A DNA stretch of 64,000 nt, from assembly GCA_947469285.1 (NCBI GenBank), contig CANIOW010000018.1, forward strand, positions 1 to 64,000, read 5' to 3'. The DNA comes from Gammaproteobacteria bacterium (GTDB lineage: Bacteria; Pseudomonadota; Gammaproteobacteria; Steroidobacterales; Steroidobacteraceae). Below the pieces are notes generated by a model. It did no database searches and had not been told where the DNA came from. It was given only the letters and a program-made list of their open reading frames with translations. Position 1 is the first letter of the stretch; every line of letters starts with the position of its first letter. Shown piece by piece: positions 1-64,000 of this stretch. Position numbers and translations under genes: made by a program.

Positions 1-1137
<1,137 letters not shown>

Positions 1138-1168
1138 GCTCGCCCCCACTGCCAGTTGATGTCTGGAA

Positions 1169-4100
1169 TCACTCCGCCACCAACTCATTGGTGGCTAAGC
1201 GCAGCGCTTCATCAACGTCGACAGCCACCAGTCGGGATACTCCTGGCTCGTTCATCGTCACGCCTAGCAGGTTCTGCGCCAATTCCATCGTATGCGGTTT
1301 GTGGGTGATAAAGATGAACTGCACACGTTCGCTCATCTCACGCACCACCTCACAAAACCGCCCCACATTGTGGTCGTCCAGTGGTGCGTCCACTTCGTCC
1401 AGCATACAAAAGGGCGCTGGGTTTAAGTCAAAGATACTGAACACCAAAGCCACTGCTGTCAGTGCTTTCTCGCCGCCTGACAGCATGTTGATGCTGCTGT
1501 TTCGCTTGCCGGGTGGCCGCGCCATAATGGTGACGCCGGCCTCGAGCGCATCTTCTCCCACCAGCTCCAAATACGCTGTACCGCCACCAAACAAGCGTGG
1601 GAACCGTTCCTGCAGCCCAGCATTGACGCGGTCGAAGGTGTCCTGAAAACGTTGCCGAGTTTCGCGGTCAATCTTGCGCATTGCTTGCTCAAGCGTATTC
1701 AGCGCCTCGTTGAGGTCGGTAAACTGCTTGTCGAGATAATCCTTGCGCTCGCTTTGTTCCTTAAATTCATCGATCGCTGCTAGGTTAACTTGACCAAGCC
1801 GCTCAATACGTCCGCTCACCTCTGCAAGCGACAGCTCCCAAGCTGGAACGTTGGCATCGCTCACCAGACTCTGCTGTACGGTCTGGAGATCAAAGCGCGT
1901 CGCTAAGAATTGTTCAGCAATCGACTCGCGGCGGATTCTGATTTCCTGAGCCGCGAGCCGTGCGTTGTCCGCCTCTAGGCGTGCACTTTCCACGGCCTGC
2001 TCACCCGAGCCACGCTGCTCCTCACAGGCGCGCAGCAACCCTTCACTCTCATCTACCGACTGGCGCGCTACCGCCAACTCCTGCTCCACTGCCAGGCGTC
2101 CACTCAACGCCACCTCGAGCTGTTGCTCAAGGGTGGTCAGTGGTTCAGCGCCGACAGAGAGCTGCTGCACCAAATCTTGCTGCCGCGACTGGAGCTGTTG
2201 TAGCTGGGCCTGCAAACGCGCCAAATTTCCAGTGACGCTGGCCATTGTCGAGCGACGGCTCTCCACCTGGATGGCCGCTTCTTGGGTACGGCCACGGGCA
2301 GTAGCCACCCCTTGACGACCCAGTAGCGTGGCCTCCCGCAACTCCTCGCGTTGCGACTCGAGTGCTGGCCGGCGCGACTCCAGACCTTGCATCGCATTCA
2401 AGGCCTCTTCAATACGCCCGCGCGCGACACGCACCTCACCTTCCGCCTCTCCCAGCTCCCGCGCCAGATCCTCGCCTTCCGCCGCCAAACGCTGCAAGCG
2501 GTCCGCGGTTTGCTGCACCCGCGAACGCAAAGCCTCCAATTGGCTCTTCGCATCCAAGTGAGAGCGGTGCAACCGATTCACTTCCGCCTGCAACGCGTCG
2601 CGATCATCCTCGAGTTGCTTGGACAGTGATCTGGCGGCCTGCAGGGACTGATCTAAATTAGCCACCGCGGCTTCAGCCGCACGCAGCGCGTCACGGAGCT
2701 TACGCAATTCGCCTTCGCGTCCGATGACACCGGCGTGCTCGTCTTTATCACGGCTGACGCGAAGCCAGTCGCGACCGATCCAGACACCGTCGCGCGTAAT
2801 CACCGATTCACCCGGCAACAAGTTAGCGCGATAAGCCAGTGCGGCGGCCAAGGTATCCACGGCGTGGATTCCCCCCAGCAACGAAGGCACGCCATGGCCA
2901 CTGCGCACTTTGGCGGCCAGACCACTCGTAAGATCCGCAGTGCCCGCCGTCACGAAACTGACTTGACCGACTTGCAAACCATCGATGAGATCGGCGACGG
3001 CATCAAGGCCATCGACACATACCGCTTCCAGATAGGCGCCGAGGACCGTTTCCACGGCGCGCTCCCATCCAGCCTCGACCGTCAGTTGTTGCGCAAGACG
3101 GGGCCTGGTATCCAGCGTGTGGCCCTTCAGCCACTCGACGACCCGCCCCTTGACCTGTCCGAGCGCTGCTTGTTGCAGTGCCTCGGTGGAGACCAATTGC
3201 CCGCGCAGGCGCTGCAGATCACTGCGCGCGCGGTCCAATTCCGCTTGCAGACGCCGCTCATCCGCGCGTCCTGTTTGATGGTCTGCCAATAACTGTTGCA
3301 GCCGTTCCTGTGACTGACGGCCGGCCGCCGTCGCTTCCGCTTCGCGCGTGACCTGCGCGGCCAACTGCTCCTGCAGCGACACGCCACCGAGCGCACTGCG
3401 CTCGGCGTCGACCTTCTCTTGTTGTTGTATCAAGCGCCGTAAACGATTATCCAGCTGCTCAATGCGAGCACGCTCTACCATCGCTTTTTGGTTGGCTGCG
3501 GCAGCTTCACGCGTAAAGCCTTCCCAGCCTTGCTGCCAGGTCGCTAAGAGGTTCTCGGCTTCCTCAAGCGCACGTTGTGCCTCACTTTCCACACCACGCG
3601 CAGCGACCAGACCCGGCTCAAGTTCTGCCAGTGCAGCCGACAGCTGATCTATCTGGGACTGGTCACGGGTGAGCACGGCTTCGGCCTCACCTTGCGCCTG
3701 GGTGGCCTGCTCGAGATCCTTCTGCTGCCGTGAACGCAGGTCGCGTGCGAACTGCAGGCTTTGCTCAGTGCGTGTCACCTCGGCGCCGAGCTGATAGTGA
3801 CGAGCTTGCACGCCCCCAAAAGCCTCTTGCCTTGTAGCTACCGCTTCTCGCTCACGCTCCAGCTGTGCCTCGGCAGCACGCAAGGCGGCCAACGCGGATT
3901 GGAGGGCTAATTCGCGCTCGCTAAACGCATGACCACGACCTTGCGCCTCAGCGTCCAGATCGCGCAGGCGCAAGGCAAGGAGTTCAGCATGGAATTTACG
4001 CTCCTCCTCCTTCAGCCCTTGATAACGACGGGCGGTTGCTGCTTGACGCTGCAGGTGGCGCAGTTGTTTTTCAACTTCGTCGCGCAGATCGTTCAGGCGT

Positions 4101-4675
4101 TCCAGGTTCTCGCGGGTACTGGCAATACGGCTTTCCGTTTCCTTGCGCCGTTCCTTATAGCGCGAGATACCGGCAGCCTCTTCAATGAAACCGCGCATCT
4201 CGTCTGGCTTAGCGGTGATAACGCGGGAAATCATTCCCTGTTCGATGATGGCGTAGCTGCGACTTCCAAGGCCGGTACCCAGGAACAACTGCGTAATGTC
4301 TTTACGGCGGCACTTGCTACCGTTAATGAAATAGGTCGAAGTACCGTCGCGGGACACTTGTCGCTTCAGGGAGACTTCGGCAAAGGCAGCATAGGGACCC
4401 GTGATGGTGCCATCCGCATTGTCAAACACCAGCTCCACCGAAGCGGCACCTACGGGCTTTCGGGTGGTGGACCCGTTGAAGATGATGTCGTTCATCGACT
4501 CGCCGCGCAGATGCTTGGCGGAAATTTCGCCCATCACCCAGCGCACCGCATCGATGATGTTGGACTTGCCACAGCCATTCGGACCCACCACCCCCGTGAG
4601 GTTGTGGGGAAAGTGAGCGGTCGTCGGATCGACGAACGATTTAAAGCCGGCAACTTTGAGTTTGGACAGGCGCAT
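1169..4675 (-). CDS. smc: Chromosome segregation protein SMC
   Basis: 1168 residues, normal for bacterial SMC. It is an ABC-type ATPase that forms a ring and organises chromosomal DNA with ScpA/ScpB. Visible are the N-terminal head beginning [14 protein letters not shown], Walker [10 protein letters not shown] (residues 31-39), two long coiled-coil arms rich in Glu/Gln/Arg/Ala, a hinge around residues 500-650, and the C-terminal head with the signature [13 protein letters not shown] and Walker [14 protein letters not shown]. An upstream in-frame extension to 4912 has no SMC similarity and overlaps queF on the other strand, so the start at 4675 was chosen. Transcribed divergently from queF. 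SMC rather than MukB is found in many non-enteric gammaproteobacteria. Confidence 0.97.
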
Positions 4676-4759
4676 CCGCGAACCCCCGAGGACAAGCGGC
4701 ATAGTGTAGATTACGACCCCGTTCCTGACACCCACTTGACAGCAGCCCGAAACCCACCC

Positions 4760-5170
4760 ATGAACCAGCCTTCCCCGCCCCCCCCGACCCGCCCGCAGGA
4801 ATCGGTGAGCACCTTCCCCAACCCGAACCCCGGCCGGGACTACACCATCCGCATGGAACTGCCGGAATTTACCTGCCTGTGTCCATTGACCGGGCAGCCA
4901 GATTTCGCGCAATTTCAGCTGGAATACGTCCCAGACACCCTCTGCGTGGAACTGAAGTCTCTGAAGCTATACCTGTGGTCCTTCCGTGACCGCGGCGCCT
5001 TCCACGAGGCCGTCACTAACCAGATTCTGGAGCACCTCGCTGGGGCCACGCGGCCCCGGTTCATGCGGCTTCGCGCAACCTGGAACGTGCGTGGCGGTAT
5101 TTTTACCGCCGTTGTGGTCGAACACCGCGCACCGGGATGGGTCCCAGCGCCTGGGGTTACTCTGCCATGA
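4760..5170 (+). CDS. queF: NADPH-dependent 7-cyano-7-deazaguanine reductase QueF (short type)
   Basis: 136 residues. QueF reduces the nitrile of preQ0 to the amine of preQ1 in queuosine biosynthesis. The sequence shows the catalytic Cys in [11 protein letters not shown], with the Asp of QPDF, and the family motif [13 protein letters not shown] that binds substrate; downstream RGGIFT matches the family. The length matches the unimodular (Bacillus-type) enzyme rather than the doubled E. coli type. The start at 4760 gives a short Pro-rich leader before the conserved [13 protein letters not shown]; no strong Shine-Dalgarno is visible. Divergent from smc (84-base gap) and 55 bases before dksA. Co-location with gluQ, which modifies the queuosine of tRNA-Asp, is a sensible functional link. 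Confidence 0.93.
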
Positions 5171-5186
5171 GCGCAGAGGTTATAAT
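5157..5186 (+). promoter_or_regulatory. Candidate sigma-70 promoter for dksA-like gene
   Basis: A perfect -10 hexamer TATAAT lies at 5181-5186. An 18-base spacer upstream is TTACTC (5157-5162), a weak -35. The element overlaps the end of queF and would start transcription about 30 bases before the dksA ATG. The -10 match is seen directly; use as a promoter is inferred. Confidence 0.4.
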
Positions 5187-5225
5187 CGGAACATAAAGCG
5201 GGTTAGCCGCGATAAGGACACACCG

Positions 5226-6428
5226 ATGTCAACGAAGAAGCCTGTGACAAAGTCCAAGGGCTCGAACCGCCCGGCAAGCAAACGGCCAGCGAAAGCGGCT
5301 GCGCGCAAACCGGTTCCCAAGCCTCCAGCGAAGGCCGCACCCAAGCGGGCGGCCAAGGCGAAGAAAGTGCCCGCGAAGTCCACGAAACCCGTCGCTAAGT
5401 CCGCGCCAAAAGGCCCGACAAAAACCGCCGTCAAGCGGCCTGTGCAACCGGCTGCCAAGACCGCCGCCAAGCCTACTGCCAAGCCCACCGCCAAGCCCAC
5501 CGCCAAGAGCGCCGCCAAGCCGGCGCCCAAGGCCGTCGCGAAGCCGGCTTCCAAAGTCGCCGCCAAGCCAGCCGCCAAAGTGGTCGCCAAGCCGACCGCC
5601 AAGCCAACTGCCAAGCCGACGGCCAAACCCTTGGCCAAGCCGGTCACCAAACCAACGGCCAATGGCCGCATCGTGACGCCGGCGAAACCCGCCACCAAGG
5701 TCGTCACGCCGCCGGTGCCCAAGAAAGCCAGTGGGGCCGTGGTGGCCCACCCTGCCAGCAAAACACCGGTGGCCGCGGTCACCCCGCCGGCAGGCAAACC
5801 CAGCACCAAAACCGGCGCGGCCGCGAAAACGGCGACCACCACGGTCGCCTCCTCGTCCACCGTCAATCCGGTCACCCCGACCAAACCCATTATCGCCAGA
5901 GCGCCCGCCGGAGTTCCTCTCATTCCACTTAACAAGATCAAACCTCCACGAGTCGCAGACGATGAAGACGATTACCAGACCCTGAACCTGCTCTCCGGTC
6001 CTCGCAATGTGAAGCCCTACCTGCTTCGCAAGGACGAGGAGTACATGAATAAAGCGCAGGTTGAGCATTTCCGTACCATCCTCGAGACTTGGAAACGGGA
6101 TCTGATGGAGGAAGTCGATCGCACCGTGACGCACATGAAGGACGAGGCAGCCAACCCGCCGGACCCCAACGACCGCGCCACGTTGGAATCGGAGTTCAGC
6201 CTGGAACTGCGTACGCGAGACCGCGAACGCAAACTGATCCGCAAAATCGATGAAGCGATCAAGCGTATCGACGATGTGAGCTACGGTTACTGCCTTGAGA
6301 CCGGCGAGGAAATCGGCGTCAAGCGCCTTGAAGCGCGCCCAGTCGCCACGCTCTGCCTAGAGGCACAGGAACGACGTGAACGTCGCGAGAAGCAATACGG
6401 CGACCGCGACGAACGCTACCGGGGCTAA
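5226..6428 (+). CDS. dksA: DksA-family RNA polymerase-binding factor with Lys/Ala/Pro-rich N-terminal extension
   Basis: 400 residues, far longer than the usual ~150. DksA enters the RNA polymerase secondary channel and, with ppGpp, controls rRNA and amino-acid promoters. The DksA part is residues ~270-400: coiled coil from EYMNKAQVEHFRTILETWK, then the zinc-finger region YGYCLETGEEIG and KRLEARPVATLCLEAQE. Only two of the four zinc cysteines remain (C356, C377); the partners are Thr359 and Ala380, the CxxT/CxxA pattern known from zinc-independent DksA proteins. Residues 1-240 are repeats of AKPTAKP/AAKPAAK type, resembling histone H1 tails and probably able to bind nucleic acid (inference). 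The start has AAGGA 8 bases upstream. Followed 21 bases later by gluQ, the usual dksA neighbour. Confidence 0.92.
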   Translation: MSTKKPVTKSKGSNRPASKRPAKAAARKPVPKPPAKAAPKRAAKAKKVPAKSTKPVAKSAPKGPTKTAVKRPVQPAAKTAAKPTAKPTAKPTAKSAAKPAPKAVAKPASKVAAKPAAKVVAKPTAKPTAKPTAKPLAKPVTKPTANGRIVTPAKPATKVVTPPVPKKASGAVVAHPASKTPVAAVTPPAGKPSTKTGAAAKTATTTVASSSTVNPVTPTKPIIARAPAGVPLIPLNKIKPPRVADDEDDYQTLNLLSGPRNVKPYLLRKDEEYMNKAQVEHFRTILETWKRDLMEEVDRTVTHMKDEAANPPDPNDRATLESEFSLELRTRDRERKLIRKIDEAIKRIDDVSYGYCLETGEEIGVKRLEARPVATLCLEAQERRERREKQYGDRDERYRG

Positions 6429-6449
6429 CCGCCCCGGCGCCTGAACCTC

Positions 6450-7358
6450 GTGTCCGGACGCGGCCGCTTCGCGCCCTCACCTACCGGTGACCTGCACCTC
6501 GGGTCACTGACCACTGCACTTGCCAGTTGCCTCCAGGCCGCCGCCACGGGGGCCGACTGGATCGTCCGCTTAGAAGATGTGGACCAAGCCAGGAGCATTC
6601 CCGGCGCGGCCGAGCACATCTTCAGCGCACTGACATCTTGGGGCTTCCACTGGCCAACTCCTGTGGTGTTTCAATCAAACAGCTCTCAACACTATGAATT
6701 TGCACTAGATACCTTACAGAATAAAGGGCTGCTTTATCGCTGTGGGTGTGGCCGTTCCGACTATCAGGGGCCTTATCCAGGGACCTGTCGGCAGCGGGGA
6801 CGACTGGCCCCGGGCGAACCGCGAGGAGCCACCGGAGTCGCCCTGCGGCTGTCCACCGCCACGGCTGACAGCGTGCACTGGCAAGACGAATGGCATGGAA
6901 CAGCATCGCCGTCGCTAACCTCTGTGGCGGGTGATTTTGTCGTGCGACGCAAGGATGGATTCCATGCTTACCAGCTGGCAGTCGTCGTCGACGATGCACG
7001 ACAAGGGGTCACACAGGTGGTGCGCGGCCGGGACCTCATGGAACAGACCGCCCAACAACGCTACCTGCAGGATGCTCTGGGCCTACCCCACGTGAGCTAC
7101 GCTCACGTTCCGCTGGTCACGGCCTCTGACGGCAGCAAGCTGAGCAAGTCCTCCAGCAGTGAAGCTATCGCTCACCTGCCTCCAGCCCACGCCCTATGGC
7201 TAGCGCTACAACTGCTCCGCCAACACCCGCCACAGGCCCTAAGCCGATGGACCACTGCCCAGATCTGGGAATGGGCGTACGCCCGCTGGAACCCAGACCC
7301 GCTACGAGGCGTGGAAACCCTGCAGGCCCCGGCGGTGTACCATCCTCCACAGCACTGA
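6450..7358 (+). CDS. gluQ: Glutamyl-Q tRNA(Asp) synthetase
   Basis: 302 residues, the right size for the truncated GluRS paralogue that charges glutamate onto the queuosine base of tRNA-Asp. Class I synthetase motifs are present: RFAPSPTGDLHLGSL with the HIGH-like HLGS near residue 16, and KLSKS near residue 229. The zinc-binding cysteines specific to GluQ are seen as CGCGRSDYQGPYPGTC (about residues 99-114). There is no anticodon-binding domain, which separates it from GltX. The start is GTG at 6450, directly after dksA. The order queF-dksA-gluQ joins the enzyme that makes the queuosine precursor with the one that decorates queuosine. Confidence 0.94.
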   Translation: MSGRGRFAPSPTGDLHLGSLTTALASCLQAAATGADWIVRLEDVDQARSIPGAAEHIFSALTSWGFHWPTPVVFQSNSSQHYEFALDTLQNKGLLYRCGCGRSDYQGPYPGTCRQRGRLAPGEPRGATGVALRLSTATADSVHWQDEWHGTASPSLTSVAGDFVVRRKDGFHAYQLAVVVDDARQGVTQVVRGRDLMEQTAQQRYLQDALGLPHVSYAHVPLVTASDGSKLSKSSSSEAIAHLPPAHALWLALQLLRQHPPQALSRWTTAQIWEWAYARWNPDPLRGVETLQAPAVYHPPQH

Positions 7359-7368
7359 CGGGGGCACC

Positions 7369-7833
7369 ATGATCGAACCGCGCGTCATCCACAAATATCC
7401 CAACCGGCGCTTGTATGACACCGTTGAGAGCCGCTATATAGCGCTGGCCGACTTGCGGCGTCTGGTGTTAGAAAAGGTACTGTTTCTGGTTCGCGACAAG
7501 AAGACCGGTGCCGATATCACCCGGGTTGTACTCCTGCAGATCATCGCCGAGCAGGAAGAGCGTTCCGGCGCCATCATGAGCGAGGAGTTTCTGTCCCAGC
7601 TCATTTGCAGTTACGGCGGCACCATGCAAGCCTTCATCGGCCAATATCTGGAACAAAGTCTGCGTTTGTTCCTGCAACAGCAGCAACAGATGAACCAACG
7701 CATGCGTTCCATGGTGGGGATGGATCCCGGTGGCATGACGCAGCTGGCCAACCTCGCGGAAGAAAACTTCCAGCGGTGGAAGGAGACACAGGATCGGTTA
7801 CTACAAGGTTTTCTTGATGCCGGTAAGCCCTGA
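7369..7833 (+). CDS. phaR: Polyhydroxyalkanoate synthesis regulator PhaR
   Basis: 154 residues. The N-terminus RVIHKYPNRRLYDTVESRYI is the PHB/PHA accumulation regulator DNA-binding domain; residues ~70-110 form the PHB_acc regulatory segment, followed by a Gln-rich helix and an amphipathic C-terminus. Family members repress phasin genes and sense PHA granules. No PHA synthase or phasin gene lies in this window, so the targets are elsewhere. The gene starts 10 bases after gluQ and ends just before a strong terminator, so it is probably the last gene of the dksA-gluQ transcript. That would place carbon-storage control next to the stringent-response factor. Confidence 0.9.
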   Translation: MIEPRVIHKYPNRRLYDTVESRYIALADLRRLVLEKVLFLVRDKKTGADITRVVLLQIIAEQEERSGAIMSEEFLSQLICSYGGTMQAFIGQYLEQSLRLFLQQQQQMNQRMRSMVGMDPGGMTQLANLAEENFQRWKETQDRLLQGFLDAGKP

Positions 7834-7846
7834 TTACCAATGAAAA

Positions 7847-7870
7847 GAGCCCCTTTCGGGGCTCCTTTTT
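7847..7870. terminator. Bidirectional intrinsic terminator between phaR and pnp
   Basis: Perfect 7-bp GC-rich stem GAGCCCC/GGGGCTC (7847-7853 with 7858-7864), 4-base loop, followed on the plus strand by CTTTTT and on the minus strand by TTTT. It lies between the convergent ends of phaR and pnp and could serve both. Confidence 0.85.
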
Positions 7871-7937
7871 AGTGCCGAGCAGTCTTGGCAGACACGCAGC
7901 AGCACCGGACCCAGCCCGATGCCACTGCGTCAGGCCA

Positions 7938-10034
7938 TCAACCCTGGCCCTGACCGTCGACGTCACGCATCGAAAGACGGACGCGGCCCTGACGGTCCAC
8001 TTCCAGTACTTTCACGCGCACCACATCGCCTTCCTTCAGCTTGTCGCCGACGCGCTCAACACGCTCGTCGCTGATCTGCGAAATGTGCACCAGGCCGTCG
8101 CGACCCGGCAGGATCGTGACGAAGGCACCGAAGTCCATCAGGCGCGCCACCTTGCCCTCGTAGATCGAGCCGACTTCCACTTCCGCCGTGATGAGCTCGA
8201 TCCGGCGCCGCGCTTCACGCGCCGCCGTGCCGTTCACCGAAGCAATCTTCACCGTACCATCGTTTTCGATGTCGATCGTACAGCCCGTCTCTTCGGTGAT
8301 GGCGCGAATTACCGCACCACCCTTACCGATGACTTCGCGGATTTTCTCCGGATCGATCTTCATGGTCGTGATGGTCGGTGCCCACTCGGACATTTCGGCA
8401 CGCGGTGCCGACAGCACTTTGTTCATCTCGCCGAGAATGTGTAAACGACCCTCAAGCGCCTGCGCCAGTGCCACCTGCATGATCTCAGGCGTCACGCCTT
8501 CGATCTTGATGTCCATCTGCAGGGCGGTCACACCGTCCTTCGTACCGGCCACCTTGAAATCCATGTCGCCGAGATGGTCTTCGTCGCCGAGGATATCGGT
8601 CAGCACCTGAAAGCGGTCGCCTTCCTTCACCAAACCCATGGCCACACCAGCCACCGGTGCTTTGATGGGCACGCCTGCGTCCATGAGCGCAAGGCTGCTG
8701 CCGCACACCGAAGCCATCGAGCTGGAGCCGTTGGATTCGAGAATCTCGCTGACGACACGCAGCACGTAGGGGAACTTCTCGAGCGATGGCATCACCGCCT
8801 TCACACCGCGCTTCGCGAGGTTTCCATGGCCCACTTCGCGGCGCTTCGGCGAGCCGACGCGACCCGTCTCGCCCACGCTGAACGGAGGGAAGTTGTAGTG
8901 GAACATGAAGGGTTCCTTACGCTCGCCCTCCAACGCGTCAATGATCTGCGCATCGCGGCCAGTGCCTAGGGTAGTGACCACCAACGCCTGGGTTTCGCCA
9001 CGAGTAAACAGTGCCGAGCCATGGGTGCGCGGCAGAACGCCCACGCGGATAGTGATCGGACGTACCGTCTTATGATCGCGACCGTCAATGCGCGGCTCGC
9101 CGGACAGGATGCGGTCACGGACAATGCGATACTCAAGATCGCCGAACGCTTTCTTCACCGCATCGCCGCTGAACTGTGGCGCATCCGCAGCGCAAAGCGC
9201 CGCGTTGGTGGTCGTACGAATCGCTCGCACAGCGTCCTGACGAGCTTTCTTGTCGGTCACGCGGTAAGCGTCATTCAGACCTTTTTCAGCCTGAGCTGCG
9301 ACCGCCGCCTCGAGTGCCTCGTCTGCCGGAGGAGCTTTCCAGTCCCACTTCGGCTTGCCGGCCAAGGCCACCAGTTCGTTGATAGCACGAATGGCCACCT
9401 GCAACTGTTCGTGGCCAAAAGTGACGGCGCCGAGCATGACCTGCTCGCTGAGGCCGATGGCCTCGGATTCCACCATCAGCACTGCCTTTGCCGTACCCGC
9501 GACCACGAGGTCGAGCTCTGAGGTCACCAACTCTTTGGCTGGTGGGTTTAGCAGGTACTGACCATTCTTGTAACCAACGCGGGCGGCACCAATGGGGCCC
9601 GAGAACGGCATGCCGGTGAGCGCCAGCGCCGCCGATGCGCCGATCATGGCGAGCATATCGGCCTGCACGTCAGCGTCGAGTGACACCACCGTAGCGATCA
9701 CCTGAACTTCGTTCAAAAAGCCTTCCGGGAACAGCGGACGCACCGGGCGGTCGATGAGGCGGGAAACCAGCGTCTCTTTTTCAGACGGGCGACCTTCGCG
9801 CTTGAAGAAACCACCCGGAATACGGCCGGCGGCGTAGGTCTTCTCCTGGTAGTCCACCGTTAGCGGGAAGAAGTCGCGGCCGGGGATGGCGGTCTTGGCG
9901 CCGACGGCAGTCACGAGCACCACGGTGCCCGAAGCGCTGACGAGCACGGCACCATCCGCTTGACGGGCCATTTCGCCAGTCTCAAGCGTGACGGTATGCG
10001 GGCCGTAGGGAAAAGAAATTTTGTGTGCGGTCAC
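7938..10034 (-). CDS. pnp: Polynucleotide phosphorylase
   Basis: 698 residues, standard length. PNPase degrades RNA 3' to 5' with phosphate and is part of the degradosome. Two RNase PH domains are seen (residues ~1-230 and ~310-545; the second has [14 protein letters not shown] and [14 protein letters not shown]), then a KH domain with the [13 protein letters not shown] motif (near 565) and an S1 domain ([19 protein letters not shown]). It is followed by the shared terminator and preceded by rpsO with a stem-loop in the gap, the conserved rpsO-pnp arrangement in which pnp controls itself post-transcriptionally in E. coli. Confidence 0.98.
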
Positions 10035-10102
10035 AGGTGTGTGTCCTTGAATAGGCGGGGAAGGCTGAGGAACTGGTGGTGCTTAAGGCAGCCCAAAACG
10101 AC

Positions 10103-10130
10103 GCGGCCCACCGGATGAAGGGCGGGCCGC
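10103..10130 (-). promoter_or_regulatory. Stem-loop between rpsO and pnp (RNA processing/attenuation candidate)
   Basis: All-GC 7-bp inverted repeat GCGGCCC/GGGCCGC (10103-10109 with 10124-10130) with a 14-base loop, in the 112-base rpsO-pnp gap. On the transcribed strand it is followed by only four T, so termination would be partial. In E. coli the same gap holds the rpsO terminator and the RNase III hairpin used in pnp autoregulation; the position is equivalent, the function here is inferred. Confidence 0.55.
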
Positions 10131-10146
10131 ATTCGGGGGTATGCCT

Positions 10147-10416
10147 TTAGCGGCGCAACCCCAGTTCGCCGATGATCTTCAAGTACCGCTCGGGAGTGGT
10201 GGTCTTGAGGTAGTCCAGCAACTTGCGGCGCTGGTTAACCATTTTCAGCAGCCCACGACGGGACGAATGGTCCGCCTTGTGCGCCTGAAAATGCTGTCCA
10301 AGGCCCGTGATGCGCTGCGAAAGGAGCGCGATCTGCACTTCGGGGGACCCGGTGTCCGCGGTGCCGCGGGCGAACTTGGCGACGATTTCCGCCTTCTGCT
10401 CGGTCAAAAGTGGCAT
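10147..10416 (-). CDS. rpsO: 30S ribosomal protein S15
   Basis: 89 residues, exact family length. S15 binds the central domain of 16S rRNA early in 30S assembly. Conserved segments: [58 protein letters not shown]. Located between truB and pnp in the standard order. The truB-rpsO gap is 70 bases. Confidence 0.98.
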
Positions 10417-10487
10417 TTTCTTTACGTCCTGATCTTCTTTCTAGCCCTTCGGGAAGCCGCGCATTGTACTGGGCAATCCTTTGCCAC

Positions 10488-11516
10488 TCAAGCACTTCCG
10501 ACGAAATGCGCCACTGCGGCTGCAAACAATCTCACGGCGTGCCATTTCAGGACGCCGTCTTCTCCTGCGCGGCACTCACCAAGCCCGAGAAACACCGCCT
10601 CTGGCCCGTAAAGGCGGTAAACGGTACCGATCTTCGTTAATGTCGACAGAGGGGCGTCAGGCTGCTGTCCGCGCGCCAAAGACCGCGCCTGCGCGGCGTC
10701 CAATGTCGCCGCGGGCAAGTTAACGAGCGCCGCATCGGCCGGCAGCAGTAGCGCCGCGCGTCCTGCCTCGTCCAGCGCCTCGAGCGCCTCCAGCGTTAAC
10801 ATCGGCTGCCCGGCAAACGGCGCCGCCCACAAGCGGCGCAGCTGGGCGAGATGACCCACTGTCCCTAGCGCTACCGCGAACGATTCGGCAAGCACGCGCA
10901 CGTAAGTACCTTTCGAGCACTGCACTTCCGCATCCACCCAGTTCGCACCAAATCCCGTGCAACGCCATTCGTGGATGACAATAGCGCGCGGTGCGCGCTC
11001 CACTTCAATGCCCTGCCGAGCCAATTCATAAAGCGGGCGACCATCGCGCTTTAGCGCGGAATACATGGGCGGCACCTGTTGCTGTAAACCGGCCATCGTC
11101 GCGCTGGCGGCGGCGATCAGTGCGGGTGTCAGCGGCGGAACGTCCTGAGATTCGGCGACCTCACCCTCAAGATCGCCGGTGGTCGTGCGTTGCCCAAGAG
11201 CGACACGAAAGGCATAACGCTTATCACCATCCAGCAGGTACCCGGCGACCTTCGTGGCTTCCCCGAAGCACACCGGCAGCATGCCACTGGCCAGCGGATC
11301 TAAACTACCGGTGTGCCCGGCCTTGGCGGCGCGAAACAACCGCCGAGCGCGTTGCAGTGCCACGTTAGAAGATAAGCCCAAGGGCTTGTCGAGTAGTAGT
11401 ACACCGTCGATGGGGCGCCAAGCCGTGTAACGCGGTATAGACAGTGCCGCTTGCTCCACCGCAGCAGCCACCGTGGGCAGCTCAGTCGGCGGCAGAGACA
11501 TCGTTGCCAGGGGCAT
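10488..11516 (-). CDS. truB: tRNA pseudouridine(55) synthase TruB
   Basis: 342 residues. TruB makes pseudouridine 55 in the T-loop of tRNAs. The catalytic motif is GHTGSLDPLASGMLPVCFGE (Asp of GSLDP), preceded by GVLLLDKPLGLSSN and followed by KRYAFRVALGQRTTTGDLEG. A C-terminal PUA-like segment is present. The start at 11516 overlaps the end of rbfA by 35 bases; a Met at 11501 is an alternative and neither has a clear Shine-Dalgarno. The N-terminus is about 30 residues longer than in E. coli before the conserved core. Confidence 0.95.
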   Translation of the reverse strand: MPLATMSLPPTELPTVAAAVEQAALSIPRYTAWRPIDGVLLLDKPLGLSSNVALQRARRLFRAAKAGHTGSLDPLASGMLPVCFGEATKVAGYLLDGDKRYAFRVALGQRTTTGDLEGEVAESQDVPPLTPALIAAASATMAGLQQQVPPMYSALKRDGRPLYELARQGIEVERAPRAIVIHEWRCTGFGANWVDAEVQCSKGTYVRVLAESFAVALGTVGHLAQLRRLWAAPFAGQPMLTLEALEALDEAGRAALLLPADAALVNLPAATLDAAQARSLARGQQPDAPLSTLTKIGTVYRLYGPEAVFLGLGECRAGEDGVLKWHAVRLFAAAVAHFVGSA

Positions 11517-11907
11517 CCACGGTCAAGGGATCGTCCTGGTGTCGGCGTGCGTCATCAGCCATCGCCGTCTTGATCAGTGCGTTCAAGGCCATGCCCTGCT
11601 CCAAAGCAGTATCCACCTTGAAGTGCAGTTGCGGGGTGTGGCGAATGGTCAGTTGCTTGGTCAGTAGGCTGCGCAGGTAACCAGAAGCCGCCGCCAGACC
11701 TTCTGCCACCGGGGCAGAGTCCTTACCCATACCAAAAGGCAGAAAATAGACGGTAGCGTGGGAGGCATCCGCTGACACCTCCACCGCCGTCAACGTCACG
11801 GCACCCACCCGCGGGTCTTTCACTTCCCGCCGCACCAAGTCTGCGAGGAGCCGCAATAATTGCTCCTCAAGACGTCGGTTACGGTGGGAAGTGCGCCGTT
11901 GTGGCAT
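11482..11907 (-). CDS. rbfA: 30S ribosome-binding factor RbfA
   Basis: 141 residues. RbfA is a KH-fold factor needed for 16S 5'-end maturation and cold adaptation. Recognised by EEQLLRLLADLVRREVKDPRV, the AVEVSADASHATVYF segment and LTKQLTIRHTPQLHFKVD. Its ATG overlaps the infB stop as TGATG (1 base), which implies translational coupling; its 3' end overlaps truB. Confidence 0.95.
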   Translation of the reverse strand: MPQRRTSHRNRRLEEQLLRLLADLVRREVKDPRVGAVTLTAVEVSADASHATVYFLPFGMGKDSAPVAEGLAAASGYLRSLLTKQLTIRHTPQLHFKVDTALEQGMALNALIKTAMADDARRHQDDPLTVDAPGNDVSAAD

Positions 11908-14450
11908 CAGAGCTTGCGCTCGATCGTGATGCGTTCAAAGCACTCGATCTGGTCGCCCGCACGAACGTCGTTGTAGTCCTTCACTGCGATGCCGCACTCG
12001 GTGCCGTTCCGCACCTCGTTAACGTCGTCCTTGAAGCGGCGCAGGCTTTCCAGCGCACCTTCGAAGATCACCACATTTTCACGCAGCACGCGGATGGGGT
12101 TGTTGCGGCGCAGATAGCCGTCAATCACCACGCTACCGGCCACCTGACCAAACTTGCTGGAGCGGAACACCTCGCGCACCTGCGCTAGGCCCACAATCTG
12201 CTCCTTGATCTCTGGCGACAACATGCCGGTCATAGCGGCGCGCAGGTCGTCGATGGCTTCGTAGATGATCGAGTAGTAGCGGACGTCCACGCCCTCGTTC
12301 TTGATCGCACTCCGTGCTGCGGCATCTGCACGCACGTTGAAGGCCACCACGCGAGCATTGGAAGCTGCTGCCAGCATCACATCCGATTCCGTCAGGCCGC
12401 CCACTCCGGTGGAAATGACCTTGACCATGACCTCGTCGGTACCAAGCTTCGTGAGCGCATCGCGCAGCGCTTCTGCCGAACCGGCCACATCCGCCTTGAT
12501 GAGCACCTGGACCTGGCTGGCCTTGCCCTCTTCCATTTGCTGGAAGACATCGCCGCCACGTTTGGCTTCGCGAGCGAGCTTGACGTCACGGAATTTACCC
12601 TGACGATACAAGGCCACTTCGCGAGCTTTGCGCTCGCTTTCCACGGCCAGTAGGTCGTCGCCAGCGTTCGGCACACCCGACAAACCCAGCACTTGCACAG
12701 GAATGGACGGACCGGCCGACTGCACGGACTTGCCATTCTCGTCAAACAAGGCACGGACGCGACCGAACTCCTGCCCCGCCAGCACCGAGTCGCCCACCTT
12801 CAGGGTGCCACGCTTGACGAGCACGGTCGCCACCGGGCCACGGCCCTTCTCGACACTGGATTCAAGCACCACGCCCGAAGCGAGCCCGCCGAGTGGAGCG
12901 ATCAATTCAAGAACTTCAGACTGCAGCAGGATGGTTTCCAGCAACTGGTCGATGCCGGTACCTACCTTGGCTGACACGTTAACAAACATGTTGGTACCGC
13001 CCCAAGCTTCAGGAATCACTTCGTACTGAGTGAGTTCCTGCTTGACCTTTTCCGGGTCTGCTTCGGGCTTGTCTACCTTGTTGACTGCCACGATGATGGG
13101 CACGCCAGCCGCCTTGGCATGCTGGATGGCCTCGATGGTCTGCGGCATGACGCCGTCATCCGCCGCCACGACGAGTACCACCACGTCTGTGGCCTGCGCA
13201 CCGCGGGCACGCATGCTGGTGAATGCCGCATGTCCCGGCGTATCGATAAAGGTGATGATGCCGCGCGGGGTTTCCACGTGGTAAGCACCGATATGCTGGG
13301 TGATGCCGCCGGCTTCACCCGCTGCCACCTTGGCCGTACGGATATAGTCCAGCAGCGATGTTTTTCCATGGTCGACGTGACCCATGATGGTGACGACCGG
13401 CGGTCGCGCAACAGCGTCCGCACCAGAGCCCGCAGCTCCCTGCAGGTCCGACTCCGCCTGGTTCTCTTTAAGGAGCTTCGGCGTATGGCCCAGATCTTCA
13501 ATCACCAACACTGCCGTATCTTGGTCGATAGGCTGATTAATGGTCGCCATCACGCCCATGTTCATCATGGCCTTGATGACTTCACTGCCCTTCATCGACA
13601 TTTTCTGGGCTAATTCAGCGACGGTAATGGTCTCTCCGACGGCCACTTCGCGCTTGATCGGCGCAGTGGGCATCTCGAAGCCATGGGGCACGGTACTGCC
13701 ACGCTGCTGCGCGCCGCGCCGATCTTGGCGCATCGGCTTACGCTGCTTTTTGTAGCGCGCACTGACGTCCGTCGCTACATGCAATTCCTGCCGGCCATAC
13801 CGGGTCGGCGCGGTGGCTGCTGCCGGCGCCGGCGTAGTCGCGCGTGGATCCACCGAGGGTGGTTTGGCGGCACCACGATTGCGCCGCTCACGGTCCGCTT
13901 CCTCGCGGGCACGCTGCTCTTCAAGGCGACGCGCGTTAGACTCTTCCATTGCACGACGCTGCTCAGTTTCCTGAACGCGACGTTGCGCTTCCTCTTCGGC
14001 CCGGCGAGTGTTGGCCTCCTCAGTGGCGCGACGATGCTCAGCTTCCTGCGCTGCGCGGGCCAACTGCGCCGCAGCCTCTTCCTCAACCCGCTGGCGATCG
14101 AGTTCTTCCTGAGCCTTGCGTGAGGCGTCGTCATCGCCGGTTTCACGCTTGATATAAGTCTTCTTGGCCCGCACCTCAATATTGACAGTGCGCGCCTTCC
14201 CCAGCGCCGAACCCACTTTGATTTCACTCTGCACCTTGCGGTTCAGAATAATTTTGCTCGGTGCCTTGGGAGCATCCGCTCCCTTGCCATGCGTACGCCG
14301 CAGGAACCCGAGCAACTCCATCTTGGCGTCGTCGCTAATGGTCGATGTCGGTCCTTCCACGCGAATACCCGCCTCAGCGAGCTGCGTGAGGAGCTTGTCT
14401 ACCGGGACCTTCAGGACCTCGGCGAATTGTGTGACCGTGACGTCAGCCAT
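11907..14450 (-). CDS. infB: Translation initiation factor IF-2
   Basis: 847 residues. IF-2 is the GTPase that delivers fMet-tRNA to the 30S subunit. The N-terminus [20 protein letters not shown] is the IF2_N module; residues ~110-200 are a highly charged Arg/Glu/Ala coiled stretch (repeats of [10 protein letters not shown] type); a second IF2_N module follows near residue 270. The G domain has GHVDHGKTS (near 355), DTPGHAAF and NKVDKP, followed by domains II-IV. The gene sits 18 bases after nusA and is coupled to rbfA. Multiple internal starts are used in E. coli; none is assigned here. Confidence 0.98.
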
Positions 14451-14468
14451 GCGTTACTACCCCTCCGC

Positions 14469-15980
14469 TCACTGCGCCTGGTCCTGGAACCAGATAGCGC
14501 GTGCGGCCATAATCAGCCGACCCGCGGCTTCGGAATCCAGACCCTCGATATCGGCGAGGTCCTCAGTAGACTGCTCAGCAAGGTCTTCGCGGGTCCGCAC
14601 GCCTTTAGCAGCGAGCTTCAACGCCAGATCCTCATCCATGCCTTCCACGTCGTAAAGGTCAGCGGCGGGGCTCTCAGAGCCCTCTTCGCTGGCAATAGCC
14701 TGTGTCAGCAGAACATCGCGGGCGCGGTTACGCAGCTCCTTGACGATCTCCTCATCGAACTCGCTGATCGACAGCAGTTCGCTGGCCGGCACATAGGCCA
14801 CCTCTTCGATGGACGACAAGCCTTCTTGCACCAGAATCATGGCGACGTCCTCGTCCACGTCCAGCTGTTTCATGAACAGCTCCTTCAGCGAACGGGTTTC
14901 ACCCTCGCTCTTCTCCTCCGCCTGGGCCTCGCTCATGATATTGAGACGCCACCCGGTGAGCTCCGATGCGAGACGGATGTTCTGACCACCACGACCGATA
15001 GCCTGCGACAACTTCTCTTCGGCTACCGCGATATCCATGCTGTGTGAATCTTCATCCACCACGATAGAGGTCACTTCTGCCGGCTGCATCGCATTGATCA
15101 CGAACTGCGCCGGGTTTTCGTCGAAGGGAATGATATCGACACGCTCGCCGCCGATTTCATTCGACACCGCCTGCACGCGCGAACCGCGCATGCCGACACA
15201 GGCGCCGACCGGATCGATGCGATTGTCGTTGGTACGAACGGCAATCTTGGCGCGTGCGCCAGGGTCACGGGCAGCGGCCAGGATCTGGATAAGCCCCTGG
15301 CCTACTTCCGGCACCTCTAGCTCGAACAGCTTGATGAGGAACTCCGGCGCAGTGCGCGACAGGAAGATCTGCGGACCACGAATCTCCGAGCGCACTTCAC
15401 GCAGATAGGCCTTCACCCGGTCCTGCGTCCGCAGGGGTTCGCGCGGAATGAGGTTTTCGCGAGCGATAAAGCCTTCAGCATTTCCACCGAGGTCAACGAA
15501 CACGCCGTTACGATCAACGCGTTTGACGATGCCGCTGATCATGGTGCCCACACGCTCTTGGAAGGCGTCCACTACCTGCGAACGCTCCGCCTCACGTACT
15601 TTCTGCACGATGACCTGCTTGGCGGTCATGGCGTCGATACGACCAAATGTGCCGGGCGGCAGAATTTCCTCGACGTACCCGCCGACGACCGCCTTCGGGT
15701 CCATGTCGAGCGCGTCGTCAAGACGTACTTCGCGCGACGGAAACTCCAGTTCGCGGGAGTCGTCTGCGAACACTTTCCAGCGACGGAAAGCGTCGAATTC
15801 ACCGGACTTGCGGTGAATAGCCACACGCACCTCGGTCTCTTCCTCGCCGATGCGCTTACGCGCTGCGGACGCAAGAGCGGCCTCGAGGGCGCAGAAGATC
15901 ACTTCCTTGTCGATGCTCTTCTCATTCGCCACGCTCTCTACAGCGTCGACGATTTCCTTGAGGTTGATCTTGTTGGACAT
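14469..15980 (-). CDS. nusA: Transcription termination/antitermination protein NusA
   Basis: 503 residues, the gammaproteobacterial size. NusA binds RNA polymerase and RNA to govern pausing, termination and rRNA antitermination. Visible: N-terminal domain from MSNKINLKEIVDAVESVANEK, S1 domain (GIVKRVDRNGVFVDLGGNAE), KH domains (VGACVGMRGSRVQAVSNE and AIGRGGQNIRLASELTGW), and two C-terminal acidic repeats ending EDLADIEGLDSEAAGRLIMA. The start at 15980 begins the conserved sequence; an upstream extension to 16106 would overlap rimP and has no similarity. Confidence 0.97.
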   Translation of the reverse strand: MSNKINLKEIVDAVESVANEKSIDKEVIFCALEAALASAARKRIGEEETEVRVAIHRKSGEFDAFRRWKVFADDSRELEFPSREVRLDDALDMDPKAVVGGYVEEILPPGTFGRIDAMTAKQVIVQKVREAERSQVVDAFQERVGTMISGIVKRVDRNGVFVDLGGNAEGFIARENLIPREPLRTQDRVKAYLREVRSEIRGPQIFLSRTAPEFLIKLFELEVPEVGQGLIQILAAARDPGARAKIAVRTNDNRIDPVGACVGMRGSRVQAVSNEIGGERVDIIPFDENPAQFVINAMQPAEVTSIVVDEDSHSMDIAVAEEKLSQAIGRGGQNIRLASELTGWRLNIMSEAQAEEKSEGETRSLKELFMKQLDVDEDVAMILVQEGLSSIEEVAYVPASELLSISEFDEEIVKELRNRARDVLLTQAIASEEGSESPAADLYDVEGMDEDLALKLAAKGVRTREDLAEQSTEDLADIEGLDSEAAGRLIMAARAIWFQDQAQ

Positions 15981-16005
15981 ACCGATGCTCCGCCCGATCC
16001 TCGAA

Positions 16006-16524
16006 TTACCAAACGGGCACCACGCGCGCACGCGCAATGCCGGCCAGAGGCAGCCGCCAAGGCTGCCCATCCACATCCACCACCACTTCACCGTTTTCCA
16101 CAGCAAGCAGTGTTCCGGTGAACCGGCGGCGCTCCTCCAGCGGGAGCGTCAGTTCCACCTTCACTCTCTGCCCTACGTGGGCGGCAAAATGCGCCGCCGT
16201 CCGTAAGGGGCGATCAAAACCCGGCGAGGACACCTCGAGATGGTAGGCCACCGGAATGGGGTCCTCCACATCGAGCCATTCGCTCAGCGCACGGCTGACC
16301 GCTGCACAGTCTTCCACAGTGATGCCGCCCTGGGCGGCGATCGCCCCTTCAGCACCATCACTGTCAGGCACCGCAAGGTTGGGCGCGCCAGGGAGCCGAT
16401 CGATATAGACGCGCAGCGCGGCCTCTTGGCCAGTGCCCACCATCTCGACCTCCACCAACTCGTAGCCCGCGGCCTGAACCACCGGCTCCATCGCCGAGAA
16501 GAGTCCCTGCCTCAGCTGCGCCAT
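16006..16524 (-). CDS. rimP: Ribosome maturation factor RimP
   Basis: 172 residues. RimP assists 30S assembly and is the usual first gene of the nusA operon. The conserved pieces are GYELVEVEMVGTGQEAALRVYID, the ITVEDCAAVSRALSEWLDVED motif, and YHLEVSSPGFDRPLRT. Between the first two blocks is an insert of about 20 residues rich in Ala/Gly/Pro, which is not usual. The ATG follows an AAGGAA ribosome site. Confidence 0.95.
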   Translation of the reverse strand: MAQLRQGLFSAMEPVVQAAGYELVEVEMVGTGQEAALRVYIDRLPGAPNLAVPDSDGAEGAIAAQGGITVEDCAAVSRALSEWLDVEDPIPVAYHLEVSSPGFDRPLRTAAHFAAHVGQRVKVELTLPLEERRRFTGTLLAVENGEVVVDVDGQPWRLPLAGIARARVVPVW

Positions 16525-16540
16525 CCCGTTACGTTCCTTC

Positions 16541-16570
16541 CAAAAAGCAAAACGGCCCGCATGGGGCCGT
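16541..16570 (-). terminator. Intrinsic terminator upstream of rimP
   Basis: 7-bp stem ACGGCCC/GGGCCGT (16564-16570 with 16552-16558) with a 5-base loop, then TTTTGCTTTTT on the minus strand. It lies 28 bases before the rimP start and downstream of the SDR gene, so it can end the SDR transcript or act as an attenuator in the rimP-nusA leader. A second stem CCGACC/GGTCGG lies at about 16616-16634. No tRNA-Met (metY) gene is present in this gap. Confidence 0.7.
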
Positions 16571-16650
16571 CAACCGGTCATTCGCTGACGCCGCCAGAAT
16601 CCCTGACTGCCCCACGCCGACCCTGCCAAGGTCGGTTCAACTATTGAAGT

Positions 16651-17472
16651 CTACTCTTTTTTTGTGGTTTCAGGCAATCGCGCCGCGGCTGCGGCCTTAA
16701 TAGAGGCATTAATGTCTGCCGGCTGGGGGTTACGCCGCAGCATCAGCCCGCCATTGATCTGTAACACCTCGCCAGTCATGAAACATTCGTCGCTAGCGAC
16801 CCACAACGCGGCATCGGCAATGTCTTTGGGGGTGCCGATACGCCCGAGTGGATACTCCTTAACGAACGCCTCCTCCAGCCCAGGCACGCCGACGTCTTTT
16901 TCGGTCATCGGCGTGGAGGTCAGCCCCGGGGCGATGGAATTAATACGCACGCCCTTGCCGCCAAATTCATTCGCAAAGCAACGCATCATCGCATCGCCCG
17001 CGGCCTTGGTAGCGATGTACGCCGCGTGATGCTGCAGCACCCGATAGACGGACGCTGAGGTAAACATAATGATGGACCCGCCGCCGCCTTTGGCGACCGC
17101 CGGCACAAACGTCTGCAAGAAGAAATACGGCCCCTTGAACTGCAGCGCCGTGATTCGGTCCAGCTGCTCCTCGGTGGTGTCGAGCACTTTGCCCATCAGG
17201 CCCCACCCGGCGGCATTCACGGCAACGTCCACGCGTCCGTATTCCTCGAGGGTCCGCGCGGCCAGAGCGGCCACGTCAGCCTTAGAGGTAATGTCGCAGG
17301 TCACTGCCAGCCCGCCAATTTCTGCTGCCAGCGTTGCCAGCGGCTCGGGCTTGCGGCCCGCCACCACCACCCGCGCACCCTCGGCAGCAAACCGCCGCGC
17401 GATCACCTGCCCGATATTGCCGGTGCTGGCGGCGCCAAGCACCACCGCCACTTTACCTGTCAATCGACCCAT
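16651..17472 (-). CDS. Short-chain dehydrogenase/reductase (SDR) family oxidoreductase
   Basis: 273 residues. The NAD(P)-binding Gly-rich segment is VVLGAASTGNIGQVIARRF near the N-terminus, the NAG-type motif VNAAGWGLMG is at mid-protein, and catalysis should use the Ser of FTSASVYRV and the YIATK (YxxxK) motif. The C-terminus is a 25-residue tail after the usual end (QINGGLMLRR). Start at 17472 rather than 17493 because AAGGAG lies 6 bases upstream of it. It follows the VOC gene by 21 bases, so the two are likely co-transcribed and may belong with the neighbouring catabolic cluster. The substrate cannot be read from sequence. Confidence 0.85.
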   Translation of the reverse strand: MGRLTGKVAVVLGAASTGNIGQVIARRFAAEGARVVVAGRKPEPLATLAAEIGGLAVTCDITSKADVAALAARTLEEYGRVDVAVNAAGWGLMGKVLDTTEEQLDRITALQFKGPYFFLQTFVPAVAKGGGGSIIMFTSASVYRVLQHHAAYIATKAAGDAMMRCFANEFGGKGVRINSIAPGLTSTPMTEKDVGVPGLEEAFVKEYPLGRIGTPKDIADAALWVASDECFMTGEVLQINGGLMLRRNPQPADINASIKAAAAARLPETTKKE

Positions 17473-17493
17473 GCTGCACTCCTTAAAACCCAT

Positions 17494-18021
17494 TTACAGC
17501 CGGCGCACCGGCCGACTTCCATCCCACCCCACAGCGGCGGACTTGACGTAAGCGTAGAACTTGGCGAGCGCCCGAACCGACGGGTACAGCTCAAGGTAAT
17601 GACCCAGCCAAGGGCGGGTATCCACCATGGCGAAATCGACGCCCGTGGTGGTCGTGGCGCGCATGGCGACTACTGCGCCGCGCTGCTCCCAAACCGCCAG
17701 CGCGGCCTCCAAATCTGTTTCAAAACAAGCCACATGATGCACGCCCGTCGCGTCAGGGGCGAAGGCTTCATTGAGCACGCTGGGCGCATCTCCGTGGCCG
17801 TGGATCAACTCCACCATCATCTCGCCCGCCTGACCATAGGCCGAAGTATGGTCAAACACCGCCGGCTGCCCGCGGTAAAGGCAGCTCGCGAGCGGGATGT
17901 GCTCCATCAGGAAAAACGGGCCCCAGCCAAACCGCTGGGCCAGATCGATGGCAGCGCGCTCGGGGTCGGGCACGTGATAGGCAATCTGGACTGGCGCACG
18001 CAAGGCGAAAGGAGCGTTCAT
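17494..18021 (-). CDS. VOC-fold (glyoxalase/methylmalonyl-CoA epimerase-like) protein
   Basis: 175 residues. Begins with a beta-alpha-beta unit VQIAYHVPDPERAAIDLAQRFGWG and has a second matching module starting GVHHVACFETDLEAALAVWE; His17 of the first and the HHVA histidine of the second are in the positions used as metal ligands in the VOC fold, with a Glu in the HYLELYP segment. This resembles the Glyoxalase_4 group, which includes lyases, epimerases and dioxygenase-like enzymes. First gene of the VOC-SDR pair, divergent from the TonB receptor. Exact reaction unknown. Confidence 0.75.
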   Translation of the reverse strand: MNAPFALRAPVQIAYHVPDPERAAIDLAQRFGWGPFFLMEHIPLASCLYRGQPAVFDHTSAYGQAGEMMVELIHGHGDAPSVLNEAFAPDATGVHHVACFETDLEAALAVWEQRGAVVAMRATTTTGVDFAMVDTRPWLGHYLELYPSVRALAKFYAYVKSAAVGWDGSRPVRRL

Positions 18022-18054
18022 GCCCCTATCCTACGGGAGGCTGCCGCAAAAAAG

Positions 18055-18072
18055 AAACAGTACTGACTGTTT
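18055..18072. promoter_or_regulatory. Perfect palindrome upstream of the VOC-SDR pair
   Basis: AAACAGT-ACTG-ACTGTTT, a perfect 7-bp inverted repeat with a 4-base spacer, 34 bases before the VOC start in the divergent intergenic region. Size and symmetry suit a TetR-type operator, but on the minus strand it is also followed by CTTTTTT and could act as a weak terminator. The role is inferred. Confidence 0.45.
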
Positions 18073-18255
18073 TTACAAACGAGCCTATTACAGACATCCT
18101 CACAAGCCTCAAGAAGACCACTAAGTGTAGGCATACTAATCAATTAAAAAAGGAATGCTCAAATTAAAAATTAATTTAAAAAGCTTATAAAAGAACAAGT
18201 TGTATTGAGTATTTCATCAACAAGGAGATTCATTTTGGCGGTATTTATGCGTTAC

Positions 18256-18284
18256 TTGAATTTTAATTGAGTAACACTTATCAT
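18256..18284 (+). promoter_or_regulatory. Sigma-70 promoter for the TonB-dependent receptor
   Basis: -35 TTGAAT (18256-18261), 17-base spacer, -10 TATCAT (18279-18284), within an AT-rich stretch (18100-18290) that contrasts with the GC-rich surroundings. It predicts a transcript start near 18291 and a leader of about 75 bases. Confidence 0.6.
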
Positions 18285-18309
18285 CGCTGCTGGAATCGCT
18301 ATGGCCCAT

Positions 18310-18334
18310 GAACCTGACCGTTAACGTCGGGTTC
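18310..18334 (+). promoter_or_regulatory. Inverted repeat/hairpin in the receptor leader
   Basis: GAACCTGAC and GTCGGGTTC (9 bp, one G-U pair) around CGTTAAC, 32 bases before the receptor ATG and downstream of the predicted promoter. It has no T-tract, so it is not a standard terminator; it may be an operator (for example for the TetR gene at 27707) or a leader structure. Confidence 0.4.
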
Positions 18335-18366
18335 TTACCTCGAACATTTCTTAGGGGACTCACCAG

Positions 18367-20580
18367 ATGAACAACATCATGAAATCTCGCGTCCGGACCG
18401 CCGTACGTTTAGCTCTCGTCACTGCCACCATTTCGCAAGCAACGCCTGTCTTCGCCGCAGATACGAGCGACCAAAGCCTAGAAGAAGTCGTGGTCACGGC
18501 TCAGCGCCGTACAGAGTCGATACAGCAAGTTCCTCTGGCGATCACCGTCGCGACCACTGCGGAACTGGAACGCGCAGGCATCAACGACATACGGGATCTC
18601 GGCAATCTCGTGCCCGGCCTCAACTTCTCTACCCAGGGCCCATTCGCTTCCGCCACGATTCGCGGCGTGCAGTCCATGATCCACCAGTCCGGCGCGGATA
18701 TGCCGGTGGCTATCTATGTCGATGGCGTCTACCAGAACAACCACACCACCAGCATTATGGAACTGGCAGATATTTCTCAGGTTGAGGTGCTAAAGGGACC
18801 GCAAGGAACCCTGTTCGGCCGCAATGCTACCGGCGGCGCCATCATCGTCCATACCTTGGATCCCCAATTTGAATCCCAGGGGAAGATTGCTGCCGAATAT
18901 GGCCAGTTCAACGGCAGCGACCAGAAATCCGGCGACGTCGTCCTTAAGGGTTTCTTCACTGCACCACTGATCGCCGACAAGCTAGCCTTCAGTGTCTCGG
19001 GCTACCGCCGCGATCTGGCAGGTTTCACCACCAATGATAATGATGGCGGGCGCAGTGGTGGCATCGAAAGTTACGCTGCCCGCGCCAAACTTCTGTTCCA
19101 ACCGGTAGACAGCGCGAAATTCCTCCTAACTTTTACCAAGAGCAATACCGACGATCTGTATTCTGGTGGTACAACAGCACGCAATGGCGTCAGCGTCACC
19201 TCCGCGTACCCGGACGGCCTGTATTCAAACCAGCCCTGGCATGTGGCCAGCAACCTGTATCGCGGCTCCAGCCCCATTTACTCCAGTGTCGAGTCCATTG
19301 CCCTTAAAGCCGAGATCACCTTCAAGCTCGGCACGCTCACCTCGGTGACTGCACATACGGACAATACCTCGCGCTACGAAGTGGATCTGGACACTGGCAA
19401 CTCGGCGGCCTGTAAGGCCACCTTTGCCTGCCTCGACTTCCTAGAGAACTCACCCAACAAGAACTTCCAGCAAGAGTTCGTGTTCACCTCCGAGAAATTC
19501 GGCAAGGTCAGCGTGCTGGCCGGTGCAACCTATTTCAGCAACAACGCCATCTACGATGCCGTGGTTCAGCCCGCGTTAGCTCCCGACGGGCAAATCCTGC
19601 GTCCCGAAACCTCGACGATTAGCTTTACCAGCTTGTCGGCCGTCAAGAGCCGGGCTTGGGGCATGTTTGGTGAAGTGAACTACGACTTCACTGACCGTCT
19701 GCATGGCATCTTCGGTGTTCGCTACAGCAAGGAGCGCACTTGGGGCGAGGGCAGCGCTGTCCCACGCTTCCCAACCACAGGGGACGAGAACAATTCGGCC
19801 GTTACTCCTCGTCTATCGATGATCTACAACCTTGCAGACTCCACCAACGTGTACTTCACGTTCCAAAAGGGATTCAAGACGGCTGTTATCCCAGGCTTCG
19901 AGCAGAGCAACAATGTTGCGCATCCAGAATCCATCAAGAGCTATGAAGTGGGCATGAAAACCAGCGGCGAAAACTATCGCGTTAGTGCCGCGGCATTCGT
20001 CTACGACTACCGCAATCAGCAGGCCCAGTTCTGGAATGGTACGGCGTCCGTTCTCGGCAACTCCGAAAAAACCAAGATGGCGGGCGGTGAAGTGGAAGGC
20101 ACCTACCGTTTCGATGGTGGGTTGACGCTTCAGGGCGGGCTCTCCTGGCTACCGAAGTCGAGCTACGGACGGTTTGAGGGTCTGGCATATTTCCTACCGA
20201 TGACAGCCGGTGGAATGACCGGAGAAGTGATCGACCTAACGGGCCACCGCACGATTAAGTCGCCAAAAACCACGGCAAACTTGACGCTGGCCTATACCGC
20301 CGAGACGGCGATCGGCGAGATATCCCCCAGCGTTAGCGTTTTCCATACGAGCGGTTACTGGTTCGATGTGGCGCAACGAGTTACGCAGGGTGCCTACACC
20401 ACCATCGCTGCGCAAGCAACATTCAAGCCCGCGAGCTCCACGGGCTTGGAATTGGCCGTGTTCGCACGTAATCTCACCAACGAGAAGTTCTTTACCAGCT
20501 CTTTGCTTGGACCCACGGCAGACGCTCCGGTCTACTCGGCGCCCCGCTCCATCGGAATCTCGGCTAGCTATAGCTTCTGA
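18367..20580 (+). CDS. TonB-dependent outer-membrane receptor
   Basis: 737 residues. Signal peptide to about residue 31 (cleavage near PVFAA/DTSDQ), TonB-box-like EEVVVTAQRR near residue 40, plug domain with VYVDGVYQNN and EVLKGPQGTLFGRNATGGAI, then a beta barrel ending in the outer-membrane signal SIGISASYSF. It belongs to the VVVTAQRR group common in Sphingomonas- and Xanthomonas-type degraders, which import hydrophobic or complex carbon compounds as well as iron chelates. A clear ribosome site AGGGG precedes the start. Placement before a CoA-ligase/alcohol dehydrogenase operon suggests import of that pathway's substrate (inference). Confidence 0.93.
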   Translation: MNNIMKSRVRTAVRLALVTATISQATPVFAADTSDQSLEEVVVTAQRRTESIQQVPLAITVATTAELERAGINDIRDLGNLVPGLNFSTQGPFASATIRGVQSMIHQSGADMPVAIYVDGVYQNNHTTSIMELADISQVEVLKGPQGTLFGRNATGGAIIVHTLDPQFESQGKIAAEYGQFNGSDQKSGDVVLKGFFTAPLIADKLAFSVSGYRRDLAGFTTNDNDGGRSGGIESYAARAKLLFQPVDSAKFLLTFTKSNTDDLYSGGTTARNGVSVTSAYPDGLYSNQPWHVASNLYRGSSPIYSSVESIALKAEITFKLGTLTSVTAHTDNTSRYEVDLDTGNSAACKATFACLDFLENSPNKNFQQEFVFTSEKFGKVSVLAGATYFSNNAIYDAVVQPALAPDGQILRPETSTISFTSLSAVKSRAWGMFGEVNYDFTDRLHGIFGVRYSKERTWGEGSAVPRFPTTGDENNSAVTPRLSMIYNLADSTNVYFTFQKGFKTAVIPGFEQSNNVAHPESIKSYEVGMKTSGENYRVSAAAFVYDYRNQQAQFWNGTASVLGNSEKTKMAGGEVEGTYRFDGGLTLQGGLSWLPKSSYGRFEGLAYFLPMTAGGMTGEVIDLTGHRTIKSPKTTANLTLAYTAETAIGEISPSVSVFHTSGYWFDVAQRVTQGAYTTIAAQATFKPASSTGLELAVFARNLTNEKFFTSSLLGPTADAPVYSAPRSIGISASYSF

Positions 20581-20589
20581 TTGGCGCAT

Positions 20590-20627
20590 CTGGCAGGTGT
20601 GTCGCCCTTTGGCGGCACGCCTGCCAG
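20590..20627 (+). terminator. Long stem-loop after the TonB receptor
   Basis: 17-bp stem with two G-U pairs (20590-20606 with 20611-20627) and a CTTT loop, 10 bases after the receptor stop. No T-tract follows, so it may slow transcription or protect the receptor mRNA from 3' exonucleases rather than end all transcription into the downstream operon. Confidence 0.55.
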
Positions 20628-20686
20628 ACACTATCAGTAACGAATTTTCGAGCAGGACTTAATAGCCAAGAACCACAGGGATAGAC

Positions 20687-21178
20687 ATGTCTTCGATACC
20701 CGGGATGGAGCCCTTAACTGCCAGGGGCCAGCCGCCGAACATTACTGCACTGAGTGAACGCCTATGTGGCACACGTTTCCCTGGTGGCACGTATACCATT
20801 ACTACAGACATCCATTCGACAGTCACCGCGTTAGTCGAAGCGACGGACCACCCCCAAACCGTACATCCAGCGCTCTGCATCGTCACGGCACTAAACGCCA
20901 TCGGCCTGCCGCTGGACCAGGTTTGCTTGCTGGCTGAAGCCAATATCAACGACGGTCCCTTGCTCGGAGAATGCGATATCCGTCTGCATCGTCCACTGCA
21001 AGTAGACGAGCCGTACTCCGTCAGTGGGCAGATCACCGGCGTGACCCGCAAGCGAAGCCAGCGTCTTGGGCTCATGGATCTACTGGCATTTACGCTGAAT
21101 ATCGCCTCGAGCGAAGGAAAGGCGGTGGCTGATGTGGGGCTCGTCTGGATTCTCCCCCGCCCGGAGCCTCTCCAGTGA
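20687..21178 (+). CDS. Hot-dog fold protein, MaoC dehydratase N-like subunit
   Basis: 163 residues. The pattern HPALCIVTALNAIG, a central helix, then DIRLHRPLQVDEPYSVSGQITG and a terminal beta strand matches the N-terminal half (FAS1/MaoC-N) of double hot-dog hydratases. The half that carries the active site is the next gene, overlapping by GTGA, so the two probably form a heteromeric enoyl-CoA hydratase as in steroid side-chain enzymes ChsH1/ChsH2. It lacks the hydratase-2 D-N-H motif itself. Ribosome site AGGGA 5 bases before ATG. Could alternatively be a thioesterase-like hot-dog protein. Confidence 0.65.
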   Translation: MSSIPGMEPLTARGQPPNITALSERLCGTRFPGGTYTITTDIHSTVTALVEATDHPQTVHPALCIVTALNAIGLPLDQVCLLAEANINDGPLLGECDIRLHRPLQVDEPYSVSGQITGVTRKRSQRLGLMDLLAFTLNIASSEGKAVADVGLVWILPRPEPLQ

Positions 21179-21585
21179 TTGCGCCACCACTACCCATCGT
21201 GACGTCAAAACATTTCCGCGTCACTCGCACACAGTGCGCTACTTGGGCCAGAATTCTGCATGACACGAATCCAATCCACTTCGACGTCGCCGCGGTTGAA
21301 GAGCTGGGGCTTGGCACCGAGACGATCAATCCCGGCCCCGCCAATCTAGCATTCCTTTATACGATGCTGAACGAGAACTTCCCCGCGCTCCGGGTTATAC
21401 GCCTAAAGGCTCGACTGACTGGAACCGTCCATTCGGGTGATGAACTCACCGTCAACGGAACAGTCCGCAAGGAGGAAGGTCAGCACCCTCACGCAATGAT
21501 TCACCTTGACCTTCGTCTGGTATCAACGAGAGGCGTATCGGTTGTTGCAGAGGCTTGGCTGATGCCGCCTGAGGAATACCAATGA
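21175..21585 (+). CDS. MaoC-family (R)-specific enoyl-CoA hydratase subunit
   Basis: 136 residues. The hydratase-2 motif is present: WARILHDTNPIHFDVAAVEE, in which the Asp, Asn-Pro and His of the active site are all conserved, followed by INPGPANLAFLYTML. The enzyme would hydrate an alpha,beta-unsaturated acyl-CoA. Overlaps the preceding hot-dog gene (GTGA) and the following ligase (ATGA), which implies translational coupling and a shared complex or pathway. Confidence 0.8.
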   Translation: MIAPPLPIVTSKHFRVTRTQCATWARILHDTNPIHFDVAAVEELGLGTETINPGPANLAFLYTMLNENFPALRVIRLKARLTGTVHSGDELTVNGTVRKEEGQHPHAMIHLDLRLVSTRGVSVVAEAWLMPPEEYQ

Positions 21586-23156
21586 ATATGCCCCAAAAGC
21601 ACGCAACTAAATCCACCAGCGAAGCTGCAAATACTGTCACTGTTTACAGCTTGTTTCGCGAACAGGCGCGCCGTCATCCAGAAGCAGTAGCGCTAAGGTA
21701 TGGAGAACGAAAATGGAGCTACCAGCAACTACTGCAGCTGGTTGAGGGTGTCGCTATCCGTCTTACCCAACTCGGGCTAACCCAAGGTGACCGTGTCGCA
21801 ATCTTGTCGGAGAACCGCCCAGAGTATACTGTCGTACAGTTGGCGGCCGCTCGCATGGGCTACATTGTCGCCTGCCTCAACTGGCGACTCGGCGAAGAAG
21901 AGCAACACCACTGCGTCAGTCTAGTGGAACCGCGGGTTTTACTGCACTCCGCGCGGTTTAAGTTACCCGCGCAGCAGCTGATGGAGTCACGGGCCCCGTA
22001 CAGCATCGCCTGCCTTCTTTTAGAAGACATCGCACATCACGACCACCTTCCTGAAACACTGACCGACCCACCAGAGATCGACCCGGAGAGCGGCCTGTTG
22101 CTTCTCTATACGAGTGGCACCACCGGCTTACCAAAAGCCGCACTCATCAGTCATCGCGCCGAGATTGCGCGGATGACGGTGCTGCGTCTCGATCTAAAAA
22201 TTACTCGTGATGACGCCTATATCGCCTGGTCCCCCATGTTTCACATGGGCGGCACGGAACATACGTTGGCCAGCCTTATGTTTGGTGCCATGGTAATCAT
22301 CACCGACGGTTTGGATCTGCCGGCCATGATTCATGCTATGGCTAATTACCGTCTGGGATGGCTGCTGCTTGTGCCGGCCACCATCGAGCCACTCCTCGAA
22401 GAGATGAGTCGCCGCAGTGTTCGTGTACTCGGCATCAAATGTGTGGGATGCATGGCCGACCTCGTGCCAGGCGCAGTGATTGCCCAGGCCACGCGCCGGC
22501 TAAACGCGCCGTTTCTAAATAGCTTTGGCGCCACGGAAACCGGGTTACCGCCAGCCACCGGGCACCTGATCCCCATCGGTGAAACTCCCAACAGTTTGTC
22601 TAAGCATGCAAGTTCACTGTGCGAGATCCGCCTCCTGGATAAAGCAGGAGTAGAGGTAGCAAATGGCTTACCCGGTGAAGTTCATGTACGCGGGCCCACG
22701 GTATTTAGTGGTTACTGGACGACCGACGGACTGAACTGTTCAGATTTCCACAAGGGCTGGTTCTGCATGGGTGACCTTTTCTGTAAAACGCCAGCAGGCC
22801 ATTTTGATTTCGTTGGCCGCACGAAATACCTGATCAAATCTGGCGGAGAGAATATCTACCCCGCTGAGATAGAACGGGTGCTACTCGCTGACCCGCGCAT
22901 TGCCGACGCAATCGTGGTTCGAAAAGCCGACCCACGCTGGGGCGAAATTCCGGTGGCCTTCGTGGCAACCAATACCGAAGACGTCACCGTACTTGACATA
23001 GAAATGCTCTGCCGCCGAAAGCTGGCGGGTTTCAAACGACCAAAGGAAGTTCGCTTCCTGGCACTGCAGGACTTTCCACGCAGCGCTACCGGCAAGATCA
23101 TCCGCGAAGAACTCGAACTGCGTCTTAAACAGGAACCCGGGGAATTGAACCAATGA
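21582..23156 (+). CDS. AMP-forming acyl-CoA synthetase (ANL superfamily)
   Basis: 524 residues. ATP/AMP motif LLYTSGTTGLPKA near residue 172, second motif FGATETG, the hinge region GDLFCKTPAGHFDFVGRTKYLIKSGGENIYP and the catalytic lysine in PRSATGKIIREEL near the C-terminus. It activates a carboxylic acid to acyl-AMP and then to its CoA ester. In context the acid would be the product of the adjacent aldehyde dehydrogenase and the CoA ester the route to the MaoC hydratase. Substrate class cannot be fixed from sequence. Confidence 0.92.
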   Translation: MNMPQKHATKSTSEAANTVTVYSLFREQARRHPEAVALRYGERKWSYQQLLQLVEGVAIRLTQLGLTQGDRVAILSENRPEYTVVQLAAARMGYIVACLNWRLGEEEQHHCVSLVEPRVLLHSARFKLPAQQLMESRAPYSIACLLLEDIAHHDHLPETLTDPPEIDPESGLLLLYTSGTTGLPKAALISHRAEIARMTVLRLDLKITRDDAYIAWSPMFHMGGTEHTLASLMFGAMVIITDGLDLPAMIHAMANYRLGWLLLVPATIEPLLEEMSRRSVRVLGIKCVGCMADLVPGAVIAQATRRLNAPFLNSFGATETGLPPATGHLIPIGETPNSLSKHASSLCEIRLLDKAGVEVANGLPGEVHVRGPTVFSGYWTTDGLNCSDFHKGWFCMGDLFCKTPAGHFDFVGRTKYLIKSGGENIYPAEIERVLLADPRIADAIVVRKADPRWGEIPVAFVATNTEDVTVLDIEMLCRRKLAGFKRPKEVRFLALQDFPRSATGKIIREELELRLKQEPGELNQ

Positions 23157-23962
23157 AATCAACCAATCCTTTCGCGCGCCGTTTTCTGGCTTTGGCCATC
23201 ATCGGGGGGCTACTGACACCAATGTCCGTACCTGCAGCACAGAATACGGACACAACGGAACGCGTCAAGGTGTTCGCGTTCATCAGCCGACGCCCCGACC
23301 TAACCCAGGACCAGTTTAATGCTCACTGGCGTGACCCACATGCACGTCTAGCGATCAAGACGCCTCTGATTCTGCGCTATGTGCAGAACCACACAGTAGG
23401 CACCGGTGCAGCTATTCCCGGACTAAAACTCATGCATCGTGATGGCATTGCCTCAATCTGGGTTGCCAACACAGGAATGTTAACGGCGATTACTGCCGAC
23501 CCACTGTATGCAGAGGTTCACGAGGACGAATTAAGCCTGCTCGACCGCAACACCCTAGGTTGGCTCATGGCTGAAGAGCATGAAGTGACCTTGGGTTTGT
23601 CCGCCAACGACCTAACGTCTGTACAGACAAAAGCAATCCTGTTCGTCCAGCGGAATGCTGGTGTTACGCAGGCTCAGTTTGCTAAAGGCCTGCGAAAGAT
23701 TGCGCATGCTGGCACGAGCATGGCGGGCCAAGGACGAGTGACTTATTCGCTGCCTGCCGCTGGCGTCTACACCACAGAGGCACCAGCACCCTATGACGGT
23801 GTTGTGGAGTTATGGTTTTCAAATACGGATAGCTTCGAACGTCAATGGCGCCGACATGGGCCGAAGTTTCTGCGAAAACTTAGCGTAATTGCTGACGTGG
23901 ATGCGTCGCAAGGCTTCCTCGCTACGGAAGAACGCAAACTTTGGCCAGCTTTGTCCTACTGA
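23153..23962 (+). CDS. Exported tandem EthD-domain protein
   Basis: 269 residues with a signal peptide (residues 1-27, ending VPAAQN). Two EthD-like dimeric alpha-beta barrel modules: KVFAFISRRPDLTQDQFNAHW with DPHARLAIKTPLILRYVQNH, and a second beginning TKAILFVQRNAGVTQAQFAKGL with a less conserved end. EthD was named from ethyl tert-butyl ether degradation, where it is needed but of unclear chemistry; related barrels act on small hydrophobic compounds. A periplasmic, doubled EthD is unusual since the family is mostly cytoplasmic. It overlaps the ligase by ATGA, tying it to the pathway. Confidence 0.75.
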   Translation: MKSTNPFARRFLALAIIGGLLTPMSVPAAQNTDTTERVKVFAFISRRPDLTQDQFNAHWRDPHARLAIKTPLILRYVQNHTVGTGAAIPGLKLMHRDGIASIWVANTGMLTAITADPLYAEVHEDELSLLDRNTLGWLMAEEHEVTLGLSANDLTSVQTKAILFVQRNAGVTQAQFAKGLRKIAHAGTSMAGQGRVTYSLPAAGVYTTEAPAPYDGVVELWFSNTDSFERQWRRHGPKFLRKLSVIADVDASQGFLATEERKLWPALSY

Positions 23963-23975
23963 TACGGAAACCCTC

Positions 23976-25499
23976 ATGCAAACTACACAAGACACTGTGT
24001 CGCGGGTCGCCAGCTATCTCGCTGGCAGCCACCCCCCACTGATCGACGGACAGCGTCGACCTGCCTTTTCCGGGAACACCTTTGATACTCGCAACCCTGC
24101 CACCGGGGAGGTGATCGCGGCCATCCAGGAAGCCACCTCACTGGACGTCGATCTCGCCGTGGAGGCTGCGCGCGCTGCACTGAATGATAGACGCTGGACC
24201 GGACTCTCGGCCGATGCCCGTGCGCGCGTACTGTGGCGTTACGCAGACTTACTCGAGCGGGACGCAGCTGAGTTAGCTCGCCTTGAAGTCCTGAACAACG
24301 GCATGCCGATCGCTTTTGCGAATTGGATGGTGAGCGCCTCGGCACAATGGCTGCGCTACTACGCCGGCGCAACACCGCGCATTCATGGACGTGCCGTCGG
24401 CGACGCTGCGTCCGACCCACAGAGACGTCTGCATGCCTATACCGTCCGTGAACCCGTGGGCGTTGCGGCGCTAATTTTGCCCTGGAACGGACCCATCGGC
24501 ACTTTTATCATGAAGGTGGCACCCGCGCTTGCAGCCGGCTGCAGCTGCATAGTTAAGCCGGCAGAAAACACCCCTCTGACTGCGCTGCGGCTCGGCGAGC
24601 TGGCGATGGAGGCTGGCATTCCACCAGGGGTGCTCAATATATTACCGGGTTTCGGACCTGGCGCAGGCGCAGCGCTGGTAGCGCACCGTGGCGTCGATAA
24701 AGTGTCGTTTACCGGGTCTACTTTAGTGGGGAAACAAATTGTCCGCAGCGCGGCAGACAACCTCAAGCGTATCACTCTTGAACTGGGCGGAAAGTCTCCT
24801 TGCATCATTCTTGAGGATGCCGATCTAGAGACCGCTATCCCAGCTGCCGCAATGGGCATCTTCGCCAATTCCGGGCAAGTCTGTTTCGCGGGTTCCAGAC
24901 TCTACGTTCATCAAAATGTGTATGACCGTGTGGTCGCCGGCATCGCCGATTTCGCCGCTCACCTGAAGATTGGCTCTGGTCTCGAGCCGGACACCATGCT
25001 CGGCCCCCTGATTTCAGCTAGGCAACAAGCCCGGGTGGAGGAGTACCTGAGCATTGGCGGCAAGGAAGCAGAGACTGTCTGCGGCGGCACGACCTTACAA
25101 GGCGATGGCTACTTTGTGCGTCCTACCGTCTTCGCGAATCCGGCAACTGGTAGTCGGTTGTTGACAGAGGAGATCTTTGGTCCAGTCCTCGTCGCCGTGC
25201 CATTCACAGACCTAGATGCCGTCGTGAGCGCCGCCAATGATACTCGTTACGGACTTGGCGCCGGTATTTTCTCCAACAATATCAACCGAGCCCACCAGTT
25301 GGCTGCACGTCTGCAGGCTGGAAACGTCTGGGTGAACTGCTATGGGGTTGTTCACGAAACCATGCCCTTTGGCGGATACAAGGAGTCCGGCTGGGGACGC
25401 GAGATGGGTACGGAAGGCATGGATGCCTTCCTCGAAACAAAATCTGTCTTCATCCATTTGCCCGACCTACCACGCGAAAACTCACAAGGGGAAACGTGA
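23976..25499 (+). CDS. Aldehyde dehydrogenase (NAD(P)-dependent)
   Basis: 507 residues. Oxidises an aldehyde to the acid. Conserved elements: LPWNGPIGTFIMKVAPALAA, cofactor loop FTGSTLVGKQI, catalytic Glu269 in LELGGKSPC, nucleophile Cys303 in GQVCFAGSRLYV, and EEIFGPVLVAVPF. Start set at 23976 because the open frame further upstream overlaps the EthD gene in another frame. It is expected to receive the aldehyde made by the PQQ alcohol dehydrogenase that follows and to pass the acid to the CoA ligase. Its stop overlaps the next start as TGATG. Confidence 0.93.
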   Translation: MQTTQDTVSRVASYLAGSHPPLIDGQRRPAFSGNTFDTRNPATGEVIAAIQEATSLDVDLAVEAARAALNDRRWTGLSADARARVLWRYADLLERDAAELARLEVLNNGMPIAFANWMVSASAQWLRYYAGATPRIHGRAVGDAASDPQRRLHAYTVREPVGVAALILPWNGPIGTFIMKVAPALAAGCSCIVKPAENTPLTALRLGELAMEAGIPPGVLNILPGFGPGAGAALVAHRGVDKVSFTGSTLVGKQIVRSAADNLKRITLELGGKSPCIILEDADLETAIPAAAMGIFANSGQVCFAGSRLYVHQNVYDRVVAGIADFAAHLKIGSGLEPDTMLGPLISARQQARVEEYLSIGGKEAETVCGGTTLQGDGYFVRPTVFANPATGSRLLTEEIFGPVLVAVPFTDLDAVVSAANDTRYGLGAGIFSNNINRAHQLAARLQAGNVWVNCYGVVHETMPFGGYKESGWGREMGTEGMDAFLETKSVFIHLPDLPRENSQGET

Positions 25500-27652
25500 T
25501 GAATCTTTACCAAAGCAAGACTTTTCAAGTTCTGTGCTTGAAGCGGGTGCAGCTCATTTCCTGCTGTCTGGCGTTGCTTCTCGTCAACTCGGCGGCCGTT
25601 CCCGCGGCCCGTGTCGTGGATACCGCGAGAATCGCCGCGGCGGAAAGTGAGCCGGGAAACTGGCTCACCCATGGCGGCACCTACAATGAGCAACGCTATT
25701 CGCGGCTCCAGCAGGTGAATAATGGAAACGTGAACCAGCTCGGGCTCGCCTGGTCATTCGAACTGGACACTTCGCGTGGTCAAGAAGGCACACCACTGGT
25801 TGTCGACGGCGTCATGTATGTCACCACCGCTTGGAGCAAAGTAGTCGCATTAGATGCTGGGACGGGACGCAGACTATGGGCCTACGATCCGAAGGTACCT
25901 GGCGCCACCGGTATCCGGGCATGTTGCGATGTAGTAAATCGCGGGGCGGCGTTTTACGCCGGCAAGGTCTATGTTGGAACCCTTGACGGCCGGCTCATCG
26001 CCCTGAATGCCCGTACCGGCCATAAAGTCTGGAGTGTGATGACGGTCGACCCGACCAAGCCTTACACCATAACTGGTGCTCCACGGGCGGCAAAAGGCAA
26101 GATTTATATTGGCAACGGTGGTGCGGAATATGGCGTACGCGGCTATGTAAGCGCCTATGACGCGGAAACTGGTGCACTGTCATGGCGCTTCTATACGGTT
26201 CCCGGCCAACCTGGCGTACTCGATGGCGCAGCGTCCGACGAGATTTTTGCCAACCTAGCGAACCCTACGTGGCACGGCAACACCTACTGGCAATACGGCG
26301 GTGGTGGTACTGTTTGGGACTCCATCGTCTATGACCCCGAGCTTGACCAGCTTTATATTGGTACCGGAAATGGCTCGCCATGGAACCACAAGATACGTTC
26401 AGCGGGTGAAGGCGATAACTTATTTCTAGCCTCAATCGTTGCCCTAAACCCTGATACCGGCAAGTACCTCTGGCACTACCAGGAAACTCCCGGTGAATCG
26501 TGGGATTTCTCGGCCACCCAGCAGATAACCCTCGCGAAGCTACCGGTGGACGGAGTCGACAAACAGGTCATCTTGCATGCTCCTAAAAATGGTTTCTTTT
26601 ATGTCATTGACCGTCACACAGGGCGCCCTCTATCAGCGGAGAAATTCTCGGACGTCAACTGGGCAACCAAGATCGATCTAACCACCGGTCGTCCGGTCGA
26701 GGCGCCGAATGCGCGTTTCGTCACGCAAGCTTTTTTCTCGTCCTCTGGCGCCTCCGGTGCGCATAACTGGTTCCCGATGGCCTATGACCCAGAGGCACGG
26801 CTGGTCTTTATTCCAGCACAGCGCATTCCGTTTCTCTATGTAAATGATGAGAAGTTTGTCTTCCGACCTGAGCAATGGAATCTGGGCGTGGACATGATGG
26901 GTACCCGGTTACCGACCACTCCGGAGGGTCGTGCCGCCATGCGCAATGCCCTGGAAGGCTGGCTGCTCGCATGGGACCCCGTGGCACAGCGTGAGGTCTG
27001 GCGGGTACCGTATGACCGCCCGTGGAACGGCGGGGTACTCGCGACGGCGGGCAAACTGGTATTTCAAGGCACCGCCACTGCCAAGTTTCGCGCCTACGAT
27101 TCAAGCAACGGCACGCTACGCTGGGAGTATGCCGCACCGTCCGCCATGCTAGGCGGTGCGATCGCCTACTCCATCAAAGGTCAGGAATACATCGCCATCA
27201 TGGCGGGTAACGGTGGCGGGTTGCCGCTGACACTTCCCGCTTTCGATGGCCCGCAACCACGGACTTTTGGGCAAGTACTGGCCTTCAAGCTCGGTGGTAC
27301 GGCCAAGCTACCCCCGGCGCCGACAATAGGCCCCACCCCAGCGCCGCCCAACAGTACTTGGTCGGAAGCGGTCATCGAACGCGGACGCGCTAACTATGCA
27401 GCTCACTGTGCCTCTTGTCATGGTATGGAAACACTGTCCGCCGGCGTCCTGCCAGACCTACGCCGCTCTGCACTGCTGTCCAGTGACCGAGCCTGGCGCG
27501 CAGTGGTCCTCGAAGGTGCATTAACCACACGCGGAATGGTGGGGTTTTCAAGCCGCATGGATGCCGATAACGTAGAAAGCATCCGCGCCTATGTGGTGAC
27601 AGAAGCACTGCGCGCTCAAAACCTTGCGAAACCCACAACACCTGCCGACTGA
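25499..27652 (+). CDS. Exported quinohaemoprotein alcohol dehydrogenase (PQQ and haem c)
   Basis: 717 residues. Signal peptide to about residue 35, then an eight-bladed PQQ propeller: WLTHGGTYNEQRYSRLQQVN, the vicinal disulfide Cys142-Cys143 (IRACCDVV), tryptophan-docking repeats such as LDAGTGRRLWAYDP, and catalytic Asp336 in ESWDFSATQQ. Ser338, two residues after, indicates a Ca-dependent rather than lanthanide-dependent enzyme, which would have Asp there. The C-terminus is a cytochrome c domain with CASCH (637-641). This is a type II quinohaemoprotein that oxidises alcohols in the periplasm. ATG at 25499 has AAGGGG 7 bases upstream. PQQ synthesis genes are not in the window. Confidence 0.93.
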   Translation: MNLYQSKTFQVLCLKRVQLISCCLALLLVNSAAVPAARVVDTARIAAAESEPGNWLTHGGTYNEQRYSRLQQVNNGNVNQLGLAWSFELDTSRGQEGTPLVVDGVMYVTTAWSKVVALDAGTGRRLWAYDPKVPGATGIRACCDVVNRGAAFYAGKVYVGTLDGRLIALNARTGHKVWSVMTVDPTKPYTITGAPRAAKGKIYIGNGGAEYGVRGYVSAYDAETGALSWRFYTVPGQPGVLDGAASDEIFANLANPTWHGNTYWQYGGGGTVWDSIVYDPELDQLYIGTGNGSPWNHKIRSAGEGDNLFLASIVALNPDTGKYLWHYQETPGESWDFSATQQITLAKLPVDGVDKQVILHAPKNGFFYVIDRHTGRPLSAEKFSDVNWATKIDLTTGRPVEAPNARFVTQAFFSSSGASGAHNWFPMAYDPEARLVFIPAQRIPFLYVNDEKFVFRPEQWNLGVDMMGTRLPTTPEGRAAMRNALEGWLLAWDPVAQREVWRVPYDRPWNGGVLATAGKLVFQGTATAKFRAYDSSNGTLRWEYAAPSAMLGGAIAYSIKGQEYIAIMAGNGGGLPLTLPAFDGPQPRTFGQVLAFKLGGTAKLPPAPTIGPTPAPPNSTWSEAVIERGRANYAAHCASCHGMETLSAGVLPDLRRSALLSSDRAWRAVVLEGALTTRGMVGFSSRMDADNVESIRAYVVTEALRAQNLAKPTTPAD

Positions 27653-27706
27653 ACTTCGGGCATTTTGTATACTGCAAGCATCAGGTGTGACAGGCGGGGA
27701 GCTTTG

Positions 27707-28501
27707 ATGACTGAAAAAATCAAAAACCGGGTTGCTCGCAACCCGGGGAGCCCCCCGAAAGTGCGGCCTGACGGGGCGCTGCAAGCTTGGCAGCGTCGCG
27801 CAGCCGATCGGCCGACTGACATCCTGCGTGCAGCCCGCCTACTTCTGGAGGAACACGGCTATGCCACAGTTTCAATGGCGAAAATTGCTGATCAGGCTGG
27901 CGTTTCGGAAGCCACGGTCTACAAATATTTCCAGAACAAACAGGATCTGATGGGCCAGGTGTTAACGGAATGGGCGACGCCTTTTATTGAAGGGTTACAG
28001 CAAGAGCTCCCACTTGTCACTGGCGTCCGCACAGCCATCGCGCTCATCGCCACCCGTTACCTCGGCGGCATGTTGCAAACACCACGCCTACATCGCGTCT
28101 ATTACCAAGAACTACGCTGGGGCAACTACATCGGATCACCGATGCACAAACTCAACCAGCGTTTCGCCAGAATGGCTGTCCGTGTCATCGAAGACGGCGT
28201 CTCGAGTGGTGAACTCGCAGCACATACCAACCCAATCACCGTCCGCGACCTACTCTTTGGTGGGCTAGAACATATTGGGCAGCGTACGGCATTTGCCGGA
28301 CGGTCGCTGGATGTCGTCCAAGAAGCCCAGGTGCTCACCCGTCATCTGCTGGACGGTATTACCGCGGCACCACCGCCGCCCACTGCGGCCCGGATCTTGG
28401 CAGGCGCCAAAGCAGGGCCGGATAGCCTGGACGATCTAGCAACGCTGGTGCACCGGCTAGAGTCTGCCGTCACGCGCCTTGAGGACATTGAACCCAAGTA
28501 G
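27707..28501 (+). CDS. TetR/AcrR-family transcriptional regulator
   Basis: 264 residues. The DNA-binding N-terminus is preceded by an unusual 45-residue basic Pro/Gly-rich tail; the helix-turn-helix is ATVSMAKIADQAGVSEATVY with KYFQNKQDL. The C-terminal ligand domain is of the TetR_C type. Start at 27707 chosen for the GGGGAGC ribosome site. It sits 54 bases after the alcohol dehydrogenase in the same direction, so it likely controls this cluster; palindromes at 18055 and 18310 are candidate sites. Convergent with glsA, 12 bases away. Confidence 0.88.
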   Translation: MTEKIKNRVARNPGSPPKVRPDGALQAWQRRAADRPTDILRAARLLLEEHGYATVSMAKIADQAGVSEATVYKYFQNKQDLMGQVLTEWATPFIEGLQQELPLVTGVRTAIALIATRYLGGMLQTPRLHRVYYQELRWGNYIGSPMHKLNQRFARMAVRVIEDGVSSGELAAHTNPITVRDLLFGGLEHIGQRTAFAGRSLDVVQEAQVLTRHLLDGITAAPPPPTAARILAGAKAGPDSLDDLATLVHRLESAVTRLEDIEPK

Positions 28502-28513
28502 GTACCAAGACCG

Positions 28514-29524
28514 TCAACGCAAGAAGCGCTCGACAATGCTCGAGCCCTGTTTAGTGCAGTCAAAGGCGTGCAGGCCTAGCTCCTCCGACAGCGCCGTCAA
28601 GGCCTTGACGCCGCGAACCGTATTGCCTTTATGGTCCAACAAAGGCGAGTAAGCGCCAATCCCTAACTGCCGGTTCACCACCCCGACCAGACCACCGCCT
28701 ACCCCACTTTTGGCCGGAATGCCGACGCTGTACGCCCAGCTTCCGGAGGCGTCATACATACCGCAGGAGAACATCACCGCCTGGGTGTCCCGCACTGCCT
28801 GCAGATCGAATACTTGATCCTTCGTGATGGCATTTTCGCCAAGGTTAGCGAGGGTCAAGCCCATCCAGGCGAGGTCCACGGCCGTTACCCGGATAGCGCA
28901 CTGCCGAAAATATAAATTAACGATGGCATCCACCGAGCCTGACAAAGCTCCCACACTCAACAGCAAATGAGCGATCGCCCGATTCCGGTGCCCCGTTGCC
29001 ACTTCCGATCGATAAATATTTTCATCCACCGCGAGCGGTCGACCAGCGGCACGCGACAGCCGGTCGAGAATAAAGTCGAAAGCACCAGCGCCCAGATGGC
29101 TATATAGCAGACCCGCGATCGTGATCGCACCGGCGTTGACCATCGGGTTATAGGGCCGGCGGGTGTGGGGATTAAACTCGATGGCGTTGAAGGCATCGCC
29201 GCTGGGCTCAACACCCACCCGCCGTAACACCGCTTCACGCCCCGCCACTTCCACGGCAAGGCAGTAGGTAAAGGCTTTTGACACGGATTGGATGCTGAAC
29301 GGCTTACGCGCATCGCCAGCCGTATATAGGCGCCCTTTTACCGTCGCAACTCCCAACCCAAAGTCGTCGGGCGACGCCTTGGCAAGTTCGGGAATATAGT
29401 CAGCCAGATCACCAGTGTCGTCTGCAGCCGCGCGCTGGTAGACCAATTCAATAATTTCCGCCAGTTCATCCGGCTCCTCGGGAAGAGCGGTGGTGGCTTC
29501 GGGTACGTCAGACTCCAGTTCCAA
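28514..29524 (-). CDS. glsA: Glutaminase (GlsA type)
   Basis: 336 residues. Hydrolyses glutamine to glutamate and ammonia. It has the serine-dependent beta-lactamase-like fold: the catalytic S-x-x-K is in FSIQSVSKAFTYCLAVE, with FNPHTRRPYNPMVNAGAI and the Lys/Tyr-containing SGSWAYSVGIPAKSGVGGG. About 35 extra acidic residues precede the usual start. Overlaps the 3' end of the upstream molybdenum hydroxylase by 17 bases, an odd pairing. May serve acid resistance or nitrogen supply. Confidence 0.93.
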   Translation of the reverse strand: MELESDVPEATTALPEEPDELAEIIELVYQRAAADDTGDLADYIPELAKASPDDFGLGVATVKGRLYTAGDARKPFSIQSVSKAFTYCLAVEVAGREAVLRRVGVEPSGDAFNAIEFNPHTRRPYNPMVNAGAITIAGLLYSHLGAGAFDFILDRLSRAAGRPLAVDENIYRSEVATGHRNRAIAHLLLSVGALSGSVDAIVNLYFRQCAIRVTAVDLAWMGLTLANLGENAITKDQVFDLQAVRDTQAVMFSCGMYDASGSWAYSVGIPAKSGVGGGLVGVVNRQLGIGAYSPLLDHKGNTVRGVKALTALSEELGLHAFDCTKQGSSIVERFLR

Positions 29525-31820
29525 AATGTCCTCCGGCAGCGATCATCGTCTGGTCAGAAAAACGCAACGGCAAGGCCCGCAGCCGTACACCGGTAGCAGC
29601 AAACACAGCGTTGGCTACGGCCGGCGCCAAAGGGGGTACGGCGGGTTCACCCACCCCTTGAGGCGCCTCCTCGCTCGGCAGAATATCCACTACCACCTCA
29701 GGTGATTCGTGCAAGCGTAGCAGAGGCGCATCATGAAAATTAGACTGCTTCACGCAACCGTCTTCAAGAGTAATTTCGCCATATAGCGCTGCCGAAAGTG
29801 CGAACACCACGCTACCTTCTACTTGCTGGCGGATGAGCTGTGGGTTCACCGGTAAACCGCAGTCAATGACGCACACCACGCGGTGCACGCGAATGCGCCC
29901 GTCGGCGGCCACGGAAACTTCTGCCACCTGGGCCACTACCGTTCCAAAACACTGGTGTAGCGCCACCCCGCGGCCCGTCTTCGCCCCCGCGACAGTGAGC
30001 CCCAGCGGCTGGTCCCACCTGGCCAGGGCGGCAACGCGTTGCAACACCCGTAACTGCCGGGGGTGCCGGGCCAGCAAGGCCGCGCGGTAGCCCAACGGGT
30101 CCTGACCGGCGGCGTGCGCGACCTCGTCAATAAAGCTTTCGATAAAAAATCCCTGATGGGAATGGCCGACCGACCGCCAGTAACCCACCGGTACCGGTAA
30201 GGACACCCGCACATGCGCCACCAGCGCCGAGGGAAACTCATAGGCCTGGTCGAACGAGCCTTCACCTGCCGTCTTGTCGGCGCTATTCACCGGCAAGCCC
30301 AGCGCCCGCGGCATGTACTGCGGCGTGATGGCCTGGCCTGCCGAAGTATTTTCCCAGGCCAGCACCCGCCCCGCCGCATCCAGTCCGGCGCGAAAGCGAG
30401 AAGCGCAGGCGGGTCGGTAGAAATCGTGTTGCAGGTCCTGCTCGCGCGACCAGACCAGCTGCACGGGTCGGCCGTTCGTGTGTTTGGCCACCTCGGCGGC
30501 CTGGGCGATGAAGTCAACGTCCAACCGCCGCCCGAAGGCACCACCCAGCGGCGTTTGCTGCAGCTCTACTTGCTCTGCGTCAATACCGAGCACCTTCGCC
30601 ACCGCTCCGCGTGCCAACCCCGGCACTTGCGTTGGCGCCCACACCATCGCGCGCCCGGCTTCGAACTGCACGGTGCAATTGGCCGGCTCCAGCGTGGAGT
30701 GCGCCAGGTAGGGTGCCCAGTAGTCGGCTGTCACCGTCCGGGCGGCCGTGAGCATGGCGGCGCCGACCTCGCCACGGTCTAGAAAGACATCGCGGTCGTC
30801 GCTTGAGAGCGCCGCATGCAAAGCCTTCGCCACCCCGGCACTGGAGAGGCCGGCGGCTTCACCCGGGCTCCAGTCGATACGCAGCGCCTGCACGCCCTGC
30901 AGCGCCTGCCAGGTGTTGTCGGCAATGACGGCAATGCCGGCCGTGCCCCCGGCATGCGCCCCCACCAAGACCACTTGACGCACTCCTGGAACCGCCCGGG
31001 CCGCAGCAGCATCATGGTGCAATACCGTGCCACCTAGATGTGGACACATGACCACGCTGGCCTGTAACAAGCCTGCGGGACGGATGTCCATCGCAAAGCG
31101 TTCCTGACCGGTGGATTTACGCGTGGCATCCAGCCGTGGCAAGGGCTGGCCGATGAGAGTGAAGTTTGCGGGGTCTTTGAGGGGTGGGTCCATCGGCAAG
31201 GGCAACCCTGCTGCCGCCGCGACCAGATCGCCAAACCCCGCACGTTGGCCGGAGGCGTGACTGATCACCCCCCGCTCGACCTTGATTTCCGTCGCAGACA
31301 CCCCCCAACGCTGGGCGGCGGCCATGATCAGCATGCTACGCGCCGCTGCGCCTGCACGCCGCATGGGCAACCACAGGTCCCGCATGCTGGAAGACCCCCC
31401 CGTCATCATGACGCCAAATTCCCGCATGACTTTGGCGCCCAGATGCGCACTCACGCGCTGCAGCGGGCCATGGTCTTCGGGGTTCACCGGCGGCCCGGCG
31501 TCGATCACCCCAATGTTATTCAAAATCGTATCGAGCGGCGCCGTCTCTAAACTGATCTGCGCCCAGTCGGCATCGAGCTCCTCGGCGAGCACCATGGCAA
31601 GGCCGGTGTGAATGCCCTGCCCCATCTCGCTCTTGCCCATCATCACCGTCACCCGGCCAAGGCTGTCGATTTTCACCCAGCCATTAAAGGCCTTCTGGGA
31701 CCCGTGAGTGGGCAAGGGACGACGACCCACCAACCTCTGCCGTGGTGGCAACACCGCCCAACCGACCGCCAGTAAACCGACGGCAGACAGAGAACCGAGG
31801 ACGAAGGTACGACGTTTCAT
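29508..31820 (-). CDS. Tat-exported molybdopterin-binding subunit of xanthine dehydrogenase family (IorB-like)
   Basis: 770 residues. N-terminus MKRRTFVLGSLSAVG is a twin-arginine signal followed by a hydrophobic helix. Downstream are repeats of the aldehyde oxidase/IorB fold: VTVMMGKSEMGQGIHTGLAMV, LAHSTLEPANCTVQF, GGAFGRRLDVDFIAQA (Mo-cofactor Gly-rich loop) and near the C-terminus GVGEPAVPPLAPAVANAVF, whose Glu is the catalytic base position. The family oxidises N-heterocycles or aldehydes with a partner 2Fe-2S subunit (IorA). No such partner nor XdhC chaperone is within the window, so electron transfer must use a remote subunit. Start set at 31820 for the Tat motif. Confidence 0.85.
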   Translation of the reverse strand: MKRRTFVLGSLSAVGLLAVGWAVLPPRQRLVGRRPLPTHGSQKAFNGWVKIDSLGRVTVMMGKSEMGQGIHTGLAMVLAEELDADWAQISLETAPLDTILNNIGVIDAGPPVNPEDHGPLQRVSAHLGAKVMREFGVMMTGGSSSMRDLWLPMRRAGAAARSMLIMAAAQRWGVSATEIKVERGVISHASGQRAGFGDLVAAAAGLPLPMDPPLKDPANFTLIGQPLPRLDATRKSTGQERFAMDIRPAGLLQASVVMCPHLGGTVLHHDAAAARAVPGVRQVVLVGAHAGGTAGIAVIADNTWQALQGVQALRIDWSPGEAAGLSSAGVAKALHAALSSDDRDVFLDRGEVGAAMLTAARTVTADYWAPYLAHSTLEPANCTVQFEAGRAMVWAPTQVPGLARGAVAKVLGIDAEQVELQQTPLGGAFGRRLDVDFIAQAAEVAKHTNGRPVQLVWSREQDLQHDFYRPACASRFRAGLDAAGRVLAWENTSAGQAITPQYMPRALGLPVNSADKTAGEGSFDQAYEFPSALVAHVRVSLPVPVGYWRSVGHSHQGFFIESFIDEVAHAAGQDPLGYRAALLARHPRQLRVLQRVAALARWDQPLGLTVAGAKTGRGVALHQCFGTVVAQVAEVSVAADGRIRVHRVVCVIDCGLPVNPQLIRQQVEGSVVFALSAALYGEITLEDGCVKQSNFHDAPLLRLHESPEVVVDILPSEEAPQGVGEPAVPPLAPAVANAVFAATGVRLRALPLRFSDQTMIAAGGHFGTGV

Positions 31821-32032
31821 TAACACGGATAATACACAGGCTAGCGAGCAGCGGCTCACTAGGGCCCCCCAGTCAAGCCAAAGGCTACAAACCCCGGTTT
31901 TTTCAGACCCATACCGCACATCATCCACTGACCCTTGCAGCAATTAACAGCCGTTCCCAAAACCCATCGTAGATGGGTGATAATGAAAGCGCAGGCGTGG
32001 GCTCAAGCCCGGCAGAAAAAAAGGAACCGGGG

Positions 32033-35000
32033 ATGGCATACAAAACTTGGTCGTTGGCGGCCTTACTGGGCGCAACGTTGGGCTTGGTCGGCTGTGACAA
32101 GCCGCCCTTGGATATCCGCACCATCGACGATGCCGCGCACGCCAAAATCGGCGTCATGACTGGCACGACGGGCGAAACCATCGTCCACCAACGCTTCCCG
32201 CAGGCTGATATTCAAACCTTCCAGGATGTCATGGACGCCGTGGCGTCCTTGAACGCTGGAAAACTCGATGCCGTGGTGACCAGTTTCCCCACCGCCATTC
32301 AGGTCGCCAAGAAAAACCTGCACCTGCAGGTTTTACCGCAGCCACTCAAGTTAGATGACACCTCCGTCGCCGTACGGAAGGGTGAAACCATACTGCTGGC
32401 GCAGATCGATCAAATCATCACCCAATTTCAGCAAGACGGTACGCTGCAGTCGGCGGATCACCGCTGGTTTAAACCAGATCTCGCGCCCTACGAGGAAATT
32501 GAGATCTCCGTGCCTACCACGGGCATCCCCTTACGCATTGGTGTGAGCGCCACCCGCGAACCCTTGAATTTCGTGGATGCCAAGGGCCGCATTACCGGTC
32601 ATGAAGCGGATATTGCCCGTTTGCTGGCCGTCAAACTCGCACGTCCCATCGAATTCCACGACATGCCTTTCATGGCACTCCTGCCAGCGCTGCAGTCGGG
32701 AAAAATCGACGCCATCATCACCGGCATGACCGCTACTGCCGAACGCCGCAAGAAGGTCGACTTTTCGGTCTCTTATTTTCAAAACCCCATGGTCATGCTG
32801 ACGCGCAAGCCAAACGCAGGCAATCCGACAGCCACGGCTACCAAAACCCCTCCTCAGGGAAAAATGACCACCGGCGCCGACCTGAACGGCCGCAAGATTG
32901 CCGTGCTGCTTGGGTCCGCCCATGAAACCTACGCCACCAAGACCTACCCTGACGCCACGATTCTGCAATTCCAAAACATTGCCGACGTCATCTTGGCCGT
33001 CAAAACCGGCAAAGCCGATGCCGGTCTGAACGACGCTGACCCGTTACGTGAACTACTAAAAACCGATCCGACGCTCAGCGCTATCGGCGATGACCTGTTT
33101 GCCTTTCCAGTAGCAGCAGCCTTTAGCAAAAACCAACACGCCCTGCGCGAACAGTTCAACCAGTTCTTGGCCGCCAGCCGGCAGAGTGGTCTCTACGACA
33201 ACATGTTCAAGCGCTGGCTACGCGATGGAAGCCAGAAAAAACATCCGGTGAGCGCGCCCAATACCCAAGGGGTTATCACCATTGGCGTCGCCGTTGTAGG
33301 CCAACCGTTCATCTTCGTACAAGACAATGAACTGGCCGGATTCGACATCGAAATGGCTGAACGTTTCGCCGCCGCCCAAGGAAAGAAGCCCGTATTCCTC
33401 AATATGGAATTCAGCGCCCTGATCGCCGCCGTGGCCAGCGGCAAAGTGGATTTTGTCATCGCCTCCATTTTCGTCACCGACGAACGCAAGAAACAAGTCG
33501 ATTTCGCTGACCCGTATTACCAGATGGGCACTAAAGCGTTTGGGCTGGCCAAGAACGTTGCCGTGGCATCACCGGCTCCAGCCTCTCCCGCAGCGGCTAC
33601 CTCGCCCATAGCGGCTGCCTCGCTTAAGATCCGATCCGGAGCCGATCTCGACGGGCTGCGGCTCGCGGTCCTGCAGGGGTCGGCCCAAGAAGCCTTTGCC
33701 ACCAAGACCTATCCGAAGGCCACCATCTTGAGGTTCACTTCGGGCTCTGACACCACCGTGGCCGTCAAAACCGGCAAGGCGGATGCGGCCCTCGGCGATG
33801 AAACTGGTTTAATCGAGATACTCCGCGATGACCCAAGCTTAGGGATACTGCAGGAACCGCTGTTTGCCTTTCCGGTGGGTGCCGGCTTCAACAAAGCCAG
33901 CCGTCCACTGACCGAACAGTTCAACGCCTTTCTGGCACAACTGCAGACAGACGGAACGCTGGCCGACATTTTCACTCGCTGGACCAAGAACCGTGAGTGG
34001 ACGATGCCGGATATTCCAAACCGGAAGGACCATGAGATCCTGCGTGTCGGTATCGCCGGCGACGGCGGCGTGCCCTTTGAGTTTTTTCAGGACAATGAAC
34101 TCGTCGGACTTGACGTTGAGATTGTCAAACGGTTTGGCGCCTCCCAAGGGCGTGAAGTGCAGTTCCTGAACATGGATTTCGGCGCCCTCATCGCCGCCGT
34201 GTCCAGCAACAAAGTGGACATGATTATCAGTGGCATTTTTGTTACGCCGGAACGGCTCCTGCGCATCGACTTCTCGGACCCCTACGACCATGTAGCGGCG
34301 AAAGCCTACGCTCTGAAAAGCAATCTCGCTGCCTACGACGTCGTGGCCAGCGACGTTGCCGCCAATGCACCGACCCCAGTACAGAGCACCCCAGGCTTCC
34401 TCGACCGACTCGCTGAAAGCTTTCAGAGCAATATCGTCCACGAGAAGCGTTACCTGCTCATCCTGAGCGGACTACAGACCACGGTAGTCATTTCCATTCT
34501 CTCGACTGTATTTGGTACCTTGCTTGGAGCCTTAGTGTGCTTCATGCGCATGTCGCCGAAGACTGCTCTGAACATGCCCGCCGGCATCTACATTGCCATC
34601 ATGCGAGGTACGCCGGTACTAGTACTGCTGATGCTGATCTTCTACGTGGTGTTCGGCTCGGTGAATATTTCTCCGGTGCTCGTGGCCGTGGTGGCGTTCG
34701 GCATGAACTTCGCCGCCTATGTCGCAGAAATCTTCCGCACCGGCATCCAGGGCGTCGACCGCGGCCAGAGCGAAGCCGGCATCGCTATGGGGTTTAGCCG
34801 AGTGAGCACGTTCATGCACATTGTGCTGCCACAGACAGTGCAACGCATCTTGCCCGTCTACAAAGGCGAGTTCCTGTCGTTGGTGAAGATGACCTCCATC
34901 GTCGGCTATATCGCTGTCGAAGACTTGACTAAGGCAAGTGACATCATTCGCAGCCGCACGTTTGACGCCTTTTTCCCGTTGGTCATGGTGGCGGTGCTGT

Positions 35001-35095
35001 ACTTCGTCATCTCCTGGGTGCTGATGCAAGCTTTGGAATATCTGGAGCGCATCACCGATCCAAAATACAAGCGTCGTACCGGAGGTGCGTCATGA
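32033..35095 (+). CDS. Amino-acid-type ABC importer: tandem solute-binding domains fused to permease
   Basis: 1020 residues. N-terminal lipoprotein signal with lipobox LGLVGC (Cys21). Then solute-binding (SBP_bac_3) modules: residues ~25-150 hold only lobe 2 and the closing segment; ~167-400 a full SBP (from [14 protein letters not shown]); ~412-655 a full SBP (from [14 protein letters not shown]); ~668-780 only the opening lobe-1 half ([11 protein letters not shown]). A polar amino-acid permease domain follows (~800-1010), with several membrane helices and the EAA loop [21 protein letters not shown]. The halves at the two ends could in principle complement each other. Start at 32033 gives the lipobox; AAGGAA lies upstream. 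Overlaps the ATPase gene by ATGA. Confidence 0.88.
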
Positions 35096-36183
35096 TTCGC
35101 GTCGAACACCTGTCGAAGAGCTATGGCAGCCTTGTGGTCCTGAAGGACATCACCACTGAAATCCACAAGGGCGAGGTCATCTCCATCATTGGCCCGTCAG
35201 GCACCGGAAAAAGCACCTTCCTGCGCTGCCTGAACCTGCTCGACGAGCCGACGGGGGGCAGCATCCATATTGACGATGTCAATGTGCTCGACCCGAAGAC
35301 AGACGTGCCTCGGGTACGCCAGAAGATGAACATGGTGTTTCAGTCATTCAATCTGTTCGCACATTTGAGTGTGCTCGACAACCTAACACTCGCACCGATG
35401 AAGCTGAAGGGATTGGACCGCACGACTGCAGACACCAAGGCACGCGACCTACTGAAACTAGTCGGCTTGGCCGGCAAGGCCGACGCCTTTCCGGACGAAC
35501 TGTCTGGTGGCCAGAAGCAGCGTGTGGCCATCGCCCGTTGCCTGGCGATGGAACCGGAAATTATCCTGTTCGATGAACCCACTTCGGCACTCGACCCGAC
35601 CATGGTCAGCGAGGTGCTTTCAGTCATTCGCCGCCTCGCGAAAGAGGGCATGACGATGGCCATCGTCACCCACGAGATGGACTTTGCCCGCGATGTCTCC
35701 AACCGTGTGTTCTACATGGATGAAGGGCTGATCTACGAAGAAGGTACGCCGGAACAGATCTTTGGTAATCCAAAAAAGCCCCGTACGCGCGCCTTCATCA
35801 ACCGCATTCGCAGCTTTATTTACCGCGTTGAATCGGCCGATTTTGACTTTTATGCCATGAACGCTGATATCGAATCGTTCTGTGAAAAGCACATCCTGCC
35901 GCGCAAGACTCGAGATAACCTATTGTTGCTGGTCGAGGAGTTGGTGCAATTGCATTTGCCGACATTGGACCAGGGGGCGTTCAATATTGAAATCGACTAC
36001 TCCGAGAAAAACGGTGACACGGAGCTGGTATTTAACACCGCGGCGACGATCGGGAATGTACTGGAAGTCAGCGATCAAGAGGATGACTTCGCCGTCACGA
36101 TCATCCGCAATCTCACCGAGAACATTACCCATACCCAAGCAGATGGGCTAAGCCGTCTGGGAATGACTGTCAAGCGGGGATAA
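35092..36183 (+). CDS. ABC transporter ATP-binding protein with extra C-terminal domain
   Basis: 363 residues versus ~245 for amino-acid importer ATPases. Residues 1-245 are a standard HisP/GlnQ type: Walker [10 protein letters not shown], signature [15 protein letters not shown], Walker [14 protein letters not shown], switch His in VTHEMDFA. Residues ~250-363 form an additional domain with the segment [17 protein letters not shown] and, later, [17 protein letters not shown]. The VEELVQ helix resembles the N-box of GHKL/anti-sigma-factor ATPases, though the Asn and the G boxes are degraded, so it may be a regulatory, non-catalytic relative (inference). Coupled to the fused permease gene. Confidence 0.9.
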
Positions 36184-36188
36184 ACAAG

Positions 36189-37133
36189 ATGCGCCACTTC
36201 ACACTGCTCGCCGCGCTGGTGACCTTGGTACTGACGCTGGGTCTTGGCGCCGCTTACCCGTCGCTGGCCGCCACTACGGCGGCACCCTTAGCTATCGACC
36301 TTGACCAGTTTGATGCCTCGCGCCAACAGGTGATGCTGCCCAATGGCATTAACCTCACCTATGTGGATATCGGCCCGAAGACCGCACCGGTGGTTCTGCT
36401 CATTCATGGTTACACCAGTAACGCCCGTGGCTGGGTGCCGCTGCTGCCGTACCTGAACCCCACCTTCCGTTATCTCATTCCCGATCTGCGGGGCCATGGG
36501 CAGTCCTCCAAACCGGATTGCTGCTATGACCGCTACACCTTCGCCTTTGACCTGCGACTGCTCCTCGATGCCTTGCAGATCCAACGTGCCGACGTCTATG
36601 GCACGTCACTTGGCAGCCTCATCGCGCAGGCTTTCGCTGAGTTTTCCCCGGAACGCACGCGCAAGCTGGTACTGCAATCGTCTACCGGCGGACAACGTAC
36701 CGGCTGCACTTCAAACGCCGGCGGCGAAGCGGCCTTCGATTTTCGCGCGGCCATCCTCACCTTGAAAGACCCGATTGATCCAGAGTCGGCGTTTATGATT
36801 GATTGGTACACCTCCACGGCACCCGTAGATGCAGACTTCCTGCGTCGCCAGCGGCACGATGCCGCGGCTATTCCTGCCCGGGTGTGGCTGGCCATCCTCG
36901 AGCAAGGGCTGAATGGTGGCGATGTCCAAGCAGCACTGGCGCGTATTCAAGCGCCCACGTTGCTCATTTGGGGCGCCAAGGACAACCTGTTCGGCGCCAA
37001 AGACCGCTGTTCGTTGATCGGCGCCTTGCCCAAAGCCCGGGTGGAACTCTTTAAAACGCTGGGCCACAACCTGTACTGGGAAGACCCCGCCGCCGTTGCG
37101 GCCGTGGTGAATCCTTATCTCGCCGCGCCCTAG
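36189..37133 (+). CDS. Exported alpha/beta-hydrolase
   Basis: 314 residues. Signal peptide to about residue 27 (LGAAYPSLAA). The fold is recognised by VVLLIHGYTSNARGW, the nucleophile elbow GTSLGS, Asp in LLIWGAKDNLFG and His in TLGHNLYWED. Starts 5 bases after the ABC ATPase gene and is probably co-transcribed, so it may release the solute that the importer takes up. Two closely spaced Cys (DCCYD) and an RTGCTSN Cys may form disulfides in the periplasm. Substrate unknown. Confidence 0.83.
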   Translation: MRHFTLLAALVTLVLTLGLGAAYPSLAATTAAPLAIDLDQFDASRQQVMLPNGINLTYVDIGPKTAPVVLLIHGYTSNARGWVPLLPYLNPTFRYLIPDLRGHGQSSKPDCCYDRYTFAFDLRLLLDALQIQRADVYGTSLGSLIAQAFAEFSPERTRKLVLQSSTGGQRTGCTSNAGGEAAFDFRAAILTLKDPIDPESAFMIDWYTSTAPVDADFLRRQRHDAAAIPARVWLAILEQGLNGGDVQAALARIQAPTLLIWGAKDNLFGAKDRCSLIGALPKARVELFKTLGHNLYWEDPAAVAAVVNPYLAAP

Positions 37134-37180
37134 GCCGCATAACGGTGCCTTTCCGCGCCGCCCTTCGGTAAAGTAGCGGC

Positions 37181-38158
37181 ATGTTGCCACTCTCCGTTCT
37201 TGACCTCTGCCCCATCACTCAGGGGAGCGATGCCGCTCAGTCATTTCGCCATTCTCTGGCACTGGCACAGCACGCAGAGCAGTTGAACTTTCATCGCTAC
37301 TGGGTAGCAGAACACCATGGCATGCCCGGCATCGCGAGCGCAGCGACCGCCGTGGTCATCGGCCATATTGCCGGCGGCACCCAGACCATCCGCGTAGGCG
37401 CCGGCGGCATCATGCTACCCAACCACTCCCCGCTGGTGATCGCCGAGCAGTTTGGGACGCTCGCCTCGCTTTACCCGGGCCGAATCGACCTCGGACTGGG
37501 CCGCGCACCGGGCTCCGACCAAGCGACTGCCAGAGCGCTGCGACGTCATCTGACCTCGGACGCCGAGGAATTTCCACGGGACGTTCAGGAGCTGGCGGAC
37601 TTTTTTTCGGTGGCGCCACGACAAGCCGTCCGCGCCGTGCCAGGCACCGGATTGGAAGTCCCCTTGTGGATTCTGGGCTCGAGCACCTTCGGCGCGCAGG
37701 TGGCGGCTATGTTCGGTCTGCCGTTCGCTTTTGCCTCGCACTTTGCACCAGCGCAAATGATGGAAGCGCTTGGCATCTACCGAGCGAATTTTCGGCCATC
37801 GCCGCGCCTTGCGAAACCGCACGTCATGCTGGCCATGAATGTGTTTGCGGCCGACACCACCGAGGCAGCCCGCTACCTCGCCACGTCCACGCAGCAGGCC
37901 TTCATCAATCTTCGCAGCGGTCGGCCCTCGCAACTACAACCCCCCATCGACGGCTACGCTGAGCGTCTGGCGCCGGCCGAGAAAGCCATGTTAGCGCAAG
38001 TACTTTCCTGCACTGCTATCGGCACCGGTACAGAAGTCCGCGAGGCGATGCAGGCGTTCGTTAACCGCACGCAGGCAGACGAATTATTGGTCAGCTCGAT
38101 GCTGTACGACCAGGACGCACGATTGCGTTCCTATGCGCTCGTCGCCAGCCAGATCTGA
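37181..38158 (+). CDS. Luciferase-like (LLM class) flavin-dependent oxidoreductase, MsnO8-like
   Basis: 325 residues. Matches the bacterial-luciferase-like monooxygenase fold: [67 protein letters not shown]. These motifs are characteristic of the MsnO8/YhbW group, which use reduced FMN/F420-like flavins, substrate usually unknown. 47 bases after the alpha/beta-hydrolase; may be the last gene of that transcript. No flavin reductase is adjacent. Confidence 0.88.
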
Positions 38159-38227
38159 CGGGACCGAGCGGCGCGAATGAAAGCTGCCCTCTGCCTCAGG
38201 GTGAACGCTGGGTGACGTCGGCGGGGG

Positions 38228-38665
38228 TTAGTTCGTGGTGATGGTACGCAGCTGATGCTGCAATTCCGTCTCGGCGAGGCGGCAAAGATTGTGCGGCCAT
38301 TCACCGAAAGTCCGCTCACCTAGCCGCCCAAGGTGCGGGCGCAGCAAACCCAACATCTCTGGCCCAGCAGCCACCGTTAGCTGGGCGCCAGGTTCATCCA
38401 GCATGGCTGTAGACACCATTAAAGCGATACTGGTAGCAAAGGAGTCCAGTGCGTGGTCGCGCAGCGACTGAGTTTCTCCATAAGCATGACGCCTGGTACC
38501 GCCCGCCGTAACGCGACCTGGGCGGTCTGCACCGAGGTCGCGTTCATGGCCGCGTGCCGCCGGATTGTCGACAGACATGAGCAAGGCGGCCCCGCCATTC
38601 GCCCGCACCACCCGGTACAGGCGCGCGCTGGCCTGATCGGCCACCAAAACAAGATGCGGTGACAT
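38228..38665 (-). CDS. Host-attachment-family protein (PF10116 type)
   Basis: 145 residues. Starts SPHLVLVADQASARLYRV, the conserved opening of the Host_attach family (similar to Agrobacterium AtsE/Rhi proteins), with the central GRHE-like segment and a C-terminal domain predicted to resemble an RNase-H-like/eRF1 fold: LTVAAGPEMLGLLRPHL. Start at 38665 for GGAGG 6 bases upstream; the longer alternative lacks a ribosome site. Despite the family name its biochemical role is not established. Stands alone on the minus strand with the following SDR. Confidence 0.75.
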   Translation of the reverse strand: MSPHLVLVADQASARLYRVVRANGGAALLMSVDNPAARGHERDLGADRPGRVTAGGTRRHAYGETQSLRDHALDSFATSIALMVSTAMLDEPGAQLTVAAGPEMLGLLRPHLGRLGERTFGEWPHNLCRLAETELQHQLRTITTN

Positions 38666-38751
38666 GGCAATCCTCCTGCACGCGCACGGCCAAGCGCCAT
38701 GCCCGTGAAGCGTGGCTGGCGCCACGACACCCCACCGTGCGGAAGCGCACC

Positions 38752-39504
38752 CTAAGCGCTGTAACCCCCATCCACGGCAATGATCTGCCCGTTGACGTAC
38801 GCCGCGCCATCGGACACCAGGAACTCGACCAGTGCTGCCACTTCGGCCGCCGTACCCATACGACCCATGGGGGTTTGGCGCAGGCAGCTAGAGATGACCT
38901 CTTTGGCGACCTCACTGACTTGAAATGAGTCCAACACGATCCCCGCGTTGATCACGCCCGGCGCCACACCGTTGCAGCGGACATTGAACTGACCCACCTC
39001 ACGCGCCGTTTGCCGCAACAGCCCCGCCACGGCGGTCTTGGGGATACCCGACATGCCGTCGTTCTCCAAGGTACGCAGCACAGCGGTAGTCACAAACAGC
39101 ACGATGGAACCACCGCCACTGGTCTTAAGCGCCGCAGCGCCCTGTTGCAGCACGTTGAAGGCACCGATCACATCGGTTTCCAGAATGCGGCGGAAATCTG
39201 CTTCCGTCACCTCGCTCAAGGCACACAATGGAATGGCCGGTCCAGTGACCGAAATGACGGCATCCAGCCGACCCCACTGCGCGCGGGTTCGCGTCAGAAA
39301 TGCCTGCACCGAGGCACTGCTGCGAATATCCACCTGGTCAACCACGGCACGGCAACCCGCAGCCGCCAGCTCCGCGCAGAGTGCATCGGCCTTTTCACGG
39401 TGGCTGTGGTAGCCAATCGTCACCGCAGCGCCGACACCCAGCCGTCGGGTCACTGCCGAACCCAGCCCGCCCGTCGCGCCGATAATCGCAAAAGCTTTGT
39501 TCAT
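38752..39504 (-). CDS. SDR-family protein lacking the catalytic tyrosine
   Basis: 250 residues. The Gly-rich nucleotide motif is FAIIGATGGLGSAVTRRL and the C-terminus VNGQIIAVDGGYSA is typical of classical SDRs. At the active site, the YxxxK Tyr is replaced: the sequence reads GMSGIPKTAVAGLLRQ, so Lys is kept but Ser occupies the Tyr position. The NAG motif is ISVTGPA. It may be non-enzymatic, use another residue, or be a binding/regulatory protein. An 86-base gap separates it from the host-attachment gene on the same strand. Confidence 0.8.
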   Translation of the reverse strand: MNKAFAIIGATGGLGSAVTRRLGVGAAVTIGYHSHREKADALCAELAAAGCRAVVDQVDIRSSASVQAFLTRTRAQWGRLDAVISVTGPAIPLCALSEVTEADFRRILETDVIGAFNVLQQGAAALKTSGGGSIVLFVTTAVLRTLENDGMSGIPKTAVAGLLRQTAREVGQFNVRCNGVAPGVINAGIVLDSFQVSEVAKEVISSCLRQTPMGRMGTAAEVAALVEFLVSDGAAYVNGQIIAVDGGYSA

Positions 39505-39594
39505 GTCGCCCCCCTGTTACTACGTTGCGTCCGATGTTCTACAGGCGATGCCGCCATTCATCAAGCTGTAGCAATGCAATGGCTACACTAGGCC

Positions 39595-40548
39595 ATGAAA
39601 ACCCAGAGCCCGTATTCGATGTCGGACCGCACTTTGGGGTGGGCCAGTCGGGCGGCTATACGCGTCCTGGAGACCGTCTCAGGCCAGCAGAAACTGCAGC
39701 AAAAATACCACCGCTACCGTCGCGATGCTCACCAGGACGGCTGCTTTTGGAGTGATGGCGTTCACCTGCTTGGTATCCAAGCACAGCTCAACCCAGAGGC
39801 CCTCGAGCGCTTGCCGCGCCATGGGCCGCTGTTACTGGTGGCCAACCACCCCTTTGGCATCGTTGATGGACTGCTGCTGTGCTGGTTAGTCAGTCAAGTC
39901 CGCCAGGACTTCAAGATCCTGCTCAATGGTGGGCGCTATTTATCTGAAATGGGCAGCCATGCCATTCCGCTGGACAATTCAGGCACCCGACAGGCCCAAA
40001 AGTCCAACGCTGCGGCGCGCATCGAAGCCCGTCGCACGCTGGAAACGGGCGGCGTGCTCATTATTTTTCCAGCCGGCGGTATTTCCACCTCGCCGGATCG
40101 CTGGGGTCGGACGCCCGCGATGGACGTCCACTGGCATCCGTTTGTGGCCCAATTGCTGACACGCACCCAATGCCAAGTGCTACCAGTGTGGTTCAGTGGC
40201 CAGAACAGCCGTTGGTTCCAAATTGCCAGCCACCTCAGCCTGTCCTTGCGCTGGGGCATGCTCATCGGCGAGAACATGCGGCGTGTCCGCCAACCCATCC
40301 GGATGATCGTCGGCCAGCCATTTTCCAATGCCGAGCTGCCGCACCATCGAGACCGCACGGCCATCGCACGCGAACTGTGCCACCGTACCTATGCGCTAGG
40401 GGGCATCGATGCGTCTCTCCCCGGCCGTATCGTCGGCTGGCCGAAAGCGCTCACCAGTGCCGCCAAAAAGCCCGGGTTACTGGAGAGCCTCCGTCTGCGT
40501 CTGGCTGCGCGGACCACCCATGAGCATGCGGATCCTGAATTGCGCTGA
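39595..40548 (+). CDS. PlsC-like lysophospholipid/acyl-ACP acyltransferase
   Basis: 317 residues. Motif I is NHPFGIVDG with His85 and Asp91 (HX5D, one residue wider than the usual HX4D); motif III is FPAGGIST. The NHPFG form is seen in ornithine-lipid and hemolysin-type acyltransferases. No clear transmembrane helix. It would transfer an acyl chain to a lysolipid or amino-lipid acceptor. Neighbours are unrelated (SDR before, MetY after). ATG at 39595 has only a weak ribosome site. Confidence 0.8.
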
Positions 40549-40656
40549 AATGACGGCAGTAGGATCCCAGCGCCGCTGTGGTAGCCTTTTGCACCGCTGA
40601 TGGACGCTCCATTCCCTGGAGTCCGAGCGCACGTTTTTTGGACCAGGAGCGGAACG

Positions 40657-41952
40657 ATGGCTGCGCCGACGCCACCAGGCTTTGAAACCCTGAGCCTACA
40701 TGCTGGGCAACACCCAGACCCTGTCCATGGGGCACGCGCAGTGCCCATTTATCAGACCTCATCTTACGTTTTCGAAGACACCGAGCAGGCCGCTGCGTTG
40801 TTCAACCTTGAACGGCCAGGCTATGTTTACAGCCGCATCCAGAACCCCACCGTCGCTGTGCTGGAGGAACGTCTGGCCGCACTGGAAGGTGGCGTAGGAG
40901 CGGTGTGTACCGCCAGCGGCATGGCCGCCATGCACATTGCCATTGCCAATATCGTCAGCGCCGGCGAACACATCGTCGCTTCCGCTTCGCTCTATGGCGG
41001 CACCATCAGCCTGCTAGCGCAGACGCTGCCGCGCTTTGGTATCACCACCACTTTCGTGAAGCCGCGAGATCTCGATGGCTTCCGCGCCGCGGTGCAGCCC
41101 AACACGCGGCTATTCATCGGCGAAACCATTGGCAACCCGGGCCTTGAGGTTATCGACATTCCAGCGCTGGCCGATATCGCCCATGCCGCCGGGGTGCCAC
41201 TGCTCATGGACAGCACCTTCACCACCCCCTGGCTGTGCCGCCCCTTCGAGCACGGGGCCGATCTGGTGATGCACTCGTTGACCAAGTGGATCGGCGGCCA
41301 CGGTATCGCCATCGGTGGCGCCGTCATCGACAGCGGGCGCTTCGACTGGGTGGCCTCCGGCAAATACCCCATGCTCACTGAACCGGGCACGGCCTACCAT
41401 GGCATTGTGTTCACCGACCAGTTTGGTCCCGGCGCCTACCTCATGCGCCTGCGCACCGAAGGCCTGCGCCAATTTGGCGCCTGTCTGGCACCCACCAACG
41501 CCTTCCACCTGTTGCAAGGGGCCGAGACACTGGGACTGCGTATGCAGCGCCACTTGGAAAATACCCATGCCGTGCTGGCCTTCCTGAGCGGGCACAAAGC
41601 CGTGGCCTGGGTTACCCATCCCAGCCTACCCACCCACCCGGACCATGCTCTGGCCGCCCGTCTGCTGCCACGGGGTGCTGGGGCCATGGTGAGCTTCGGC
41701 GTTAAAGGCGGCCGTGCCGCCGGCACGAAATTTATCGGCGCCTTACGTCTGGCCAGCCATCTGGCCAATGTCGGTGATGCTAAAACGCTGGTCATCCACC
41801 CGGCAAGCACCACCCACCAGCAAATGAATACGGCGCAGCTTGAGGCCGCGGGCATCGGCGAAGACATGGTCCGGCTGTCGGTGGGCATCGAATCTATTGA
41901 AGACATCTTGCGTGACATGGACCAGGCCCTGCGCGCCTCCCAGAAGAGCTGA
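40657..41952 (+). CDS. metY: O-acetylhomoserine sulfhydrylase/aminocarboxypropyltransferase (MetY)
   Basis: 431 residues, as expected for the MetY group of the Cys/Met PLP family. Makes homocysteine from O-acetylhomoserine and sulfide. PLP Lys210 lies in MHSLTKWIGGHGIAIGG; other signatures are YSRIQNPTVAVLEERLA, SGMAAMHIAIANI and LHAGQHPDPVHGARAVPIYQ. C-terminal WVTHPSLP and VHPASTTHQQ match the family. Start at 40657 with AGGAG 7 bases upstream; a longer frame to 40600 lacks conservation. Followed 12 bases later by an alpha/beta-hydrolase, probably one transcript. Confidence 0.94.
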   Translation: MAAPTPPGFETLSLHAGQHPDPVHGARAVPIYQTSSYVFEDTEQAAALFNLERPGYVYSRIQNPTVAVLEERLAALEGGVGAVCTASGMAAMHIAIANIVSAGEHIVASASLYGGTISLLAQTLPRFGITTTFVKPRDLDGFRAAVQPNTRLFIGETIGNPGLEVIDIPALADIAHAAGVPLLMDSTFTTPWLCRPFEHGADLVMHSLTKWIGGHGIAIGGAVIDSGRFDWVASGKYPMLTEPGTAYHGIVFTDQFGPGAYLMRLRTEGLRQFGACLAPTNAFHLLQGAETLGLRMQRHLENTHAVLAFLSGHKAVAWVTHPSLPTHPDHALAARLLPRGAGAMVSFGVKGGRAAGTKFIGALRLASHLANVGDAKTLVIHPASTTHQQMNTAQLEAAGIGEDMVRLSVGIESIEDILRDMDQALRASQKS

Positions 41953-41964
41953 ACGAGGCCGCCC

Positions 41965-42762
41965 ATGGAATTTTTAATTAACGGCCAGAAGGTTTATGCG
42001 GGCACCGGTGGTCGGCCCCACATCCCCGGCCAACGGCTCGCGATCTTCGTGCATGGCGCCGGCCTAGACCACACCACCTGGGCGCTACAGAGCCGCTGGC
42101 TGGCGTTTCGCGGCCTAAATGTACTGGCAGTCGATCTGCCGGGTCACGGACGCTCAGCGGGCCCTCCGTTGCCCGAAGTGGGTGCGATGGCGGCCTGGGT
42201 GACCCAACTGATCGCCGCTGCAGGCGCCGCAACGGCCGCCCTGATCGGCCATTCGATGGGTTCGCTGGTGGCCTTGGAGGCCGCCGGGCAATCACCGGCG
42301 ACGGTAGAAGCGCTGCTGCTCATCGGGACCGCCGCGGCCATGCCGGTGCACCCCGACTTGCTCGGCGCCGCCGCGGCCAACCACCACGACGCGATCGACA
42401 TGGTGAACCTCTGGGGCTTCGGCCAGCGTGCCGGCCTGGGCGGCAGCGCCGCACCGGGCGTGTGGATGACGGGTAGTGGCAACTGCCTGCTGGAGCAGGC
42501 CGCCCCCGGCGTACTCCACAATGACCTGTCGGCCTGCAACGCCTACCGCACCGCGCTGGAAGCGGCGTCGCGAGTTACCGCCACCACTACTGTGGTGGCT
42601 GGCGAGTTCGACCAAATGACGCCCCTCAAAAGTGGACGCCAGCTGGCCAACGCCATCACCGGCGCAAAACTCATGGTCTGCGCTGGCGCCGGTCATATGC
42701 TGCCCGCAGAATGTCCCGATGAACTGATCGAGGCGATGACGGCGCTCTTGCTGCGTCGATAG
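41965..42762 (+). CDS. Alpha/beta-fold hydrolase
   Basis: 265 residues, cytosolic (no signal). FVHGAGLDHTTW, DLPGHGRSAG, nucleophile GHSMGSL, Asp in AGEFDQMTP and His in GAGHMLPAE give a complete triad. Preceded by GAGG. Follows metY by 12 bases. Could act as an esterase or haloperoxidase-like enzyme; homoserine acetyltransferase is unlikely because it is too short and lacks that family's N-terminal features. Confidence 0.85.
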   Translation: MEFLINGQKVYAGTGGRPHIPGQRLAIFVHGAGLDHTTWALQSRWLAFRGLNVLAVDLPGHGRSAGPPLPEVGAMAAWVTQLIAAAGAATAALIGHSMGSLVALEAAGQSPATVEALLLIGTAAAMPVHPDLLGAAAANHHDAIDMVNLWGFGQRAGLGGSAAPGVWMTGSGNCLLEQAAPGVLHNDLSACNAYRTALEAASRVTATTTVVAGEFDQMTPLKSGRQLANAITGAKLMVCAGAGHMLPAECPDELIEAMTALLLRR

Positions 42763-42774
42763 CGGCGTCGATAG

Positions 42775-44829
42775 CTACTCCGTGCGAAAGCCGATCTTCG
42801 CGTGGGAACCGTCGCAGAACGGTTTTCTCGCCGAGGCCCCGCAGCGACACAGCATCGCAGACTTCACCCGCTTGATCGCCAGACCCGAACCGCAAACAAT
42901 CTCCAGGTTGCCGCTGCAGCGCAGCGGCCCATGCGGCACCGGCTCCACCGCCAGTACGCCGTCTCTTTCGGCCAGCGCAGGCGATTCGATGGGCGCGCAT
43001 TCACCGGTCGCCACAAAGCCGGCACTGGCATGAGAGCCGTCACAAAACGGCTTATTGGCTGACTGGCCGCAGCGGCACAAGCTGGCACGAAACCCCATCG
43101 CTCGACCGCTCAGATGCAGATTCGCGGCCAGCAGATAGGGCCCATTTTCAATCAGGCGCGCTACATTGACTGCAGGCGCCTGCTCCGGCGCACCACCATC
43201 CTGCCGCACAAAGGTGATGGCCCCGGAGGGACATCCGAGCGCCGCCTGTAACAGCTCAGCCTGATCTTCCGCGCCAACCTGCAGCACGCTACCACCATCG
43301 GCCGTCGGAAAAAACCGTGGTGCTAAGTGCGCACAGCGACGGGAGTGAATGCAACGTTTCCAATCCACCTGAACGGTCATCGCCACCGTGGCAGCGCTCG
43401 CAGCACTCCCTACCCCGGCAGCAGTTTCCGCTGGAAGCCCGACCGCAGGTGCTGGCGATCTGACGCGTACGCGCGCGTTCGCTGGTGCAGTCGGCGGCGT
43501 TACCGCTGGCGCCCCAAGCGTCGCTGCTGCTGTTTGGTCCCACAGCCGTTGCAATTCCAGCAGCTTTTGCGCCGAGCGTTGTAAATGATTGGCCACGCCA
43601 GGCAGCGCAAGCTCCTGTTCCAGTGTTCGTACCGCCGCTTCCAGCTCCGATGCTCGCTCCGCCAGCAACTGTGCCGCACAGCGTTGTAGCAGCACCACCG
43701 GTGGCCCGGCCAGCTCAAACGTCAAACCGGCACGTCGACCTCCACCGGTGGCTTTCAGCGGCAAGCTGGTAGCCGCCGTCCCGAGGGCCGTTAGCGCATA
43801 CATGAGCGACGTCCCAATGCGCGCCAATCCCGTCTGCATCGCCACCGACTGCGCATAAGGAGCCGCGGCCTGTGCCAGCGTGGCAAGCATCAACGAATAC
43901 ACGCAATTACCCAGGTCCACCACCCGCATCGCCAGCGGGTGAGTGATGTAAGTCGAATGCTTCTGCCGAATTGAACCCGTTAGCATGGGATTGGTGGCTG
44001 CCAGACGCCCCGGCTCAAAGGCAGGACGTGCCGCTTTCAGCTGCAGAAATTCTTCCGCCACCGCATGAAAACGAAAGTAGTGTGAATCTTCAGAATGACT
44101 TGGCGCACCCTCACCTTGGAGCACGATCTTCTCGATGGCGGCCTGCGCTGACGCCAAATCCGTCACCACCGCAAGCCCCGGCAAGGCGAACTGATCCTCG
44201 CTCATTTGCGCGTCACCGCGGCCAGCGAAGAGCGCCTGCTCGCCAAACTTTTCGGCCATCCGCTTCAGGCTGAACAGAATGCTGCTGTAAAGATGGCCCT
44301 GAGTCTCGTAGTCCGATTGCGTAGGCGAAAATAAATCCGTGCGAATCTCACGGAAGTAACGCTCTTTATGACTAAACGTCTGACCATCACGCACATCAGC
44401 ATTTAACGGCCGTTCGATGTAAACGAAATGGCGGATCGTTGACTCATTAAAGGGCGACAGTGTGAACTCGTAGTCGGCGGGAAAGCGGCCGACGCCTACC
44501 GGAAAATCTGGACGCCCGAAATTCGCTGTCGCCCCGAGCGCTGACAGTAGGTTATTGACCAACGTCAGGTGGAGCATCTCCTCAACGGCGACAATTCTGA
44601 ACTGCTGACGCCAGCGCTCAATGGCCTCCAGCTCAAGCGGCGTGACTCCCTCATCCAGAGAGCGCTTCAGGGTCAGCATGGCGTACAAGTAGCTGCACAT
44701 CACCGTGTGTTCGAATTCCGCCGCTTCGCGCAGCAAGAACACTAACTCCGAACGGTCACGGACAAAATCCACGTTGAAATCAACAAATTCGACGGAATCC
44801 ATGCGCAGCGCCTCGGTGTCCACGTTCAT
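42775..44829 (-). CDS. Multi-domain iron protein: ferritin-like (VioB-type) + 4Fe-4S + two CDGSH domains
   Basis: 684 residues. Residues ~25-260 are a ferritin-like domain of the iminophenyl-pyruvate dimer synthase (VioB) type: LREAAEFEHTVMCSYLYAML and VAVEEMLHLTLVNNLLSALG carry the E-H and E-E-x-x-H iron ligands. A helical region (~290-420) and an Ala/Pro linker follow. Residues ~485-545 are a mono-cluster 4Fe-4S domain (WKRCIHSRRCAH and GCPSGAITF). The C-terminus has two CDGSH clusters, CRCGQSANKPFCDGSH and CRCGASARKPFCDGSH, each binding 2Fe-2S. Sequential iron sites suggest di-iron chemistry fed by electrons from the clusters (inference). Convergent with the hydrolase gene, 12 bases apart. 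Confidence 0.88.
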   Translation of the reverse strand: MNVDTEALRMDSVEFVDFNVDFVRDRSELVFLLREAAEFEHTVMCSYLYAMLTLKRSLDEGVTPLELEAIERWRQQFRIVAVEEMLHLTLVNNLLSALGATANFGRPDFPVGVGRFPADYEFTLSPFNESTIRHFVYIERPLNADVRDGQTFSHKERYFREIRTDLFSPTQSDYETQGHLYSSILFSLKRMAEKFGEQALFAGRGDAQMSEDQFALPGLAVVTDLASAQAAIEKIVLQGEGAPSHSEDSHYFRFHAVAEEFLQLKAARPAFEPGRLAATNPMLTGSIRQKHSTYITHPLAMRVVDLGNCVYSLMLATLAQAAAPYAQSVAMQTGLARIGTSLMYALTALGTAATSLPLKATGGGRRAGLTFELAGPPVVLLQRCAAQLLAERASELEAAVRTLEQELALPGVANHLQRSAQKLLELQRLWDQTAAATLGAPAVTPPTAPANARVRVRSPAPAVGLPAETAAGVGSAASAATVAMTVQVDWKRCIHSRRCAHLAPRFFPTADGGSVLQVGAEDQAELLQAALGCPSGAITFVRQDGGAPEQAPAVNVARLIENGPYLLAANLHLSGRAMGFRASLCRCGQSANKPFCDGSHASAGFVATGECAPIESPALAERDGVLAVEPVPHGPLRCSGNLEIVCGSGLAIKRVKSAMLCRCGASARKPFCDGSHAKIGFRTE

Positions 44830-44866
44830 CCCCCACAGTGGTCGGGCGATTTTATCGCAAAATACC

Positions 44867-45532
44867 TCAACCGACTGTATGCAGGATACTCACATCACCC
44901 GTCGCCAGCGAATAAACCGCGCCTACAATCCGCACCGCGCCGCTCTCGATGCGCCGCGCGACGCTGTCACTGCGTGAAACCAGTAGTTCAACCGAACGCC
45001 GAACATTGACCGCCACAGCGTTTTCCAGCAGCGCTCCCGGAAGCAACCGAGCCTCCTCCACGGCTGGCGCGATCTCGCGTACCAAAAAACCGAAAGCTCC
45101 ATGCCCCTCAGAAGTCTCGATAGCGGCACTGACAGCGCCGCATTTCGCATGCCCTAGTACCACCACCAGTCGAACGCCCAGATACTCAATCGCATATTCG
45201 ATGCTAGCCAAAGTGCCGGTACCCACAATATTGCCAGCCACCCGCACTACAAACAGGTCTCCATGACCCTGATCAAAAATAAGCTCAGGGGAAACCCGTG
45301 AATCTGCACACCCAAGGATGGCAGCAAACGGATATTGACCCTCCGCCAGTCGCTCACGTTCATCCTCCGTGGTCGAACGGGCACTTCTCTCGTTGTTCAG
45401 AAACCGCCAGTGCCCTTCAAGCAGGCGTAGCAGAGCCTGTTCCTTGCTTAGTGATTGACCTGGGGAACGGCTGGGATTGGTTAGAGAAACCACGCTACAG
45501 CCGTGACACAGAACAGCCGGAGGACTGGCCAT
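44867..45532 (-). CDS. can: Beta-class carbonic anhydrase
   Basis: 221 residues. Interconverts CO2 and bicarbonate. Zinc ligands are in LGCADSRVSPE (Cys, Asp-Ser-Arg) and GHAKCGAV (His, Cys), with the DLFVVRVAGNIV and ASIEYAIEYLGVRLVVVLGH segments conserved. The N-terminal ~35 residues are variable. ATG at 45532 used; a TTG at 45541 is an alternative. Lies 37 bases upstream of the ferritin/CDGSH gene in the same direction, so it may share its transcript. Confidence 0.93.
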   Translation of the reverse strand: MASPPAVLCHGCSVVSLTNPSRSPGQSLSKEQALLRLLEGHWRFLNNERSARSTTEDERERLAEGQYPFAAILGCADSRVSPELIFDQGHGDLFVVRVAGNIVGTGTLASIEYAIEYLGVRLVVVLGHAKCGAVSAAIETSEGHGAFGFLVREIAPAVEEARLLPGALLENAVAVNVRRSVELLVSRSDSVARRIESGAVRIVGAVYSLATGDVSILHTVG

Positions 45533-45805
45533 GCTCGCCAAGCTTCTTAGCTGCCACCAGCATTCCGACGAGAAGCCGTATGCGAGAGATGTTCATGCTC
45601 ACCAGTGAATCAAGTGCAACAAGATGCATTCCCGGTGGTTCCTAATGACGGAGGGCGCGGTTCTTTCAGTAGAAAATTGACTTACCAGTAGCATATAGCG
45701 ATTCTTGCTTCTAGCATCGCCTAGTTTATGCCCACCCTGACATTCAGCGGTACACAAGAACTTTATCGCTCCGAAATACCCGCTTCGATACCTACGAATG
45801 CCGCG

Positions 45806-46873
45806 TCATACCGGCTGGAAGCCACGCTGATCGCTAACCAGCAAGTCGCTTCGATGGCGTTGGAGCCAGCCATAATAGGAATTACCTTCCGTCTGAAACG
45901 GGTTACTAAACGCCTCATTGAGATCTACGCGGTCGCGGAAAAATTCACGTGCAGGCTTGGGGATTTTCTCGCCGTTATCGAAGGCTCCATAGGCCCAATA
46001 GCCCGCTGGAATCCCATCAACACGCGCATCCCGAATGGCACGCTTGTACCAATTCCAAATCTCCATGATCTCCAGATTTTCGCCGGCATACTTTTCAGTA
46101 ACGTAGTCTCCCAAGGAATTTACCTTGGTGAAGTGATAAAACTTCAATGGATGACCATTCACGCGGATATTCCCTTCACCCGTAATCTCAAGCCTACGGG
46201 TCGTAATATTCCAACTTGCCACATTACAACCTGGATCTCTCTCTACGTAAACACGCTCAAAGAGCGCAGGTACTAAATCGCACCACTTTTGGTCGGTAAA
46301 TATTCCGTTTACAAGATCGGCATAGCAAGCGTCATATAAACGCTCGCTCCACCAATCAGCGAAGGCGCGCCCGGTCACATCATTGGCAACGGCGCAAAAA
46401 CCCAAATTAAACACCCCGTGGGTTAACGAAACCAATTCATTGTCGCGGACATCACGCGGAAGGCGGTTCGGCGATGTCTGGTGCGGGGTTAGCACAATCG
46501 ACGCATGCTGCAGTCGATCTAAAACTGAATCCAGCGAATGAAACACGGCAATGTCCGGGTCGAGATAGACCGCAAAATCAGCGCCTGCCAACAGTAGATG
46601 TCGCAGCATCTGCCCTTTCACGGCGGTCGACGCTTCTACCACGTCATGCTTAAACAACCAGCCATCAAAATTTTCAAAACCGAGCTCGTGAGCATAAATT
46701 ACCTGAGAAAATTCCCGCAAAGCACCAGACAGGTCAACGCCGGAAGGCGGCTTGTCCGTGATGAGAGCCCACATTTCCCAATCGGGATGAACAAGCTTTA
46801 AGGTTTTCGCAAGCACAAGGGCTCTAGACAAATAACTAAACGTGAAGCTAGTAAAACACTTAACTGACCTCAC
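45806..46873 (-). CDS. Glycosyltransferase with DxD-type nucleotide-sugar site
   Basis: 355 residues. N-terminus CFTSFTFSYLSRALVLAKTLK is a Rossmann-like donor fold and YLDPDIAVFHSLD is the DxD motif typical of GT-A enzymes of the GT8-like clan. Later HGVFNLGFCAV, TDQKWCDLVPALFE and NVASWN resemble enzymes acting on surface polysaccharide. GTG start at 46873 overlaps the stop of the upstream glycosyltransferase (GTGA), so the two are translationally coupled. The acceptor is unknown; about 270 bases of non-coding sequence separate its end from the carbonic anhydrase. Confidence 0.75.
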   Translation of the reverse strand: MRSVKCFTSFTFSYLSRALVLAKTLKLVHPDWEMWALITDKPPSGVDLSGALREFSQVIYAHELGFENFDGWLFKHDVVEASTAVKGQMLRHLLLAGADFAVYLDPDIAVFHSLDSVLDRLQHASIVLTPHQTSPNRLPRDVRDNELVSLTHGVFNLGFCAVANDVTGRAFADWWSERLYDACYADLVNGIFTDQKWCDLVPALFERVYVERDPGCNVASWNITTRRLEITGEGNIRVNGHPLKFYHFTKVNSLGDYVTEKYAGENLEIMEIWNWYKRAIRDARVDGIPAGYWAYGAFDNGEKIPKPAREFFRDRVDLNEAFSNPFQTEGNSYYGWLQRHRSDLLVSDQRGFQPV

Positions 46874-49407
46874 GATTTTCTCCGCATTTTCATGACCACA
46901 TCGGAGCTAGCCGTGGTTCCGGAGGAAAGGATCGTTGGCGCGGCCTGCGGATGACGACGGGCCTCGCGCGCCATCTCCACCGCACCTGAAGTCACCAGAA
47001 ATTCTTGTAACGCGTGCTGGGAATCAAAAACATGACCGAACTGACCCGCAAGCACCATGGCAGCCACGTTACCGCTGCTTGACAGGCACAACACCTTGCA
47101 ACCAGCGGCGACACCTTCATGTGCCACGAAAGAAAAAGTTTCTGGCCAAGGAGAAAGCACCAATAAAATATCAATGCAATGCTGCTTAAGTAACCGCACA
47201 GTCGCCATACGATCCAAAGCGAGTACTTCCGTCACTACAAACTGGGTATTCGGAATGTTCGATACCCCACCGGCCGCGAAGTGATAAAAGGAATAGCGCT
47301 CATCGTCCTTAAACGATGCTGATAAGGCTTCAAAGAAACCCCATCCCTTGTTCTTCGATGGGAAGCCAATGAACCCAATTCTTATTGGTCCAGCAATAGT
47401 ATCGGCCAATACTTTGACTTTATTGACCTTCTTTGCAGCTGAAACCGGAGACTTTAAGCTCTGCAGCTCCCAATGCGCATGTACTCCCGCTGACCGCACG
47501 GGTAACGACGAGCCTTGTTGCCACACGGATAACGCATGGGCGGATGGAGCGAGTACATCAAAGTTGCAGGCGCTAAAGAGCTGGTTCATTCGCTTCAAGT
47601 GCAGCGCTCTAGTACTACCGTAAATACAAATTCTGCAAGCAAGACTTTCCGGAGGCGGCGCAGCACAGAAATTTAAGTCATTGCGCAGCAGGTTATAACC
47701 TTCGCACAGACTCGAATAGTCGTGTAACCAGTACACGGATCGATAAGGCTGAAATACCCGATTAAAATCACACAGCTGCTCCGATGAAAACCCAAAGACA
47801 CTGTGAATTATCAGCAATTTTTTGAGGGCTTTATCTTTCCCGATATCCTTCAATAACTCCACGATAACAGCGGCCTCGCAGAGGCCCGCATATACCCCAT
47901 CAATGACCACTTGCAAGTCAACCTTGGATCCACTTTCGGCGAACGAAAGACGTCCTCGGCGTGGTGAAAGATGAAGATACCCGAATTGCTGCTCTGCGAA
48001 ACGCGCTTGTTCATCGGCGATGAATATTTGAGTACCACCAACCACACGAACATAGCAATCGTGACTCAGCGACAACACCAATCCCGCACGCTTTAGACTG
48101 GCTTTAGCCAGTAATTTCTTTAACGCTTGGCGCGTAACAAAGTTCCCGGAGGCCTCCTGGTAATCAACGCTCAACTGCTGCGGCGTCTTCACTTCATCAA
48201 GGATCTTGCGCCGATACCCACCAGGCCGCGCCCCAAGGCGACCTTCTGCGCGACCAGCCACCAAGTAGTGCCAAAATGGATGGCAGCCGGCGTCGCGGAT
48301 ATCTGGATTGGCATCTAAATAGTACTGCGTATCAAAGTCGTGATTCGGATTTCTACCCTCCCGCCACCCTGTACGAAAATAGTGTTCCAAGGGGTCAATG
48401 CCCACCGCTAACACATCAGGATAGCGATGCTGATAGTAGACCGGTGAGAACTCTTTCTTCATCAACAGCATCTGGTTAAGGTCTTCAGCGTCGTCCTTTT
48501 TTGGTGTTGCCACTTCTATTGGCTGCGGCAAGCGCCCTTGCCCGCGACCGACGGCTAGAAAGTGCCAATAAGGGTTGACGTCGGCGGCGCGAACATCCTC
48601 ATTCTCAGCCAGGTAATAGGCAGTATTAAAATCTGATGTCGGATTCCTACCTTCGCGCCATCCAGTGTAGAAAAAATGATCCAGCGGATCTTTTTTCGCT
48701 GCTACAACGTCCTCATTCGTCTGCTCGTAAAACCCCGCGTCAAACTCGGTTTTCACCAAATCCACTTGATCGTTCAGTAGCACAGCGGGAATCGGTTCAT
48801 CTTGATCAATGACACCCCAGCTGTCACCCCGCGAATACCGCCCGGAACGTTGCTCGATCATCACCAGACATGGATTGACGAGTAAGTGATTGGCCTCCGG
48901 GTATCGGCGGAGTAATTCAGCAGTGCGCAGGACGCGGCTGGCATCTAGACCATCGCGCCACCCACGAAAGACGAAATGCGCCAGAGGATCCACGCCCTCC
49001 GGCATTGGCGTGGATAGTTGAGACAGATAGTGCGCGACATCAAACGACTCGCGCACTGCGCCGACCCAGTCAGTGACGCCATACCCGAAAAGCAATCGGC
49101 TACGGGTGGATGGTTGAACTGCCTCTACGGCAACCCGGCCTTCCGCGCGCCCATGAAACAAGTAGTGGTAATAAGGATGCAGCCCACTCTCGGCGACGTC
49201 CGGGTACCTCTTTAAATAGGAAACCACGTCGAAGCTTGCGTTCGGACTCCTGCCTTCCAGCCAGCCGATAGCGCAGAAATGGCTCAGTAGATCATCGACC
49301 GTCGCAGCGATGTCAGGGTATTCGTCTTTGTAGAAATCTACGCTAAACGATTTGCCGATCACGTGCGCCAGATGTTGTGTCGATGGTTTTTTTATTTTAG
49401 CTTTCAT
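46870..49407 (-). CDS. Repeat-bearing glycosyltransferase (GT4-like)
   Basis: 845 residues. Residues ~15-400 consist of repeats of about 35 residues in alternating pairs; consensus pieces are GWREGRNPxxDFxxxYYL, NPDVRxAGxxPxxHYL and GRAEGRL. At least eight half-units are recognisable. The C-terminal ~400 residues include a GT4-like fold, with IRIGFIGFPSKNKGWGFF, and ILLVLSPWPETFSFVAHEGVAAG resembling the E-x7-E region. The same repeats precede glycosyltransferases in other bacteria; role is thought to be structural but unproven. ATG at 49407; a TTG at 49419 is possible. Confidence 0.72.
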   Translation of the reverse strand: MKAKIKKPSTQHLAHVIGKSFSVDFYKDEYPDIAATVDDLLSHFCAIGWLEGRSPNASFDVVSYLKRYPDVAESGLHPYYHYLFHGRAEGRVAVEAVQPSTRSRLLFGYGVTDWVGAVRESFDVAHYLSQLSTPMPEGVDPLAHFVFRGWRDGLDASRVLRTAELLRRYPEANHLLVNPCLVMIEQRSGRYSRGDSWGVIDQDEPIPAVLLNDQVDLVKTEFDAGFYEQTNEDVVAAKKDPLDHFFYTGWREGRNPTSDFNTAYYLAENEDVRAADVNPYWHFLAVGRGQGRLPQPIEVATPKKDDAEDLNQMLLMKKEFSPVYYQHRYPDVLAVGIDPLEHYFRTGWREGRNPNHDFDTQYYLDANPDIRDAGCHPFWHYLVAGRAEGRLGARPGGYRRKILDEVKTPQQLSVDYQEASGNFVTRQALKKLLAKASLKRAGLVLSLSHDCYVRVVGGTQIFIADEQARFAEQQFGYLHLSPRRGRLSFAESGSKVDLQVVIDGVYAGLCEAAVIVELLKDIGKDKALKKLLIIHSVFGFSSEQLCDFNRVFQPYRSVYWLHDYSSLCEGYNLLRNDLNFCAAPPPESLACRICIYGSTRALHLKRMNQLFSACNFDVLAPSAHALSVWQQGSSLPVRSAGVHAHWELQSLKSPVSAAKKVNKVKVLADTIAGPIRIGFIGFPSKNKGWGFFEALSASFKDDERYSFYHFAAGGVSNIPNTQFVVTEVLALDRMATVRLLKQHCIDILLVLSPWPETFSFVAHEGVAAGCKVLCLSSSGNVAAMVLAGQFGHVFDSQHALQEFLVTSGAVEMAREARRHPQAAPTILSSGTTASSDVVMKMRRKS

Positions 49408-49478
49408 TACGACAATCAACTTTTATGAAGACCCCTACGTCAACAAACATCATCAAAAGCTTTGCAGAGGAGGTTTTA

Positions 49479-49547
49479 TTGAACTTCAGACAGGGAGTTA
49501 TCGCCCTCGCAAGTCGGCAGATTCTGTACTTAAGCACCACAAAATAG
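49479..49547 (+). CDS. Candidate 22-residue small ORF with strong ribosome site
   Basis: TTG start at 49479 preceded by AGAGGAGG at a spacing of 5, reading NFRQGVIALASRQILYLST and ending at TAG 49545-49547. It sits in the 496-base gap upstream of the PAS gene. A strong terminator downstream (49649-49678) on the same strand is consistent with a short plus-strand transcript. No similarity recognised; it may be a chance ORF or a regulatory leader. Confidence 0.3.
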   Translation: MNFRQGVIALASRQILYLSTTK

Positions 49548-49563
49548 CGGTATAGGGACATGT

Positions 49564-49591
49564 CGACATAACGACATAACGACATAACGAC
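49564..49591. repeat. Short tandem repeat, 8-bp unit CGACATAA
   Basis: Three perfect copies of CGACATAA (49564-49587) followed by a partial CGAC. It is a microsatellite in the non-coding gap and may be slippage-prone. Confidence 0.85.
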
Positions 49592-49648
49592 CCTGATCAT
49601 AGAGGAGCGCCACGCGAAGATATGTGATGCCGGTCAAATTTGCGCAGT

Positions 49649-49678
49649 AAAACGGCTGTGTAATAGCGCCGTTTTTTT
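49649..49678 (+). terminator. Intrinsic terminator with no upstream plus-strand gene
   Basis: 8-bp stem AAAACGGC/GCCGTTTT (49649-49656 with 49668-49675), 11-base loop, then T-tract to 49678. The nearest annotated plus-strand gene upstream ends at 42762, so it must end a short unannotated transcript, or be read on the minus strand (weaker). Confidence 0.65.
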
Positions 49679-49756
49679 GAGATCGGAGGCGCAGCGTCTT
49701 CAGACTTCCCGGCTAGTCCATGCACCACCGGGCCGCCCGCGCCCAACATTTGTGAG

Positions 49757-49772
49757 TGTGACCACCGTCACA
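49757..49772. promoter_or_regulatory. Perfect CRP/Clp-type binding site upstream of the PAS gene
   Basis: TGTGA-CCACCG-TCACA, exact match to the CRP-family half-sites with the 6-base spacer. In Xanthomonadales the same sequence is recognised by Clp, whose binding is controlled by cyclic di-GMP; in other gammaproteobacteria by CRP/Vfr with cAMP. It lies 131 bases before the PAS start codon. Confidence 0.6.
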
Positions 49773-49776
49773 ATTA

Positions 49777-49804
49777 AGCGATCTTAGATCGGTTATTGAT
49801 CGCT
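49777..49804. promoter_or_regulatory. Inverted repeat downstream of the CRP-type site
   Basis: AGCGATC (49777-49783) and GATCGCT (49798-49804), separated by 14 bases with an inner GATC repeat. Located between the CRP-type palindrome and the PAS gene, possibly an operator or part of a promoter region; no clean -35/-10 pair was identified. Confidence 0.35.
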
Positions 49805-49903
49805 CTTAGGCTGTAGGCGAGCTCATTCAACCCTCTTGAGCTGTTCGGAGCAATCGCTTATGGTGCCGCGACCGTCCCGAACACCCACCCAAGAGTAAAT
49901 CTT

Positions 49904-50305
49904 ATGGCCGATATCCCACCGGTTAGCGACCCAGCTCTACTACAGACGGTCATCGACTCCATCCCGGATATTATTTTCTATAAGGATCTTGGGGGTATCT
50001 ACCGGGCCGGCAATCAAGCCTGGGGCGAACTACTGGGACGCCCGGTCAGTGAGACCCTCGGCAAGTCGGATTATGATTTATTTCCGCACGACATCGCCGC
50101 GTTCTTCAAAGATAAAGACGCGGCAATGCTGGCGGGTGGCCAGTCACGGCGCAACGAGGAGTGGCTAGACTACCCGGATGGTCGACGAGTGCTGGTGGAC
50201 ACCCTAAAAGCGCCGGTAGTGAACCGCAACGGTCAGCTCATTGGGCTGGTGGGCGTGTGCCGCGATATCACAGCGCGCAGCCCAGCCAATCCAACGGACG
50301 CATGA
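49904..50305 (+). CDS. PAS-domain-only protein
   Basis: 133 residues. The single domain runs from DSIPDIIFYKDLGGIYRAGN through LGKSDYDLFPHDIA to GLVGVCRDITAR, the PAS_4 type with a PAC C-terminus. There is no kinase, GGDEF or helix-turn-helix output, so it would signal by binding a ligand or partner. It is preceded by a CRP-type site and an inverted repeat and ends near the yghU stop on the opposite strand. Similar N-terminal PAS modules occur in large sensor kinases, so this could be a stranded sensor fragment. Confidence 0.7.
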   Translation: MADIPPVSDPALLQTVIDSIPDIIFYKDLGGIYRAGNQAWGELLGRPVSETLGKSDYDLFPHDIAAFFKDKDAAMLAGGQSRRNEEWLDYPDGRRVLVDTLKAPVVNRNGQLIGLVGVCRDITARSPANPTDA

Positions 50306-50419
50306 CGCCTAGCGTAGCTCCCCCTCCACGTAGTACCAACGGCCTGCTTCCCAGGCAGAAAGGCCCGACCCCGTCTGTCCTTGCGACCACACGGGCAAGG
50401 GACGGTCAATCGCTCACCC

Positions 50420-51304
50420 TCACGTCTCGCTCCGGGGTAGCTTGTCCTGCGTCTGGTGTTGGAAATCACTGGCGTCGTGACGCTCGTGCAACTGGCTGGC
50501 AGGCTCGCCCCAGGTGCGGTTCACCATGCGGCCACGCTTGACCGCCGGACGTTGGGCAATGTGGTCGGTCCAGCGCAGCACGTGGGTATAGTGCGCGACT
50601 TGTAAAAACTCGCCAGCGCCATAGAGTAGGCCCTTGACCAAAGCGCCATACCAAGACCAGATTGCCATGTCGGCGATCGTGTACTCATTCCCCGCCATAT
50701 ACATGTTGGTGGCCAGATGCTGGTCCAGCACATCCAGCTGCCGCTTCACTTCCATGGTAAAGCGATCAATGGCGTACTCAATTTTGAGCGGCGCATAGGC
50801 GTAGAAATGACCAAATCCGCCACCAAGATACGGTGAGCTGCCCATCTGCCAGAACAACCAGGAAAGACACTCGGCGCGTGCAGCCGGCGCAGTCGGCAAA
50901 AAGACCCCAAATTTCTCTGCGAGATACAACAAGATGGCGCCAGATTCAAAAACCCGAAGCGGCGTGACGCCACTGTGGTCTACCAGTACCGGAATCTTGG
51001 AATTCGGGTTAGCCGCCACGAACCCACTGCTGAACTGACCGCCTTCGTGAATTCGTACCAGCCAGGCGTCATATTCAGCGCCGCCGTGCCCAAGCTCCAA
51101 GAGCTCCTCGAGCATCACGGTCACCTTCACCCCATTCGGGGTCCCGAGTGAGTAAAGCTGCAGCGGATGACGCCCCACAGGCAGCGCTTTTTCATGCGTT
51201 GCGCCAGCTACCGGACGGTTGATCGCGGCGAACTGCCCACCGTTTTCTTTATTCCATACCCAGATACTGGGTGGCACATAGGAGGGCTGATCGCTCATGG
51301 TCAT
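50420..51304 (-). CDS. yghU: Glutathione-dependent disulfide-bond oxidoreductase YghU-type GST
   Basis: 294 residues, close to E. coli YghU (288). Strong family signatures: NRPVAGATHEKALPVGRHPL, LYSLGTPNGVKVTVMLEELL, ESGAILLYLAEKFGVF and the C-terminus VKRGRMVNRTWG with LHERHDASDF. YghU binds two glutathiones and reduces disulfides and organic peroxides. Encoded 74 bases after the old-yellow-enzyme gene in the same direction, so possibly co-transcribed as a redox/detoxification pair. Start 51304 or 51298. Confidence 0.93.
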   Translation of the reverse strand: MTMSDQPSYVPPSIWVWNKENGGQFAAINRPVAGATHEKALPVGRHPLQLYSLGTPNGVKVTVMLEELLELGHGGAEYDAWLVRIHEGGQFSSGFVAANPNSKIPVLVDHSGVTPLRVFESGAILLYLAEKFGVFLPTAPAARAECLSWLFWQMGSSPYLGGGFGHFYAYAPLKIEYAIDRFTMEVKRQLDVLDQHLATNMYMAGNEYTIADMAIWSWYGALVKGLLYGAGEFLQVAHYTHVLRWTDHIAQRPAVKRGRMVNRTWGEPASQLHERHDASDFQHQTQDKLPRSET

Positions 51305-51378
51305 GGGTCCTGATGAGAAAAGACGAGGTTCCCAGAAGCTGCCGTTGTTTGCAAAGGGTTTGCTACTACCGGTGGCAC

Positions 51379-52593
51379 CTATTGGCGGGTTGGATAGTCG
51401 GTATAGCCTTTGGCTCCACCGCCATAAAAAGTGGTGCGGTCATACCGATTCAGCGGCAGGCCTTCCCGGATTCGCTCGGGGAGGTCGGGATTAGCCAGAA
51501 ACTGACGACCAAAGGCGATCAAGTCGTAGCTACCTTCATCTACTGCCAATTGCGCACTGACCGGCGTGAAACCACCCACACCAATACAGGTTCCTTGGAA
51601 TAGCTCTCGATACTGGCGATTGCGCAGTGGGTGTCGATGGGCTTGGTCCGCCTCAGGCTCCACCGAAAGCCCACCAACACGCGGTTCAGTCAGCATCAGA
51701 TACGCCAAGGGGAACGCGTTCAATCCAACGACCGCCTGCTGATAAAGTGCATCGGCGTCAGATGCCAAGGCACCAAAATAGGTTTGGTAAGGACGACCGG
51801 TCACTGGGTCGGCTGGGGTTGGCGAAAGCCGTACCCCCACACGACCGGCACCCGCCACCTCCACCAACGCAGCCACGGTTTCAAACAAGAAACGGCAGCG
51901 ATTTTCGCGTGAACCGCCGTAGCGGTCTGTCCGTCGATTAATGCCGTCACAGAGAAACTGGTCGACGAGATATCCATGGGCGGCATGCAGCTCAATAAAA
52001 TCAAACCCTGCCTGGACTGCGTTGCGTGCTGCTTGGGTGTAGTCACTGATGACTCTTGCGATCTCATCAGTCTCCAGCGCGCGCGGCAACGCCGCGGGTT
52101 GATCCCAATGGTAGTCGCCAGCCTCTCCCTCCGGGAGCATGGCGGAGGCAGAGGAGGACACGGACGGCAAAGGCGCTCCGGACCCTGCCACGAGCGGATG
52201 CTCGCCAATCCCCGGCTGCGCCACCCGACCGGCATGCAGCAGCTGGCAGGAGATCAGACCTCCCCGCGCGTGTACGGCGGCGGTGACCGTTCGCCACCCC
52301 GCTACCTGTTGCGGCGTCCACAAACCGGACACCGTACCGCCCCCTTCCCGCACCGCCGCATAGATGTTCCAGGTAGGCGTTGCTTCTGGGGAAATATGAA
52401 TAGCCTCCGTAATGAGCAGCCCGCCGGGCGATGCGCGTTGTGAGTAGTAAAGCGCCACCTCTGGCGTCGGCGCGAGTGTCGCTGGGTCAGCGCGGGTGCG
52501 GGTCATGGGCGCCAACACGATGCGGTGCTGCAGCCGGTGCTGACCGACGGTGAATTCGTCGAACAATGAACGCTGGGGGATCAAGGCTGGCAT
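51379..52593 (-). CDS. Old-yellow-enzyme family FMN alkene reductase
   Basis: 404 residues, typical for OYE/NemA proteins. LFDEFTVGQHRLQHRIVLAPMTRTRAD, IELHAAHGYLVDQFL (paired His that bind the carbonyl substrate), DRYGGSRENRCRF and DLIAFGRQFLANPD are all family hallmarks. The enzyme reduces alpha,beta-unsaturated ketones, nitro compounds or nitrate esters with NAD(P)H. Start set to 52593 (MPALIPQRSLFDEF); upstream sequence in frame belongs to the divergent gene region. Divergent from the cyanophycinase-like gene, 22 bases apart. Confidence 0.92.
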   Translation of the reverse strand: MPALIPQRSLFDEFTVGQHRLQHRIVLAPMTRTRADPATLAPTPEVALYYSQRASPGGLLITEAIHISPEATPTWNIYAAVREGGGTVSGLWTPQQVAGWRTVTAAVHARGGLISCQLLHAGRVAQPGIGEHPLVAGSGAPLPSVSSSASAMLPEGEAGDYHWDQPAALPRALETDEIARVISDYTQAARNAVQAGFDFIELHAAHGYLVDQFLCDGINRRTDRYGGSRENRCRFLFETVAALVEVAGAGRVGVRLSPTPADPVTGRPYQTYFGALASDADALYQQAVVGLNAFPLAYLMLTEPRVGGLSVEPEADQAHRHPLRNRQYRELFQGTCIGVGGFTPVSAQLAVDEGSYDLIAFGRQFLANPDLPERIREGLPLNRYDRTTFYGGGAKGYTDYPTRQ

Positions 52594-52615
52594 ACCACAA
52601 GGGTAGCGTGAGTCT

Positions 52616-54538
52616 GTGACGCTGGAAAGCCAGTCGCTCGCCGCTATGCTGTCCTCGCAGGCTTTTTCTTGCCTTCTGCCGGCCAGTCTCCCAAGATGCT
52701 GCCATGCAGTGCCTGTAGCGCTGTCTTGTTTTGGGATATTAGCCATCCGCTCTACCCCGACAGCTTTTCGCATCTATCGCCGCAAACCGCTCGGCGGCGA
52801 CCACAGATGGCTGCCATTACCAAGCTGCCTACTACTGGGCTTGCTCGCCGGTAACGCCCATGCTGCACTGCCGCCAACACTGATACTGATGGGCGGTTCG
52901 TACCGCACTTGCTCCAGCCTTGATACGGACGACTGCCTACCAGACCAACGGGAATTCAAAGGTGCGCGGGAAGCACCCCTCTATCGGGTGGACCGCCTGC
53001 GTTTTCCCGAGGTACTTGACGCCGCGTACTGGCAAAGACGGCCTGGCTCACCGACGCTGCAAACAGTGGAGTCCCTGTTAAACCGGGCAGAAGCCTGCGC
53101 CGGCGGTAGCCTTATCAGTGCCAGTGCGCTGGTCGCTTGCCTCGAGTCTGCCGATGCCTCTGGTTGGCGGCAGCTGCTGACCCAAGAGCAAGATCTCATC
53201 GTGTCCGCCTTCGAACTGCCGCAGCTACTACAGGGGCAGCGCAAGCTTGAGGGCGTCCGGCTCGATGGCGCCAATAGACTTTATGATGCCGCGATGTTCC
53301 GTCAGTTGGTGGCAGAGGCGGCCAAACGCAGCCCAGGCCGAAAGCCCCGTGTGGCCTTTACCACTTCAGCCTCGGCGAACGGATTCGACGCCGTTGATTT
53401 CTACCGCGGCCTGCTCACGCAAGCTGGCGCCGAGCCCGTCTGGTGGCCGGTGGACGCGGCCCTAGCCAAGGTGCGGTTCGAGGCCCCAGGAGATTGCACC
53501 GCCTTGCCTCGTCTGCGTCTCGAGAAATTCTCGATACTCGGTCGTGAACGGGTGTTTCCAGATCTGGCCGCAGAACAACAACAGGCTTGTCTCGACCAAA
53601 ACCGTTTAGATGCCGTACCCACGCAGGTGCAGGCACTGTTCTTGGACGGGGGCGACCAGTGGCTACATCAGCAGACGTTCTTCACTCCTGATGGCCGCCC
53701 AAACGCCTGGTTAACAGCCGTCCGCCGCGCGTTCTTGCGCGGCAAGCTGGTGGTCTCGGGTACCAGTGCCGGTGCGGCTGTGCAATCTGGCGTGGCTGCC
53801 ATGATCACTAACGGCACGAGTACCCATGCTTTGGTACGCGGCGCCAAGGCCTATGAGGGGAGCATGCCCGAGGGTTGCCAGCAAGCCTCACGCTGCCCAC
53901 CCGGATACCAAGAAGATGACCTAACGTGGTGGTCAAAGGGCGGCTTAAATTTACTCGGGCCTTATCTGGTCGACACGCATGTGGCAGAACGTCAGCGGGA
54001 ACTGCGTTTAGTCACCTTGATGAGCGCTGTTGCTGCGAGAAACGAGCACGCCATCGAGGCAGGCATTGGGATCAACGAAACCAGCGCTCTCACATTGAAA
54101 ATGGTTCACGGAGCTCTAGAGATCGAAGCCAGTGGTCAGTCCGGTGCGTGGTGGATCGAACCTCCACACTTGTCTACTACGGCCAACGCTTGGTCGGTGC
54201 GCGCGCATTTTCTGGCGCCCGGCGCCCGCTTGCGCTGGCAGCATGCAAAAATGCAATTGGTCGGGGTGTCGACAGGCTCTGCAGACACGCCGCCTACCCG
54301 CCAGACACCAGCCCTGTTAGATCACGCAGACCGTGATTTGGCGGGCGGCGACGCGCTGCAGCCCGAGACCTTGCGCACTGCCGTGTGGCGCATGGCACGC
54401 GAGGGTTATCGCACAGCTTCTTTGCAGGCGCTGGACTTCCAACTCAAGGTCACAACGACCCCAGAAACCCAGTATTGGCACGGGCCACAGGGGCAACAGG
54501 GCGTCACCCAGTTGCAACTGACGCTGACCCGCCCCTAA
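52616..54538 (+). CDS. Cyanophycinase-like serine peptidase (family S51)
   Basis: 640 residues with GTG start; the first ~70 residues are not conserved, and the signal-peptide-like stretch WLPLPSCLLLGLLAGNAHA ends near residue 83, so the true start may be further downstream with a weak codon. Exported. The nucleophile elbow is VVSGTSAGAAV (about Ser384), preceded by VQALFLDGGDQWLHQQTF and later NLLGPYLVDTHVAERQRE and GIGINETSAL, matching cyanophycinase that cleaves aspartyl-arginine polymer. No cyanophycin synthetase was seen in the window, so it may use imported polymer. Its end overlaps the next minus-strand gene by 4 bases. Confidence 0.85.
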   Translation: MTLESQSLAAMLSSQAFSCLLPASLPRCCHAVPVALSCFGILAIRSTPTAFRIYRRKPLGGDHRWLPLPSCLLLGLLAGNAHAALPPTLILMGGSYRTCSSLDTDDCLPDQREFKGAREAPLYRVDRLRFPEVLDAAYWQRRPGSPTLQTVESLLNRAEACAGGSLISASALVACLESADASGWRQLLTQEQDLIVSAFELPQLLQGQRKLEGVRLDGANRLYDAAMFRQLVAEAAKRSPGRKPRVAFTTSASANGFDAVDFYRGLLTQAGAEPVWWPVDAALAKVRFEAPGDCTALPRLRLEKFSILGRERVFPDLAAEQQQACLDQNRLDAVPTQVQALFLDGGDQWLHQQTFFTPDGRPNAWLTAVRRAFLRGKLVVSGTSAGAAVQSGVAAMITNGTSTHALVRGAKAYEGSMPEGCQQASRCPPGYQEDDLTWWSKGGLNLLGPYLVDTHVAERQRELRLVTLMSAVAARNEHAIEAGIGINETSALTLKMVHGALEIEASGQSGAWWIEPPHLSTTANAWSVRAHFLAPGARLRWQHAKMQLVGVSTGSADTPPTRQTPALLDHADRDLAGGDALQPETLRTAVWRMAREGYRTASLQALDFQLKVTTTPETQYWHGPQGQQGVTQLQLTLTRP

Positions 54539-56229
54539 GACGCGGCAAGAGCACGCGCTGCGCGTCTACCGGAATACACACAGTCCGCGTAGGAAAGTCC
54601 GCTGACATACAAGTGGGAACAAATCCCCACCGCGTTGCGCCCCGCAGCATAAAGCCCAGGAATGGCAGTGCCATCACTGCGTTTAACCGCACCATTGGCT
54701 TCATCTACCACCAACCCACCCACCGTCATACAGGCCAACGGCAGCAATTTACTGTCGACCGAAGCGTCGATCGCGTAAAAAGGTCCGTCGATCAACTGCG
54801 CCATATCGCCGCTGCGCTTTTGAAACGGGTCCGGAATTTCGCCACGCGCTGCGCGGTTGTTCGTCTCGATCGTCTGCCTAAACGTCGCGCGGTCGAAACC
54901 CATCAGGTCGGCGAGCTCGTCCGCGCGCTTACCCTTCTTGGCCGCAAACAGCATGTTCAGCAAGGCGATGTCCCGCTGAAAAGGCAGGATATCGGGACTA
55001 AAGGCTTGTTTGAAAGCCTGCTTGCGTAGGGCGTGGTCCAAGATGATGTAGGCACGACCCTGCTGTTTTTCAACGATGGCGTCACCAATGGCCGCACTGT
55101 AAATATTTTCGTTAACGAACCGGGCACCACTAGCATTAACCAACATGCCATCAGCCCACGCCTTGGGCGGGCTGAGCGTACGCCAGGCGCTGACCCGTTC
55201 CATTAAGTTCATGGCACCACCCACGGATGCACCGAGCATGATGCCGGAGCCCATATCACCCAGCGTGGCGTTGGGCATGACTGCCGTATATTTCGGCGCG
55301 AAGTGCTGCACCATCGGATTGTTTAAAATAAATCCACCGGCACTCAGCACAACGCCCTTGCGGGCCCGCAACCAGCGCGACTGACGGTGATCCGCCTCAA
55401 TGCGCGCAGCACGCCGCAGATACCAGGCACTGATCCCATAAGTGATGGAAGAGCCGGGAAAGGTAGGAGGCAATACTCCCAGCCAATGAGTGGCTTTGCG
55501 AATATATTCGCCGAACCGTTCAGCGGCCCGACTATTCGGAGTCACTTGCAACACACGCACACCGACCACTCGTCCTTCGGTGTCGCAAGCTAACTGGCGG
55601 ACTTCCGCATATTTATGCAACACCAGGCCCAGCTTCAACGCCGCATCGCGCATCGGATTGTAGATGGACGAGCCTAACCCCCAAGCCTTCTTGCCGTTAC
55701 GCATGAACCCCCGGTGACCACGGGCCGCTGGCTTGGCGATGCTAACGTAAGGCTCCACCAAGGTACTGTCGGGATGAAACAAGAAATATTTCAGCGGTGG
55801 ATAGGAAGTTGATTTCTTATAGACGCTGCCCTGAAATTTAGCGCCATGACCCATCAGCCAATCGATAGTCGCCGGACTTTCAGCGCAGAAGTGGCGCAAG
55901 GTCTCATCCGAGACGACGTCATGAACTTCCAGCTTGAGATATTTGTACATCTCTTCGGGTGTGTCGGTTTCACCGGCGTCGCGCTGAATGCGCGTCCCAC
56001 CCCCAGCGTAAAAAATACCACCATTGGCCGCCGATGAACCGCCGCCTTCGTAGCGGTCTACACCGATCACGCTAAGACCACGCTCAGTAGCCTCCAAGGC
56101 AGCAGCGGCGCCGGCACCCCCCACACCCACGACCACCAAGTCCGCCGTTTCATGCCACTCGAAGGTATCGGGCGCAGCGACCGTGAGTGGCTGCTCAATC
56201 TGCAATCCCCAACGGGCTTCATAGGTCAT
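54535..56229 (-). CDS. FAD_binding_2 flavoprotein, fumarate reductase/ketosteroid dehydrogenase type
   Basis: 564 residues. FAD dinucleotide motif DLVVVGVGGAGAAAALEA, then GGGSSAANGGIFYAGGGT, GAMNLMERVSAWRTL, CMTVGGLVVDEANGAV and IPGLYAAGRNAVGICSHLYVSGLS. It belongs to the family that includes 3-oxosteroid dehydrogenases and urocanate/fumarate reductases. The family signature for steroid 1-dehydrogenases is less exact here than in the gene at 58817. Four-base antisense overlap with the cyanophycinase stop. Substrate not determined. Confidence 0.85.
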   Translation of the reverse strand: MTYEARWGLQIEQPLTVAAPDTFEWHETADLVVVGVGGAGAAAALEATERGLSVIGVDRYEGGGSSAANGGIFYAGGGTRIQRDAGETDTPEEMYKYLKLEVHDVVSDETLRHFCAESPATIDWLMGHGAKFQGSVYKKSTSYPPLKYFLFHPDSTLVEPYVSIAKPAARGHRGFMRNGKKAWGLGSSIYNPMRDAALKLGLVLHKYAEVRQLACDTEGRVVGVRVLQVTPNSRAAERFGEYIRKATHWLGVLPPTFPGSSITYGISAWYLRRAARIEADHRQSRWLRARKGVVLSAGGFILNNPMVQHFAPKYTAVMPNATLGDMGSGIMLGASVGGAMNLMERVSAWRTLSPPKAWADGMLVNASGARFVNENIYSAAIGDAIVEKQQGRAYIILDHALRKQAFKQAFSPDILPFQRDIALLNMLFAAKKGKRADELADLMGFDRATFRQTIETNNRAARGEIPDPFQKRSGDMAQLIDGPFYAIDASVDSKLLPLACMTVGGLVVDEANGAVKRSDGTAIPGLYAAGRNAVGICSHLYVSGLSYADCVYSGRRAARALAAS

Positions 56230-56294
56230 TGGCGTCTGCCCTCTTAGTGGGGAGTGTGGATCGAAGGGAAAGCAAGGGCGCCAGCAAGGCGCTT

Positions 56295-57119
56295 TTACAC
56301 TTCCAGATTATCAATCAAACGTGTGGCACCCAGACGAGCAGCGGCCAGCACCACCAGTGCATCGCCCGCTTGCGGCGGCTGTAGGTCATACCGCCGACGC
56401 ACGGTCACGTAGTCAGGGGCCCACCCTGCCGCGGCTAGCGCTTGCTGTGCCTGCGTTTCCAGCAGGCTGTAGTCTGTGCTGCCCAACCGCAAGGCCTTCG
56501 CAAAGACTTGTAGGGTCTGCGACAACAACACCGCGCGCTCGCGCTCACTGGTTGTCAGATAACCATTGCGCGATGACAGCGCCAGACCGTCAGCGTCGCG
56601 ACAGGTTTCAACACCGACAATATCGATGGGCATCGCAAACTGCTGCACCATCTGCCGAACTAACATCAGTTGCTGGTAGTCCTTCTTGCCAAACACCGCA
56701 GTGCGCGCCTGGGTGCAGGCCAGTAATTTCATGACAATAGTGCAGACACCGGTAAAAAACCCCGGGCGGAAATACCCTTCCAGCACATCGGACAGCTCCG
56801 ATGGCGGCTGCACCTTGAAGGTTTGAGGCAGCGGATATAACTCGTCCTCACTGGGAGCAAATACCAGTCCACAGCCCGCCGCCGCCAACTGCGCATAGTC
56901 GGACTCCAGAGTACGGGGGTAGCGGTCGAAGTCTTCGTGCGGCGCAAACTGCAGACGATTCACGAAAATAGTGACCAACGTGACATCGCCCAGCGACTGA
57001 GCGGCGCGTACCAGCTCAAGGTGTCCTTGGTGCAAATTGCCCATGGTGGGAACCACCGCGGGGTGGCGAAATGGGGCGAGCGCCTGACGCAATTCGGCCA
57101 GCGTATGAACAATCTGCAT
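56295..57119 (-). CDS. panC: Pantothenate synthetase
   Basis: 274 residues. Joins pantoate and beta-alanine with ATP. HIGH-like motif PTMGNLHQGHLELVRAA, FVNRLQFAPHEDFDRYPRT, FRPGFFTGVCTIVMKLL and VFGKKDYQQLMLVRQ; KMSKS-like SSRNGYLT. 14 bases after panB in the same operon. Confidence 0.96.
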   Translation of the reverse strand: MQIVHTLAELRQALAPFRHPAVVPTMGNLHQGHLELVRAAQSLGDVTLVTIFVNRLQFAPHEDFDRYPRTLESDYAQLAAAGCGLVFAPSEDELYPLPQTFKVQPPSELSDVLEGYFRPGFFTGVCTIVMKLLACTQARTAVFGKKDYQQLMLVRQMVQQFAMPIDIVGVETCRDADGLALSSRNGYLTTSERERAVLLSQTLQVFAKALRLGSTDYSLLETQAQQALAAAGWAPDYVTVRRRYDLQPPQAGDALVVLAAARLGATRLIDNLEV

Positions 57120-57133
57120 GACGGGTGGGGTAC

Positions 57134-58054
57134 TTACCAGGCGTGGATCGCGTTTTCAGGGAAGCTGCCATTCTTAACAGCGGCCACGTAGTTTTCCATG
57201 GCTCCCCGAATACTGCCAGCGTCTTGCATGAAGTTACGCACGAACTTCGGCATTTTGCCCAAATGCAGCCCCAGCATATCGTGCAACACCAGCACCTGGC
57301 CGTCCGTGCCATTGCCAGCGCCGATGCCAATGGTGGCGCAGTGGGTGAGTTCAGCGGTCAGTTCACGCGCCAAGTCGGCGGGCACCATTTCCAATACCAG
57401 CATGGTGGCGCCAGCCTCTTGCAATTCGTGCGCCTGTTTCTTTAACAGCTCGGCACCGGCCTGCGTTTTGCCTTGTACGCGATATCCGCCCAGTGCGTGA
57501 ACGGTTTGCGGCGTCAGCCCCAGATGGGCGCACACCGGAATGCCGCGCTCCACGATAAAGCGGACCGTCTCGGTGGTCCAGCCACCGCCTTCCAGCTTAA
57601 CCATGTGGGCACCGGCTTGGATCAAGACCGAGGCGTTACGAAAGGCTTGTTCCTTGGATTCCTGATAGGTCCCAAAGGGCATGTCGCCGATCAGCCAAGC
57701 GGTTCCCTGGGAACGCCGCAGACCCCGCTCCACGCACTCCGTGTAATGCCGCATGGACTCCAACGTCACCCCGACCGTGCTACCCAGCCCCTGGCAGACC
57801 ATGCCCAGCGAGTCACCGACCAAAATGCATTCCACGCCGGCGGCATCTGCCACTGCCGCAAAGGTGGCGTCGTAGGCCGTGATCATTGCAATCTTCTCGC
57901 CGCGCGCCTGCATTTCCTGAAGGCGCGGCAGGCTCAGCGGCTTGCGGTTCGGCATGGGCGAAGCCGGCGGCAGGGTCCCGTAGGGGGTAGCGTGCAGTGC
58001 AGCGGCCCGTGAGGCAGCTTCGGTCGCTTTGGTGGTGGCGTCAGATTCGGTCAT
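57134..58054 (-). CDS. panB: 3-methyl-2-oxobutanoate hydroxymethyltransferase
   Basis: 306 residues. Makes ketopantoate from ketoisovalerate with methylene-tetrahydrofolate. [59 protein letters not shown] and [20 protein letters not shown] are all conserved. About 40 extra residues precede the core. Start 58054 chosen because GGAG lies 6 bases upstream; 58066 and 58138 are alternatives. With panC forms the pantothenate pair; panD is not in the window. Confidence 0.96.
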
Positions 58055-58159
58055 GAGCAACTCCATCGAAGGGCGCCATAGTAACGCCGTGCCCGCATCA
58101 GGTGGGGAAAAAGGCTTATCAGGCGTGCCAGCCAGCACGCCACACCCTCCCCCACGGCT

Positions 58160-58765
58160 TTACAGCGCCCCTTGGTAGTACTGCAGCATCTCGTCCTGCG
58201 TCTCACCGGGAGCGGACAGTTGCAACTGGTCCTTCACCATTTCCCCGAGGCTCGGCAGCACGGCGCGACTTACCTGCGCTGACAGCTCCCACAACCGCGC
58301 CCGCATCAGCGCCTTGGCGCAATGCAGGTAGGCTTCCTCGACGGTCACCCGAATGACGAGTTTCGGCGCGCGCCGCGCATCTCGACAAGCCTCGATCAGC
58401 AGCGGGTCGAGCGACAGTACGGCCGTGCCGTTCACGCGTAACGTCTCATCCACACCCGGAACCAGAAACAGCAGGCCCACCCGGCCGGTCACCACCATGT
58501 TCTCCAGCGAGTCGAGGCGGTTATTGCCAGGTGCGTCAGGGATCAGCAAGGTTTTCGCGTCCGGCGCTTTGATAAAGCCGGGACTACCACCGCGGGGCGA
58601 GGCATCCAAGCGGCCAGAGGCACCCACCGAGGACATCACCACAAATGGCGAGAGTTCGACAAAGCGGCGACAATGCGGGTCCAGCGCCGGCAACTGTTTA
58701 CGCACGGCGCGGTCCTGCGGGAGCTCGTACAGGCCGCGCAGGGCCTCAAGAGAGGTAATGTCCAT
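58160..58765 (-). CDS. PPOX-fold FMN-dependent flavoprotein
   Basis: 201 residues. Central barrel segment SPFVVMSSVGASGRLDASPRG, then NNRLDSLENMVVTGRVGLLFLVPG, DETLRVNGTAVLS and VTVEEAYLHCAKALMRARLW match the pyridoxamine-phosphate oxidase-like family, close to the MSMEG_1061 group. Catalytic role unknown. Stands between panB and the KstD-like gene, all on the minus strand. Confidence 0.82.
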   Translation of the reverse strand: MDITSLEALRGLYELPQDRAVRKQLPALDPHCRRFVELSPFVVMSSVGASGRLDASPRGGSPGFIKAPDAKTLLIPDAPGNNRLDSLENMVVTGRVGLLFLVPGVDETLRVNGTAVLSLDPLLIEACRDARRAPKLVIRVTVEEAYLHCAKALMRARLWELSAQVSRAVLPSLGEMVKDQLQLSAPGETQDEMLQYYQGAL

Positions 58766-58816
58766 CTGCCAAGCACACCATAAAGTAGCGCTGGAGACCA
58801 GAGGGTGGGCCAGCCT

Positions 58817-60547
58817 TCAACCCGTTCGGCGCGCAATGTCCTCGGCAGCCACATAGGCAAAGGTCATCGCCGCTCCAAGCGTTGCCCCTGCGCCAGGATA
58901 AGTGGCGCCCATCACGGACCCCGCCACATTGCCCACCGCGTAGAGTCCTGCCATCGGCTGTCCGTCTTTGCCGACCACCCGAGCGTTCTCATCCGTCTTG
59001 GGACCACCCTTGGTGCCGATATCTCCAAGATCCAGCCGAACCGCATAAAATGGCGGTTTATGGAGCTCTCCCAGCGTTCGGTTTGGCTGGTGTTGGGGAT
59101 CCCCGTAGTACAGGTTATGAAAATTACCACCGCGCCCAAATGCCGCATCTACACCGAGGCGCGCATAACCATTAAATTGTTCGACCGTTTGTTCAAGGGC
59201 CTGGGTAGGAACGCCGATTTTATCAGCCAGCCCAGCAAGGCTGTCCGCCCGATAGAGCAGATTGTCAAACCAGCCAGGCGGCAGTTTGCTGTCCGGAACC
59301 ACCGCACTTGGCAGCAGCGCAGCTAGCGGATATTTCTCCCGAAAAGTCGCATCGAACACGAACCAGCAAGGCAGGTTCGCCCCGGTGGCCGCTTGATCGC
59401 GCAGCATGGCTTGGCCAAACTGGTGATAGGAATTGGCTTCGTTGGTGAAGCGCTTACCCAAACGATTGACGGCGAGACTGTGGGGATAGCCACGTTCGAA
59501 GAACAACGGGATATTACGCACCGTATTCGGCGTCCCAACCGACGGCATCGGCACCGTGGGCGCCCACCACGCCTCGTTCATGAACGCTGTGTCAGCCCCA
59601 ATATCCAGGGCAGCCAGCAAGGCCTCACCGGCATTATTATTGCGCGGAGTTCCGCTCCAGGACGCCATCGTGGGCTGTTCAAGGTAACTATCCCGCAGCG
59701 ACTGCGACTGTTCGAAGCCTCCCGATGCCAGGACGACGCCTTTGGAGGCCGAAATCTGCAGCTCGCGACCCTCGTACTCGGCAATGACTCCGCTCACACG
59801 TCCATGAGACACCGTGAGCCGCGTCAGGCGGGTCTTCAGCCTGAGTGGTATGCCGCGATCCAGCAGCGCTTTGCGCAGTCCACCGATCAAGGCAGTGCCG
59901 TTTGCCAGCCGACAGTCCCGATAGGTGCGACGACGCCACCCGAGGTTCGTCCAATACCGCGACAGCAACCGCAGCAAAGTGCCCTGCCAGCCCTTGGCTT
60001 TGGCCAGCAGCTGCACTCCCTCCGTCACATCGATCGCAATTTTTTCGAGTAACAGGTATTCCGGGTGTGTTTCCCGCAGCCGAAAAAAGTCTTCCCCCAG
60101 CACGCGCCCATCCATGGGGCTGACGAACATGGTTCTGCCGCTGGCCAGCGCACCGGGCGCGGACGGGTAGTAGTCAGGGTAGGACAGCGTGGGGTGAGTG
60201 TAATAATGAACCCCCAGCGTCTTGAGGTATGCCGGTACCTGCGGCGACACCTCGACATATCGCGCGAGCTTTGCGTCGGGCACCTGTCCCTGCGTCACCG
60301 ACTGCAAATACGCCAAGGCCTGTGCCGGAGAGTCTGCAATGGGCGATTCGCCGTTATTGGGAATCCAGATGGCACCGCCCGAAATAGCCGACGTTCCACC
60401 GTAGCGGTCGGATTTTTCAATGACGATGACCTTCAAACCGAGATCATGTGCACGGGCAGCTGCCAGCAACCCTCCAGCCCCTGACCCGACCACCACCACA
60501 TCGGCCGTCAGCTGGTGACTCATTGGAGGTGCCTGCGATTTGTCCAT
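58817..60547 (-). CDS. kstD: 3-ketosteroid-delta1-dehydrogenase-like FAD flavoenzyme
   Basis: 576 residues. FAD motif ADVVVVGSGAGGLLAAARAH, GGTSAISGGAIWIPNN, and the C-terminal signature PFYAVRLDLGDIGTKGG, in which the Tyr and the Gly four residues later match the Tyr/Gly that bind and activate the C3 keto group in KstD, followed by GLYAVGNVAGSVMGATYPG. It would introduce a 1,2 double bond in a 3-ketosteroid ring, or act on an analogous cyclic ketone. Other steroid genes are absent from the window apart from the flavoprotein at 54535 and reductases, so assignment to steroid substrates is inference. Confidence 0.83.
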   Translation of the reverse strand: MDKSQAPPMSHQLTADVVVVGSGAGGLLAAARAHDLGLKVIVIEKSDRYGGTSAISGGAIWIPNNGESPIADSPAQALAYLQSVTQGQVPDAKLARYVEVSPQVPAYLKTLGVHYYTHPTLSYPDYYPSAPGALASGRTMFVSPMDGRVLGEDFFRLRETHPEYLLLEKIAIDVTEGVQLLAKAKGWQGTLLRLLSRYWTNLGWRRRTYRDCRLANGTALIGGLRKALLDRGIPLRLKTRLTRLTVSHGRVSGVIAEYEGRELQISASKGVVLASGGFEQSQSLRDSYLEQPTMASWSGTPRNNNAGEALLAALDIGADTAFMNEAWWAPTVPMPSVGTPNTVRNIPLFFERGYPHSLAVNRLGKRFTNEANSYHQFGQAMLRDQAATGANLPCWFVFDATFREKYPLAALLPSAVVPDSKLPPGWFDNLLYRADSLAGLADKIGVPTQALEQTVEQFNGYARLGVDAAFGRGGNFHNLYYGDPQHQPNRTLGELHKPPFYAVRLDLGDIGTKGGPKTDENARVVGKDGQPMAGLYAVGNVAGSVMGATYPGAGATLGAAMTFAYVAAEDIARRTG

Positions 60548-60733
60548 CTAATTTAACCCCAACCGATGATTGTTCACCATGAAGCTGTAGTAAATACGCC
60601 TCAACTGCTACTCGCTTTTCCCCAGATCGCCGCTGCACTGCCCTTCGGCACGGCGATATTAGCTGGTCCTGAATAGGTTCACCTGAAGGAACATGCGACA
60701 CTACCCCCCTACCACGCCGCATATGACATCACC

Positions 60734-61552
60734 TTGAGCACCCCGTCCACCCCGCCGCTCCTGCACAGCGCCTTTTACAAGTTTGTTGCCCTCAACAATG
60801 TAGCGGCCATGGCGGAGCACCTGCGCCAGATCACCTTGGCGCTGCATGGCAGCATTCTGTTGGCCAGCGAAGGCATCAACGGTATGGTTGCGGGAAGTGC
60901 CGCGGCCTTGGACGAATTTGAGTCTGCCGTATTAGCTATCGCGCCATTTTCGGGCATGGTATTCAAACGCAGCCAGTGCACGACGGCGCCGTTTCGCAAA
61001 ATGAAAGTCCGCCAAAAACCCGAAATTGTTCCACTCGGTATTGCAGGCGTTGATGTGACCGCCGGCACGGGGATCAATGTCAGTCCAGCGGAATGGCGCA
61101 AGCTCATTGCACAAGAGGACGTCGTAGTCCTCGATAATCGTAATAGTTTCGAATACCGGCTCGGCCATTTTCACAAAGCAATTGACCCGGGCGTGACTAA
61201 CTTCCGCGACTTTCCGGAATATGTAGCCGCCCATCTTGCCGAATGGCAAGCGAAAGGTCAGCGCGTAGCCATGTATTGCACCGGCGGCATTCGCTGTGAA
61301 AAGACCAGCGCCTGGATGCAGGCTTTCGATATACCAGTATTCCAGCTCGAAGGTGGAATCCTTAACTACTTTCAGGCAATGCCGGACGCAGCCGGTGACT
61401 GGGAGGGCGAGTGCTTCGTATTCGACAACCGTATTGCCCTTGACACGCACCTACAGGAAACCAGCACCACCCTCGAGGATGTCTACCAGGGTGAACCCGA
61501 TGGTGAGTGGCGCTTGCGGCGCGCCCGGCAACTCGATGGCGACGACACATGA
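60734..61552 (+). CDS. trhO: tRNA uridine(34) hydroxylase TrhO
   Basis: 272 residues. An N-terminal acylphosphatase-like half (LHGSILLASEGINGMVAGS) and a rhodanese half with active Cys182 in MYCTGGIRCEKTSAWM identify the YceA/TrhO family, which hydroxylates wobble uridine 34 using oxygen. TTG start at 60734. Overlaps the following pseudouridine synthase by ATGA, giving a two-gene RNA modification operon. Confidence 0.93.
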   Translation: MSTPSTPPLLHSAFYKFVALNNVAAMAEHLRQITLALHGSILLASEGINGMVAGSAAALDEFESAVLAIAPFSGMVFKRSQCTTAPFRKMKVRQKPEIVPLGIAGVDVTAGTGINVSPAEWRKLIAQEDVVVLDNRNSFEYRLGHFHKAIDPGVTNFRDFPEYVAAHLAEWQAKGQRVAMYCTGGIRCEKTSAWMQAFDIPVFQLEGGILNYFQAMPDAAGDWEGECFVFDNRIALDTHLQETSTTLEDVYQGEPDGEWRLRRARQLDGDDT

Positions 61553-62481
61553 GGCAAAGTTGCTCGCTGTCGCTGCCAACCCGCAACGGCGTAGGCCCCG
61601 GTTGTATCGTGTTGCCGACGGGCCCATGGGCCCACGTGCTCGATTTTCTTAATGAACGGTTTACGAATGTAACGCGTGAGGAGATCGAAGCCCGCATGAC
61701 GCGCGGCGATGTGATTGACGAACTAGGGAACAGCGTATTGCCCACCCGCCGCTATACCCCGAATCTGAAACTGTATTACTACCGCAGCATAGCCGTCGAA
61801 GAGGCCATTCCATTCGATGAAGAAATCCTGTTTCAAGATGAGCAACTCGTGGTGGTCGATAAACCCCATTTCCTGCCGGTCATTCCCAGCGGCCGTTATT
61901 TACAACAAACCCTGCTCATTCGCCTGATTCGCAAACTCGGCATCGACACCCTCGCGCCCATGCATCGTCTAGATCGCGAAACCGCGGGCGTGATGATATT
62001 CACTGTGCAACCGCACCTGCGCGGCCACTACCAACAATTGTTTGCCCGCCGCGAGGTCACCAAACACTATCAAGCGATAGCGCCGTACCGCCCTGAACTT
62101 AGCTTGCCGCTCACTCGCCGCAGCCGTCTGGTGCCTGGCGAACCGTTCATGCGGATGCAGGAAATAGCAGGCGCGGAAATCGACACCTGCAACGCCGAAA
62201 CCCAAGTGGAGCTGCTGGAAACCTTGCCATGCGGACAACTTGGGCGATACCGGCTTACGCCCTTTAGTGGAAAGAAACACCAGCTACGGGTCCACATGGC
62301 CGCGCTCGGCATTCCCATCGTCAACGACAAGATTTACCCCGTCTATCAAAGCAACTCGGGGGCCGAGAAAACCGACTACAGCCAGCCCCTGCAATTGCTG
62401 GCAGAAGCCATCGCCTTTAACGATCCAGTCACGGGCGAGCGGCGGCACTTCAGCAGTCGTCGGCAGTTACAACCCGCCTAA
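61549..62481 (+). CDS. RluA-family RNA pseudouridine synthase
   Basis: 310 residues. Catalytic motif HRLDRETAGVMIF (Asp142), YRLTPFSGKKHQLRVHMAALG and VVVDKPHFLPVIPSG are diagnostic of the RluA group. The N-terminus NGVGPGCIVLPTGPWAHVLDFL resembles a subgroup found next to other RNA enzymes; the target uridine is not identifiable. Coupled to trhO by a 4-base overlap. The start at 61549 is preferred over 61507, which lies inside trhO. Confidence 0.9.
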   Translation: MRQSCSLSLPTRNGVGPGCIVLPTGPWAHVLDFLNERFTNVTREEIEARMTRGDVIDELGNSVLPTRRYTPNLKLYYYRSIAVEEAIPFDEEILFQDEQLVVVDKPHFLPVIPSGRYLQQTLLIRLIRKLGIDTLAPMHRLDRETAGVMIFTVQPHLRGHYQQLFARREVTKHYQAIAPYRPELSLPLTRRSRLVPGEPFMRMQEIAGAEIDTCNAETQVELLETLPCGQLGRYRLTPFSGKKHQLRVHMAALGIPIVNDKIYPVYQSNSGAEKTDYSQPLQLLAEAIAFNDPVTGERRHFSSRRQLQPA

Positions 62482-62657
62482 AAACCGTCACTGCCGCCTG
62501 AGAACGCCGCCGCAACGCAACCACCATGCGCCAAGCAGCCCTACCCCCCACGCCCCTTCATCCACCCGCAGTATAATCCCCAGTGCGGACAGCAAAAACT
62601 TAGTCTATGCTGTGGGTGCCGATAGGAAAACCGAACAAAATTTTGCGGGGAATAGCG

Positions 62658-63392
62658 ATGAAAATCAGCCAGTTACTTTTCGTCCTATCGCTACTAACAG
62701 CAACCACATCGTCTGCTGAAACCATCCGGGTTGCGAGCCTTAGCTGGCCGCCCTACGCCTGCGAGACTGGCTGCCCCGAAAATGGCTCGGGCGCCAAGGC
62801 CTTACGGGCCGCGTATGGTGCGGTGGGAGTCACCGTTCAATTTTCCTGGTTACCTTGGTCGCGAGCGATCGCCGACACCAAGTCCGGCAAGTACGACGCG
62901 CTGTTCATTTCTTGGCCCGAAGACTGCGTAGAAGGCATGAAGTTCTCTGAGTCGCTGCTCACCTCACCGCTGGGGATTATGGAGCAGACGGCTAAACCCA
63001 TTGCTTTCAAAAAAACCGAAGACCTTAAAGCGTTTCGCATCGGGTCTGTGCAGGATTACGGAAACACGCTGGAATTTAACGCGCTGGTCAAAAAAGGCAT
63101 CATCAAGACCGAACTGGTTCAAGAGGACTCCATTAACATCCGTAAGGTAGCGGCTGGCCGCCTCGACGGCGCCGTGATGGATACGTTCGTGCTCAAGTAT
63201 TTCTTGAAAACTGATTTCAAAGACTTTGCCGGCAAAGTTCGCATGAATGCGCAGACACTGGAAGAAAAGCCGTTGGGCTTATGCATACCTACTGCGATGT
63301 ACTCGCGCTGGAATGCGCCCCTGAAGGCAGGAATAGCCAAAGTAGATACCAAAAAGATCAACAGCGATTACTTGAAAGCATTTTTCAAGTAA
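62658..63392 (+). CDS. Periplasmic solute-binding protein (SBP_bac_3)
   Basis: 244 residues with signal peptide (residues 1-22, ending TTSSAE). IRVASLSWPPYACETGCPE opens the fold, RAIADTKSGKYDALFISW is the lobe-1 closing piece, and FRIGSVQDYGNTLEFN is lobe 2. No permease or ATPase lies beside it. It ends 24 bases before a membrane sensor gene, so it is likely a signal-binding partner rather than an importer subunit. TATAAT lies at 62572-62577 upstream, without a matching -35. Confidence 0.85.
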   Translation: MKISQLLFVLSLLTATTSSAETIRVASLSWPPYACETGCPENGSGAKALRAAYGAVGVTVQFSWLPWSRAIADTKSGKYDALFISWPEDCVEGMKFSESLLTSPLGIMEQTAKPIAFKKTEDLKAFRIGSVQDYGNTLEFNALVKKGIIKTELVQEDSINIRKVAAGRLDGAVMDTFVLKYFLKTDFKDFAGKVRMNAQTLEEKPLGLCIPTAMYSRWNAPLKAGIAKVDTKKINSDYLKAFFK

Positions 63393-63416
63393 CCAGCCGC
63401 CTTGCGTTAACCCCAC

Positions 63417-64000
63417 ATGACTCTAGAGCCACGTCGAGAGTTCCAACGGACCGGCGACACCTTGCCGCCGCTTGGGTCTCTGCACATTTCAGCAGAGCCG
63501 TCAGCGTCCGGCTCTGGCATCAGCACCCGCCGGCTCAGCCTCATTCCGGCCGCGATCACCATTTTGGTGCTTTCGCTGTTCTGTGCCTACAACTACATCA
63601 AGCTCAACTCACGACTGACGCATGAACTGTCGAGCACTCAAGAACTGGTCTTAACACGACTCTACAAGAATCTTGAAAAGCCGCTGTGGGACCTCAGCAC
63701 TACCCTGGCGGCAGAGCTGCTTGATCAAGAAATGAACGACCAGTCGGTGTCGGCTATTTTTGTCTTCGATGCCAACCATCAGGAATTCATCGTCGGGCGT
63801 TATAAAGACAGCAATGGTGCGATAAAACCGACTGAGCGCGCGCTAACGCCAGCGGAACACTGGGTGCATCAAACACATGAAATCCGCCACGGCACAGACG
63901 TCATCGGCCAAGTAGATGTCTATGTCACAAAGGCGTTCATTAAAAGCACGTTACTCTCTGACACCCTATGGACAGTGGCCATTATCATCATCGTGACGGT
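63417..64000 (+). CDS. Membrane sensor protein, N-terminal part (runs off window)
   Basis: 194 codons to the edge. A cytoplasmic leader of ~40 residues, first membrane helix (RLSLIPAAITILVLSLFCAY), a periplasmic sensing region of about 125 residues containing NLEKPLWDLSTTLAAELLDQE and QSVSAIFVFDANHQEFIVG, then a second helix starting at DTLWTVAIIIIVT. The layout matches the sensing part of a histidine kinase or GGDEF protein; the output lies beyond the window. Placed right after a periplasmic binding protein. Confidence 0.7.
   Translation, partial: MTLEPRREFQRTGDTLPPLGSLHISAEPSASGSGISTRRLSLIPAAITILVLSLFCAYNYIKLNSRLTHELSSTQELVLTRLYKNLEKPLWDLSTTLAAELLDQEMNDQSVSAIFVFDANHQEFIVGRYKDSNGAIKPTERALTPAEHWVHQTHEIRHGTDVIGQVDVYVTKAFIKSTLLSDTLWTVAIIIIVT

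Follow-up and report, generated by a model that had tools for sequence, protein, structure and literature searches.

Probable circularly permuted solute-binding domains in tandem before the permease of a predicted amino-acid-type ABC importer

Which lobes belong together in an importer protein whose solute-binding lobes begin in the middle of a domain? An ordinary solute-binding protein (SBP) reads lobe 1 (L1) then lobe 2 (L2). Positions 32033-36183 on the plus strand of the window, which is the whole 64,000-nucleotide stretch of gammaproteobacterial DNA analyzed here, hold two overlapping genes, a permease fusion followed by an ABC ATPase. In the fusion protein, the lobes alternate in the order L2-L1 three times before the permease. 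The first-pass annotation described this order as half-full-full-half and proposed two explanations, either a repeat array cut at both ends or two complete inner SBPs enclosed by a composite of the terminal halves. We favor, with a probability of roughly 0.87, a model in which the gene codes for a subunit of an amino-acid-type type I ABC importer with three complete, circularly permuted family-3 substrate-binding domains (SBDs) preceding the permease. Five lines of evidence computed here favor the grouping of lobes as L2-L1: the relatives, their descent, a sequence permutation test, the predicted structure and the linkers.

The fusion ORF (32033-35095, plus strand) codes for 1020 residues and is intact, with zero internal stop codons. 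The sequence AAGGA is located upstream of the start at 32033, and the protein, as read from its sequence, begins with a lipoprotein-type signal that carries LVGC at residues 18-21. The ATPase ORF (35092-36183, plus strand) codes for 363 residues, and its start overlaps the permease stop by four bases. HMM matches divide the fusion into L2 at 47-170, L1 at 181-284, L2 at 299-425, L1 at 429-532, L2 at 554-680, L1 at 684-788 and the permease at 816-1035, where the coordinates are those of an ORF longer by 20 residues, such that subtracting 20 gives the numbering from the 32033 start. Pfam assigns SBP_bac_3 to the protein with 316.4 bits across four stretches (cut-off 26.4), as well as BPD_transp_1. 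Thus, the lobe order noted by the first-pass annotation, counted against an ordinary SBP, is present at the same residues in the HMM and Pfam matches, and so is the fusion of the array to the permease in one 1020-residue protein.

The permease domain scores 71.1 bits (cut-off 42.2) against TIGR01726, which places it in the His/Glu/Gln/Arg/opine 3-TM family, and its predicted model superposes on structure 4yms_D with a Z score of 18.4. The downstream ATPase matches ABC_tran above the cut-off, and its top family models are TcyN and GlnQ, each below its equivalog cut-off. Both the permease and ATPase domains of the locus appear intact. Judged from these sequence matches, the permease, the family-3 SBDs and the GlnQ/HisP-like ATPase have the characteristics of a PAAT (TC 3.A.1.3) ABC importer. 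The proposed features are collected in the table.

Predicted features of the permease-fusion and ATPase genes (residues numbered from the start codon at 32033)
Feature	Position	Strand	Basis
Lipoprotein-type signal, residues 1-21, lipobox LVGC	32033..32095	+	Sequence
Putative permuted SBP unit 1: lobe 2 ~27-156, lobe 1 ~157-264	32111..32824	+	HMM, superposition, exchanged-halves match, site residues
Flexible linker 1, residues 265-273	32825..32851	+	pLDDT <50 at 262-273
Putative permuted SBP unit 2: lobe 2 ~274-402, lobe 1 ~403-512	32852..33568	+	HMM, superposition 287-512, site residues
Pro/Ala-rich linker 2, residues 513-529	33569..33619	+	pLDDT <50 at 513-530; sequence
Putative permuted SBP unit 3: lobe 2 ~530-657, lobe 1 ~658-770; ~50% identity to unit 2	33620..34342	+	HMM, superposition 526-768, repeats
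Linker 3 to permease, residues 771-793	34343..34411	+	pLDDT <50 at 770-793
Polar amino-acid type permease domain, residues 794-1020, and stop	34412..35095	+	BPD_transp_1, TIGR01726, 4yms_D
GlnQ-like ABC ATPase domain	35092..35811	+	Pfam and family models
ATPase C-terminal extension, ~120 residues, RsbW-like HATPase profile kin	35812..36183	+	hhalign of 56 extensions

A scan of species genomes uncovered 136 relatives, of which 80 loci were taken. These hold 83 fused ORFs, including 79 that begin L2-L1, three that are cut by contig ends, and one with the ordinary L1-L2-permease order. The latter, encoded on the minus strand of locus L068, served as the control. The staggered layout, which the first-pass annotation suspected to be rare, is indeed rare among genomes, but it is the rule within its own family: of the 82 permuted fused ORFs, 79 start with L2-L1, and the remaining three are those cut by contig ends. 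An assembly error can be ruled out as the source of the layout, since the lobe order recurs in independent assemblies. For example, a relative from a separate Burkholderiales assembly (L033) has the identical order at 78% identity. Its layout, together with that of 13 further three-unit relatives, is consistent with neither chance nor assembly error.

For comparisons among proteins, we used a set of 98 that includes near relatives. Repeats were removed by leaving out the ORFs of nine repeated or cut loci (L001, L002, L028, L029, L035, L037, L038, L054 and L067). Contig-end-cut ORFs that start in part of lobe 1 (L034, L093 and L102) were likewise excluded, and the protein of L103, which is cut within its first lobe 2, was retained as a two-unit protein. 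Among the 81 fused proteins, 17 carry one L2-L1 unit, 41 carry two, 15 carry three (the window protein included) and eight carry four. The other 17 members of the set are free-standing single L2-L1 units. A one-unit protein offers its lobe 2 no alternative partner within its own chain. The free-standing units inspected have open frames of 247-326 residues, most have a lipoprotein-like start, and they mostly stop at the hinge strand behind lobe 1. The frame of L110 extends some 50 residues further, and the L108 protein has diverged strongly. By a crude pattern count, 60 of the 98 proteins have a lipobox in the 25 residues that precede their first lobe 2. The genome of the window itself carries a free-standing copy elsewhere (L115:4270-5145, minus strand).

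A circular permutation should be evident when the halves of a unit are exchanged in silico, and this test was run on window unit 1 and on the free-standing L072 protein of Trichlorobacter thiogenes, encoded at L072:9896-10678. In native order, window unit 1 matches the top SBPs of the PDB, including AncQR, in two crossed stretches with 128.5 bits. With its halves exchanged, the match becomes a single end-to-end stretch (residues 11-228) with 141.8 bits. The L072 protein behaves likewise, rising from 134.3 to 147.2 bits with 6svf. In native order, the latter protein also matches residues 100-324 of the GlnPQ tandem 6h30, a stretch that spans the boundary between two ordinary SBPs. This match is among the points against our model, and it also suggests how excision from an ordinary tandem could have produced a permuted unit. 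The permuted register could plausibly have arisen from a repeat array cut at both ends, as the first-pass annotation proposed.

The history of the lobes also supports the L2-L1 grouping. Across the 95 units that have a successor, the divergence of lobe 1 correlates with that of lobe 2 from the same unit at r = 0.91, versus r = 0.25 for lobe 2 of the next unit. When the last lobe 1 of 64 proteins is paired in a ring with the first lobe 2, the correlation is 0.33, versus 0.87 for the last lobe 1 and its own preceding lobe 2. The two-unit proteins (n = 41) yield same-unit correlations of 0.89 and 0.86 versus off-pair values of 0.28 and 0.41, and thinning them to 29 gives 0.89 and 0.77 versus 0.04 and 0.09. 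The contrast was reversed in none of 500 bootstraps for either the full or the thinned collection. Longer arrays are less discriminating. In three-unit proteins (n = 15), the first lobe 1 correlates with the first lobe 2 at 0.82 and with the third at 0.84, leaving only a small first-unit contrast, and off-pair correlations in both three-unit and four-unit (n = 8) proteins are high as well, once slightly above that of the true pair. Nearest-neighbor agreement does not separate the same-unit pairing (44 of 95) from the standard pairing (40 of 95). Furthermore, co-divergence marks an inherited unit and not physical contact.

Units 2 and 3 of the window protein share 48% identity in lobe 1 and 51% in lobe 2, whereas unit 1 is only 25-31% identical to either of them. 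This pattern of two similar units and a distant third indicates that L2-L1 is the duplicated piece, and DNA repeats in the window gene agree with this choice. The linkers point in the same direction. Successive units are connected by longer joins of variable length (median 13 residues, range 2-36, n = 95) in which Pro, Ala, Ser and Gly are abundant. The joins inside units are shorter and less variable, with a median of seven residues between HMM edges (range 3-13, n = 193), and are Pro-rich too.

AlphaFold was given the window protein and 14 three-unit relatives, and this input of 15 sequences produced a model with pLDDT 74.9 and pTM 0.34. Given this pTM value and number of sequences, the placement of the units relative to one another is not predicted. 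Values of pLDDT below 50 are confined to the signal, parts of the permease, and the joins behind each lobe 1 (262-273, 513-530, 770-793 and 795-805), and the joins inside units are not among these stretches. Among the 50 matches listed, the model range 24-264 superposes on a whole SBP at 3.1 Å over 171 residues (one row), 287-512 at 4.1 Å over 201, and 526-768 at 4.2 Å over 209. Ranges running from a lobe 1 to the next lobe 2 give 12.7-14.1 Å among the same matches, despite 23-34% identity to SBPs. The pairing of lobes is read from superpositions of one model rather than from its coordinates. The good superpositions involve low identity and include SBPs of ordinary order among the targets, and they arise in part from pseudo-symmetry, as the two lobes of a type II SBP are alike. 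The free-standing unit is predicted with pLDDT 86.7 and pTM 0.77, and superposes best, among the matches listed, on OpuAC at 4.1 Å over 201 residues. These models suggest that the permuted units share the two-lobed SBP fold. For the free-standing model, ATP phosphoribosyltransferases are mostly the top matches in Foldseek (TM ~0.4-0.5). These have two-lobed folds of a broadly similar type, which we do not interpret as kinship.

Two other ways of pairing the lobes must be weighed against our model. The order of the Pfam stretches fits an arrangement in which two ordinary inner SBPs (residues 167-397 and 405-650) are enclosed by a composite SBP made from the terminal halves, as the first-pass annotation had proposed. 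Such inner L1-L2 pairs would also have the full set of Thr, Arg and Asp residues, leaving the N-terminal lobe 2 as the one that lacks Asp. However, one-unit and free-standing proteins keep the L2-L1 order without having any inner SBP to enclose, and the ring and standard pairings are far less correlated than the same-unit pairing (0.33 and 0.25 versus 0.87-0.91). The AlphaFold model does not pack a lobe 1 on the next lobe 2, and each lobe 2 is instead paired with the lobe 1 that follows it. The relatives, co-divergence and predicted structure therefore all contradict this arrangement, which we consider extremely improbable. Alternatively, the two chains of an importer dimer might exchange lobes, such that lobe 2 of one pairs with lobe 1 of the other. 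A domain swap of this type is compatible with multi-unit chains, and the linkers between units appear flexible, but the 3-13 residues that separate L2 from L1 between HMM edges in 193 units make for a short join, and the free-standing unit is well predicted as a single chain. We regard such swapping as highly improbable.

Permuted units of this type are found far beyond the window, in a patchy manner. By assembly labels, the lineage spans Pseudomonadota, Geobacter relatives, Chlorobiota and Bacillota. The eleven phylum labels seen across the relatives are assembly labels only, and the titles of metagenome-assembled genomes are unreliable. The fused protein is present in seven of 59 near-relative genomes, the window's own included, and at an E value of 1e-80 this genome is the sole match among 299 drawn from the phylum. 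There were zero plasmid matches at E 1e-40 that would indicate spread by plasmids. When labels were mapped on a tree, the 192 permuted rows needed two changes rather than the one of a single origin, where only 10 ordinary SBPs were included and the divergent L108 protein forms a long branch, such that a single origin might still apply. In two Chlorobiota loci (L082 and L099), a three-unit permease, a one-unit permease and a free-standing unit adjoin, and this side-by-side arrangement suggests mixed dimers of three-unit and one-unit permeases.

The site residues provide some indication of what is bound. Based on GlnBP, we take the site Arg to hold the carboxylate and the site Asp to bind the amine of an amino-acid ligand. 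Of 193 units, 192 retain the Arg and 191 the adjacent Thr or Ser, and the ligands may be amino acids. The Asp is present in only 111 of the 193 units. It is absent from 46 of 64 first units, from 22 of 64 last units (among them those of seven of the eight four-unit proteins), from 10 of 17 one-unit permease units, from three of 31 middle units, and from one of 17 free-standing units. Unit 1 of the window protein keeps Thr and Arg, and the position of its amine-binding Asp is occupied by Ser, whereas units 2 and 3 have Asp. From such differences we infer that the units of one protein might bind different ligands.

The ATPase carries an additional part. Aligned with hhalign, 56 ATPase tails, with that of the window as the first, match 15 HATPases from the same loci with a probability of 97.3 and an E value of 2.4e-11. 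The 56 are the ATPases of 340-410 residues among the 70 of the cluster, where ten are shorter and four longer. All 56 extend past the ATPase domain by more than 90 residues, partly as a result of the selection by length. The L036 tail alone matches PF13581 at E 5e-5, below the Pfam cut-off, and Pfam gives no HATPase match for the window tail by itself. The Asn and Gly motifs of the neighboring HATPases were not seen by eye in the tails inspected. The tail seems to be a degenerate RsbW-like domain that lacks nucleotide-binding motifs. Directly downstream of fused permeases, 53 of 56 ATPases are of the long kind, including that of the window. Of the three short ones, two run off the contig end and one looks frame-broken.

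Genes relevant to partner switching are found at some of these loci. Counting genes anywhere in the fetched stretch, 24 of 80 loci encode STAS proteins and 22 encode SpoIIE-type phosphatases; 15 loci encode HATPases and 13 encode NMT1-like binding proteins. One example of each class was checked against Pfam, and the SpoIIE example has Cache and HAMP domains. At least one STAS, SpoIIE or HATPase gene is present in 32 of the 80 loci. Members of the STAS, SpoIIE and HATPase clusters are lacking in the 24 kb around the window gene (22001-46000), and other contigs of the genome contain six matches to SpoIIE and eight to STAS. Thus, any link to signaling is a trend of the family rather than a feature of this locus. 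The array might mainly sense ligands, with the RsbW-like tail reporting their supply to partner switching and with transport being secondary. This possibility is encouraged by the tails, by the prevalence of the long ATPase downstream of fused permeases, and by the 32 loci with such genes. It is weakened by the 48 loci without them, many of which are short contigs, by the gene content around the window gene, and by the intact appearance of the permease and ATPase domains. Overall, we find it rather unlikely. Only tentatively do we suggest that the one-to-four-domain array serves as the input of partner switching, wherein an occupied array would drive the ATPase, and its degenerate tail would hold or release a STAS protein that is also acted on by a Cache-SpoIIE phosphatase. 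If this doubtful proposal were true, nutrient capture would be read out as signaling.

Our model with three permuted domains leads to the following proposed mechanism. Each domain would run from lobe 2, with its C-terminal helices, into lobe 1. The chain would be opened within a loop of lobe 2, and successive domains would be connected at this same loop by flexible linkers. A lipid probably anchors the N-terminus of the chain, and the permease its C-terminus. Each unit would close on its ligand in the manner of a Venus-flytrap SBP. Two fusion chains and two of the downstream ATPases would then form one importer, presumably a dimer, whose six binding domains would capture ligands and might dock in turn.

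If correct, this model reveals a natural series in which one importer bears between one and four permuted binding domains in tandem, accompanied by free-standing single units. A rare and patchily distributed family would thereby show how the sensing arm of an importer is rewired and multiplied. Two questions become testable, namely why one permease has several receptors and whether partner switching can be coupled to an ABC ATPase. In addition, domain models hide permuted SBPs, whose annotations show broken halves.

Permuted binding proteins are already known in nature. Tp0684 (MglB-2) of Treponema, classified as Type Ic, Cluster Bc, is a naturally circularly permuted lipoprotein SBP of an importer, and differs from the units described here in that it is a type I sugar binder, is cut at another place, and is a single lipidated SBP for which no tandem or permease-fused form is reported (PMC4990184). 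Likewise, circular permutation has been described in glycine-betaine binders, OpuAC (2b4l) among them (PMC2395249). Along their entire length, the permuted units can be superposed on OpuAC, which for the free-standing unit is the best of the matches listed. However, identity to OpuAC is only 9-13%, and the lobes of the window family group by sequence with amino-acid SBPs. No glycine-betaine binder was present in the best 60 sequence matches, of 98 for window unit 1 and of 258 for the L072 protein. The low identity and the kinship of the lobes suggest that the permutation is probably separate from that of OpuAC.

The ATPase tail is akin to the RsbW and SpoIIAB anti-sigma kinases, being a distant profile relative of HATPases in the same loci. 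It differs from them in its fusion to an ABC ATPase and, by eye, in its seeming loss of nucleotide-binding motifs. Our search of the literature, which was conducted largely outside subscription journals, found no report of permuted family-3 SBPs, of permuted tandem SBP arrays on a permease, or of an RsbW-like tail on an ABC ATPase.

The general layout closest to that of the window protein is GlnPQ, in which tandem SBPs are fused to the permease and the ATPase is separate. In each, a polar amino-acid permease is preceded by family-3 SBPs arranged in tandem, and the solved tandem 6h30 is among the matches. In GlnPQ the SBPs have the ordinary lobe order, whereas those of the window family are permuted, occur up to four in a row, and are accompanied by an ATPase that carries an extra domain.

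The genes around the permuted SBP-permease in its relatives follow a repeated order: an NMT1-like SBP, a SpoIIE phosphatase, the permuted SBP-permease, the ATPase with its C-terminal tail, a STAS gene and a HATPase gene. This arrangement recurs in the relatives' loci L036, L045-L049, L052-L054, L068, L073, L082 and L099; it is incomplete in places, with some loci lacking one or more of the genes, and the HATPase gene lies on the opposite strand in several of them. Some organism labels among the relatives look doubtful, namely those of L037 (Planktophila) and L038 (Janthinobacterium) and the Kuenenia and Klebsiella labels of L063, L064, L088 and L097.

Two of these loci carry a second fused permease, and the three-unit and one-unit permeases of L082 and L099 might form a mixed dimer. 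In L102, the further L2-L1 unit is located on the C-terminal side of the permease and is preceded by a hydrophobic segment. Elsewhere in the window's own genome (L115), a sensor-kinase-like gene follows directly downstream of the free-standing permuted SBP and shares its strand.

Coordinates of features in the window and in related loci
Feature	Location	Strand
C-terminal ATPase tail, ~120 extra residues	window 35812-36183	
Open frame running beyond the permease into another L2-L1 unit (Thermotogaceae MAG)	L102:2-2533	
Free-standing unit, three-unit permease and one-unit permease, in a row	L082:7112-12463	
Free-standing unit, three-unit permease and one-unit permease, in a row	L099:8379-13695	
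Free-standing permuted SBP of the window's genome	L115:4270-5145	-
Sensor-kinase-like gene	L115:1752-4139	-

Taken as a family, the ATPase tails are distantly related to RsbW-type HATPases.
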